The notes under the pieces were generated by a model. It ran no database searches. It saw only the letters and a list, made by a program, of their open reading frames with translations, and was not told where the DNA came from. From NCBI RefSeq assembly GCF_000313135.1, contig NW_004457380.1, positions 400,168 to 457,714 on the forward strand: 57,547 nucleotides of DNA. The letters are read 5' to 3'. A program made the translations under genes and the position numbers. Origin of the DNA: Acanthamoeba castellanii str. Neff. Lineage: Eukaryota; Discosea; Longamoebia; Acanthamoebidae. Below are positions 1 to 57,547 of the stretch, one piece after another (position 1 is the first letter of the stretch; the number at the start of each line of letters is the position of its first letter).

Positions 1-163
1 TTTCTCCTCCATTTCGTAATGTGGCACGCTACGTTTTTGATCCCATTCATTCAGCGCCATCTCCTTGGCAACCATCTCAAATGTTTAGATTTTGCTCAGC
101 TTTGACTCATTTTCTGACACAATCATCCACTTGTCGCTTCCTCTCCTCGCCCAACAACTATAG

Positions 164-659
164 AAAGCAGGTGGAGGTCGATGGCAAGCAGGTCATGCTT
201 GAAATCCTCGACACGGCCGGTACCGAGCAGTTCACCGCGTACGCTTGCCATTCCTCACATTCCACTCGCAACAGTTGGGAAATTCCGCAACTGGTGGCGC
301 TGGAATTTGTGGTATGCACGTCGATCTCGCATTCACGCTTCTGCTCGTGGTGTGCAGTATGCGCGACTTGTACATGAAGAACGGCCAGGGCTTCGTCCTT
401 GTATTCTCCATCATTGCCATCTCCACGTACGTCTTCGCCTTCTTCTTTTTCTTTCCCTCTGGGCCGTTTTTCGTTCTTTCTTCACATGATGGTATTTCAA
501 GGTCGCAGAAGAGGCTATTTTTCAATACCTCTACAATGTTGATGCTTATCCAAACTGATTATTTCACACGTTTTGCTCTTTTCGTTTCTGCGCGTTCGCT
601 CTTCTTTTCCTTTGGCTGCACGTCTTTCAACAACTGACTGTTTTCTCCTTGACTCCGAC

Positions 660-692
<33 letters not shown>

Positions 693-1088
693 GATTCAAC
701 GACCTGCCCGACCTGCGCGAGCAGATCCTGCGTGTGAAGGACATGGACTCCGTGCCCATGGTGCTGGTCGGCAACAAGTGCGATTTGCAGGACCAGAGGG
801 TGATCTCCACCGACCAGGGCCAGCAGCTGGCCGCCAAGTTCGGCAACTGCTCCTTCCTCGAGTCGTCCGCCAAGACGAAGACCAACGTGAGCGAAATCTT
901 CTACGATCTCATCAGACAGATCAACAGGAACAAGAAGCCCGGTACCCACTCCTTCGTGTCGTGTGTTGTCGTGTGTTGTGTTGTTGTTGTCGTTCATCTT
1001 GCTCACGCTCGAAGGTGGTCCTGCTCGTGTGTCTCATTATTCAGATGGCGACAGCGGCGGAAAGAAGAAGAAGTGCCTTCTGTTCTAA
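164..1088 (+). CDS. Rap-type Ras-family small GTPase (5' end outside window)
   Basis: Resolved exons are 164-238, 358-426, 694-941 and 1045-1088. They join in frame through introns starting GTACGC, GTACGT and GTACCC. The first visible exon begins in the effector region (KQVEVDGKQ). It carries the switch II G3 motif LDTAGTEQF; the Thr after DTAG is the Rap signature, where Ras has Gln. The G4 motif GNKCDL and the G5 motif ESSAK follow. The C-terminus is a lysine run plus CLLF and a stop, a CaaX box predicting prenylation (Phe at X suggests geranylgeranylation) and membrane anchoring. The P-loop (G1) exon is not visible; bases 1-163 read as intron. Rap GTPases usually control adhesion, phagocytosis and cytoskeleton in amoebae; that role is inferred from the family. 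Confidence 0.9.
660..692 (+). repeat. (AAC)n microsatellite in Rap intron
   Basis: About eleven AAC units run directly into the CAG acceptor of the third visible exon of the Rap-like gene, so the repeat replaces the usual polypyrimidine tract just before the splice site. Confidence 0.85.
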
Positions 1089-1602
1089 AGCAGCTCCAGG
1101 CCTGCACGGAACGCTTCATCTATTCCACTCTTCCCCCACCTACTCCCGTTTCCCCCCGATTCATCCCCGGACCCGCCCACGACGACGACAACGACATCAA
1201 CATCAACCCACCTCTCTCTCACACGCTTTTTGGTCTTCTTCCTCGTCTTCAGTTTGTTTTGACGTGGCGCCTGTGCAACTAGTATAGCATTGTTCTTATA
1301 TTTATATCCTCCTTCCTCCTCACTCGTACGGGCGAGAGGTGGTGTGCTCCCCCTTATCACGTGATATGATCATACAAGTGGTGTTTGTCAGGGGCTCACA
1401 AATAAAAAAAAGCAGCTGTACATGCCCGTCTCCTTCTTTCTCTTCTACTGGGGCCACGACAGGCGCAGAACCCACATCGCGGGCATTTAGAGCCAACCAC
1501 GCGGGCCGGGTGGTTTTGGGTCCGCCCTTTCTGTTGGTTCGGGCCGAGGCTGAAGACAGCGAGATTGAAGAAGTCACTGACCTTCAACCTTTGCACCCCA
1601 AC

Positions 1603-4369
1603 ATGACTCGCAAGGCGAAGGAAGCGGCCACGCGGACGGCGACGTCCGCCGGCTCCACGTCCTTCAGCAACCCACTACAGTGCGACTGCTGCAGCTCCCC
1701 CCCCCCCAATATGCAGCTCCCCCCAATGCAGGCAGGCAGTGCTGACAATAACAAAAGGGAGCTGGCGCTGCGGGGCGGGCCGCAGGTGGTGGCGGCCGGG
1801 CTCGTGGTGGCGGCACACGCCTGGTTCCTGTGGTACCTCCAGGCCGAGTACGAGGCCCTGCCGGACAAGTCCGACCTCGCCAGCGTCACGGACTACGTCG
1901 ACCTGTGGGTGCCCATTTTCCTCCTCTCCATGTTCGCCGAGGCCGGTACGCATTTTCTGTTTTTTTAACGCAATAATTACTTTTTCCTTTTATATCAAAT
2001 TCATAATAAATAAAAACACATTTTAATGATATTCTTTCATTGTAGCATGGGCCAAGTACAAGGAGGTCAGGCTCTACCGGGTCAACGACACGCTGAGCTC
2101 GCTCTCGCTCGGCGTGCTGTCCCTCCTCACCAAGAAGCTCGCCGCCAAGGCTGTACCCATGCCCCCCCCCACCCAAGCGACCTTGTGATGCTGTTGTGTT
2201 GACTCTCGGTCACGTCGTTGGTCGTGTCGTGTCGTGTCGTGTCGTGCAGCTGGCGTTCTTCCCCTACGTGTACGTGTGGGAGCATTTCGCAGTCACGCGC
2301 GCCTTCGCCACCAACGGCGCGTTGGCCTGGTGGCTCATGTTCGCGGGCAAGGAGTTCTCCTACTACTGTACGCCGTCGTCACCTCTCCCTATTTTGCCGA
2401 CGTCAACTGCGAACCCAGCGTTCGCTTATACTCGGACCCACGCCCGTGGCGTACACCACCGCAGGGCTGCATCGGCAGGGTCACACCATCGCCGCGTTCT
2501 GGGCCATGCACAGCGTCCACCACTCCTCTGAGGAATACAATCTCGCCGCGGGTAACACGCACGCACGCCACCGCACACGCACACACACCACGACACGCGC
2601 ACACGAATGCCCATTTCCTACGTTTCTGACTTTTTTTAATATTTTTATAGCGCTGCGCCAGTCAGCCTTGCACTCCTCGGTGTCGTGGCTATACGACCTG
2701 CCGCTGGCCCTGTTCTTCCCTCCCGCCCTGTTCGTCATCCACTCACAGTTCAACCTCCTCTATCAGTTCTGGATTCACACCCCTGGTACGCCACCGTCGT
2801 CATCGCCATCGTCATCATTTCAGTTTCACTTTTTCCCTCGATGAACGCTCAAGTGCGTCGTGTGTGTTATATGCGTGTCTTATGTGGCTTGCCGATCGCT
2901 GTTAGTGATCGGCAAGCTGGGGCCGTTGGAGTACGTGCTCAACACGCCGTCGCAGCATAGGGTGCACCACGGCAAGAACGTGTACTGCATCGACAAGAAC
3001 TACGGCGGCACCCTGTGCATCTTCGACCGCCTGTTCGGCACCTTCCAGGAGGAGCTCGACCAGGTACGCCCAATTGCCACCCATTTCACCAACAAAACTC
3101 AAGGTCGAAATTGAGGGCTGGCCAATGACGCTTGTGTCGCGTGTGTGTGTGTGTGTGCTGTGTGCGTGTGCGTACAGATTCCGATCGTGTACGGCGTGGT
3201 GCACCCGATCAATACGTTCAACCCGGTGGAGGCAAACGCCACCAATTGGCGTTACATCGGGGCTAACTTCCTGAACCTAAAGGGTACATTCTCCCTCTCG
3301 TGGTCGATTTTAAAAAACATTGCTATTTTTTAAAACATTATGATTTATAATGGACACTTATGCATTAATGATTTATTGATCCTGGGGCAGGATTGCGCAA
3401 CAAGCTGGGCACGCTGTACTTCGGGCCGGGCTGGATTCCCGGGGCCAGCTCGGGCACGGAGGAGTACCCGATTCCGCCCACCTCGACCGATTCCACCACC
3501 AAATATGACCCTCGCGTTCCTGCTGGGTTCGTTTCCTCTCTCTCTCTCCTCTCATTTTTTTACTGCCCTGCTCTATTCACCGCACGCACACATCGCACAC
3601 ACCGCACACACCGCACACACCGCACACGACGCAGGGTGTCGTGGTACATCCTGGCGCAGTTCGGATGGGCGCTCGTCCTGCTTACGGTTGCCATTGATCG
3701 GTAAATCGCTCGCCGGCGTGCACACTCTCTGCTCGGACTCAAACTCAACAGCTAAGGTTGAATTTGCGCGCGTACATCCCAGGCTCTCTTCGACGCTCGG
3801 TCATACATCTCTGTTTTCGGCCTACATCACCTGGACTCTGCTCAACATCGGAGGCATCAGCGACCGGTAAGGCCATCCCCAAATTTTGCCTGAACCCGAG
3901 TGCAGTTGCTCACTCTCCTCTTCGTTCTTCGTTCTTCGTTCTTTTTTCCTGTTCTAAGGAAATCGTGGGCGTTTGCGTCGGAGGTCGTTCGGTTGGTGGC
4001 CCTCGTGCCGCTCGGCTCCTTTGCCGTCTCGCTATGGGGTACATATCAGATCTCTTACGCCATTACCGCACAACCACCTAGTGATCTGATATTGTGTCGT
4101 GTCGTGTCGTGTGTGTGCATGCATCTTGTGTGGTGCACGCAGATGAGAGTGCGGACTTGGGTCAATGGGCGGCCGGCTTTGCGGCGTGGTCGATCGTCTC
4201 GGCACTCTACCTATTCGCCTTCCGGGCCGGCCTGGCGCGACCACTTAAGCCCGCGGAGTTGGGACGCACCAATCGAAAACAAGCACTTATTGACCAGACC
4301 GAACAGCACCGCCTCGCGCTTCGGGCATGTCGAGGCCGACCATGCCCAGCCATCATGCCCTCCAGCTAG
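1603..4369 (+). CDS. AGMO-like: Alkylglycerol monooxygenase-like membrane hydroxylase
   Basis: Twelve exons join in frame: 1603-1945, 2046-2152, 2250-2367, 2465-2551, 2651-2785, 2906-3063, 3178-3283, 3391-3526, 3635-3700, 3783-3866, 3959-4038 and 4143-4369, giving 548 aa. The fatty acid hydroxylase di-iron histidine signature is complete: HRQGH (residues 192-196), HSVHH (205-209) and HRVHH (281-285). Flanking segments SSEEYNL, QFNLLYQFWIH, LGPLEYVLNTPS and NTFNPVEA follow the order seen in AGMO (TMEM195), which cleaves ether lipids using tetrahydrobiopterin. Several hydrophobic segments before and after the histidine core fit a multi-pass ER membrane enzyme. A generic sterol desaturase is less likely because the AGMO-specific stretches match. 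The ATG chosen is the first in frame; the N-terminal 45 residues are low complexity. Confidence 0.88.
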
Positions 4370-5297
4370 CCATTTTTTCCTTTTTTCTGCGATAGAGATA
4401 GATTTTTAAACCAGCCAGCAGCGTCAATGGCAGGTTGACTGCAGTGCGTGTGCCATAGTCCTTCTGGGGCTGCAACCTTGCCGCACACTGTGCTCGCTGT
4501 TCGCCGTGCAAACCCTATTGTGTAGGACGAATGTCCACACGTGACCTCACTCGATATTCGGGTTAGACAACACGCACGCGATTACAGAATTTAACCATTT
4601 AAAAATACAACAGACAACATTCAGGCGTCTCTCTTTCTCCCATCAACTGCATGCAACCGCAACAAACCCAAACCTCACTGTGGTGATGTGCTTGTGTTTC
4701 GTGAAGGTGAGTGATGGGTAGTGAAGAGTGGAGGTACATATGGGTGGGAGTTCCTGTAGTCGTTGCACAGGCACGTTGGGCTGGCCACGTTGGGTGAGCA
4801 CACGCCGTGGCCTGGAGCATTCAGCTGATTTCGCCGAGCCAAACGACGCACGTGCATCAGCACTACAGGGCGTGCGGCTGTCTCATGTGAGCGTGTGTCG
4901 CGTTTCGCTGTGAGTTGCATGTGGCGACGTGGGGAGTAGGGCACGAGTAGCGCAAGTGCGGGGGCAAGTGGCTCGAATGGCAAGCCGGCTGAGCACCCTT
5001 CGGCAACAGTAGTTGTGTGAACAAAAAAAGAATGTGTGGACACAAGTCGTATGAAGTGGTGCGCGCATGGTTACTCTCGGCGGAAGGAGGAAGCTGGCCA
5101 CAAAGCACGGGCGATCAGCGTTCGACCAACCACCAGAGTGTCGACAGTTACTGCTGTTGGTGGCCAGCGATTGTCGACAATAAGTGTGAGGAGTATTATT
5201 GTAAAACAACAGATAGGAAGAAGGAGCTCGCTAATTGAGAGTCGTTCAGGCACGAGAGGGAGTTCAGAATCGTCCATCATTTTTGAATTGCACCGAT
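4370..5297. other. Intergenic region without a recognisable gene
   Basis: About 0.9 kb between the AGMO-like stop and the F-BAR start. Short open frames exist on both strands but none shows a domain, splice-consistent continuation or sustained codon bias. It should hold the AGMO 3' UTR and the F-BAR promoter. No clear TATA element or structured RNA was seen. Confidence 0.6.
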
Positions 5298-7493
5298 ATG
5301 GGATTTTCCGATGAATTATGGGTGCGTGTACTCTTCATCATGCTAGCATGATGATTTTCAATTTACCGAGGCGATTATACGGCTGCAACCATTGCAGGAT
5401 GGCTTCACGCCGGTGGCGACCAAGGGCAGAGAGGGCAAGAACTTCGTCACCGAGGTCTACAACTTCATGAAGAAACGGTAAGCCGCCGTTTTATTTATAT
5501 ATATTTTTAATAATTGTTATTTCTTTTTTCCTCTTCAGCTAATTTTAATACATAAAAAATGCGGTTAAAACTAAAATAATTATTGCCCTAGGCGGGAGAT
5601 CGAGCTGGAGTACGCCAAGAAGCTCAACGCCCTCGTCAAATCCGTCAAAGTCGGCGACGCGGGGTACGCCCTGTCGATCTGCTCCGTGATATGTGCGTGT
5701 TGTGTGTGGTGTGTTGTGTGTGTGTGTGGTGTGTGTTGTGTGTGCGCTGACCGTTGCTTGTGTGTGTGCGATGTGCATTTTACAGCACGCTCGATAGCGC
5801 ATGGTGCGTGGTCAAGACTGAAACGGACTCCATTGCCAACGCTCACTCGGTACCTTCTTCAAATTCCTCTGTTGTCTACTCGGTCTGCAACGCGATTCAC
5901 GTTGTGTTTACTTTATATTTATTTTGTATGTTTATATTTATTGACGCCAACCTATTACCGCACTCCACTCATGCATGTCATTTCTCTCTTACTTTCTCTT
6001 ATACTGCGGTGTAAAACCACATCAGACGTTCGCTGAGCGTTTGGGAACCGAAGTGGAGACGACACAGAAGAACTGGCTCACCGAAACGGCCAAGACCCGC
6101 AAAGAGGTACGACACCCACATGTGTGTCGTTGTGTGTGTGTTGTGTGTGCGCGCTCCGTGAGTGTTGTGTAATACAATGAGTGCCATTTGCGTTGTTTTG
6201 GGCCGACGCTGACATAGAGCATGGTCGACAGCTCAAGGCCAACGGAAAGAAGCTGGTGAGCCAGCTGCAGGCCGCGCAGTCTACGGTGGAGAAAGCCAAG
6301 GCCAAGTACGAGGGCTCCCGCAAGAAGCAGGACGCCGTGCAGGCCGAGGCCAACGCCGACCCCAACCCCAAGGTTCGCCATCTATTCACTCTCTCACCGC
6401 ACACGCGCGACCAACGACACACGACAACACACGACACACGATACGGCCAACGACGACACACGACACGGCCAACGACATGGCACGCACGGCACACAACTAG
6501 CTTTTAAAACGTTGTTGACGACGAAACCAAACAACACAGAACCAGAAGAAGCTGCAGGCCGAGGTGAAGAACGCTGAGAAGGCCGATGACGAGTACAAGA
6601 AGTCAGTCGAGAAGCTCAAGAACATGGAGTCCCGCTTCTACGACTCGGAGATGCCTCAGATTCTCGCGGTATTATTATTATTATATATTTATTACTCTTA
6701 TTCTTTTGATTATTATTGTTATCATCATCAATTATTAATTACTATTAATTATTAATTCTTATTTTTCTGTGTTCTTTTTATTAATTCAACGTTGCGGGTT
6801 TGGGTTGTGCAGGAGCTGCAATCGATGGAGGAGGCGCGAGTGGCGATGATGAAGACCAGCTTCAACTCGTTCGTGATGGCGCAGGCCACCGTGCACCCCG
6901 CCATCAAGAGCTCCTGCGAGGCCATGAGCTCGGTACCTATGCCCCCTCCCCACACCCAACGAAGACCTTCATCAGGCCATTCATTCGCTGACGCCATTTG
7001 TTGTGCGTGTTGCTGCATGTGCGTGTGCGTGTGTGTGTGCGTGTGCGGTGGTGCGTGTGCGTGTGCGATCGTAGGCGGCTGCCAGCATCAATGTCGACAG
7101 TGATGTCCGTGGATTTATCTCGAGCAACAAGACCGGTGCGCTCTCTTCCACGCGCCACGCGTCGTACAGCAATTAAATTGATATTAATTTGTAATTTAAT
7201 GCAGGCAAGACGCCACCCCCGCGCACCGAGTACGAGGCCTACGATTCGGCCCTGGGCGCCTGCAAGCCCGCCCCCGGGTCCTCCCAGTGTACGCCACTTA
7301 TCTCGATTCGCTCTTTTCGCGAAGTTTGTCCGCTCACGCGCGTGTCGTGCTGTGTGCGTGTGCGTGTGCGTCGCGTTGCTCCAGCATTCTCGTCGTTCCC
7401 CACTTCCTCTCCCGCCAGCTCCGGCTCGTTCGCCGCGCCCATGAGTACCTCACACTGGCTAATTCCCTACTGAGCCTGATACCGCGCTAACGG

Positions 7494-7532
<39 letters not shown>

Positions 7533-8674
7533 GTGTCATGCGTACGTTCATAATCATCATCATCATCATCATCATCGAGTGCAGCCAGATCAGCGCCGCC
7601 ATCCTCATCGACGCCGACCTACTCCGCCCCCTCCAACCACAGCTCACCCCTGGTACGCCCCCCCCCCGAACAGCCCCCTCTTTTTACCTCGTGCCCGCTC
7701 GCTCAGTCTTGATTGTGTCTCGTGGTGTGTGGTGTGATGTGATGTGGCGTGTGGCGTGTGTCGTGTCGCGTGTGTCGTGTTATGTGTCGTGGTGCAGGCT
7801 GCGTCGGCGCCGATGAGCGGCGGTGACGAGGCCACGATCATGGTGAAGGCCCAGTACGCCTACACCACCTCCGAACCCAACGAGCTCTCCTTCACCGAAG
7901 GCGCCCTCATCAAGGTCTCTCCTCGCTTGATCTTTTCTTTTTCTTTTCTTTTCTTTTCTCCCAATCTCATTTATTTATTTCCACCACCACAGGTGACGTA
8001 CCAGGACGACAGCGGCTGGTGGGAGGGCGAGCTCAACGGTCGCGTCGGCGTCTTCCCCTCCAATCACGTACGGCCAGCGGCAGCGCCACCTTAAGGCAGG
8101 AGCCAACCCCGCTCTAACGCGCGCGTGCCGTGCGTGTTTGTGGCTGCGGCCGCCGTGCAGGTAACGGTCATCTCGGGCGGAGGCGGCTCGCTGTCGACGC
8201 CGGCGCCCATGTCGCCGGGCGCGTCGGACAGCTACGACTCCACCGGCGGCGGCGAACAAAAGTTTGACCAGTGCAAGGTGCGTTGTGTGGTTGTGTAGTA
8301 ATGCAGCAGCAGCAGCTGCTGTTGTGTGTCTCACGGGCGGCCATCGATGTCTGTGCCACACGACAGGCGCTGTACGCCTACAAGGCCGAGGACGAGGACG
8401 AGCTGACCATCTCCGAGGGCGACATCCTCACCATCGAAGACGAGGACGACGAGGGCTGGTATGCGAAACATGATGCGTGCATTCTTATTCATGATTTATT
8501 TTTTATGATTTTTTAACATCCACCCACCTGTTGTGGTGGTGGTGGGAATGTTTGGACTGAAACATTTTATTTTCTTCCCTCTTTTCTCTTTCTGTGCGCA
8601 GGTACTACGGCAGGAACGCGCAGGGCGCCTATGGCAAGTTCCCGTCGAACTACGTCGAACTGCTCCAGTATTGA
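5298..8674 (+). CDS. F-BAR protein with two C-terminal SH3 domains (Bzz1/syndapin-like)
   Basis: Seventeen exons join in frame to 489 aa: 5298-5321, 5398-5477, 5592-5663, 5786-5849, 6026-6106, 6220-6372, 6540-6668, 6813-6932, 7075-7135, 7205-7288, 7385-7444, 7585-7652, 7798-7914, 7993-8067, 8161-8277, 8367-8458 and 8602-8674. The N-terminus ELWDGFTPV, then EIELEYAKKL and a GTLDSAW block, is the F-BAR (FCH) signature. A long Lys/Glu coiled coil follows to about residue 240, then a Pro/Ser linker. SH3-1 (about 350-398) has AQYAY, GWWEGEL and GVFPSNHV. SH3-2 (436-489) has ALYAY, GWYYGR and FPSNYVELL. Such proteins bend membranes and recruit actin nucleation factors during endocytosis. The 24-bp first exon is the least certain, but the exon 1/2 junction rebuilds the F-BAR Trp-Asp. 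Confidence 0.93.
7496..7531 (+). repeat. (GT)n microsatellite in F-BAR intron
   Basis: An uninterrupted TG run of about 17 units in the intron between F-BAR exons 11 and 12, followed by an ATC run before the acceptor. Confidence 0.9.
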
Positions 8675-8853
8675 TTGCGGATCGATCTTCCCGCTGCCGG
8701 CGCGTGTGTGCGCCAGCCACCACCTACACTACTACGGCTTTTTGGCTTTCGTCACACACACGTTCTCTTTTTTTCCTCTGCAGAACGTAGCAACAATACA
8801 CTGTATCATCACTCTCAACAACCAACAACAGCTTTGATCGTCATTGTAACACA

Positions 8854-11155
8854 TTACAGCTGGGCGAGATAGACGGTCTCAGGGGCGACGGCCGAGCGGG
8901 GCTGCTGGGGCGCCAGTGGTGGGAGCCCGTGGTCGTCGGCCGTGGAGGCGGCGGCGCGTTGGTGTCGGTGGACGTTGAAGGCGACGTTGCCCGCGTGGAG
9001 GATGATGCCGTGCTCGGCCTCGAAGGCCTGCTCGAGCCCGGCCACCTCGTCGATGGTGGCCGCGGCGTCGAGGGCGTCGAGGTACCCCGCGAACGAATCG
9101 ATCCGGCGCTGCTCGGCGTCCAGGGCCACCAGCGACGCGTCGTCTCCAACGAGGCCCTCCAGCTTCTCCACTATCCGCTGCAGGCTCGCCTTCCTCTCCG
9201 CAAAATTGAGAATCGTGTCTCCTATTTAAACCGAGAAAAAGCGTGTGAGACACGACACGCACCACCGCACACGACACGACAACGACACACGACACAGCCG
9301 ATGACGGGGAGGGACTGACCGATGGCCTCGAGGAGTGGTGGCTCGTTGGAGAAGAGGAGGCCGAGGTCGGCCTTCCGTCGCTTGTATCGCAGCTCCGCCC
9401 TGACCTTGGCCTTGTCCACCGGCTCCAGCTCCTCCTGTGCGCGGCCAACCCCCCTTCAGCACTTGCTCCACCACTGCAGCAACCGCACGACACACACACG
9501 ACACACGCGACACGACACGCGCGACACAGAGTGAAGAGGGTACCTCGACATCTTCTTCCTCGGGAGCGTCTGGAAGGCCCGTGTCGTCCGCCTCCTCCTC
9601 GCTCTCCACCGCCTGCTGTTGGCCCATGGGCAGAAGAAACGTGTGTCAGTCTCATCACACTTCATTCGTGTCGTGTCGTGTCGTGTCGTGTCGTGTCGTG
9701 TCGTGTCGTCGCGGGAGGGAGGTAAAAGTCGTACGTGAGGGCGGCGGAGCATGGCGCGGGCGTTGTGTGGTTCGGCGAGCAGGCGCTCGAGGATGTCGGG
9801 GCAGCACAGCCGCAGGTGGAGCAGGAACAGCGACCCGGCCGCCGCCACGGGCACCCCGCACCCGGGACACGTCTCCATCCACACCATCCGCTCCTTCACA
9901 CTCTCTGTCGGCCCTCTGCGCTTTTTGGTTAGTTGGACCGTCGCACACGACACGACACGACACGACACGCACGGCGCGGTAGAGCGTACCTTTGGGTGGG
10001 TTCGGCGGGTTGGGCTTGGGCGCCGACGGTGGAGGTGGTACGCGAGGCCTGCGACGTCGAGAGACCCGACGCCGAGACCTGGCCGCCGCTCACGATCGCT
10101 GGTGTCGTGTGTGTGCGTGTGCGTGTGTGGTGTTGGGCATTGCTGACGTCAGCACATATTTAAAATTTCAGGTGGTGGGGGGCAGTGGTGCCTTGTGCGA
10201 TGGACTCGCGGTGGGCGCGGCGCTGGCCCAGGGGCAGGTAGGCGCCCACCTCGGCCGTGCCCTTCACGAACGGATGCTCGCGGTACAGGTGCGACTCGTT
10301 GCCCCGCCGCTGCACGTCGTTCATGTGAATGTAGCACAGATACCCTGATTAACACGACACACACGCGCGCGCGTGCCACGGTGAGTGCGTGTGTCGTGTG
10401 TGTCGTGTCGTGCGGGAGGGGGAGGGGGGAACCGTTGCGGGTGCAGCAGGACCGGCAGCGGAGGAAGTCGCACTCGCGGTTGGCCTTCTTGCGGCACCCG
10501 GGTCCGCTGCACATGGCCACGTCGCCCTCCTGCACCGCAGCGGCCGCCGCAGCCGCGGCCATCGGAATCTGCAGACCAGCCGGCAGGTGTGGCTGCGCAG
10601 CCATGCACACGGGTTAGTGCTAGCACGGAACACACACCACACTGTACACACGCCGCACACACGCCGCTCACACGACACATGACACACACACACACACCAC
10701 ACACATCGCGCACACCGCGCACACAGCATGAGGAAAGATGGTTGGGCGTACGCGAGGAAAGTCGACGGGGCGGCTGAGTTTGCGTGGCGTTTCGATGATC
10801 TCGCGCAGGGCATCGTTCTGGAGCTGCACGATGAGTTCGGGCTTATTCTCCTTCACGGCCTGCAGCACCAGCCGCATCTGCCGCTTCATCTCCGGCTTTG
10901 TCACCTTCGGCTGGATGCCTGCACATGCGGCGTCAACAAAATGATATTTTTTAAATATATATCAATTAATCTCCACTTCTCATTAGATCAATTCTCGTGA
11001 GATTGAATAATTGATTGGGGGGATTTTACTTTACCTTTGCTTTCGAGGTACGCCGAGAGCTCCTCCTTTGTGTAATTCTTGAGTTCATCCGGTATCAGCG
11101 TTTCGATAGGCGGCAGCAGAGACAAGTCGACCACCTCATGCCTTCGCCTCTTCAT
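8854..11155 (-). CDS. Unrecognised protein with a CxxCC cysteine motif and second Cys/His cluster
   Basis: The ATG is at 11155. Clear exons are 11035-11155, 10752-10918 and 10433-10592, followed by one starting at 10344 whose donor I could not fix. A Cys/His exon lies around 9743-9920, and acidic and coiled exons continue to the stop at 8854. The N-terminal exons give a short charged helical region (KNYTKEELSAYLESKG), possibly SAP-like. Then comes CSGPGCRKKANRECDF with RCRSCC and CYIH, a spacing reminiscent of the small zinc motifs in plant SHI/LRP1 and some DUS proteins. A second cluster, CPGCG then HLRLCC, follows. The C-terminal part is a Leu/Ala/Asp/Glu-rich helical region. Function unknown; nucleic-acid binding is only a guess. 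The 3' end converges on the F-BAR gene, 179 bp away. Confidence 0.6.
9666..9709. repeat. (CGTGT)n pentamer array
   Basis: About nine copies of a TCGTG/CGTGT pentamer in an intron of the minus-strand cysteine-motif gene. The same unit occurs as a much longer array at 42363 and as short runs in many introns of the window. Confidence 0.9.
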
Positions 11156-11265
11156 CTTCTCTTCTTATGTTTTTTACAACCTTTTTGCTTTTCGTAACGG
11201 CTACTTTTCCTTTTTATTGTTTTACATAAAAAAAATAATTCACATTTATTGATTTGGAGCTAAAG

Positions 11266-13662
11266 ATGAGGAGCGCAGGGGTGGGGAATCCGAACGCTGC
11301 TGCGCGGCTAGAGGGTCGCGAGAGCGGCTTCGATGGCATTGGCGCTCCAGGCAGGCCCTGGGGGCTGGGGGCTGGCCGGCCCTTGGCCACAGGCGCCACT
11401 GGCGGCCCGCCCTCCATTCCCTGGGACGTGCTCCTGGGCATACAGCCCGTCACTGGTGCCTCTCATCTCTCATCTCTCTCTTTCTCCATCTCTTACGCAG
11501 AATTCAGATTTCATTGAGATGGCAGCTGCGATTTTATGATTCTACAAATATTGAATGCATGCATGGCTCATGATCCGCGTGCTGCTGTGACGTCGGCTCT
11601 TGCGTGCGGTGCAGGCGTGTTCAACACGGTCACGATACGGCACAGGCTGCATCTTTTCGTCAACCGAGCGACTCGCTGTATGGCCTCTGGGAATACCTGT
11701 GGGGTCTGTGCCTCCCTTCGTTCTTAGCACATCAAGACACGCACGGCACACGGCACACGGCACACGGCACACGGCACACGGCACACGGCACACGGCACAC
11801 GGCACACGGCACACGGCACGCGGCACGCGCTCACTTGTCTACTGCTGTTCGCTATAGCTCCAGCCCCGCCACGGACGCCGGAGAGCAGGCAGCGGAAGTC
11901 GTTCGCGGAGGTCTGGCTTCTGCCGCACCGGTCCTCCCTCTTCATGTTCCTCTACCAGGCCATCGAGGTGCGCCCCGTCCCCCGTTAGACTTTCTAACGC
12001 ACACGCACCACCGCACACGCACCACCGCACACGCATACACACGCACACGCGCCACACGCACACTCGAGAAGTAGAAGCATTAATCCTGTTGTGTCGTGTG
12101 CGGTCGTGCAGGGCTGGTTGCTGCTCTGGTTGACGGACCGGGCGCACAAGCTGGTGAAGGGCTGTCTCTCGCTGGTGCCCCGCCTCTCCGCGTCTCCCGC
12201 TCCGTCGCCGCCTTCTCCTCCCACTTCTCCGCTCCTCCCGCCCACTGCTCTGGTCGTCGCCTCCGCCTCTTCTCCCGCCGCCTCCTTCGACTGGGTCCTC
12301 TACGGCGCAGTCCGCTCCGTTCTCTATCCTTTGTGCGCGCCCACGTTTTATATCGTATTTCATTATCATTTTTTATTTATTTATTTATTGGTATTCACGA
12401 TTTCGTTTTTGGTTTTTGGTTTTGTTTTTGTACTTGTAATTTTTGTTATTATTGTTATTTTTATTATGAGGTGTGACCTGACTTGCTCTCTTGCAGTGTT
12501 GTGGCAGTGTCGCATCCCTTCTCTATCGTTCGCACCGTTTTTCTCGTAAAGGGCGAGGTACGCGTACCTCCACTCGCAACCGTCCGTCCCTACACGTACA
12601 CTAAGCCGCACACGCACCACCGCACACGCACCACCGCACACGCACGCACCAGTTGTTGGCCGACGGAATTCGGGAATCGTTTATCGCGGTGATGCCTTCG
12701 CGGGAGGCTTCCGTCTACGGGCGGAGCTACTGGGCGCATGTCGTCTCTGGGCTGGCCGACTTTTGGCTGAGCGAGCTCGTCTACCGAGCCAGCCTGCCCC
12801 TGCTCCAGCGCCATTTCCCCAATCTCTTCCCACCGCCGCAACCTCTCGGTATACACCCTCGCCGCACACAACACACAAGACACACGCACACGCCGCACAC
12901 AACACGTGCACGCGCCGCACACTCTCAATTCCTTCCTCCTCACCGCAATGTGGTGTGTTGCGACGTTTTGTAGTGCGACTGGTGCAGGTGGATGAGATGC
13001 TGGAGAGCCGGCAAGCGCGCAAGGCCACCAAGATACGAAGGAATCTCGCCATCGCCTCCCTCCGATTCTTTTCCGGGTATGCAGGCGGCACACGGCACAC
13101 GGCACACGGCACACGGCACACGGCACACGGCACACGGCACACGGCACACGGCACACGGCACACGGCACACGGCACACGGCACACGGCACACGGCACACGG
13201 CACACGGCACACGGCACACGGCACACGGCACACGGCACACGGCACACGGCAACTCACATAATCGCGCGCGGCGTCAAACCTCCAGGTTCCTCGGGCGTAC
13301 GCTGGCGTTTCCTTTGTCGACGCTGCGGTACAGGCTGGAAGCGCAGGGCTGCAGCTCGCTGTGCGAGGTGAGCCACGACGGCCTCGTCTCATGCTTGAGA
13401 TCAGTCCTGGACGACGAGGGCTTTTCAGGTACGGCAGTGGGTGACACACGCACGACACACGCACACACAACACACACAGATTTGCGTCTTTGCTGACATC
13501 GCCACACACGCAGGGTTGTATCGAGGGTTTCGGGCGCACTGCGTCTCACTGGTGGCGCAGTCGATTTGGATGGCCGGCGTGTTCGGCCTGAGCCATCTGT
13601 CGCGCAAGATGGACAGCCTGCTGGGCCTCGACGAAGACGATGAAGACTTCCTCGACGACTGA
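11266..13662 (+). CDS. Divergent mitochondrial carrier-family protein (SLC25A46/Ugo1/MTCH-like)
   Basis: Well-resolved exons are 11615-11703, 11858-11967, 12112-12332, 12497-12557, 12653-12848, 12974-13076, 13286-13428 and 13514-13662. Carrier-type hallmarks are present but degenerate: RVQHG followed by LYGLWEYLW; HPFSIVRT; FPLSTLRYRLEAQG; and GLYRGFRAH. The Px[DE]xx[KR] acidic residue is replaced by Ser in two repeats. This is typical of the outer-membrane relatives SLC25A46, Ugo1 and MTCH rather than true transporters. The C-terminus is very acidic (DEDDEDFLDD). The first exon (ATG 11266) ends in a phase that does not match the exon at 11615, so the 5' end is wrong, incomplete or carries a frame error. 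Likely role: outer mitochondrial membrane dynamics or protein insertion (inferred). Confidence 0.65.
11742..11826. repeat. (CACACGG)n heptamer array, copy 1
   Basis: About eleven near-perfect copies of a 7-bp unit in an intron of the carrier-like gene. The last copies drift to CACGCGG. The same unit fills another intron of the same gene at 13086. Confidence 0.92.
13086..13251. repeat. (CACACGG)n heptamer array, copy 2
   Basis: About 23 essentially perfect copies of the 7-bp unit fill most of the intron between the exons at 12974-13076 and 13286-13428. Because 7 is not a multiple of 3, the array reads open in several frames and makes spurious ORFs with a seven-residue His/Thr/Ala period. Confidence 0.95.
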
Positions 13663-13869
13663 CCCTCCCATCCCCTGAACCACACCACTCAGCCTCGCGC
13701 CAGACCAGAAAGCGAGCGCTTGCGTGCGGCGGAATCTTCACACGCTCGTTCTCCCCAATGGCGGTCGGACAAGAGAAACTGCAAACGCGTGCGCACCGTC
13801 GGAGTTTGTTTTTTTGTGTATTAAACGCAGAGTTGTCTGTCGCCCTCTTCTTCACCACCACCACCAAAC

Positions 13870-14519
13870 ATGATGAAGCTTCCCTCGACCGTCTTGCTCG
13901 CCGCGCTGGGGCTCGTGCTGCTCCTGTGCCTGCCCGCCGTACTGGCCGACCGCTGCGGCGTAAGTGGCCCCTAAAACAATAATTAAAACCACCGCACACG
14001 CACACGCGGGCTAACCAGGAGTGTCTCGCCCACACCACACGGCACACAGGGAAACTGTCCGTCGAACAATTGCAACAGCTGCCCGTGCGGCACTACCCCG
14101 GCCTACACGGACGTTGCGTCGGCCTGCCGTCGCTTCAATGGGTGGAGCCAGTCGTGCTGCGAGTGCATCATTCGCCACGAGAGCGGCGGCAACCTGCACG
14201 CCGTCAACCACAACCGCGGAGGCAGCAATGATGTCGGCCTATGGCAGATCAACGACATGAACTGGAGCTCTTGGTGCGACCTTCACTTCATTTCAATTCT
14301 AAATTGCATATATATGTTTTTCCTTTGTTGTTTTCTTTATGACCTTTCGGTGGCAAGTCGCTGAAGCGTTACCACTCTCTTGTGTTCCCCATGTTTAGCA
14401 ATGGCGGACATGCCCCTTGCGACCTGGAGAGCAACCTGAAGTGCGCCATCAAGGTGTGGGGCTGGGGCCACAACTCCTTCCGCCTGTGGTCCACCTGCAA
14501 GGCCTGCGGCTGCTGCTAG
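13870..14519 (+). CDS. Secreted cysteine-rich lysozyme-like protein
   Basis: Three exons (13870-13959, 14050-14273, 14399-14519) give 144 aa. Residues 1-26 are a signal peptide (basic start, Leu/Ala/Val core, AVLAD cleavage region). The mature part has about 16 cysteines. The core reads IIRHESGGN, with the candidate catalytic Glu at 74, then an Asn/Gly-rich turn and GLWQIND. This matches the lysozyme/transglycosylase fold pattern E...G(L/I).QI. The tail, with CAIKVWGWG and LWSTCK, resembles the end of C-type lysozymes. In a bacteria-eating amoeba it would hydrolyse peptidoglycan in phagosomes or outside the cell. The extra N-terminal Cys-rich segment (CNSCPCG) and the C-terminal GCC are unusual. 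The exact glycosidase family cannot be settled by eye. Confidence 0.75.
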
Positions 14520-14743
14520 ACCACCAGAGAGAGAGAGACATCAGCGCTTTGACCCCGTTTGAGAAAAAAACCTTATTTTGATGGTTTTGCAGATAAGGCA
14601 AACATGTTTGGGTATGGAAAAGGAAAGAAATCGGAAACTAGAAGAAGAAAGGTATCAAAAACCTGTTCGTTCTCTTCGGTTTCGAACGTGATCCTACGGT
14701 CGGGTTCCCGAACATCTGCCGAAGGTCAAAGACGAAGACGAAG

Positions 14744-17053
14744 ATGAAGATGAGTCCAATGCGAGCGAATTCACTAGGGAGCATCTTCATCTCTGTGGCT
14801 GCCGCGTTCGCGGTGATGGCCGCGGTGGTGATCCCCGCCGCGGAAGGGTGGAGCGCCATGTCCCCCGATCCCTGCTCGTCCACCAACTCGACCCTCTTCG
14901 ACTTCCAGCCCTACAACGACGACTTTGGCTACCTGGGTCCGGACTGGGCGACCTGCGTGGGAAACGCCTACACGGGGCTCACCAAAGTCTACAGCTTTGG
15001 GTACTACCTGCGCCTGGGCATCGCCTACCCCGTGTACCCGATCTACGCCCACATCATCGACCCGACCGCCTCCCCCCGGGTCATCGCCGAGGTGCTCGTC
15101 GGCGACTACACGGTGCTGGGCAGCTCGCCCACCAACAACGTGTTCCACATGCCGGTCTTCCCCGATCCACCCACGCTGGACCCGGCCAAGACCTACTACC
15201 TGGTCTTCTGCGCCAACGGCTCGCACCCGGTGTCGGGGTTCGGCGCCAGTTGGTACGTGCCCTCGACCAACGCCCTGGCCAATGGGGTGATGTGCAACAC
15301 GGGGCGCTTGTGCGCCACCTCGGGCACGTTCAACACCATCAACTGGGCCTTCACCATGCAGATCAACTACACCTGCACACCGCCCAGCCCTTCTCCGACG
15401 CCCTCGCGCACCGCTTCGCCGACTGTCACGCCCTCCATCACGCCCACCACCACGCCCACCAACTCGCCGACGCCGTCGATCTCGACGAGCCCGACCACTA
15501 CTCCCACAAACTCCCCCAGCCAGTCGCCGACCTCCTCTGTCACGCCCACGCAGACGCCGTCGCCCACCAACTCGCCCACCAACTCGCCGACGAATTCGCC
15601 GACGAGTTCCCCCACCTCCACACCGAGCCCGACCAACTCGCCCACCTCGTCGCCCACAAGCACGCCGACCACCACGCCGACCACCACTCCCACACCTAGT
15701 CCGACCAACACGCCCACCCCATCGCCCACACGAACGCCGACCACCACACCCACCTCCTCGCCCTCCCCATCTCAGACGCCCACCAGCACGCCGTCGAACT
15801 CCCAGTCGCCCACCCAGTCGCCCACCAGTTCACGCACTCCGTCGCCTACTGGAACCGCGAGCCCGACCAGTTCCCGAACGCCCACGTCGAGTCCCACCAC
15901 ATCGGTCACGCCCAGCGCGTCTCCCCTCTACCTCGAGTCGGAGCCCTCCGACGAGGTGACGGTTCCCGTGCTGCAGTTCACTCTCGGTAGTTCCGAGGTG
16001 GTCATCGTGCCCAAAGGTAAGCTTGAGTTTGTGCTGCTGGTTGCCACGCAACTGCCGGTTGCTGACTTTCCGTGCTCCAACCTGTGTGTTGTGTGTGTTG
16101 TGTGTGTATTGTGTGTTGGTGTGTGTTGTGTGTGTGTGTGTGTGTGTGTTACAGACGACCAGGGAAACGTGCAGAGTGACACGACAGTGAGCGTGAGCCT
16201 GGCACAGATGCTCGAGCTTACCGACGAGGACATCGTCGTCGTGATCGGCGCCGTCAGCGATGGGTCGTGGTCGCAGGTTGTCGACAACGACCTGGGCGCC
16301 TCCGCGTCGTACCTGTTCTCCGCCGGGATCGACACCACCACCGCGCTGGGCGTCAACATTCCCAACGAGGCCCGCATCGAGCTCCAGTACTACATGTTCA
16401 ACTCGGAGACGCAGCTTTCGGTGGGCAACGTGGCCTTCAATGCGCTGCCGTCGTTCGCCAAGTTCACCATCCGCATCTTTGACTGGCCGTGGCGCTCGTC
16501 GCCGGAAGACCACAGGATCGAGTTTCACATGAAGATCGACCCGCCCTTCACGAGCTTCGTGGAGCAGACCAACACGCCCAACGTGACCACCTACGTGCTC
16601 GCGGGCCAGTACCCTGCCGTCGCGGGCCAGCCCAACACGACGTCGGCGCTGCGGCTGCTCAACACGGTCGAGATCGACGGCGAGCAGGTGGAGTCTGGCG
16701 TGAGCTTCCTGATGAACACCGATTCCTCGGAGCTGATGCTCTACTTCAACTACTTTGAGTCGACACTGGTCTACGATCCCGGTACACACTCCCAGTCGCG
16801 GTTACATTCCTGGGTGGCCACAACACGGTCACTGACACACGTTTGCTCTCTCGCAGATGTGGGCGTGCAAGTGCCCAGCACGGGCAGGCGCGGTGGCGAG
16901 GACATCGTGCTCATCGTCTGCTTGACCGTAATTTTGCCCATCTTTGCCTTGTTCGCCTTCATCTCGCTGCTGCTCGTGGGCGTGGCCCTCGTCAAGCAGC
17001 GCGGCCGAGAAAACGCGACCCGCAAAGCCACCTTGCCCATGCACGACCTCTAA
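14744..17053 (+). CDS. Mucin-stalk type I surface membrane protein
   Basis: Three exons: 14744-16016, 16155-16781 and 16857-17053, giving 698 aa after splicing. Layout: signal peptide (about 1-35, hydrophobic [16 protein letters not shown]); a compact N-terminal domain to about residue 210; a Ser/Thr/Pro stalk of roughly 180 residues built on PTxTPT and NSPT units, likely heavily O-glycosylated; a second beta-rich extracellular domain; one transmembrane helix ([19 protein letters not shown]); and a short basic tail ending MHDL. N-glycosylation sequons are frequent. The N-terminal domain resembles the loose choice-of-anchor jelly-roll pattern, but I cannot name it. Likely a cell-surface coat or adhesion protein. 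Both introns are multiples of three with no stop in frame, so an unspliced reading gives a misleading 769-aa ORF. Confidence 0.8.
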
Positions 17054-17140
17054 CAACCTCTCCCGAGCTACCCACACGACTTACTGTTCTCTCCATTCTA
17101 TTCATACACGCATCATTTTTCCAACAATATGGTCTCTCTC

Positions 17141-17874
17141 TCATAGCCCATCATCACCTCCAAAGTTGACCCGACCTGTTCGTAGGCCCTTGTTGATCTG
17201 GTAGTCCTTGTAGGCGTTGACAGCCTTGAACACGACGTAGGCTCCGATCACGCCCACGATCAGCAGCACAGCCCCGCCTGTTCCTCGCACACACTGCGCA
17301 GCATTGTCAGTCGCCACAGAAACAAGGGGGGGATGCTGAGCAGATGATGATGTGCGCGTACCGCCGAGGGCTCCGCCGATGGCAGCGTAGGCCGTCATGG
17401 AGCTGTCGTCCGACGAGCTGCCCTGCGTTTGGCTCTCGGAGCAGTCCGGTCCGCCCCAGAAGGGCTGGCACACGCACTGCGGCGGGTCTGTGTCGCCGCT
17501 GCACCTTCCGTACCGCGAGCAACCAGACAGGCACACCGCTGTAAAGCAGGTGTGGGTCGTGAGCAGCTGTTGAATGTGCAGCGTGTGCTGTGTGTGAAGT
17601 GTGTGGTCGTGCGTGTGTGATGGTGCTGCGTACGTGTGCCGCAGTCGGGGCCGGTCCAGTGCTTGTCGCAGCGACACTGGGCGGGCTCGACACTCGAGTC
17701 GCAGGTGCCCCGCCCGTTGCAGTTCTCCTCGGCGCCCGGACACCGCACCACGGAGCAGTCAGCACCGCGCCACTTGTCGGCGCACTGGCACGTGCCATTG
17801 ACGCAGGTGCCGTGCTCGCTGTCCGTGCAGTCGGCAGGCGAGCCCGGACACGACAGCTCAACTGTGCGCCCGTA

Positions 17875-17914
<40 letters not shown>

Positions 17915-20900
17915 CTGTGTGCGTGTGCGTGTGCGTGTGCGGTTAGGTCTGTGTGGCCTGGTTTGATGGCAGATTGAGTGGTGGAGGTACAGATGGAGCA
18001 GGAGTCGCCGTAGAAGAAGGCGTCGCACAGGCACGTCGGGTTGGCCACCTCGGTAGAGCACACGCCGTGGCCCGAGCACTCGGCTTGCCCCTCCTCCGCC
18101 TCACACGCCGCTACAACAGATCAACGTGAGTGCCACGGGCCGTGTGCGTGGTGTGTCGTGTTGCGGTTGATGCGGAGAGTAGGGGAAGGAGGTACGAGTT
18201 ACGCAGTCGTTGGCAGGGCCAGGCAGCCAACCGGTTCGACACTGGCAAGCCGGCTGATCGCTGCCTTCGGCCACCGAGCACGACCCATGGCCGGAGCACT
18301 CGGGGAACACGCTCCAGTCATTCGCCGCCAGACAGTACGCTGCGCCACCGATTGGGCAATGGTGGTGAGGAAAGGTCCATCGTGCAGTCGGTGAGCAGCC
18401 TGTTGTGAGGGGGGGGGTAGATGATTCGTACGCGTGTTGCAGTCGGCCCCGCGCCAGTCGCCATCGCAGGCCGTGCACGATTTGGTCGCGTCGCCCACGC
18501 AGCTGTATGTGCGCAACGTTTATGGAATGTTGACATTTCTCATGCTTGTGAGAGTAAGAGGTGAACAAGAGCGCGTTCGTTACCTGGCGGCGGCACAATG
18601 CGAAGTGGCGGCGCAGTCGGTCAGGGCGACGGAGCAGTTGACGCCGGTCCAGCCGGCCGAGCACACGCAGCGCGGCGGGTCGAGTCCCACCTCCACGCAC
18701 TTGCCGTTCGCCGAACAGCCGTCGCCCAGCGAACACTCGGCTACGGCGTGGCCGCCAACCAATCGCGTGAGTACGACTGAAGCACCAACCAACCACAGGG
18801 CGCCCACCAGTCGTACCGACGGAGCAATCGGCGCCGGTCCAGCCGGAGCTGCACCGACATTGGGGCTCGATGACTCCGCTGACATTCACAGCCACGCACT
18901 CGCCACGATGGTTGCAGTCCGGCGTTCTGGGTTCAGTTTACAGTGAGACGGTTGCATAGCAACAAACCAAAACAGAAGAGAGAATATTGCTAGAGTGTAC
19001 CCGGGACAGTCGGGATGTGAGCAATCGAGACCACGCCAGCCTTGGTCACACGTGCATTGGCCCGACGTGCTGTTGCACTCGCCATGGGCTGTGCACTGCA
19101 CTCCGCCTCGTCCGGGACATTTGAAGTATGCTGCACCCGACACCCGCATATCGTTAAAATTCCAACCCCATAGACCAGCCAATCTCAAGTGTGCGGTGAC
19201 GTACGGGTGGAGCAGTCGAGGTCGGGTCCGAGTGTCCAGCCCGTGAGGCACTGGCAGTGCGGCGCGCCAGTGTCGGCCGCCGTGCACACCCCGTTGGCCG
19301 GGCTCGTGCAGTTGTTGCTGCAGATCGGCACTGTTACAGGATCACGGTCTGATGTTTAGACAAAGAAAACTGAGTGGTGAGGTTGTGGTGTGGTGGTACC
19401 AGAGCAATCGTTGGGCTGGCCGGCTGGCCCGGTCCAATTGGCGTGGCATCGACAGAAGGGCACTGCCACCGTGCTCACACACTGGCCATTGCCAGAGCAC
19501 GCCGGACTTCCAGGGCAATCCGCTGTGATTGAGACACACAGCCCCGCCATCGATCAGCCACACTACGGTGTGCGTGTTGTGTGATTGGAGGGGGGGGGGT
19601 TGTGTTTGTGCGTGTTCATACGAATCTCGCAAGCGAAGCCGGTCCAGCCCACGGGACAGGGGCAGCGTGGTGAGCCCGTCGAATCGTCGCAGATTGCGCG
19701 CCCGCTGCACGCGGGAGTGCCGGGGCAGTAGACTGGGAACGGTACCGCAACACAACCAGTCAGTGGAGTGAGCGTGCACAATGGGGTTTGGGGGGGGGGC
19801 GACTTGGTAACTCGTACCGTTCTGGCAATGGGAGCCTGACCTCCCGGGAGGGCAGTTACACCCAGAGTAGCCAGAGTCAACGCCCAGGAGGGTCGAGAAC
19901 GAGTGCGACGAGCTCACCGAACACGGCTCAGAATTTAAGGGTTCTGCACACAACACCCACACACACACGCACACACCAATTAGGCCGGAGATGGTTAACA
20001 AAGAGCGAAATGACAATGGAAAGAGAGGGAAAGGGGACACGCACGAGGGTCCCACGGGTTGTAGCAATACCACACGCATTTGGGCGCCTGAATCTCCAAC
20101 GTCGGCAATGCACGATACCTACCGTAGGATGTAGGGAAATCCTTCGGCCTGTAGGCAAACATTAGTTACCTTGTATCGAGTGTGTGTCGTGTCCTGCGGG
20201 GAGGGGCGTACAGTCCGCCGGTGAAGTTGTCGAAGAAGAAGAGGGAGGGCGGCTCAATGGGCGGCCAGCCCGAGATGGGGATGTTGATCACCTTTTCGAC
20301 CTCCTTGAAGATGCATATCTGAGCAGGGACGAGGCCTCTCTTCCGCGCAGGGGCGGTCGGCTTGCGCAGGATCAGGTTGACCGTCTTGATCTGCGCGACG
20401 GGGTCGGTTGCGGCGGTGTAGTTTTCTGGAACTGGTTTTGATGATGATTGACAGAAAGCGGTACAATCACGAAAGGTGAGCGTGCGCCAGGTTTGAGAAG
20501 AGTAAAGTTGTCTGGCGGCGCACTGTAAAGCTCGAACGTTGTCTGCAGCTCCACGGTCAGGTTGCCTTCCACCAGCCACCTGGCCCACGTGTATTGCATC
20601 GTGGCGTCGGCGTAGAGGGTGAGCATGGTCACCTGTGTAGCCGTGTGTTGTGTGTCGTGGTGTTAGGTCGTGAGTGCCATGGAACGCACGGGAGATGATG
20701 GGCAGTAGATGTATGTTGGAGAGGCATGCAAAGTAGTAATTTGGCGAGGGACTTGACTTCGACGTTGCCGTTGAAGGTAACGCTGCCCTGTGCCCAGCCC
20801 GCGATCGTGGTTAAAGGCGACGTCACCGTGCTGTTGCATCGCGACCAGCCCGCCAACCACACGACGCGACATGACAGCACACGATCACACGTGCGACACA

Positions 20901-21842
20901 CGGACAATGTGAGACCAGCAGGAGAAGCATGCAAGGCAACATGTCACGAACCAGAGGGAGCCGTTTTCGGCGGCTTCAGCGCCCACGAGAGGGCTGGTGA
21001 ACCGCACCACGCCGTAGGACTCCACCACCAGCTCCTGCTCCACCGTCAGGCTCACTGCATCAAGACGACAAGCTCTGTCACAGAGAGAAGCTGTCAAACA
21101 CGGGACATTGGTGGGGCACGATGACCTCCGCGTAGGACCAGGGCGGCGTAGCACCCGGCATTGCCGAGGCCCGAGCTCTTATCGCAGCAGTCGGTCAGGG
21201 AGTAGTTGGAACCCACGGTGAGCCACGCCACCCGCAGCTCCTGCCCCGTTTGGAGTGCCTACTCGCCGTTTTGGAGCCAAGCATTAAGATCAGCCAATCA
21301 TGTCTCCTCCAAGTGATGAAGTCGACATAATCCAGGTGCGGAATGACGTAGCCTGGGAAGAGATAAGGCAAGAACGTCGGGTGGTGGTGATGAGAAGGAA
21401 GGGGGAGGGGGAGAACACGCACGTCGACGATGACGCTGTAGGTCTGGTTGGGGAAGGTGGAGATGAGGACCGAGTCGTGCGCGGTGGGCACGCGCGGAGA
21501 GCCGGTAGTCGCATCGCGCCAGCTGAGTGGGTCCCACCAGTGGCCATCGGCCGGCTCCGCCCACTCGATCGTTGGGGGCAGCGACTCCGCTCCGGTCCCT
21601 GAGCACCACCGATCGTCAACGCCGGCTGGTAAAAAAATGAAGAACGAAAACGAAGAAAAGAACGAAAGCTAAAGGCGAAGCACGAAAAAAGAGAGGGATG
21701 AAGATGATGACGACTGCGAACCAGGTGAGTGGAGAACTGATGCGAAGACGATGAATATCACCAGGAGGACGCGAGGAAGGCCTTCACTTTGACGGCCGAG
21801 GTAAGTTGTGGTCGGGGAAGTGGCCAGAGTCGTGTTTGACAT
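17141..21842 (-). CDS. Large surface protein with about 12 EGF-like repeats and one transmembrane helix
   Basis: I place the ATG at 21842; the first exon has a hydrophobic signal/anchor (VLLVIFIVFASVL). It splices in frame to an exon near 21619 containing EWAEPADGHWWDPLSW and TAHDSVLIST, similar to G8-type or beta-helix N-terminal domains. Further Val/Thr-rich beta exons follow down to about 20.2 kb. From about 19.9 kb to 17.4 kb lie 12-13 EGF/tenascin-like modules (for example CRCSSGWTGADC, CVCSAGWTGVNC, CQCADKWRGADC), mostly one module per exon. The last exons encode a transmembrane segment (AVLLIVGVIGAYVVF) and a short basic tail ending GDDGL. Likely an adhesion or particle-recognition receptor. 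Exon boundaries in the 20-21.6 kb part are only partly resolved. The stop is 87 bp from that of the mucin-stalk gene (convergent). Confidence 0.75.
17878..17906. repeat. (TG)n run in an EGF-gene intron
   Basis: About 14 dinucleotide units in the intron separating two EGF-like modules. It is followed by GCGTGTGC variants. Confidence 0.85.
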
Positions 21843-22123
21843 GTTGTGGTTAGTGGCTTCTTTGCAGTGGCGGCAGAGAGATGAAGTGGTCTTCTGACCT
21901 GATTGCTTCTCTGTGAAGCGGATTTCCTGCGCACACCAAACACCCGCCCCCGTGCAACAGCCGGGCAGCTGCGGCACGTGCCTTGACTGCTTGAGATCTG
22001 GTTTCGGCCGCTGCAAAGAGGCGTTCGAAAAGAAGAGAGCAAATGTTTGAGAAGTTCTGGTTGCTGGAATGTACAACCCAACAAGGGGGGGGGAGAGTGA
22101 GAGGAGGAGCGATGGGACACGCT

Positions 22124-23574
22124 TCAGGAGGTGTCCATGTCACCGTCCTTGCCGCTGCTGCCATCCTTGTCGTCCTTCTTCTCGCCGCCTGCGGGCTCGT
22201 TGCCGCCTTGTGAGCCTCCCTGCTGTTGCTGCTGGCCGCCGCTCTGCCTCTGCGATTGCTCCTGGAGGGCGCGAAGGAAGTCCTGCACGCCGCCACCGGC
22301 GGCCGAGGCCGGCAGACCGAGCGCCGGGAGCACGTCGGCCAGGGCGCCGGACTGGAGGGCCGAGTTGAAGGCCTGGAGCGCCTGGTGGAACTGCGGCGAA
22401 CGCACCAGCTCCCGTAGCTCCTCGGGGTTCCGCTGGCCCTCGGGCAGATAGGGCAGGAGCTGCTCGGCCACGGCCGGATTGCTGAGCAGTGGGAGGAGGG
22501 CCTCCGACGTCATGACCGAACTCAGGTCGACGTCCTCGGGCGCCTGGCCACCAGCGGCGCCGGCACCGCCGCCCTGTGCCGCACCCAGCTCGCGGAGGAT
22601 GTTCTGCAGCTGCTGCTCGCCGATTGAGGCGTCGGTCGACCGAGCAGTTGTGGTCGGAGCGGGCGTGGAGGGAGTGGGGGCGGCCGAGCGCGCGCCGCCA
22701 GCAGCAGGCTGGGCGCCCGAGGGAGGAGCCGAGGCCGCGGCAGCACCGCGAGCCGATCCTCTGCGAGCACCACCGCCGCCGCCCATACCGCCGAGGCCAC
22801 CCATGCCCATCATGGCCAACAGCTGCTCCTGGCTCATTCCCGCCAGACCCGGCACGCCACCAGCGCCGGCCTCACCTCCTGCATGGTTTATAAAAGCGCA
22901 TAGTCAGCATTTGTTTGCTTCTAAGATGAAGAGCTAAGTGTGGTAGCGTGTTGAAGCAAGTTGCCGCGCGCACCTTCAGCGGCGGGAGGACTGTTGAGGG
23001 CCTTGTTGACCTTCTCGCACAGCTCGGCGTCCTTCTCGTCGGATGGCTCTTGCATCCAGAAGAACAGTCTCCGTTCGGTGCTCTTCCACTCCAGAAGGAA
23101 GACGCGGCCAGTGGTGCACTGCTTCACCTTCTTGAACACGGCCTCATCGGGGAAGATAATCAGGTCCTGGGTGCGACACAGCGTGGTGTCAGCTGAGCGC
23201 CTTACTTGACCAGTGCGAGCGCAGCAAACGAGTAGGAGAGAGGGAGGAGAGGGCAGGGGAGGGTTACAGTTTCTACTTGGCCAGTGGATCTGTCCTTCCA
23301 CCTGAAGTGCATGAGCTGATCGTCAGGGCTCTGGGCGAGTTCGATTTTGCCCTTTCGCTTGTCAGGGATCACCATTTTGCCCCTGATCAGCATCTTGCCC
23401 GCTTTGAACTCTACGAGAGGTTTCTGTGGGCCAAACATGCAAGGATTGAGGATGCGGGTGTAAATGCGAGTACCTGAAGGCACAATGGTAGAAGTGAAGG
23501 CACAATGAAATGAGATAACATACGTTTCTGTTGGTTGGGGCGGCAAAGATGGATTGTGCTATCGGCGTGGCCAT
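22124..23574 (-). CDS. ADRM1: Proteasomal ubiquitin receptor RPN13/ADRM1
   Basis: Four exons (23524-23574, 23268-23423, 22974-23166, 22124-22878) give 384 aa. The Pru domain (about residues 17-123) shows [39 protein letters not shown] and RLFFWMQEP, matching the ubiquitin- and RPN2-binding domain. A Gly/Ala/Pro linker of roughly 130 residues follows. Then comes the DEUBAD domain ([41 protein letters not shown]), which binds and activates the deubiquitinase UCH37. The tail is acidic and ends DGDMDTS. It acts in the 19S regulatory particle. Exon 1 was chosen because its donor restores the N-terminal context of the Pru domain in phase. It is head-to-head with MED25. Confidence 0.95.
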
Positions 23575-23873
23575 GGTGAGTAGCGCTACTACTGTGATTG
23601 ATTGAGTGGGAGGGGAGTAACGCGTTGTCTGCGGTTACAGACAGAAATCGCGAGCTCAGAATGCGCGCCTGTGTGGGATCGAGATGTGAAAGACCTTGGC
23701 CGCCAACAAACGCTGTGCTGTGTCGTACCCACCACATTCCTCAGATATTTGAAATTGGATTGCACTTTCATCGCGATTTCCCAGATTCCAGTAAAACTGA
23801 GAAGAATGCCCCGTCGACCCAGCAATAAAGAAAATAATGGAAAAATCAAAAAAAGCTGCTGGTGTTCTGGGAG
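23575..23873. promoter_or_regulatory. Shared divergent promoter region of RPN13 and MED25
   Basis: The 299 bp between the two start codons must contain both 5' UTRs and promoters. It includes an A-rich stretch (about 23820-23855) just before the MED25 ATG. No consensus TATA box or named factor site could be assigned. Confidence 0.5.
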
Positions 23874-26369
23874 ATGACGGCAACAGTGCGGCATCTAGTG
23901 TTCATTGTGGACACAACGGCGGCCATGGGACCCCACCTCCCCGTGCTGCGCGATGCCTACATTGATCCGCTCATTCGGTGCGCAATCAATTCTACGCCGC
24001 CCCAAAATATAAATTAATCTAAATCAGAAATATTCTATTTTATAAAATGGGTGGTACAGTACGGTGGTGGAACAGAGCGCGAGCAAAAAGGAGAAGCTCG
24101 AGCTGGCCATGGTGGCCTTCAGGGACTACCCACCAGCGGGCAACTACGTGGTACGCGTGTCGGGCTTCACGCGAGACCCCAAGCAGTTCGGGTCGTGGAT
24201 GGACCGCCTCGACTTTGCCGCCGGCGGACACCAGACAGTGCCCCTCGCCGAGGCCTTCGCCGCTGCCTTCAACGTACGCGCGTACCCCTTCATGCGGCGA
24301 TTGATGCGAGAGTTATTCAGTTCTTGCTCGGCGAGGTGGACTGACGTGATCGACTGATAACCATTGGTTGGCTCTGCCACGACAGTTGAGCTATGAGCGC
24401 ATGGCGAAGGAGCGCTACTTCGTGCTGGTCTCCAACACCGCTCCCTACCAGCAGGTTGCTATGCCTTGATGATGATGATGATGACGCTGATGTTGGGATG
24501 TGGTCTCGCTGACATTGGGAATGTGTGTGTTTCCATAGGGAATACCGGCGCGACTGTACTCCATCCCGGGCCAGCCGCTGGGAAGCACTGCCGCCGACAT
24601 CGCGACCACGTTCCCCAAGGTCGCCACGCCCTCCAGCTGCACTCTATAGATCTTGTTCGCGTGCCGGCTTCCAGCTCACATTGCGCGTCCAGGCCCAAAT
24701 CGCATTGTCGGTCATTTCGCCGCGGCAGCTCAACGAGCTCGCCGAGATCTTCCAGAAGGTACCGGCAGACCTCCTCTATCCCCTCTTCTCCTCGTAGGAC
24801 GCGTCGTGGCATACGTCAGCTGACCATCGCTCCCCTGTGTCCACGATATCGTGCACATATCGTGCTACAATAGGCCACGATCCCCGGATGGGCCGAAAGT
24901 CGCGGGTCGAAGCCCGACGTGCCGCACATGGTGCTGCTGCGCGGCCTCAAGATCGTGTCGACACTTCCCACCTCCTCCGCCCCTTCCGCGTCGGCACCGC
25001 CGGCCGCGGCCACCGCTCCTGCCGTGACGATGGGCGGCCCTGCGGCTGTGCCGGTGGCCCCGCCCGCCATGGTCGTGCCCGCGGCCGCCGGCGCCCCCGG
25101 GGTGCTGGGCGGGACGATGCCCACGGCCCCCGCAGGCATTCCGAACATTCCTTCAGCTGCTGCCATCTCGGCGGCCACGGCGGTGGGCGGCAATGTGCCC
25201 GTGGGCACCATGGCTCCGCCCACCGCCGTGGCGCCGCCCATGGGCTCGCTGGGCGCCGCGCCGGTGGTCGCCAACACATCGCCCTCGCGACTTCCGGTGG
25301 GCGTGCCCGCAGGGGCAGCCATGGTCGGAGTGACTGGCGGTGGCGGAGGCGTGCCGGGCGCCATGCCCGTCATCGGCGCCTCCGGCGTTCCGGTCGGCAA
25401 CCCTGCTGGAGGTTCTGATCCCTGCCCCGCATCTCTTCTTCTTCTTCTTCTTCTTCTTCTGCTTCTTCTTCTTCTTCTTCTTCTTCTTCTTCTAATGCGT
25501 TGGCGGTCGGCGGTGGGTGTGCAGTTCCGCCCATGGCCTCGGCAGCGTCTGCGGCCGCCATGCGAGCGGCAATGACCGCCAAGGCCGCCGGGATGTCCCC
25601 TTCGTTGGGACCCACCGGCATGCAGGTTCATCATCTCCCAAGTCATTGCTTTGTGCTTTTGTGTGTCGTGTGTCGTGGTCTGACTCAAGTGCGTCATATC
25701 AGCCGGCGATGAAAAAGGCCAAGACGGACGTGGGGCCGCGGCCGACAGCACAACAGATGGGCGGGATGGGCGGGATGAACTCGCCCCTGGGCGCGCCCCA
25801 CCCGGGTGGTCCCTTCATCCCCGGCAACGCACCACTCGGCGGCGGCGGCGGAGTGCCCTCCACCGTTGGGCTCAACCCCGGCGTCAACCCCGGGGCGCCA
25901 GGCGGAGGAGGCGGCAGCATGGCCTCGCCCACTGTCGACAAACGCGGCCTGCCGCCGCAGGTAGCCATGGGCAACGCCGGCGTGGGAGTGGCCGGAGTGG
26001 TAGGCGCACCGAAGCCGCCGCCGACGGTCATCAACCTCACCAACAGCGCCGGCGGCATCCCGACCCCCGGCGGCGGCCCTCCGCCGCAGCAGCAGACCGG
26101 TGGCGCTTCGCCCGTCGGAATGCCCGGCGCGCTGCAGACAGTATCCGTAACTCCTCCATTCTTCACATTCCTCCATTCTTCCGCGTTCACTCACACGTGG
26201 CTGGCTGCGTGGGTGGCACAGTCGACCAAACCGATCTGGGAGGGCACGCTGGCTTGGCTCCAGGGCCAGAACGTTGCTCTCCTCTGCAGCCTGGCCGCCT
26301 ACCCGCGATCCAAGATCGAACTTTCGGCCTAGTGCGCTCTCCCCACACATCGTGTGCTATGTGCGGCGT

Positions 26370-26402
<33 letters not shown>

Positions 26403-27900
26403 TCGACACGTGAAGGCTAAGCTGATGTCCTATCGATATGTGTTCGTTCTCTTGTGATCGATGCGCAGCGGCACCAAGGAGTGGCCGAGCCAGCTGTCGG
26501 TGAGCGGCGTGTGTTCGTCCAAGGACGCGCTGCAGATGCACTACAAGTCCGCGCTCGTGCTCCACTTTTCGGTGCAGAAAATCATCCCCCCGACCACGCC
26601 CGGCCAGCCGCCTCCCTACAACCACTTCCTCAACCAGCTCGTCTCCAAGTCCTGGGTGCGCCACCCATCACCATTTATCGTCAATTTATTTTATTTATGT
26701 TCACATTTACTGTTACATAAATTTCAACTTTCTAACATAACATAATGCAACAAATTACATCATATAGGCGGCGGTGATCACGTTGCCGTCGAAGACGCTG
26801 TTCATCATTCCGCACAAGGAGACGCTGCTCGGGCTGATCCACTCCAAGCAGCACCTCAACATCCGCCCGTTCGCCACCGGCCAGCAGCAGGGCCAGGTGC
26901 CACAGGGCCAGGTGCCGGGCCAGGGCAACCCGCAGCAGCAGCAGCAGGGCCAGGTGGTGCAGGGACAGAACCCGCAGGTGGTGCAGGGACAGAACCCGCA
27001 GCAGGCCGCGCAGGCCCAAGCAGCCGCCGCTGCCCGCCGCGCCGCCGCCGCCCAATCGGGTACGCAGCCACACAAGCGCCGCCCAATGCCAGATCAATGA
27101 GCACTGACCCTTCATTCTGTCGACAGGAGTGCCGGGCCAGCCTATGGGCGGCTTCCCGGGACAAATGGGCGGCCAGCTGCAGGTGCCCACCGACTCACTG
27201 ATCACCATCAGCACCCGGGCTGGGCCACTCACTTGTTTGTGTGTCGTGTGTCGTGTTGTGTTGTGGCTTTTAAGCAGGGTGGAATGGGCATGGCCATGGG
27301 CCAGGCGGGCGGAGCCGTGATGGGCGGACAGTCGGGGCATCCGGGCATGGTGGTGGGTCCACCACCAGGCCAGGGTATGGCCGCTCCGGTATGTACTCGC
27401 CTTGCGTCCCCCTCTTTCTTTCACTCCACGCATTCTTTATGTTGAAACGCACACGACACACGACACACACACAACACTCACCAGGGAGGGCAGGGCGTGG
27501 GCCACGGAGGGTACTCGGGCGGTGGCGGCTTCCCTGGACAGCAGTCGGGCCAGGGCGGCGGCGGCGGAATGCATTCCTTCCAGCACATGGGCGCCGGTAC
27601 GGCCAACCTTTTTGGCGACTGGTGATGGAATGACTGAATGGCTGATCTTGGCTGATATGTCATCGTTCAGGCGGGGCCGGCGGGAGCTACTCCATGGGCC
27701 AGCCCATGAACACGGGCGGCGCCCCACAACAGCCCGGGATGAACTTTGAGGGCATGGGTGGACAGCAGGCACGTCTACATCTTCCTGCCCCCCCCCTCCA
27801 CAATAACCTCGCGTGTGTTCTCCTTGCACTGACCGGTTGTGTTGCGCACACGGTGCAGTACTACTCGGCGGCCACCAATCCCCAGCTGCGACCGAAATAG
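23874..27900 (+). CDS. MED25: Mediator complex subunit MED25
   Basis: Sixteen exons join in frame (872 aa), including 23874-23977, 24060-24273, 24874-25411, 25703-26140, 26222-26331, 26469-26655, 26768-27059 and 27859-27900. The N-terminal von Willebrand A domain starts HLVFIVDTTAAMGP and continues through YFVLVSNTAPY and LSVISPRQL to HMVLLRGL (about residue 210), the MED25 pattern for docking to Mediator. A Pro/Gly/Met/Ala-rich linker follows, with a short basic KKAKTD. The ACID activator-binding domain comes next (KPIWEGTLAWLQ, TKEWPSQLSV, LFIIPHKETLLGLI). The tail is Gln- and Gly/Met-rich and ends NPQLRPK. It bridges transcription activators to RNA polymerase II. The final intron appears to use a GC donor at 27769; a GT donor four bases downstream would give a different, longer C-terminus. 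Confidence 0.92.
25437..25494. repeat. (TTC)n polypyrimidine tract in MED25 intron
   Basis: About 19 CTT/TTC units with one interruption, lying between donor 25412 and acceptor 25524. Read through, it encodes a leucine run, which is why it looks coding in one frame. Confidence 0.9.
26372..26401. repeat. (GT)n microsatellite in MED25 intron
   Basis: About 15 GT units inside the intron that interrupts the ACID domain. Confidence 0.88.
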
Positions 27901-28189
27901 TAGAAGACACCCCACACCCCACCTTCGGAGACCCCGATTCTGTGTACACAGCCCTTTCCTCTCTATCCCTTGCAGCCACAGCAAACAAAAACTTTTGAAC
28001 ATTGACAATCTTGCTTGGGGATGCAAAGTACCTTGTTGGAGTGCAAGATGGTTCTTTTCCTTACCAAGATGGTGCAGCAAAAACGTGTACAAGGCGTGTG
28101 TACAATGTTGTTTGAATGTGAATGATTTAGACTGCAATAACGTTGTGCTTCTAATTCACGGGCAGCTGGGAGCCAATATTTATAAGCCC

Positions 28190-31172
28190 ATGAAGCGCCC
28201 TAGGACGAACCAGAGTGCGGGGGATGCATGGCAATCACCGCAGGCCTTGCTCGCTCTGTGCGTGCATAAAGTGGTTGACGTCATGGCTTCACCTCGTACG
28301 CTTGGCAAAGCACTTTCTATCAAAGTTCAGATATTCAAAGGGACCGTGATGGGGGGGGGGCAAGCAGAAGAGCGGGAGAGGGTGATGCAAGGCTGGCCGC
28401 GTCCGCTGCCGCTGGGCGAGGACAGCCACCTGATGCCGGCTCTTCGCTCCGCCGCGCTTCGCCACTTCGCGCTCGGACCCGCAACGGCGCCCTTTCTCAT
28501 CAGCGCCGCCACGGAGGTGCGCTGAAGCTCAAAAGCACGAGTTGTGATTGTTGTCGACACTGACGTTGGCTGGTGGTGGGCGGGTGGACATTCAGGAGTT
28601 GCGATTGTGCTCTCCTCCGCTCGGCCGCGGTTCGCGGAGGCCCAACTCGATCTCGCGACGCAAGCCGGAACACCTGGGCGGCGCGCTGGTCAACAACGGC
28701 GTGTTCGTGTTCATCAGCCACCACTGCGCGCACCTCACCTCGCTCACCATCAAAAACAACACGTCGATCATCCACAACAGGTGCTCCATTCCACTCCCCT
28801 CTTTCTTGCACGCACCACACACACACACACGGATGGTTAACGCACACGACCGCCAATCACACAAACAGCATCAAACTGGTCGTCAAGGGATGCCCTCGCC
28901 TGGCCCGGCTGGAGCTCATACGTGCGTTATATCACTAACCGGACCGAGATGATGGTGGTGATGGTGATGATGATGATGATGGTCGTCACCTTTAATAACG
29001 CCGGCGTACAGGTTGCAACAAGCTAACGGCGGAGACGGTAACGGAGGTTCTGAAGCTGCCCGAGCTGACGGCTCTCGCACTGCGGGCCATGCCCTGCCTC
29101 CGCTCGGGCGGACTCAAGGCGCTGACGGCCGCCGTGCCGTCCATCATCACCCACCTCGACCTCAGCAAAAACGTACACTCGACGCACACAACGCACACGA
29201 CACACACGACACACACGCGGCCCGCCGTCCAATCTCTGCTCGAATTGTCGGGCTTGGCTGACCCTTTCTTTCTTGCCCACAGGTTGACTTGCCCAAGGAT
29301 GACCTCCTCGCTCTGTTCGATGCCCACACTCAACTCGCCTCCGTGTCACTCGAAAACGTACACTTCTCGTGCGTGCCGCGTGCCGCGTGCTGCGTGCCGT
29401 GTGTCGTGTGTCATGTGTCGTGTCGTGCAATGCGTATATCGACCTAACGCGCAAGGTTGATCGGTGGGTGGCCAGGTGCGGCTCTTGTCTCCCGAGGTGG
29501 TGCAGATGTTGTGCTTTAGGAGCTGCAACACCAGCCTCCGGGAACTGCGATTGAAAGGCAACCACCGACTTAACAGCCCCCAACTCTGGGCCGCAATCTC
29601 CACTTGCCCCAACCTCGAAGTCCTCGAGATGGCGCAACAAGGGTACCGTGCCTGCTTGTGTGTGTGTGTGCAGTGGTGCGTGTGCGATGGGGCGTGTGCG
29701 TGTGCGTGTGCGAACCCAAACATGCATATCTGTGCAGGCGCAGCGAGAGCGCCGTGGGCAGTGAAGAGGTATTGTCCGCGTGCACGAGGCTCCGCTCGCT
29801 TGTCCTGCGCGTTCGCGGGCTGAGCGACGTACACGTGGACCTGCTCTTCCATCTGACCAACCTCACCTCGCTCGACTTCGGTCCTCCCTATGACGGCCGA
29901 AAGGTGACCCACCGCAAATTGAGGTACACATACACAGTTCTTTTCTCTGCGTCGTGTGTGTCGTGTGTGCCGTGTGTGCCGTGTGTGCTGTGTGTGTCGT
30001 GTGTGTCGTGTGTGCTGTGTGTCATGTTTCTTCCCCTTAAAAAAAACCACTTTTGTCAAAGGGTGGAGAAGGAGCGATTTGTGTGGTTGCTGGCGGGACC
30101 CATCGGACGACAGCTCACCCACCTGGCGCTGCCGGGCATCACCCAGGCCGAGGACCCCGACTGCTGGTACGCCTACACCGAACAAGGTACGCGTACCCTC
30201 CAGCCACCACCTCCGCTCGTCGCCTTCAACCCCCAACCCACCCCCCTACGAATGAAGTTCAATGAACTCATTCATTATTGGGGGTGGGGGGACTGTTCTA
30301 CAGACGCGGCCGCGAACGAAGACATTGTGGCGAGCGTGCTCGAGAACTGTGTTTCGCTTCGGAGCCTCCGCCTTCGCGAATCCTCTTTTCGCAACCACGA
30401 CGACGCCATTCTCAGCGGTACCCAGATCAGCACACGACACACGACACACGCACGACACACGCACACGACATATTGGAGCTCATTCATCTCTTCGCTCCGG
30501 CGCAGCCAAGCGGCCGTGGGCGTGCCGTGAGCTGGGTAAATTGGTAGTGGACCGGGGCTATGGCCTGACCGACGTCGCAGTGGAGAGGATCGTCGAGCAA
30601 TTGAACACGCGCCTGTGGCACCTCGAGCTCCGCGGCCCCCTGCCCAAGATCACCGGTAATCCACGCCACACGACACACAACACACACACGCACGCACGGC
30701 ACACACACCACGAACACCACTCACAACCAAACCAACTCGAAGAAGCGGGCTGACTCCGCAATAACGCCATTGCGATCACATCGACGTGCAGACGCAACGG
30801 TGTTGAGCCTGGCGCGCCACTGTGGCGCGAGCCTGGAGAAGCTCGTCGTCTCCGGCTACAAGAAGTTCACCTTCGCTTCGGCTCGCGTGCTCGCCGGTAA
30901 ATGCTCTCCTCTCTGAGAACTGCGCGCGCGGCGGTTCGGCTTCGAACTCATGGCTTCGAGTGTGTCGTCGTGTCATGTGTGTAGGGCCTGCCTTCCCGAA
31001 ACTGCGAGTGCTGAGGGTGGACGGGCACAGTGGGCTGGCGGACGCGCAATCAATCGGGTTTCTCCGAGATAAGCAGAGCCTGGACAAGCTCAGCTGCGAG
31101 TTTTATGGGTGGTTCGAGCCCATCCTGATGAACCCCGAAGACAATGACGATGGCGGGCTCGTAATGTACTGA
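28190..31172 (+). CDS. Leucine-rich-repeat (RNI-like) protein
   Basis: The proposed start is the ATG at 28190 (MKRPRTNQ). At least eleven exons follow, and the stop is at 31172. A short Leu-rich N-terminal region (QALLALCVHKVVDVM, then LRSAALRHF) resembles the F-box-like head of amoebozoan RNI proteins, but no clear F-box is visible. After it come tandem 24-30-residue repeats with the LxxLxLxxC/N pattern: LTSLTIKN, LARLELI, LTALALRAMP, LRELRLKGN, LEVLEMAQ, LRSLVLRVRG, LTHLALPG, LRSLRLRES, LWHLELRG and LRVLRVDG. These form an RNI-type solenoid, usually a protein-interaction or ubiquitin-ligase adaptor surface. The joint between the first exon and the exon near 28400 is uncertain because a poly-G stretch and several candidate splice sites lie there. 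Confidence 0.72.
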
Positions 31173-31288
31173 GTGGACTGTAGGTCATCTTCTGCAAACG
31201 CTTCATGAGCCTCAGTTGGTAAAACATGTTGGTATTCATATTCCATTCATTTACACAGAGATGTGAGAGTTGTCTTGCGCAGGGGCGG

Positions 31289-32094
31289 TTACACGGGGAT
31301 GTTGGTGGCCTGCTTGATGACCTTGGTGCTGAGGACGGCGCCGGTGGTGTCGTAGATGACCTCGATCACGGCGCCCGTGGTGTCGAGCACCTGGTCCACC
31401 ACCTGGCCCAGGCTGTTGACGGTGCGGCTCAGCCGCTGGAGGTCCTTCACGGCGCCCACAACGATCTGGCTCAGCACGGCGCCCGTGTCGCTCACCACGC
31501 GCTCGACGATGTTGCCCAGCGAGTCGACCAGCCGCTGCACGAGGCCGTTCTCGCCCAGGACCGAGCTCAGCAGGCCGCCCACCGAGCTGACCAACCCCTG
31601 CCCAGGCCCCCACCACCACACCGTCCACCCACCACCCACATCAGAATTGCTCATTAGGTTGAGAAATTTAAAATGGTGAGTACCGAGAGGAGGTCGGGAT
31701 TGCGGTCGAGGGTGGTGAGGGCGCGGTCGAGGATCTTGGCGATGTTGTCCAGACGCACGTCGAGCTCGAGCTCGGCCTTGACGCCCAGGATGACGAGCTC
31801 CACCTTGTTGATGCTCACGTCGACGCCGGCCGTGATGGCGAGGAGCGACGAGAGCTTCACATTGAGGTCGACGTGGGCGGTGAGGTTGTCCACCAGGAGG
31901 GTGATGTTGTCCACGCTCAGGTTGGGCACGTGGAGGTACACGTCGGGGCACGGGCACGACCCGTTCGTGGAGATGACGGTGGCGGGGCACGACGGCGAGG
32001 GTGAGGGGGAGACGGTCGGCGTCTGGCCCAGGACGCCAGACAGAAGAGCGAAGGCGACACAAAAAGCGAAAGCGAACACGGCGGGCGACTGCAT
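31289..32094 (-). CDS. Small secreted protein, copy A of an inverted pair
   Basis: Two exons (31684-32094 and 31289-31597) give 239 aa. The signal peptide (VFAFAFCVAFALLSGVLGQ) is followed by a Ser/Pro linker, a CPCPD motif and two long amphipathic segments. The first has VDN/LxA/VD repeats (LTAHVDLNVKL, VDVSINKVEL, LDVRLDNIAKI). The second is Val/Leu/Ser-rich (LVSSVGGLLSSVLG, DTTGAVIEVIYDTTGAV). No cysteines beyond the signal peptide and the CPCPD area are evident, and no known domain was recognised. The periodic hydrophobicity suggests lipid or surface association, or self-assembly. Copy B at 49560 on the other strand is nearly identical, introns included. Confidence 0.85.
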
Positions 32095-32581
32095 GGTCAG
32101 TGGTGGCGACGACGGGTGGAATGATGTGCTACTGTCTGACTTGCTGTGCTTGTCTTGGTTTGGTTGTGCCGTGTCGGGGTTGGCCGGTCCTTATAGAAAG
32201 AGATCGCCTTTAATGGCGATGCTCTGCCTGCATTGGAAGGAACTGTAAACCATCGACCAACAGGAGGGCGGCAACACCCACGAAGAAGCGCAGCCAAGAC
32301 ATGTCGTTCACGTGTTGTGTATTTCTTCTTGCAATAAAAACTCTATGTACACAGCGAGGGGGGAGGGGTGCGTATTCAAAGATGGAAGACGTCGCGGTAG
32401 AACACCTCGATCCGCTCGAGCTCCGCTCGGTGGGGACACGACGGACACGCGCACTCCCCACTCACCGGCACGCCGCTGCCCTCCCCTTTTTGTTAGATAA
32501 AGAACGCCACACACCACCGCGTCAGTCACTTCAGCGCCCTAGAACTAGGGTTTGTGGGGGGGGGGTAAGAGAAGGAGTGTA

Positions 32582-33027
32582 TTATAAACCTTCCATGTCG
32601 GCGCCTGGGGGCGGCTGCAGGCCCTCCGACACGAACAGGTCGTAGAGCTCCACCAGGTTTTCTCTGTCACACGCACACACACAACACGCACACACAACAC
32701 GCACACACGCACGCGAGACGTGAGCAAGACCACGAAGAGAAGAGAAGAGTGATCCACGAGGGGAAGTGGGTGGGAGAGGGGCGAGAAGCGTAAAGAGAGG
32801 AAGGGGGGGGGATACCGAGAGAGCGGGGACTGGAGGAGGACCTTCTGGATTTTGGCCTCGCGTTCGCTGTCGGGCACGGCTGAGTACTTCTGCAGCAGCG
32901 TGTCGAGCGCCTCCTCGAACTCCATCGCCGGGTCAGCGACAGCGGAGGCCGGGGCTGAGGCGGCGTGCTGGGCCGGCTGCTGCTGCTGCTGCTGCATGTG
33001 GGGCGGCAGCTGCTGGTGGCCCATAAA

Positions 33028-33064
<37 letters not shown>

Positions 33065-34755
33065 ATGAGGAGCTGCTGGTGGTGCTGTTGCTGCAGCTGC
33101 TGGTGGAGCTGCTGCTGTTGCTGGTGCGCGCTGAGCTGCTCGCCGCCGCCGCCCTGCGAAAAGAAGCCCTCCCTACGAGTGCCACGGCCACCACCGATCC
33201 GAGTCAGCCATACAAGGCTCCGCGGCCGCGCACGTCAAAAATGAAAGCAGAAGCTTTGGTGGTGGCTTGGGGGGGGGGAGTAGCGTTGTTTACCCTTCGT
33301 CTCCATCCGATCCTTCGCCGTCCCTGTGTGCCGCGGATTGGTGGGTCGAGGCCCGACACGTCAGCGAAGGAGGGGGTTGGGGAGAAGAGGCTGAAAGAGG
33401 AAAGGAGAGGAGAGGGGGGGGGGGGTTACCCGCTGTCTTCGTCTTCGTCGTCCTCGATCTCGACGGTGATGCCCGTACCCTCGGCCAGCTGGTCCAGCAG
33501 TTGCTGCTGGGATTGCTGCGCACCCCCAAGACCACACACACACACGCACACGCACACACACACACACACACACGCACACCACGCACCACACACAGTCCCA
33601 GAGAACAGATCAGAAAATAAGGTGGGGGAGGAGCATAGTAAAGAGATGATTGATGTGGTGGGCATGTGTAGCGTACCTGGTTCTGCTCGATGCGCGTGAG
33701 GGCCTCGATGAGCATGTCGTTGAGGGTGCGCTTCTTGCTCGGCCGCCGCTTCTTGAGCTGCTCCGGTTTCTGTGAAACACGCGATGGGGGGGGGCACATG
33801 ATTCACATTCCACGCCCGCGGGAGTGAGCACCGCACATGTGTGAGGTGGGCGATGGTGGTGGTGTGGGGGGGGGGTGGCGTACGGAGATGACTTTGATGG
33901 GGAGGGAGTGGACGACGAGGTAGGGGGACACCTCGCGCTTGGTGAGCGGGTCGAGGGCCATGAACTTGACCACGAAGAACATGTCCTCGTGCTGTGAGCT
34001 CAGCACCTTGAGCCGCACCTCGATGTCCACCTGCCGGCCCCCGTTCACCACGTTCACCTTGAACTGGAAGGGCTTGTTCTCCACGAAGTCCACCTCCTTC
34101 TCTGTTAACACCCGACCAGGTGTCAGCGACGACACGACACACACGACACACACGACACACACACGAGGACCCAGTTGGAGAGGCGGAGAGGCGGAGTGGC
34201 GGACCGGATCCGTTTTCGGTGTCGTAGAGGAGCTTGCAGTCAAACGTGAGCTTGCCCAGATCAAGCTCGCCGTTGGTGAAGTACTTGGCCAACGACATCA
34301 TGTCCAGCGGACCGCTGTGCACACACGACGCGACGCGACGCGAGACGCGGAAGAATGAGACCACGTCCCCGCGACCGGGCCAGTGCAGAAAGAACAAGAA
34401 GGCCAAAAAGGGGCGTACAAGGGCTTGTTGCTGGCGGCGGTGGCCAGGGAGACCACGAAGGGGCTGTTCTTCACCACCACGTGCACCTTTTCGATGGCAA
34501 GCGTCAGAAAAATGATTTTTGTATTTTGAATGGAATTCATTATTTTTTAAAAAATAGTAAAAAATGTCCGTAAAATAGAAATAGTCATTGGGGGCTTTGG
34601 GTGTGAGGTGGTTGACACGGTACCTTGTGCGGCTTACCTCCTCGGGTGAATTTCTCCTCGGACAGCGAATTCTGCTTGAGCACGCATAGGGAGGGGGCGA
34701 GCCCAGCGGTGACAGGTGGAAACGAAGCGCCTAGATGAGGGGTGGGAGCATCCAT
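32582..34755 (-). CDS. CudA-like transcription factor with polyglutamine region
   Basis: The start at 34755 (MDAPTPHLG) reads into CVLKQNSLSEEKF. It splices through VHVVVKNSPFVVSLATA and LTFDCKLLYDTENG to FQFKVNVVNGGRQVD and VEVRL-type strands with SQHEDMFFVVKFMALDP. Then comes VVHSLPIKVISKPEQL followed by a basic KKRRPSKKRT and a short helix (MLIEALTRIEQNQ). This order matches the core of the Dictyostelium CudA family, a STAT-related DNA-binding fold, as far as I recall it. The second half is acidic (EIEDDEDEDSG), then Gln-rich, with a CAG tract near 33029-33063, then a helical C-terminus ending GADMEGL. The final junctions (CG|A giving Arg) are in frame. Family naming is from memory of motifs; transcriptional function is inferred. 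Confidence 0.62.
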
Positions 34756-35061
34756 GATAGTGGTCGACTAGTCGCTGAGTTGATTGAACATAGGCAGGAC
34801 AGGCGCTTGCGTGCGAACCGAAGGGTCCGTTCGGAAGTGTCCGCCGCCTTCTCGGGCCAACAGGAAAATGGCGGCGAGAGTTCTGAATAGCTCGCATTCA
34901 TTCATTCCCTGCATGCTTCGCACAGTTTCTACAAATTGGCATGAGCTTGACTCAATAAAACCGAATTGGTCGAAACTGTGCGTCGAGTTCCGCCACTGGC
35001 TGTGCTGGCGATACACGTCAAGCACAAGGTTGGTGGACCGGTCGGCCACTCGGCTGAGCAG

Positions 35062-35147
35062 AAACGGCAAAGTCAGAGCTGGTTGGCTCGACAAGACCAT
35101 CATCAAGGGCGACTACCTCATCGACGACGACCCCACGCCCATCACAC
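35062..35147 (+). pseudogene. Orphan exon resembling 5'(3')-deoxyribonucleotidase
   Basis: Between a good acceptor (GAGCAG) and a GTACGG donor, one frame reads GWLDKTIIKGDYLIDDDP. This resembles the conserved motif of NT5C-type HAD nucleotidases (hydrophobic, K, GD, LIDDxP), which coordinates Mg. No exon carrying the catalytic DxDxT or the rest of the enzyme was found on the + strand nearby. The upstream bases are the start of the CudA-like gene on the other strand. It is most simply a gene remnant, or one exon of a gene I cannot assemble. Confidence 0.35.
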
Positions 35148-36490
35148 GTACGGCATTCATCATTCAATTCAGTGAAACCTCCGCGGGACCGACGGGCTCA
35201 AGGGAGCGAGACAGTAACACGAAGACCAGGACCACACCAGACCAGCCCTGTTTTGTCTTTTCGCCTCAGCCGCAGACTGTATGTTTTTTCACCCTCTGGT
35301 GCCAGACGCATGGACACTGCTTCTTCTCTACACCTCATGATGGCCGCGCGGAGACTTTGGGCCTTCGCGTTGGAAGGACAGGAACACAGCCGGTGCTGTG
35401 TTATCGCTAAACTCCAGCCCAGGACACTGGTGCGAACGCCTCCTTCCTCTGCCTGACAACAAAGTTCCACTACCTGCACACAATGTCCAGCTTCCTTGCC
35501 CCGAACACTTCCCCACAACCAGCCACGTACCCGTACTGCCCCCCCCTTACCCCCAAACTGTTTCGGAAACAGAATAACGAATATGCAAAACGGCACAAAA
35601 TTTTTTGCATTCCATAGGGCACCGCGAAAGAATTCCATTCTCTTTTCATTAACGAAAGTTCTTGTGAATTCGTAACCTTGTCGCTTTTTAGCTTCCTTGG
35701 TAGCGCCGCGGATTGCGTTTCCCAATCGTGTGCGTGCCTTGCCCGCACGTGACCACCAAATCTCTACCCAGCACCCTCTATTATGGCCTGGCCCAGGGTA
35801 ACGCGGAATTCGCAGGGCTGGAATGGAGACTGCAGGAGTTCGCGCGCGCGCTGGTTGGTCCTTAAGGTGGGAACGAGCGCGAATTCCCAAGTTTCACAAA
35901 TGGGCGGTAACAGCGGGCGGAATGGATTGCGTGCTTTCCAAATTGTGTTCTGGCTATGCCCGTTGCGTACTTGTCGACATGATGGCCCCACGTGTAGCCA
36001 GTGCCCGCATGCCTGCCAGAACTCCCTATCTGTGTGTGTATCTGCGCATTGCGGTGTCCAGCCACACACATGTTGCGGTGTTAGTTGGTTTCTGTGTTGT
36101 TGTTTGCCAAACCCCCGCCAACGCGACAAGCACACCCACGCCACAGCCACCTCCACTTTCCTGCCCACCACCATCCCCGACCCCACCAAGGAACACGCCC
36201 GCGCACCAGTTCCTCTCTCGAAGCACACGCCACCTTTCCCTACCCAGCTGCACCTACATCACAGGCCAACCATCTTTGATCGATTTCTCTAGCTTCTCGC
36301 CCAGGCTACTTCTTCGCCTGCCTTCACCTCACTGCCCACAAGTTCCCACCTACATCGCACATCCACCGGCCGCCGCAGCGTCATCTTCTTCGAGCTACGT
36401 TCGCTTCGTTACTGGGCGTGGACTGCACCACCAGTTGGGGGCTTCTACGCGCGCGCGTGATCACAGGTGAACTGCTCCGACGGTTACCAT
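35148..36490. other. Intergenic region upstream of the WRKY gene
   Basis: Overlapping open frames occur on both strands but none has domains, repeats or consistent splice structure. The part from about 36120 to 36380 is C/T/A-rich with CCACC and CACC runs, resembling a 5' UTR or promoter leader. No known elements were identified. Confidence 0.5.
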
Positions 36491-39400
36491 ATGTCTGCCG
36501 GCTACGGATTGGCGTTGCCCTCCTTGGGTGGTACGCCTACCCACCACCTACACATATTTATACATATATATCCCGTTTTATTCTCTCGTTTGTGGTGCCT
36601 GTTTCTGTTACTACTTCTCTTCTGGCCGTGTTGTGTTGTGTTGTGTCACCTCCGCCTCCAGCCGGCTTGGGTTTATTTTTACACACGCGCGAAAACAAAA
36701 ATACGTAAAGGCGTAATTAACATTTTTTGACACGTTGCTATTCCCCCCTGTATTTCGCCCAATGTGTTGTGTTATGTCTTTGTCTCACCCTCTGGTGCTC
36801 TCTCCGGTATCAGCGTGTGGGATCGACCCGTACACCATGCACCAGGGACAGCAGCCATCAATGTCGTCGGCCTCGAGTAGTAGCTGCGGTAGCGCGGGGT
36901 CGTCGTCGGCGGCGTTGCCGGCGCTGCAGCCGTGCTACCCGCCACTTAGCGCGCTGGTGGAGGCCCAGCAGCCGCACGCGGGCTCCTCCGCCGCCCTGCA
37001 GGGTCCCCACTACTACTTTGGCCACCGCCACTTCAACTACAGCGCGCCCAACCTCGTCATGACCAACCACCACGGCCATCACCGCCACCAGAGCGGCTCG
37101 CCGACCTACGACCTCGAGTGGACCACGCCGTCGCCCTCGCACACCCGCACGCCCGCGGCCGCCATCAGCACGAGCCCCGCCGCACACTCGCCGCCCCTCT
37201 CGGCGGCCGAGGCGACGCCCGGCAGCGGCGGCGCGACCGCCACGTCGCCCTACTCGAGCTCCCTGGGCTCCTGGGACGCGTCGTGCGCGTCGGCCTCGGC
37301 CAGCGCCGACTCAGCCGCCGTCTCGCCCGCCCTTTTCTACCACCACCCGCCACCACCACCCTTGTCCGACGCCGCCATGGCCGCCGCCGCCGTTGCCGTC
37401 GCTGCCGCCGGACAATACCACCACCACCACCACTACAGCCACCACGACCGCCACCAGTTCCAGCAGCAGCAGCAGCTGGAGGCGATGCCCGCGCAGTCGT
37501 CGTTCTACTACGACCTGCCGCCGCCGACGGCCAACACGGACTACCACCGCCCGCAGCAGCTGCAACTCCGGCCTGCTTCCGAGGAGGAGGGGCAGCAGCA
37601 AGGACAAGCGGCGCACACGCCGTCGCTGGAGGCGATGTCGCGTGGGCGGCGCGGGCGGAAGAGGCGGTGCGACGAGGCCATCATGACCCTCCACCCATCG
37701 GCCCTCCTCGCCGTCAAGGAAGAGGAGGCGGAGGCGGAGAACGCCGATGAACTCCACCACCACCACCAGCAGCGGCAGCAGCTCGACCGCAGCAGCAGCG
37801 AGCTGGAGTCGCGCGCGGGCAGCCACGAGTGGCCGTTCGTGGCCTCGGAGGAGTCGACAATGCCCGCCGACCAGCTCAACAGCGGCAGCAGCGAGGTCGA
37901 CGACGACGATTTCTTCTCCGACGACGACGATGACACGAACGACGATGACAACGAGTGCGACAGCGACAGAGACAACGGCGGCGAGGACAGCGACGACGTC
38001 GACGACGATGATGACGACGATGACGCCTACGCCGCTACTCGTGCGGCCAAGCGTTCCAAGCATTCCGCTCAGCAGCAGCAGCAGCTGCGGCAGACGAAGC
38101 AGAGGAGGAGGAGGAAGCAGGTGGTCAAGGTCGAGCGGCGGGTGGAGCGGCGGGTGGAGGTGACGGCCGATCTGAACATCGAGGCCCACCTGAGCCCCGA
38201 GAGCGACGGGTACCGGTGGCGCAAGTACGGCCGCAAGACGGTCAAGGGCAGCCCCTACCCGCGCTCCTACTTCAAGTGCACCTTCCCGCACTGCCCGGTC
38301 AAGAAGCAGGTCGAGGCCGTCATCCGCGACGGCCACATCGTCTCCACGAGCTCCATCTACAAGGCCAAGCACAATCACGACCGCCCGTGCGTCACCCAGC
38401 TCACCGCACACGACCAGGACTCGTTCCGCAACGCCGTACTCGCCGGGTTCGCCGACTACGACGCATCGCACGCCGCGCACGAAGGACCCGCGGAGGGTGG
38501 CGGTGGTGGTGCGAGGAGCAGCGCGGGGAACAACACGCCGCGGCTGGTGGTGACGACGGAGGCGAGCGTGGACTACCTGGACGACGGGTACCGCTGGCGC
38601 AAGTACGGCCAAAAGTACGTCAAGGGCAGCGGCTACCCGCGCTCCTACTACAAGTGCACCGACAAGCAGTGCCCGGTCAAGAAGCAGGTCGACGCGCTGC
38701 TCGTCGGCCTCGTCGTCACCTACGAGGGCGCACACACCCACGCGCCCTGCCTCGACAAGTCGGCCCCGCGCAAGCGCCGACGCAGGAACCCCGCCGCCGC
38801 GGCCCCGGCAGCCACCACGCGTCGCTCGAGCGCCGGCGGCGAGGCGGCCAGCACGCCGGTCAAGTTCGAGCCGGCGTCGTCGCCCGAGGCCGACGAGCTG
38901 CTCCTCCACTCCTCCTCCTCCTCGTCATCGGCCGACCACTCCTCGCCCGTAGCCAAGCAGGAGAGGCGCCGCTCCTCGCACCTCGCCTCGTTCCGCCACT
39001 CGGCCCAGCCGGTGACCTACCACCCCTACCACCACCCGCAGCAGCAGCACCAGCAGCACCAGCAGCAGTACCACCACCAGCGGCGGCACCAGCAGCCGCA
39101 GCAATACCACCAGTCCTACCACCACTACCAGCAGCAGCAGCAGCAGCACCATCACCACCAGCAGCAGCACGAGTACGAGGGCAACAACCAATGCGCTCCC
39201 GCATCGTCGTCGGGGTACCACGGGCCGGGTTTCTTCCCGCTGGAGCTGAAGAAGGAGAAGGTCGAGGAGGAGGAGGAGGAGAAGGACCACCTCGGCGGCC
39301 AGCACTACCAGTACCACCACCAACACCAGCAGCACCACCAGCAGTGCCAGCCGCACCAGTACCAGACGCGGAGCGCGCTGGGCTCGTCGGAGGAGCTGAG

Positions 39401-39719
39401 TTCGTACATCAGCGGCGGGTTCGAGGAGCTGCACGGCGAGATGACCGACTTCCTCATGTGGGAAGAGAGCGGCCGAGGCCCGCGCCACGGCCTCCTCCTC
39501 CCTCCCGCCCCGGCCCACGCCTTCAGCCACAACAACAACAACGCCGCCGCCGCAGCGTCGGGTCACTACCATCATCAGCAGCAGCACTGCCAGGCGTCGT
39601 CCTTCCTGCCCTCGATCTCGTCTCCACTTTCGGCGCCCTCGTCTTCGTCTTCGTTCTCGTACGCGACGCCGCTCGACTACGACTACGTCCCGACGTCGGG
39701 GAGCTCCTTCAGCGCCTGA
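36491..39719 (+). CDS. Two-domain WRKY transcription factor
   Basis: Two exons (36491-36530 and 36814-39719) give about 981 aa. The short first exon (MSAGYGLALPSLG) joins in phase. Two WRKY domains are clear. The first (tryptophan at residue 482) has WRKYGRK, then CTFPHC and an HNH end. The second (tryptophan at 608) has WRKYGQK, then CTDKQC and an HTH end. Both fit the C-x5-C...H-x-H zinc chelation of plant group I WRKYs. The Gln-to-Arg change in domain 1 falls in the W-box-contacting heptad. The rest is low complexity: His/Ser/Ala-rich N-terminal third, an acidic Asp tract (about residues 385-420), a basic stretch before domain 1 (RRRRKQVVKVERR), and long Gln/His runs at the C-terminus. Nuclear DNA-binding regulator by family. 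The first exon is less certain. Confidence 0.93.
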
Positions 39720-40116
39720 GCGATCAGCTGTCAGGCCAGCGTTAAGATTATTTATTTGCTTTTTCAGATTATTTATTCCACCACCTGTGCTATTTATTGT
39801 GTTGTGGGCTATCGCCGATGCGACGCCCACACAACACACACGACACGACATAAGCAACGTTGCCCTTGCCTACTGCTGCCGCCCGCCGGCTCCTCTTCCT
39901 TGTGTATTTCGCCCGCGCGGCTCGTTGGCCCACCCTTTCTGAAATATACCCAAACCAAACCAAACCAAACCAAACCAAACCAAACGTAACTGGAGCACAA
40001 CAAAAGTGGAGTTGGCGGTTTGGCATCTAACGGGAGAAGGGACAACCAGAAGGGAGGAAGGAGGAGACGAGCGGTGGCGGTGGTTGATGGGACGAGAGGA
40101 GCAACGGCGGGACGCC
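39720..40116. other. Intergenic region between WRKY and kinase stops
   Basis: A convergent interval of about 400 bp holding both 3' UTRs and a CAAAC pentamer array. No gene seen. Confidence 0.6.
39951..39985. repeat. (CAAAC)n pentamer array
   Basis: Seven tandem CAAAC units in the convergent intergenic spacer, unlike the intronic CACACG-type arrays elsewhere. Confidence 0.92.
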
Positions 40117-40365
40117 CTACACGTGGAGGGCCTTGAGCTGCTGCAGGATCTCCGTGAACGAGGGGCGCTGGGCGGGGTCCTGGTGCCAGCATCTGCTCCC
40201 CAACAACAACGACGACAACGACAACGTGCGGCCACCCGGGGTCAACGACGCGTGTCCGGTGTTGGGTGGGAGGGGAGAGGCGTGGGGGGGGGCGCGTACT
40301 GCTGCATGAGGTGAACGAGCGGGGGCGCAGTGCCCGGCGGGATCGGGGGTCGCATGCTCTATCGG

Positions 40366-40412
<47 letters not shown>

Positions 40413-40895
40413 AGAGAAGAGAGAGTGAGTGCTGCGACAATCGGATTGGAAAAATAATATTGGGTGGGTGGGGGGCGAACCTGGTGTACGACGCCGTAGG
40501 CGATCTGCATGGGCTGCATGCCCTGCCAGGGGGCCTGACGGGTGAGCACCTCCCAGATCACCACGCCGTAACTGTACACGTCGGCCTTCTCGCTGTACGT
40601 CGCGCTCGTGATCACCTCTGCCGGAGGAGACGAAGACGACGACGGTGCATGGCCTGTAAGTCAGTGCGTGTGCGCGTTCTACTAGAATGGCCTGGGCCTG
40701 GGCCTGGTTGGGCTGGGCTGGGCTGGCATGGTTGGTGGCGTACCGGGGGCCATGTACTGGCAGGTGCCGAGGTTGCCGGTCATGAGCTGCGCCTTGATGC
40801 GCGCCAGCCCGAAATCTGATTCGGCACGCACGTGGTGACGTAAGACGCGTGTAACACCGCACGCTAACACACGCGACACACACACACACAGACAG

Positions 40896-40941
<46 letters not shown>

Positions 40942-43627
40942 CACTCACGCATGACACGCACGACGTAGAAGACGCGCGCAAGAAGCAGGGGAGTGTGTGA
41001 TGATGAGGCCGCGTACCAGCGATCTTAACGTTAAAGTGCGAGTCCACGAGCAGGTTGGGGCTCTTCAGGTCCCTGTGGATGATGGGCGGCTTGAACAGGT
41101 GCAGGTAGTTCTGTTCGCGCGACAACAACGACGGCGACGTACGTGGACGATTTCCGGTCAGCGACTGCGCGGCCCGCGCGCGTTGTGTGCGTGTGCGTAC
41201 CATGCCCTTGGCCGTGTCAAGGAGCAGCTTGTGCTGCAGCTTCCAGTCGAGCCTCACGCTCTTGTCGTGCAGCAGATTCCACATGCTGCCCGCCAGCAGC
41301 TCTGGAGTGCACCCAACCACACACACACACACACACCAGACACACAGTGTGAGTATCTCTGAGATTCCGCGCGCCCACCGGTATAAAATAGGACACAGGG
41401 TGATGTGGGGGGCGCACCGGTGACGATGCACAGGTTGGGCTCCTTGACGCAGACGCCGATCAGCAGCACCACGTTGGGATGGTGCAGCTTCCTGCCCGCG
41501 TGGTTTGTGCGTTAACGGCCGTAAAACAAAACAAAACAAAACAAAACAAAAGAAAACAAACCAAAACGAGCAAATAATAAAAATGAAAGAGAGAGAATGA
41601 TAACAATAAGAATAAAATGGCAGCGTACTTCATCATGTTGATCTCATCAAGGAAGTCCTTCATTTGCTCGGGCGAGAAGTGCTGCTGGATGAGCTTCTTC
41701 ACGGCCACCTGTTGTTCGTGTGTGACGCGTCGCGTTCTCTCGTTAGAGTTGCATTGCGACCCACCGTCCAACCCCATCCCTCCAGCGCTCATATCGTACC
41801 TCGGTGCCGCGGAAGGCGCCCTGGTACACCACACCGAAGCTACCGCGAGCGATTTCCCTGCTCGAACACCACACGGCGATGAGCACATGGCTTCCGAAAG
41901 AATGTGTGGAATTGAAAGCAAAATGTACAGAAGGGAGGAAGGTACTTGTTGGTTTCGAGTTCGTTGTACTCGATGTGCCACTCGTCGTCGACGCCGGAGC
42001 CGGAGCCGCCGCCCGCAGCAGCGCCGCTGGCCCCGGTGTTGTCCGGCGAGGAGATCATGGGCGCGGCCACCGGCACCAACGGCTGCATCAGCCCTGCCGT
42101 CAACGTGGGCGCCAACAAATAATTAATAAACGACATTCATAAATGAATGAGGGGGAAACGATTTAAGTAGTCAAATGTTCAATATAAATAAATAATAGCT
42201 GGCGGGGAACAGCGGGCAGTGGGACTGGTGGCGATGGTGGGACGGTGAGACGGTGGTGGTGGATACCGTGAGGGTGCGGGGGTGTGTGGGGTATACCGTG
42301 CTGCGGCGGCTGCTGCTGCATGAAGTTCTGCCGGGCCACGTGCAAGTTCGACTGATAGTGGCCGACACGACACGACATGGCACGACACGACACGACATGA
42401 CACGACACGACACGACACGACACGACACGACACGACACGACACGACACGACACGACACGACACGACACGCAACACGACACAAAGGCAGACGCATATGTCA
42501 ACCGCGTGCACAAATACTAATAATCATAATGAGAGGAGGCATGGGTCGGAGGTGAACCAGCTGATCGGCGAGGGCTTCAGGGGCGGAGGCGGGGAGAGGG
42601 CTGGCCATGCCCATGGGCGCGCCTCCTGCTGCTGCTCCTGGGGTGTGTGATGTGGAGGTGGTGGTGGTGGTCGTGGTGAATGGGTCAGCACTCACACGCG
42701 TAAGGGCCGTGTCGAGTCTCGACGACGGAAACGAACCCTGGTAGGGAGCGGAGAGACCCATCGGAGTGCCCATCGGCCTGCACACGACGTACACAGACAA
42801 ACGACCACACACACACGCACACACGTGAGCGCTTCGATCTAAACACGCACCAACACACATCCGGCGTACCGAGGCTGATTGTAGCCCATGGGAGCGTTCA
42901 TCTGCTGCTGAAGCGGCGCCTGGGGCGCGTAGCCCATAGGCCCGCCTTGCTGCTGCGGCGGCGGCTGCTGGTACATGCCAGGGTAGCCCTGGCCGGGTCC
43001 TGGCGGGAATCCGTACTGCTGCTGCTGCTGCTGTGGCGGGTAGCCGCCGCCGCCGCCGCCGTACGCGGGGCCGTTGTAGATGGGGGTGCCGTAGGGAGCG
43101 CCGCCGGGACCCACGTTCTGGTAGGCTGGCGGATGGAACGACCCGGGCGCCGGACCCGAACCAGTGCCGCTGCTGCTGCCGCCGTAGCCGCCGCCGTAGG
43201 CCTGCTGCTGCTGCTGCGGTATGAACTGCGACGGCTGCCCATAGCCCCCGCCCTGTTGCTGTTGCTGCTGTTGCTGGTACTGCTGCGGCTGCGGCTGCGG
43301 CTGCGGCTGTGATGACGAGGCCGGCGAGGTGACGCCGGCAGGCGCGGACGCGGCGGGAGGCGTGGACGACGAGGCGGTGGGGGAGAGGGGCGTGGCGGTG
43401 GGGGTGGTGGCGGAGGTGGGGGTCGACGAGGAGGAGCGGAGCGGCGGGAGGAGCAGGCCGGTCAGGTCGGACGCGGCCTCGGCTGAGTCGGCGGGGGCGG
43501 GCGGGGTGGCGCTGTTGTGGCGCGAGTGGGTCTTCTTGTGCTGCTTCCCGTTGTCGTAGTCATCGAGAATGATGAGCTTGCCCTCTTGCAGCTGCTGCTC
43601 CTCTTCTTTCGTCTTCCTGTTGAACAT
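40117..43627 (-). CDS. TKL-family protein kinase with Q/P/G-rich N-terminal half
   Basis: The ATG at 43627 opens a long exon (MFNRKTKEEEQQ) that is Ser/Thr/Pro-rich and then Gln/Gly/Tyr/Pro-rich, down to about 42870. Shorter exons follow (PMGTPMGLSAPYQG, ARQNFMQQQPPQHG, then DDEWHIEYNELE). The catalytic domain is complete. It has the glycine loop GSFGVVYQG, VAVKK (ATP-binding Lys), HHPNVVLLIGVCV, HRDLKSPNLLVD, DFGLA, GTCQYMAPE (split by an intron but rebuilt in frame), and SEKADVYSYGVVIWEVLTR. It ends CWHQDPAQRPSF, LQQLKALHV and a stop. HRDLKSPN and the WxxDPxxRP end place it with Raf/DLK-like TKL serine/threonine kinases, abundant in amoebozoans. No regulatory domain is recognised upstream. 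Substrate unknown. Confidence 0.88.
40366..40410. repeat. (AG)n microsatellite in kinase intron
   Basis: About 20 AG units with one AAAG interruption. On the sense (minus) strand it is a CT tract inside the last-but-one intron. Confidence 0.88.
40896..40940. repeat. (AAC)n microsatellite in kinase intron
   Basis: About fifteen AAC units (GTT on the sense strand) between the DFG exon and the HRDLKSPN exon. Confidence 0.9.
41523..41550. repeat. (AAAAC)n array in kinase intron
   Basis: Five or six AAAAC units immediately following the exon that encodes HHPNVVLLIG on the minus strand. Confidence 0.85.
42363..42475. repeat. (ACACG)n pentamer array
   Basis: Over twenty ACACG units, with a few ACATG variants at the left end, in an intron of the kinase gene. 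On the sense strand this is (CGTGT)n, the same unit as the array at 9666. Confidence 0.93.
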
Positions 43628-43653
43628 GGTCTACGATTATTCTTTTTTGTTGT

Positions 43654-44454
43654 CTATTTTATCTGGTCAATTAGATTATTTCTCTTGTCCGTTTTGTCTA
43701 TGAAGTGGTTGTTGGGTGAAGATGGAACTGATTTGATTCCAATTCGTTCAGGAATGTGGAGACCTTCGGTGGCGCAATAATAATAATAAAAAAACAAAAC
43801 CAAAAGGTCGACAACATATCCGCGGACAGCAAATAAAAATAACATGTTATTTAAAATAAAATAAAAGTGCGTGGCGGCGTACCCGGTGCAGTCATCGGAA
43901 GGCACAGAAAGGCAGATGAGGGGATCGCCCTCCCTCTTGTTCTTGGGATGTTGTTTGTCGTCCTTCTTCTTCTTGGTGTGCGTCTCGTTTGGTCCGAATA
44001 GCGGTGAGGGCGCTGGCGAGTCCGGACTCCCACCGCCCATCGCCGACGCTGCCACGGTGCTGGCCGACGCCGTCAGCGTCTTCTGCCAGTCCGCGATCAC
44101 CTGATCGATCGGACCTGCACAGCAGGATACGACCACCACGCGCAGACCAGCCACGGCCAAATGGTCTCGACGTCAGACCAATCCAGCATCACAAAAGTGC
44201 AACACACAAACGTGACGAAGTGCCAACGTACTGGGGGCTTGTTGCTGGTCACCAGGACCCTGCTTGGCTTGCTGCTGCTGCTGCTGCACGTGCGCTGCAA
44301 AAGGAAACACGGCCCGCAAATAATGAAAACGAAGAGGAAGACGAGGAAAGGGACTGAGGAGGGGGGGGGGAAGGTTAGTACCATTGTGCATCTCCTCGAG
44401 AGCACGCTTCTGCTTTTCGCATTCCTCCTTACTTGGGCGCGACGAGTTGAACAT
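43654..44454 (-). CDS. Small unknown protein, Lys-rich and low complexity
   Basis: The ATG at 44454 follows directly after an acceptor (CTTTCTCAG), implying a 5' UTR intron. Exons read MFNSSRPSKEECEKQ, then a Gln-run exon (VQQQQQQAKQG), then IDQVIADWQKTLTASAS with Ser/Pro/Gly and KKKKDDKQHPKNKREGD. The last exon is HIPERIGIK to NLIDQIK and a stop at 43654, roughly 135 aa. No domain recognised. The stop lies only 26 bp from the downstream kinase ATG on the same strand. The opening MFN plus charged helix resembles the start of the kinase (MFNRKTKEEE). It could be an independent gene or a 5' part of a larger kinase locus. Confidence 0.55.
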
Positions 44455-44823
44455 CCTGAGAAAGAAGAAGGTAGAAAAAGTATCAATTAAGCAGTCCGTC
44501 ACGACCCTCAAGCTCAACCCCAAAGTAGCACCCCGAGGGAGGGCGTAGGCTACCTCAAGAGCTGCAAGGTGCGTTGAGACGAATCCCAACCACTCGTTTG
44601 ATTAATAATAAAATACGCTATTTTATTATTTTCTTTTGCACATTTCTTTTTGACGTACACGACGGCTACCGACGACACTTGAACCCAGCAGTCGCTGATG
44701 GGTGGGACGAATTTCGTGACCAGCCCTGTAGCGTGGGCACTGGGTGTTCCCAATGGAGGAGGGGCGTGGACGCCACGGCGCGGTGGCAGCAGAAGGAGAC
44801 AGCAGTAGGCGCGCTCACTGGCG
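44455..44823. other. Divergent spacer before the Dicer-like gene
   Basis: The 369 bp between the unknown minus-strand gene and the Dicer-like start. Contains a probable 5' UTR exon of the minus gene (donor near 44549) and an AT-rich patch at 44597-44650. No further coding signal. Confidence 0.5.
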
Positions 44824-47800
44824 ATGCAGCAACAACAGGTCAGGGCGGCTCTTGCTCAGCCCAACGGTGCCAACAAGAGCGTATTGAACCAGGCAGTCCT
44901 GGGGCTGGGCGGGCTCCTGCCCCACTACTCATGGTCCCAGCCTGACGGTCCTGCCCACGCCCCTTCCTTCACCGCCTCAGGTGATCTATCTCTTTATTGA
45001 TAGTTTGTTCAATTTATTGTTTCTCTATTGTTCTTTTTTGTGTTGGGGGCAGTCGAGGTGTGCATACCGGGACAGGCGATGGTGGAGGGACGTGGCCAAA
45101 GCAACTCGAAGAAGAGAGCGGCCGACGTCGCGGCTGCCCACGCCTACCGACAGTTGGTGGACCTGGGGTGCGGCTACGCGGCGGCCATGCCCTTGTGTGT
45201 GATGGCCACGTGATGGCAATAATGGCGACTGACCACCATCGTGCGTGATCGCATTCCGCCGGTAGACTGGCGCCCGCCATGAACGAGAAGCCCACGGAGA
45301 CCGGACCCGGCACGGAAAGGCCAGCTGGCGCACCCAAGAACAGGACGGTTGAGGGCGTGGTCAGGGGCCAGCCCCCGCGCAAGCGGAGCCGCGGTGACGA
45401 CGAGATCGCGGCGGCCCTGCCGCGCCTGCCGCACGCGTCCGGTGCCCCCGTCACGTGCTACGCGTACGCTCTGAGCTTGCCCGATGTCGACATGGTGCGT
45501 AGTAGTGCGTTGTGTCTTCGCCTCGTGTCGCGTCCGTGCCTTTCTTGTACGCTTATTCGTTCGGACCCACAACAGGGCCGCGACTACGAGCACTTTGCGG
45601 GCCTGCGGTTCGCGGGGTTCCACCTGATCAGCTCCACGTCCCTCCACATTCCCCAATTCAAGTTATGCGGTACGTCTCGCCGTCAGACATCACACACACA
45701 CACACAACACAACACGGTACGGCACGGCACGACACGACACAACAGACAGGGACCTGACTCCTGGTGGTGCACGTGGTGGTGAGTGACAGGGGAAAAATTC
45801 GAGCGTGTCCGGGTGCTTGTGGCGCCGGAGAGGCAGCTGCGGCTATCGGCCCCGGAGCTGCAGGTCGTGCGGGATGTCCATGAGCACCTCTTGCACACCA
45901 TCCTGCGCGTGCAGCAAAAACTACAGTTCACGCCCGGCAGTCTCTACATCCTCCCACGGTTTATTCCTTCTCGGTAAGTGCACCACGCCTGTTTGTGTTG
46001 TGCGTGTGCGTGTGCGTGAACACCACGTGTATAATGCCATCCCGTGGTGCTTACGCGTTGTTGATAGAGATACGCCGGATCTCATAGACCATGATGACGA
46101 CCTGCGGCTCCCATTTGTCAAGTCCCTGATAGACCAGCGCGTGCCGGCCTACGATCGCTTCCACGAAATCCTGCGCCAGACAGGCGTCGAGCTCGGCCAG
46201 CCCAAGAACGGCCCCCCTGACCAGCAGGCCGCGCTACCAGACTCCGCCGAAAGCCTTCGCCGGGCGCAGACGCGCGTCGACGCCGAGTTCAGTGGCCGCA
46301 TCTTCTTTACCACGTACTTACTTTAGTAGCAATCCTTCTCATCATCATTGTAATGGTGACAACACTTATCACGCGTGTTGTGCGTTGCGTTGCGGGCTGT
46401 CGTGTGTGTGTCGTGTGGTGGCCCAGATACAACGACTCAGCCTATGTGCTGTGTGGCGTCAATACGGACATCACGCCGCAGCATTGGTTCTGCAGCGCGG
46501 ACCGTCATTGGACGTCGTTCGCGCAGTACTACCGGCAAAAGAAGGGCATCGAGCTGGCACACGTGCAGCAGCCCATGGTCGTGGCCAACCAATGCAACGT
46601 AGGCGCTCTCGCCAACATCCTTCCCGGCACCGGCACCATCATCCCAGGCACCACCACTACCGCCTCCTTCTCTTCCTATTTGCGCACAAAGCGTTCTCTA
46701 ACATGTCGTGTGCATTGTGTATGTGCATCGTGTCGCGTTGCATGGCGTGTGTATATACTGTGGTGTGTGCCATGTGCGCCATGCTTATAGAGAGATCACC
46801 TGCGGGTGCTCCCCCTGGCGTGCCACTCGCTCTCGGCAAATGCCTGTTCGTGCCGCTCGAGCTTTGCACGATTTCCGGTGCAACCGTCCCCCGGCCCAAA
46901 TCGTATGCATTCCGTACATACGGCGCCTGACTGTCTCCGTACTACTTGCTCGCTCGCTCGCATTGTGGTCTGGGGCGGAGCAGGGCTGACGTTCGAGATG
47001 AGCACCACGCACGTCCACTACCTGCCCGGCATCCTCAACCACTGCCACGACCTGCAGCTGTTCTACGCCCGCGCCGACCGATTCCAGCAGGCGGGACACC
47101 TGCCCTTCATCAACCGGCGCCTACTCAAGGAGGTTCCGCTCTCCTCTACTTCTTCTTCTTCTTCTTCTTCTTCTTGAAGGCGGCGCGCGTTGGTGCACGT
47201 GTTTGCGGGCTGATGTGGTGGTTGGTGCCGTTGCATGGTAACAGGCCTTTACGCATTCCACCTTTGCGCACGCACGCGAGGTGGACACGACCCACAACGA
47301 GCGCCTGGAGTTCCTCGGCGACGGGGTCCTTGAATTCCTCGCTGTCACTCGCGTCTTCCTGCGCCACCCCACGGTGCGATCTCGAGTTTATACGCACCGC
47401 ACGCACTGGGAGTCCAAGACACAACACGCGAAGGCCGAGGCCTAACCACACACATTTCCTATTGCAGCTCACGGAGGGCGAGCTGACGGAGAAGAAGAAG
47501 CGCTACACCCGCAACGCCGTGCTGGCGCTGGCGGCCCAGGAGCTCGGCCTGCCGGAGTGCCTGCTCGTGACCGGCCACCCGATGTCGAACCCGCAGGGCG
47601 CCGCCAAGGTGTCGGCCGACCTCCTCGAGGCCGTGATCGCGGCGCTCTTCCTCGACCAGGGCATCGACCAGGCCAATCGCTTCTGCGAGGCCGTGCTCTT
47701 CGACCGGCATCAGGGCGGCACTGATGGCGAGGGCGGTGATGACGATCATGCTCGCGCTGAGTCTCGCCCCTTCGTCCGCAGCCCGCTCTACGCCAAACCG

Positions 47801-47888
47801 ACCGACCCAGCACTGGGCACAGACATCTGTACGTCTCTCTATCTGTCGTGCTGTCCCTCTCTGTCCAGCACGCACCTGAACGCACGCA

Positions 47889-47920
<32 letters not shown>

Positions 47921-49331
47921 CACACACACATGCACACACACGCACACGCACACAAGGTCCTCCCGTGGTGCGTGAAGCGGCGCGAGAGGCTGCGGATGTG
48001 GCGGGCCTGGAGTCCGCCCTGGGGTTCGCCTTTGGCGATAAGGGCTACCTGCAGCAGGTATAGGTTATCCTCGAACCACATGCAGGCGCTTTCGTATCCA
48101 CCGACCGAAAGGTTGCCACATACACGCGCGCCACACACCCGCCACACACAAAGACACACACACAGACACACACACGACACACACAATTTTTATATATATA
48201 AATAGGTAACGACGAATCAACAACTCACGACACAATCACCAGGCCGTGACCCACAAATCGTTCGCCGGCAGCGGCAGCAAGGGAGATGGTGGCAACATCG
48301 AGGAGAAGGGGAAGGAGAAGGAGAAGTCGACAGACGACCCCGAGGTCCAGGGGCGCGAAGGGGCGCCGAGGTACGTGGCCGAAGGATCCTACGAGCGCCT
48401 GGAGTTCCTCGGTGACTGCCTCCTTAAGTTCATCACCTCCGTCCACCTCTACTTCACCGCCCCCACAGATGTCCGCGAGGTGTGCGTGCGTGCGTGCGTG
48501 GCGCGCGTGTGTGTCGTGTATGTGTGATGCGTGGTGCGTGTGCGCTTTCGGTGCGTTGTACCAACCGACCACCGCAGGACACGCTGACCGACCGGCGTTC
48601 GATGCTGGTGCGGAACACATGGCTGGCCCAATGCACCGCGAGGCGCGGTCTCGACGCCTTCCTTCTGCACGGCCTGCCGTCCTCCCCCGGACCCGAGGAC
48701 AAGGTCCTGGGCGACCTCCTCGAATCCCTCATCGGTTCATCCCCCCCTCTCTTTGGTTGAGTTGCGTGCTGTGTGTGTTCGTGCGCGGCGTGTTGCATGT
48801 TGGCGTGTTGCGGGGCGCGGGCTGAACGCGCTGCGGGGCTGTGAGCAGGCGCGGCGTACCTGGACCGAGGCATGGCCGACCCGGAGACGATACAGCGGGA
48901 GCACGGGTGCGGGTGCGGCGTGGACGTGTTCGGGTGCCTCGTGCACAAGATCATCATCGCCGGCCAGGCCCAGCCCGAGGGGGCGAGTTGCGCTCCGGCC
49001 GTGGCCCACGGTCCCGGAGCAGCATTGGGGCACGACAGCGCTGAAGACGTCCGAGAGCTTCTCCAGGTCTTGTGCCAGCGTCGAGGCCTACCCGCGCCCG
49101 TCTACAAGGTACGTCCGATCCGTGGCGCCACGTCGTACGCGCGTGCGTGTGCGTGTGCGCAGTGGATGGAGCTGATGGTGGTGCGTCTGATAGGAGGTCG
49201 CTCCGGCAACGGAGGGAGAAGGCGTGCGGGTGGAGGTCCACCTCCAACTCGGGCCGGGCACCGGCGCGAGCGAGACCGAAGCTCAGCGGGCGGCAGCACG
49301 GGCGGCCCTGCTGCGCTGGTTCGCGTCGTAG
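44824..49331 (+). CDS. Dicer-like ribonuclease III without helicase domain
   Basis: First exons 44824-44980, 45053-45167, 45266-45494 and 45576-45669, with about a dozen more to the stop at 49331. The N-terminus is a double-stranded-RNA-binding domain (NKSVLNQAVLG, GPAHAPSFTASVEV, SKKRAADVAAAHAY). After a basic linker come a platform region and a PAZ domain (AYVLCGVNTDITPQHW, FAQYYRQKKGIEL, QQPM), then a connector (LFVPLELCTISG, HYLPGILNHCHDL). RNase IIIa has ERLEFLGDGVLEFL and ADLLEAVIAALFLD. RNase IIIb has ERLEFLGDCLLKF and GDLLESLIGAAYLDRG. Both keep the acidic catalytic residues. A C-terminal dsRBD (LQVLCQRRGLPAP, AARAALLRWFAS) closes it. It would cut dsRNA into small RNAs. There is no DExD/H helicase anywhere upstream; the next gene is on the other strand. 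Some exon edges near PAZ are approximate. Confidence 0.9.
47881..47951. repeat. (CGCA)n/(CA)n compound repeat in Dicer intron
   Basis: CGCA tetramers passing into CA dinucleotides, in the intron between the RNase IIIa and IIIb coding exons. Confidence 0.88.
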
Positions 49332-49559
49332 TAGCCCAGGGATTCGAACCAGCGCGGGCTATCCGCCAACGGCACGGCGTTTTGGCCGCGAATATCCGTG
49401 GGAGTTGTCGTCCCGGTTGTGGCTTGACACTAATTGCTTACAGCTCCGACCAATGCGAGTGATCGTTTAAATAAAGGAGAGTTCTGACCGGTCACCCGAC
49501 ACGATTGACAAACCAAAACCATACCAGCCTCGCAAGCTGTAAGCGCACCACCCACGCCC

Positions 49560-50366
49560 ATGCAGTCACCAGCCATGTTCGTTTTCGCGTTGTGCATCGC
49601 CTTCGCTCTTCTGTCCGGTGTCGTCCTGGGCCAGGAACCCACGCGCAACCCGTCGCCCTCGCCGTCGTGCGCCGCCACGACCATCTCCACGAACGGGTCG
49701 TGCCCGTGCCCCGACGTGTACCTCAACGTGCCCAACCTGAGCGTGGACGAGATCAAGCTCACGGTGGACAACCTCACCGCCCACGTCGACCTCAATGTAA
49801 AGCTCTCGTCGCTCCTCTCCATCTCTGCGGGCGTCGACGTGAGCATCAACAAGGTGGAGCTCGACATCAAAGGCGTCAAGGCCGAGCTCGAGCTCGACGT
49901 GCGTCTGGACAACATCGCCAAGATCCTCGACCGCGCCCTCACCACCCTCGACCGCAATCCCGACCTCCTCTCGGTACTCACCATTTTAAATTTCTCAACC
50001 TAATGAGCGATGCTGATGTGGGTGGACGGTGTGGTGGTGGTGGGGGGACCTTGGCAGGGGTTGGTCAGCTCGGTGGGCGGCCTGCTGAGCTCGGTCCTGG
50101 GCGAGAACGGCCTCGTGCAGCGGCTGGTCGACTCGCTGGGCAACATCGTCGAGCGCGTGGTGAGCGACACGGGCGCCGTGCTGAGCCAGGTCGTGGTGGG
50201 CGCCGTGAAGGACCTCCAGCGGCTGAGTCGCACCGTCAACAGCCTGGGCCAGGTGGTGGACCAGGTGCTCGACACCACGGGCGCCGTGATCGAGGTCATC
50301 TACGACACCACCGGCGCCGTCCTCAGCACCAAGGTCATCAAGCAGGCCACCAACACCCCCGTATGA
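49560..50366 (+). CDS. Small secreted protein, copy B of an inverted pair
   Basis: Two exons (49560-49973, 50058-50366) give 240 aa. Signal peptide FVFALCIAFALLSGVVLGQ, Ser/Pro linker, CPCPD, then the same amphipathic repeats as copy A at 31289-32094. The second exon differs from copy A only at scattered positions (for example VVVGAVKD against IVVGAVKD, and NTPV against NIPV at the end). The intron also matches closely: both start GTACTCACC and contain the same AT-rich stretch and GGTGG run. The CDS upstream of the linker is more diverged. Function unknown; secretion predicted. It lies between the Dicer-like gene and the selenium fusion gene. Confidence 0.87.
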
Positions 50367-50504
50367 CAGGGAACAGACTGTGGACTGTGCTCCCCCCCTC
50401 CGATGTACAACCACGCAACCACCGTAACACAAAAGGGGTTGCTTGTATCCCTGCAAAAAGGCCTTGTGTGTGTGTGTGTGGAGGAGGCAAGTGCGTGAGA
50501 TGTT

Positions 50505-53500
50505 TCATGAGGTGTGGGTTGTGCTCCGCGCAGACTGCTCTGACTTGTGAACGTGGATGCGCCCGGTCCCCCTCTCCGTGCACCGCCCAATGTGTCCGGC
50601 GCACTCCACCCCCAGAGAACTGGCCGCCACCAGCCACACACCACACACCACACACACCGTGAGTATATATTTGGCGGGTCTGGGGCATTCCACCAGGTAG
50701 GGACCGGCAAAAAGGGGAAAAAAGGGGGGAGGGTAGGTCGGCGTACGCGAGCCTGTGGATGAGGTCGGCAGTGGCGTCGGGCGAAATGGCGATGAGCAGC
50801 CCGCCCGAGGTCTGCGCATCACACTGTACAGCACCCCCCCCCGCGGTCTCAACACAACCAACCAACCAACCAACCAGCCAGCCAACCAACGGGGGGGGGA
50901 ATGGGGATGAGAAAGGATAGCCCTGGGATGTGTGCTGCTTACCAGGAGGTGCTTGCCCACGGTGCCTATGCCCTCGGCCCAATTCACCACGGGCGCGAGG
51001 TACTCCAGGTTCGCCTTGGTACCTGCAGCACCCACCCAGCCCCAGCCCCCGCCCCCGCCCCCGCCCCCGATCAGTACAGACGATGAGGCACCCACCCCAC
51101 AAAGAGCCCCCTCCAATTTTGTTGGCTGGTGGCTGCTGGTGGCTGCTGGTGTGCTGTGCCGTGGTGTGCTGTGGCGGGCGCGAAGCGTACCGCCGGGTAC
51201 CACGCCCGCTGCAGCAAACTCAAACGCGCCGCGCATCATCGGCACCCGGTCTAGCCACACCTGTGCACGTGCGAGCTCAGTAACAGGGTTCCGCAACAAC
51301 CACCACCAGCCACCACCACCAGCGGCGCCACCACCAGCGTGGTAGGTGCTCGGGTCGACCCAGCCCTACGCGCCGCCAGCAGCGTCGTACCTCGACGTCC
51401 ACTTCGCTGCCCTCGGCCATCTCCCGGAGGTGTCCCAGCAGCCCAAAGCCTGGCGTGGTACCCGAATGGATTTGGGGGGGGGTAAGACTGAGCGACGCCC
51501 TACCGTGTCGCTCTCCCGTCCACGGCATTGGGGGAGGGGAGGAAGGAGCAGGAGCAGGAGCAGGAGGGGGAGCGGTGACGTGCCCGTGACATCGGTGAGG
51601 GCGTGCACGGACCCCACTTCTCGAATGGCCGTGAGCGGTTTGTCGTTCAGGGTCGTCATGGTCCGTATGGCTGCCATCTCTATCTCCTGCTCGGTTCACA
51701 CACGACACACACGCACACACACGCGACACACACGACACACACGACACACACAAAGAGAGAGAGAGAGAGAGAGAGACGGAACACGTTGGCCCAACGGTTA
51801 CTTGCCACGGCGGTGGGATGGCGGCGCACTTGCGACACCCGACACACGCTGCCACACATAAACTAGCGAGGAGCGGGGGGTGCCTTATGATCGACCAGGC
51901 CGCGCTTGAGGGCGGTGGTGATGATGCCCGTCCCGATGGGCTTGGTCAGCAGCAGGTCGTCCCCGACCTGGGCGCCCACGTTTCGCAACACCTGCGGTGC
52001 GCCGCGCATCCGGTCAGAATACGCCTTCCAATCGCCGCCGGCCACCACCACCACCACCACCCAGGATTGGCAGAACCACACGCCCGCTCCAACACCTACC
52101 TTGGTGGGGTGCACCACGCCCGTCACGGCCATCCCGAACTTGGGTTCGTTGTCGTCGATCGAATGCCCGCCCACCACGCGCACTCCGGCCTCCTCTGCCT
52201 TGGCCTGCGCCCTGTGCGTACAGCGCAGCAGACGGTGCGTGTGTGTGTGTGTGAGTGGTGTGTGTATTGTGGTGACGCGCGCGCCTCGAATCAGTCACCA
52301 GGTCTGCTCACGAACCACCCCTTAGCTAATGGGGGGGAGGGGCCGGACCCTTGCAGGATGCGCTGTAGCACGCCCATGGGCAGGCGCGTGGAGGGGAATG
52401 CCACGATGTTGAGAGCAAACAGGGGGGTGCCGCCCATGGCGTAGACCTGTTGGCCGCAAGCCCAATGCCACCCACGCGCGGGCGTAAGCAACCACGCGGT
52501 GCCGAGGATTGCACGGCGGCGGGACGAGCCTGACGTCCTCACGGGGAGCCGGGCGGCCACGTACATCCGAGAGGGCGTTGGCGGCGGCAATCTGGCCGAA
52601 AGTGTAGGGGTCATCCACCACGGGCGTGAAGAAATCCAGGGTGCTCACCACGGCGATGTCCTGCATGAGGCAATGATCACCGCGACGAGTGTCATGACAC
52701 ACCAGCCAAGAAGAAGAGCAACAACAACAAGAACAAGAAGAGCAACAAGAAGAACGTATGCCGCGCGCCCCTAGAGGAGGCGTGGGAGGGGAATGGGCGG
52801 ATGTAGATGGGGGGAGGTGCGTACGGGGGTGAGCCGGTAGACGGCGGCGTCGTCGGAGGTGTCGGATCCCACGAGCACGTTCTTGTCGTGCGACAGGGGC
52901 AGGGACTTGAGGATCTCGGCCAAGCGAGCGGGCGACAGCTTACATCCGCAACCCTGTGCGCCCGCCGCCACCATCCATTCATCGTTGGGCGTGGGCGTGG
53001 GCGTGGGCGTGGGCGTGGGCGTGGGCGTGGGCGTGGGCGTGGGCGTGGGCGTGGGCGTGGGCGTGGGCGTGGGCGTGGGCGTGGGCGTGGGCGTGGGCGT
53101 GGGCGTGGGCGTGGGCTGGGTCTGTCGCGGGGAGGTGGGCGTGCGTACCAGGCCAGAGGTGAATTCAGTGAGGCGGACCTTGTCCACCTCAGCTTCGCCG
53201 TCGGCCTCCAGGTCCCTCGCGTCTTCGGCTACACGCGGGAGGGGAGGGAAGCGAGGGATGAGAAAGGTAATTGGTTGGCAAAGCAAAGGGGCGCGCCAGG
53301 GAGGGAGGCGCGTGGTGGTGGGGGGGTTACCCGACGGCCGCAGTCGATAGAGGGCGTGCAGGATCACGCTCGACGCCTCCTCGATCTCCTCTCCCGTGGT
53401 CTCTCGTCCCGTGCTGAACCTGACCGTGCCCATGGCGAATCTGAGGCGCACACACGACACGACAGCAGCGTGATGAGTGCGGCTATACTTGTTGCTCCGG

Positions 53501-56455
53501 ATCTACACTCGCGGCGGCGGCGGCGGCGGCAGGGGATGGCTAGTTACTCCATGGGTACGCGCATGGCCGTTAGCACGGGCGACACTGTGATGCTCTCGCT
53601 GTGGCACGCCGCGCCTATGATGCCGAGGGGGAGGGGGGAGAGGGGGACGATGAGGCACGAAAGAGAGCGAGAGAGGATAAGACGGCAACGCTCCCCCGAC
53701 GGAGGGACCCAGGAAATGGGGGGGATGGGGAGTAGTCCATATAAATAGATATATATATATATATATGTATATATACCTGCCGATGCCGCCACCTGGGCGT
53801 GGATCTCAGACAGGAGCGCATTGGCCTCGATGCCCTGCTCACCCACCCACGCAATACCCCCCACCCCCACGGGACGGGTTATTCAGGGGTGGTGACTGGC
53901 TGGCTGCTGTAATGCCCTCGTGTGGCAGAAGGAGAGGGGGGGGAGGGAACCCTGAATGAAATGCTAAGTGTGTTGGGCAGGCGCTTGGAGTCGTCCTTGG
54001 GGCCATTGACCCGCGTTTCCAGGCCTGTGCCCGCCCAGACAACCAACCAACCAACCAACCAACCAACCAACCAACCAACCAACCAACCAACCAACCAACG
54101 ACAACAACGTCAGGAGTTCACCGCTGGAGAGCAAAAATAATAATGGGACCCGTAATGGAGGTATGGGTGTGATGTGGGTGTGCGTGCGTGCGTGCGTGCG
54201 TGCGTGCGAGGTAGGTATGCATGTACCGAGAGCCTTGCAGGCCTCGGTGAGGTTCGCTTGGAGGCGGTCGCGCAGCTCCTTCATGTGCTGGCTATTCCTG
54301 TTTAGATCACGCGCGCAAATCGTGCACGCCATCCCGAGGCCGGGAACCAGCAGCGTGTTCTGCGTCGTCGTCAGCCATTCCAAGTGTTAGCGCGTGTGGT
54401 GTGTGTGTGTGTGTGTGTGGTGTCACAACACTCGAGTGAGTGATCCCATCTGCGCGGGGGGGGACACGAGAAAGGAGGAGGAGGAGGAGGGCAATGTGTG
54501 GTGTTTTGGGAGGACAGCGGGCAATACCTCGGTGCCAGGCCGCCGGCCCGCTTCGTGATCGGCGCCGTGCATGAGCTTCTTCAGCTCCACCCCGCGCCGC
54601 ACATAGAGTGCGCCCACGCCTGGCAACACGCGCGACGGTAGGCGGCGCCACGTTAGGTGACAGGTGACCTGCACCCTGGCAGCCACCGACGGATTGGAGG
54701 GGAGAAGGGCCGTGCGCGTGCCTTTGGGTGCGTAGAGCTTGTGTGCGCACACGGACAGCATGTCGACTCCCATCTCGTCCACTCGCACCCGCACCTTGCC
54801 GATGCTCTGCGCCGCATCCGTGTGCACCGCAATTCCTGGTCATGGCGGCGGCGGCGGCGGCGGCGGCGGCGGAGGGAGAGGGAGAGGAGCACACACGGTA
54901 GGACGATTAATAGGCCGGCAGTCGCGATATGCGGCACGGGCCTCCCGTGGGATGATGGGAGGTGCTGCAGGTGCTGCAGGTGGAAGTGGTGGAGGGGGGC
55001 CTAGCGTACGGGCGCCGGCCTTCTGGCGCACGATGTCGACAATTTCCTTGATGGGCATGAGGGTACCCACCTCGTTGTTGGCGTGCATGATCGTCACGAG
55101 GATGGTGTCGGCACGGATGGCCTCCTGTCCCCCGCCACACACACGACAACACAACACACACACACACGCGCACCCGTCCACCACCAGCCACCCGTGAACA
55201 TTTTGCCGCACGCTATCGGAGGGGGGGGAGGAGAGAGAGAGAGAAGCAAAGGGCGCACCTCGAGATCCTGGAGGGACACGAGGCCCTCTTCGTTGACGGG
55301 CAGGCGCGTCACATAAAAGTCCTCCTCCCGCTCCAAGTACCTGCACGACACGAGAAAGGGACCGCCCACCCGGGGCTTTCAGTACCACCACCACCGGCCA
55401 GCACTCATGATGCTGGCGCGTGCGCGGGGTGCTGGCCGGTGGCCGGTGGCGGTGGCGTACTTGACGACCTCCTCCACGGCGGGATGCTCCACGGCCGAGG
55501 TGATGATGTGCCGTCCCTTGTGCTTGTGCTGCAGCGCATAGCCCTGGACGACGCAGAAGAGAGAGAGAGAGAGAGAGAACAACAGAACACGCCGTGTTGG
55601 ATGAATGGATGAATGGAGTGGGGGGGGGAGGAGGAGGAGGTGTGGTGGTGGTGCGGTGTGCACCTTGATGGCGTAGTTGTTCGACTCGGTGCCACCCGAC
55701 GTGAAGACGATTTCGTCGACGCCACAGCCCAACGCCTCCGCCACCTGTGCGTGCGGTGGGCGGGTGAGCGTCCACTACCCAACCACATTGGGGGGGGGAG
55801 CGGGGAGGAGCTATTATTTGAAATAGTAGTGGGAAGGGAGGGACCTGCAGGCGGGCAGCTTCCACTGCCTTCTTGGTGGAGGCGCCAAATAGATGACCAC
55901 TGCGCGATACAACCACCGTGCATGTAGGACGTGAGAAAAAGGCACCAGAGCCAATCCAAAAGTGCCGCAGCATTAAGATGTGGAAAATCACCTGGAGGGA
56001 TTGCCAAAGAAGTGGTCCAGGAAGGGCCGCATGACGTCGGCAACTTCGCGGCTGATGGGTGTGGTGGCGTTGTAGTCCAGGTAGATGGGAGCGCGTGCGG
56101 CCATGCCGCCCGACCGGGCGAGGGTGCGGGTGTCGGCCGGGGGAGGCCTCGTGGCGGTGGCCATGGCAGAGGAGGCAGCGGGCAGGAATTCGTCTATGGC
56201 GCAGAAGGGACCAGACCCTTCGTAGGCCGAGATGCCGCTGCCGTGGGGGGACGAGTCCGGCGAGCAATAGTCCTCGGTGGAGGTGGTCGACGCGTTGGAG
56301 ATTCCGCTGCCGCCCCGATGCGACTTGCCCGACGATGACGAGGAGGAGGACGGGTAGGGACCCTGCTGGTTGTGCTTGTGCTTCGACTTGCCCGACCTTC
56401 GCGTCTCCCCCGTCTCCCGCCGCATCTTGGCGCGACGTGCCTCTCCCAGGAACAT
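50505..56455 (-). CDS. Selenocysteine lyase-selenophosphate synthetase fusion
   Basis: One continuous minus-strand gene of more than 20 exons starts at 56455. Residues 1 to about 115 are a Ser/Gly/His-rich leader. The PLP-dependent lyase follows: [66 protein letters not shown], the PLP lysine in [10 protein letters not shown], and the catalytic cysteine in AACHS with SPVLTAM. This is the selenocysteine lyase form of the NifS fold. The junction [19 protein letters not shown] is in phase. About 30 residues later selenophosphate synthetase begins: [15 protein letters not shown] (active-site Cys plus Lys), [75 protein letters not shown] and [15 protein letters not shown]. The active-site residue is Cys (TGC), not Sec. 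Both halves belong to one selenium pathway. Confidence 0.9.
50863..50890. repeat. Short (AACC)n tetramer array
   Basis: A run of ACCA/AACC tetramers, partly changing to AGCC, in an intron of the synthetase half. The same unit is expanded at 54038 in the same gene. Confidence 0.75.
52985..53116. repeat. (GGGCGT)n hexamer array in synthetase intron
   Basis: About 21 near-perfect GGGCGT units fill the intron just upstream (in gene sense) of the exon carrying the catalytic GCGCK. The + strand is G-rich and the coding strand reads ACGCCC. Confidence 0.95.
54038..54099. repeat. (AACC)n tetramer array in lyase intron
   Basis: About fifteen AACC units in an intron of the lyase half. On the coding strand it is (GGTT)n. 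Confidence 0.93.
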
Positions 56456-56823
56456 GGTGGGGGCGAAGGAGTGGTGTGTGGTGATGAGCTTATTCTTATT
56501 CTTAGTAACTCCCTGCCTTCCGTCTCTCTTCTCTCTGTTGAGACTGTCTGACTTTCACCTTTTGTGTTGGTGCCCAAAGAGGCACGGGCGCCCGTGCACC
56601 GCCAAAAGAAAAAGAGAAAAGAAAAGAGGGGAAAAGACGTAACGCAGCTCGCCGACTGTTCTTTTGCCACCAAGCAGCAGCGAGGGAGGGCCACAGGGCG
56701 GCCAGCAGCCCGGCCGGAGGAGGAGGAGGAGGAGGAGGAGGATAGAAACAACGGGCTGGTGGTGCAAACCTGACTGCCGAATGCAAACGGCGGGCTGGCG
56801 GGCTGGCCGGCTTTACATGGCTA
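56456..56823. other. Intergenic region upstream of the selenium fusion gene
   Basis: The 368 bp between the fusion start and the stop of the next minus-strand gene. It includes a GGA-repeat run at about 56715-56742. No coding signal recognised. Confidence 0.6.
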
Positions 56824-57547
56824 CTAGTAGCCACCGCCGCCGTGGTGGTGGTGGTGGTGATGGGGTGGAGGCATGCCGTGGCCGTGCATGCCCGGCATGG
56901 GCATGGGCATGGGCGGGTACCCGTAGCCAGGAGCGCCATAGGGCGGCGGCTGCTGGTACGGCGCCGGCTGCTGGTACTGGTGGCCCCACGGAAGCGGGGT
57001 GATGTAGTCCCTGTGCATCACAGCAACACGCAACACATGCGTAGCACCAGAATCTGTTAGCTCAGCGCACAAGAGCTTCTGTGTATGCCGAGAGAAAGAG
57101 GGAGATGGTGGAGAGGAGGAGGATGAGGAGGATGTGGGATCGAGGCAATGGAGAGATGGAGGAGGTGGGCAGAGCGGCAGCTGGCTCGGGCGAATGTTTT
57201 GGATGGAGGAAGAATTCCTCCCCCTCCCTTTTCTATCAGAGGAGCCCCACGTGAAGAGGGGAATGGCGGATGGCGTAGAGGAGGGGGGGGGAACGCAACG
57301 GGGACGGGCGGCGAGGGCGTGGTGGTACGTACCGCCACCCGCCAGCAGGTTACCTACCTACCCCCCTCCCACTTTGGTCGGTCCGCCTCGGGGTAGTCGA
57401 GATGCCGTGAAAACGGGGTACTCGCCCCCTCCCCCCGGGGGGGGGGGAAGGCGGGGAGATTAGGAGAGGAGGGAAGCGAAGAAGAAGGGGGGGAGGGAGG
57501 CGCTGGGCATTCCCTCGGCTGAGGTGGAGGAGGGGCGAGGTCGAGCT
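56824..57547 (-). CDS. C-terminal part of a His/Gly/Pro/Tyr-rich protein (5' end outside window)
   Basis: The last exon, from an acceptor near 57020 to the stop at 56824, encodes DYITPLPWGHQYQQPAPYQ, then GAPGYGYPPMPMPMPGM, a HHHHHHH run and GGGGY. Such GYPP/QQP tails are low-complexity, disordered C-termini found on many amoebozoan membrane-binding or RNA-binding proteins and do not identify the family. Upstream bases to 57547 read as a G/A-rich intron with a possible exon edge near 57332 (GTACGTACC donor on the minus strand). The conserved part of the gene lies beyond the window. Confidence 0.5.

Follow-up and report, generated by a model that had tools for sequence, protein, structure and literature searches.

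A lyase-SelD fusion gene of likely bacterial origin in Acanthamoeba castellanii

Acanthamoeba castellanii very probably carries a nuclear gene for a bifunctional NifS-SPS enzyme of bacterial origin, which was acquired already fused, was later split by introns, and acts in a relay from selenium to selenophosphate. The gene lies on the minus strand of the window (the whole 57,547-nucleotide stretch of DNA analyzed) and joins an N-terminal NifS/SCLY-type lyase to a C-terminal SelD. The fusion is already known for Acanthamoeba as the NifS-SPS described by Mariotti et al. 2015 (PMC4561486), where it is reported for A. castellanii and Naegleria gruberi; the preliminary description of this DNA had left room for a new eukaryotic fusion, and that possibility is not upheld.

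Gene structure

In a splice model that joins exons at GT/GC-AG sites, the coding region runs from an ATG at 56455 to the end of a TGA at 50505, with 25 exons, 24 introns and 884 amino acids, and the frame is maintained through all 25 exons. The coordinates 50505..56455 had been proposed in the preliminary description and match the splice model exactly; the two enzyme domains that it placed in order on one strand are likewise recovered, on the minus strand, with the lyase N-terminal and in one 884-residue frame. The parts are as follows.

50505..56455, minus strand: whole coding region of the NifS/SCLY-type lyase-SelD fusion, 25 exons, 884 aa (splice model, homologues)
55992..56455, minus: exon 1, N-terminal extension of ~120 residues and lyase start (splice model, NCBIfam)
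55845..55899, minus: exon 2, lyase (this and all further exons from the splice model)
55664..55744, minus: exon 3, lyase
55461..55543, minus: exon 4, lyase, with the Pro221 codon at ~55483-55481 (also motif alignment)
55259..55340, minus: exon 5, lyase
55010..55124, minus: exon 6, lyase
54722..54835, minus: exon 7, lyase, with Lys326 of CAHK (codon ~54740-54738), followed by a GC-AG intron
54528..54619, minus: exon 8, lyase
54227..54359, minus: exon 9, lyase
53951..54024, minus: exon 10, lyase
53777..53834, minus: exon 11, lyase
53548..53614, minus: exon 12, lyase, with Cys454 of GAACHS (codon ~53606-53604), then His455
53331..53440, minus: exon 13, lyase end (...RLRPS) (also NCBIfam)
53149..53228, minus: exon 14, linker (~508-525) and conserved SelD start (also alignments)
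52825..52953, minus: exon 15, SelD loop GCGCK with Cys538 (codon ~52950-52948, the Sec/Cys position) and Lys541 (also alignment)
52565..52660, minus: exon 16, SelD
52349..52446, minus: exon 17, SelD
52100..52211, minus: exon 18, SelD
51884..51991, minus: exon 19, SelD, followed by a GC-AG intron
51584..51686, minus: exon 20, SelD, followed by a GC-AG intron
51391..51449, minus: exon 21, SelD
51191..51260, minus: exon 22, SelD
50943..51022, minus: exon 23, SelD
50747..50823, minus: exon 24, SelD, with CDAQTSGG
50505..50619, minus: exon 25, SelD end and stop codon
52771..53502, minus: frame free of stops from the lyase end to the SelD start, even unspliced (open-frame reading)

Twenty-one introns are GT-AG and three, after exons 7, 19 and 20, are GC-AG. 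The GC donors (54721, 51883 and 51583) make up 3 of 24 introns in the single gene counted, which is above the roughly 1% of eukaryotic introns that have a GC donor. The N-terminal extension (56455-56100, ~120 residues) is Ser-rich, is without a family match, and does not occur in the bacterial relatives of the 17-fusion alignment described below; the start codon of the fusion is uncertain, with Met 98 and Met 118 as alternatives. Bacterial contamination is ruled out: the gene has 24 introns with splice sites of eukaryotic kind, and its contig is 1,026,499 bases long. Elsewhere in the window, pieces of a ribonuclease III domain lie on the plus strand at 46931-48527 in two open frames, one above and one below the Pfam cut-off, and an Rfam scan of the whole window at gathering scores returned 0 matches. 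Over 125 residues, a profilin of this assembly has the same sequence as the solved profilin II 1f2k/2acg of A. castellanii.

Domains and catalytic motifs

The lyase half (124-507) matches the NCBIfam model TIGR03402 (NifS) at 435 bits, short of that model's equivalog cut-off of 530.75. The SelD half matches TIGR00476 at 398 bits over 528-838, exceeding the cut-off of 125, and a second NCBIfam model over 525-870, also above its cut-off. Pfam scores for the fusion protein are 240 bits for Aminotran_5, 102 for AIRS and 70 for AIRS_C. Judged by sequence, the lyase half is a group-I NifS/SCLY-type PLP lyase; it keeps CAHK with Lys326, presumably the PLP-binding lysine as in the family at large, and GAACHS with Cys454. 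In alignment with 3u0o, the SelD of E. coli, the SelD half keeps GLGCGCK with Cys538 and Lys541, DDAAVY, LDFFTP, ALSD and TDVTGFG. Its Sec/Cys position is a TGC codon, Cys538, and the in-frame UGA of selenoprotein SPS2 is absent. Against solved structures, the SelD half scores 279 bits with SelD 3u0o and 109 with human-type SEPHS1.

A single polypeptide across the junction

The domain junction lies at exons 13-14; VPME|FAMG, previously taken for it, is an exon junction within the lyase domain. The earlier estimate of about 30 residues between the halves is right for the distance from the lyase end (507) to GLGCGCK (535), but SelD begins at ~525, so the linker proper is ~18 residues. Phase-consistent exons over the junction and a single fused frame had also been claimed, and both are borne out by the splice model and by the open frame 53502-52771, which extends over exons 13, 14 and 15 with introns 13 and 14 between them. 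A stop or frameshift at the junction had been named beforehand as decisive against the fusion, and none was found in the genomic sequence of this stretch. Because the stop-free frame includes the introns, no splice form there would place a stop between the halves. Intron 14, which sits between the linker exon and the exon of the SelD catalytic loop, consists mostly of a GTGGGC repeat (window 52990-53120) whose length leaves the frame open.

That two neighboring genes, a lyase and a SelD, have been misread as one is highly improbable. Such a reading could draw on an ATG at 52974 in intron 14, in frame with GCGCK and a possible start for a shorter, separate SelD, and on the gene model being built from genomic sequence. 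A SelD begun at that ATG would, however, lose the conserved first strand, which is encoded by exon 14 together with the linker. No stop separates the halves, and a scan of the minus strand over about 53650-52500 found neither AATAAA nor ATTAAA as a poly-A signal. Bacterial single-ORF relatives share the order and almost the same spacing, and the fusion is published for A. castellanii (PMC4561486). From residue 476 to residue 615, no Met interrupts the spliced sequence as a possible internal start. Chance fusion is excluded because the amoeba protein aligns end to end with natural fusions. A single lyase-SelD polypeptide is thus well supported as the predicted product.

Prokaryotic relatives and origin

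A homologue search of 5.8 billion proteins scored 7997 candidates, 4244 of them with E<=0.001, of which 120 were listed. In each of the 120 matches listed, a single chain contains both lyase and SelD Pfam domains, at 54-60% identity; candidates were limited to 0.55-1.75x the query length, which excludes stand-alone enzymes and makes the list uninformative on fusion frequency. Seventeen bacterial or archaeal single-chain fusions align over the whole amoeba protein, linker included, at 56-59% identity. In a scan of one-genome-per-species contigs, at least 26 loci among the best 80 hold both domains in one frame, in Bacteroidota, Zixibacteria, KSB1, Chloroflexota, Fidelibacterota, Calditrichota and other phyla. 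None of these 26 loci has a TGA from the lyase to the SelD end; the X positions listed for them are 1 (L037, ahead of the start) or at least 733. GxGCxCK is present in 25 of the 26 (L052 gave no pattern match) and in all 120 listed homologues.

A tree of the fusions (FastTree, n=147) was built from the 120 listed homologues (P rows), 26 of the 80 loci and the amoeba protein, with no starred set; L081 and L082, whose tblastn matches to the two halves fall in different frames, were left out. Here the amoeba groups with P0111 and P0112 (local support 92). Trees of each half drew on 29 fused rows, made up of 16 P/query rows and every second L locus, together with stand-alone rows. The amoeba lyase groups with fusions labelled Thorarchaeota and Chloroflexota at SH-aLRT 87 (tree of 50 rows). 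For SelD (57 rows), a clade with SH-aLRT 98 unites the amoeba, 28 other fusions and one stand-alone row; within it, the amoeba branches outside the remaining fused rows. Both amoeba halves group with prokaryotic fusions; the three trees differ on the nearest bacterial relative and do not single out a donor. Fused and stand-alone rows are intermixed in the lyase tree, with 7 changes, which implies repeated gain or loss of the fusion, or an exchange of lyases. Among the sequences compared here, no eukaryotic fusion sequence other than that of Acanthamoeba was seen.

Transfer of the NifS-SPS fusions of A. castellanii and N. gruberi from bacteria is the explanation given by Mariotti et al. 2015 (PMC4561486), and the alignment and trees agree with a ready-made fusion that likely came from bacteria. 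The preliminary description had instead treated the protein as a eukaryotic fusion of SCLY with SEPHS/SelD. Under that framing the amoeba would have formed the fusion on its own, by joining its SCLY and SPS2 genes, and both the resemblance of lyase His455 to SCLY and the placement of the amoeba outside, not among, the other fused rows of the SelD tree could be read in its favor. We consider this very unlikely: both halves are of bacterial type by the alignment and the trees, the SelD half also by its TIGR00476 score; it scores far better with 3u0o than with SEPHS1 and shares its clade with bacterial fusions, and a eukaryotic-type SPS2 piece exists as a separate locus.

Selenium genes of the host genome

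Several components of selenocysteine decoding are recognizable in the same genome. For tRNA-Sec, one match lies above the cut-off (72 bits) and seven below, and the cut-off is passed in 5 of 14 control genomes. SepSecS exons at C242 give 8 matches (3 of 14 controls are positive, B. subtilis among them), and the fourth domain of eEFSec at C73 scores 89.7 bits, with 0 of 14 controls positive. Judged from these genes, the host decodes Sec; circumstantial evidence for a selenocysteine-containing thioredoxin reductase in A. castellanii has been presented (PMC8038987).

A genome search with the lyase half returned 14 matches, 11 in the fusion gene and 3 in one NFS1-like gene (C79). All 11 matches to the SelD protein query lie within the fusion gene, and the SelD family search placed 7 of 8 matches there and one at a second locus, C44, whose best solved matches (5l16, 9hjt and 3fd5) mark it as a eukaryotic-type SPS. 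The piece of interest at this locus is:

L126 (G000:C44:865500-873000), about 4281 to 3540, minus strand: SPS2-type piece with TGA at the Sec position

It reads MKG-TGA-GCK, and its pieces lie in different frames. Of eight SPS motifs sought in the six frames of L126, three are present (Sec loop, GQT and LTKPLG); DDPY, LSDLYAMG, DFFxP, TDxTGFG and TSGGL were not found there. A genome search with one SPS2-type exon of C44 returned only the exon itself. Downstream of the piece (L126 3205-3138), a SECIS_1 match of 25.5 bits (E 0.089) falls below the threshold of 35 and is not counted. On its sequence, the locus looks decayed or incomplete. An intact SPS2 that is divergent or unassembled may lie elsewhere in the genome, and additional SPS2 candidates in A. 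castellanii are mentioned in PMC4561486. Since the only other SPS-like locus found is incomplete, the amoeba may have no working selenophosphate synthetase besides the captured fusion. No description of a dead SPS2 in Acanthamoeba was found in the accessible text of open-licence papers, and an incomplete, UGA-bearing SPS2 piece as the only other SPS-like locus may be a new point.

Substrate of the lyase half

At the positions assigned to human SCLY residues 146, 256 and 389, the amoeba fusion has Pro221, Cys323 and His455; the placement draws on PMC3266270 and on the human sequence. Sec-specific SCLY carries Asp146, Val256 and His389, and other group-I enzymes have Lys, Ser, Thr or Ala (PMC3266270). 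Thus the fusion keeps His389, with Pro in place of Asp146 and Cys in place of Val256. The amoeba's NFS1-like protein has Lys, Ser and Thr at the three positions, as the same paper gives for non-specific enzymes, which supports the placement. Among 146 other fusions, the first position is Pro in all 146, the second is Ala in 143 (3 unread) and the third is His in 144 (2 unread). Twenty stand-alone relatives, a non-random sample chosen by the IYLDYNAT pattern, have Pro in 20 of 20; at the third position 17 have His and one has Glu, with two unread. This indicates that the signature is shared by a larger group of lyases than the fusions alone. No account of it in fused lyases was found in the accessible portions of open-licence papers, and in these enzymes it may be new.

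The label "selenocysteine lyase" used in the preliminary description is too strong, given Pro at the selenium-specificity position Asp146; cysteine may be a substrate too. The lyase half could be mainly a cysteine desulfurase or sulfinate desulfinase that supplies selenide as a side activity. NifS is its best NCBIfam model, cysteine desulfurases come first among its solved-structure matches with selenocysteine lyases below, Pro replaces Asp at the SCLY specificity position, and most NifS-like enzymes are described as using both substrates (PMC3266270). We consider this reading rather unlikely, because the lyase is fused to SelD and a separate NFS1-like gene carries the ordinary Lys/Ser/Thr triad, which together suggest that Fe-S clusters obtain their sulfur from another source. 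That the fusion is active, and that Sec is its main substrate, is what we infer from sequence.

Proposed mechanism

In the proposed relay, the PLP lyase would take selenium (and probably sulfur) from selenocysteine (or cysteine) onto Cys454 of its mobile loop. The selenium would then be handed on, either directly or along a very short path, to the mobile loop that carries Cys538 in the same chain, where the SelD half would use ATP to form selenophosphate for Sec-tRNA synthesis. A role in selenium supply is well supported, and direct hand-over from lyase to SelD within one chain is plausible by analogy: the mobile Cys segment of SCLY has been proposed to deliver selenium directly to SPS (PMC3266270), and trypanosome SEPHS2 binds SCLY in vitro as a separate protein (PMC7595633). 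Cys454 and Cys538 are 84 residues apart in the amoeba; the distance is 78-83 in 141 of 142 measured bacterial fusions and 111 in one (4 of 147 rows unmeasured). An alignment-based AlphaFold2 model of the bacterial homologue P0001 (pLDDT 85.9, pTM 0.53) does not fix the domain arrangement. Confidence in the model is low at residues 321-328, in the lyase Cys loop, at 378-387, in the linker, and at 400-403, in the SelD Cys loop, and GAACHS together with the low-confidence lyase loop suggests the mobile catalytic-Cys loop of group-I lyases. Foldseek with this model gave only cysteine desulfurases and selenocysteine lyases among the top 50 of 1959 matches, which is uninformative on the fusion.

It is conceivable, and we put it forward only tentatively, that the Cys-type fusion took over selenophosphate supply, with SPS2 only a remnant, and that the fused lyases form a distinct Pro/His subclass suited to hand-over to SelD. 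Under such a takeover, with the eukaryotic selenoprotein SPS2 left only as a piece, the amoeba would have escaped the loop in which Sec is needed to make Sec.

Relation to known fusions and significance

Compared by description, the gene shows no substantive difference from the NifS-SPS reported for A. castellanii and N. gruberi (PMC4561486): the genus (for A. castellanii), the N-terminal lyase, the Cys-type SPS and the bacterial transfer are the same. Bacterial and archaeal lyase-SelD fusions, Thorarchaeota included, resemble it in order, length, spacing and both active sites, whereas the amoeba gene has 24 introns, the extra ~120 N-terminal residues, and Cys in place of Ala two positions ahead of the PLP-site His-Lys. 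The NifS-SelD of Geobacter sp. FRC-32 has the same two domains in the same order (PMC2398784, PMC4561486), but its SelD is described as having selenocysteine where the amoeba has cysteine. Spironucleus salmonicida is likewise a protist with SPS and a NifS-like lyase in one protein, although by the paper's wording, on which our comparison is based, the NifS part is C-terminal (PMC3916229); a fusion is also described there for Caldithrix. Human SCLY and SEPHS2 carry out the same two reaction steps as separate chains, and human SCLY has Asp146 (PMC3266270) where the amoeba fusion has Pro.

With this fusion, a eukaryote would carry out two successive steps of selenium recycling on a single chain that probably came from bacteria and whose gene later gained introns. 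Should the SPS2 piece be dead, a transferred cysteine enzyme would have taken the place of a eukaryotic selenoprotein. Because the enzyme has its natural partner fixed to it, the Pro/His signature opens the question of selenium versus sulfur to a direct test.
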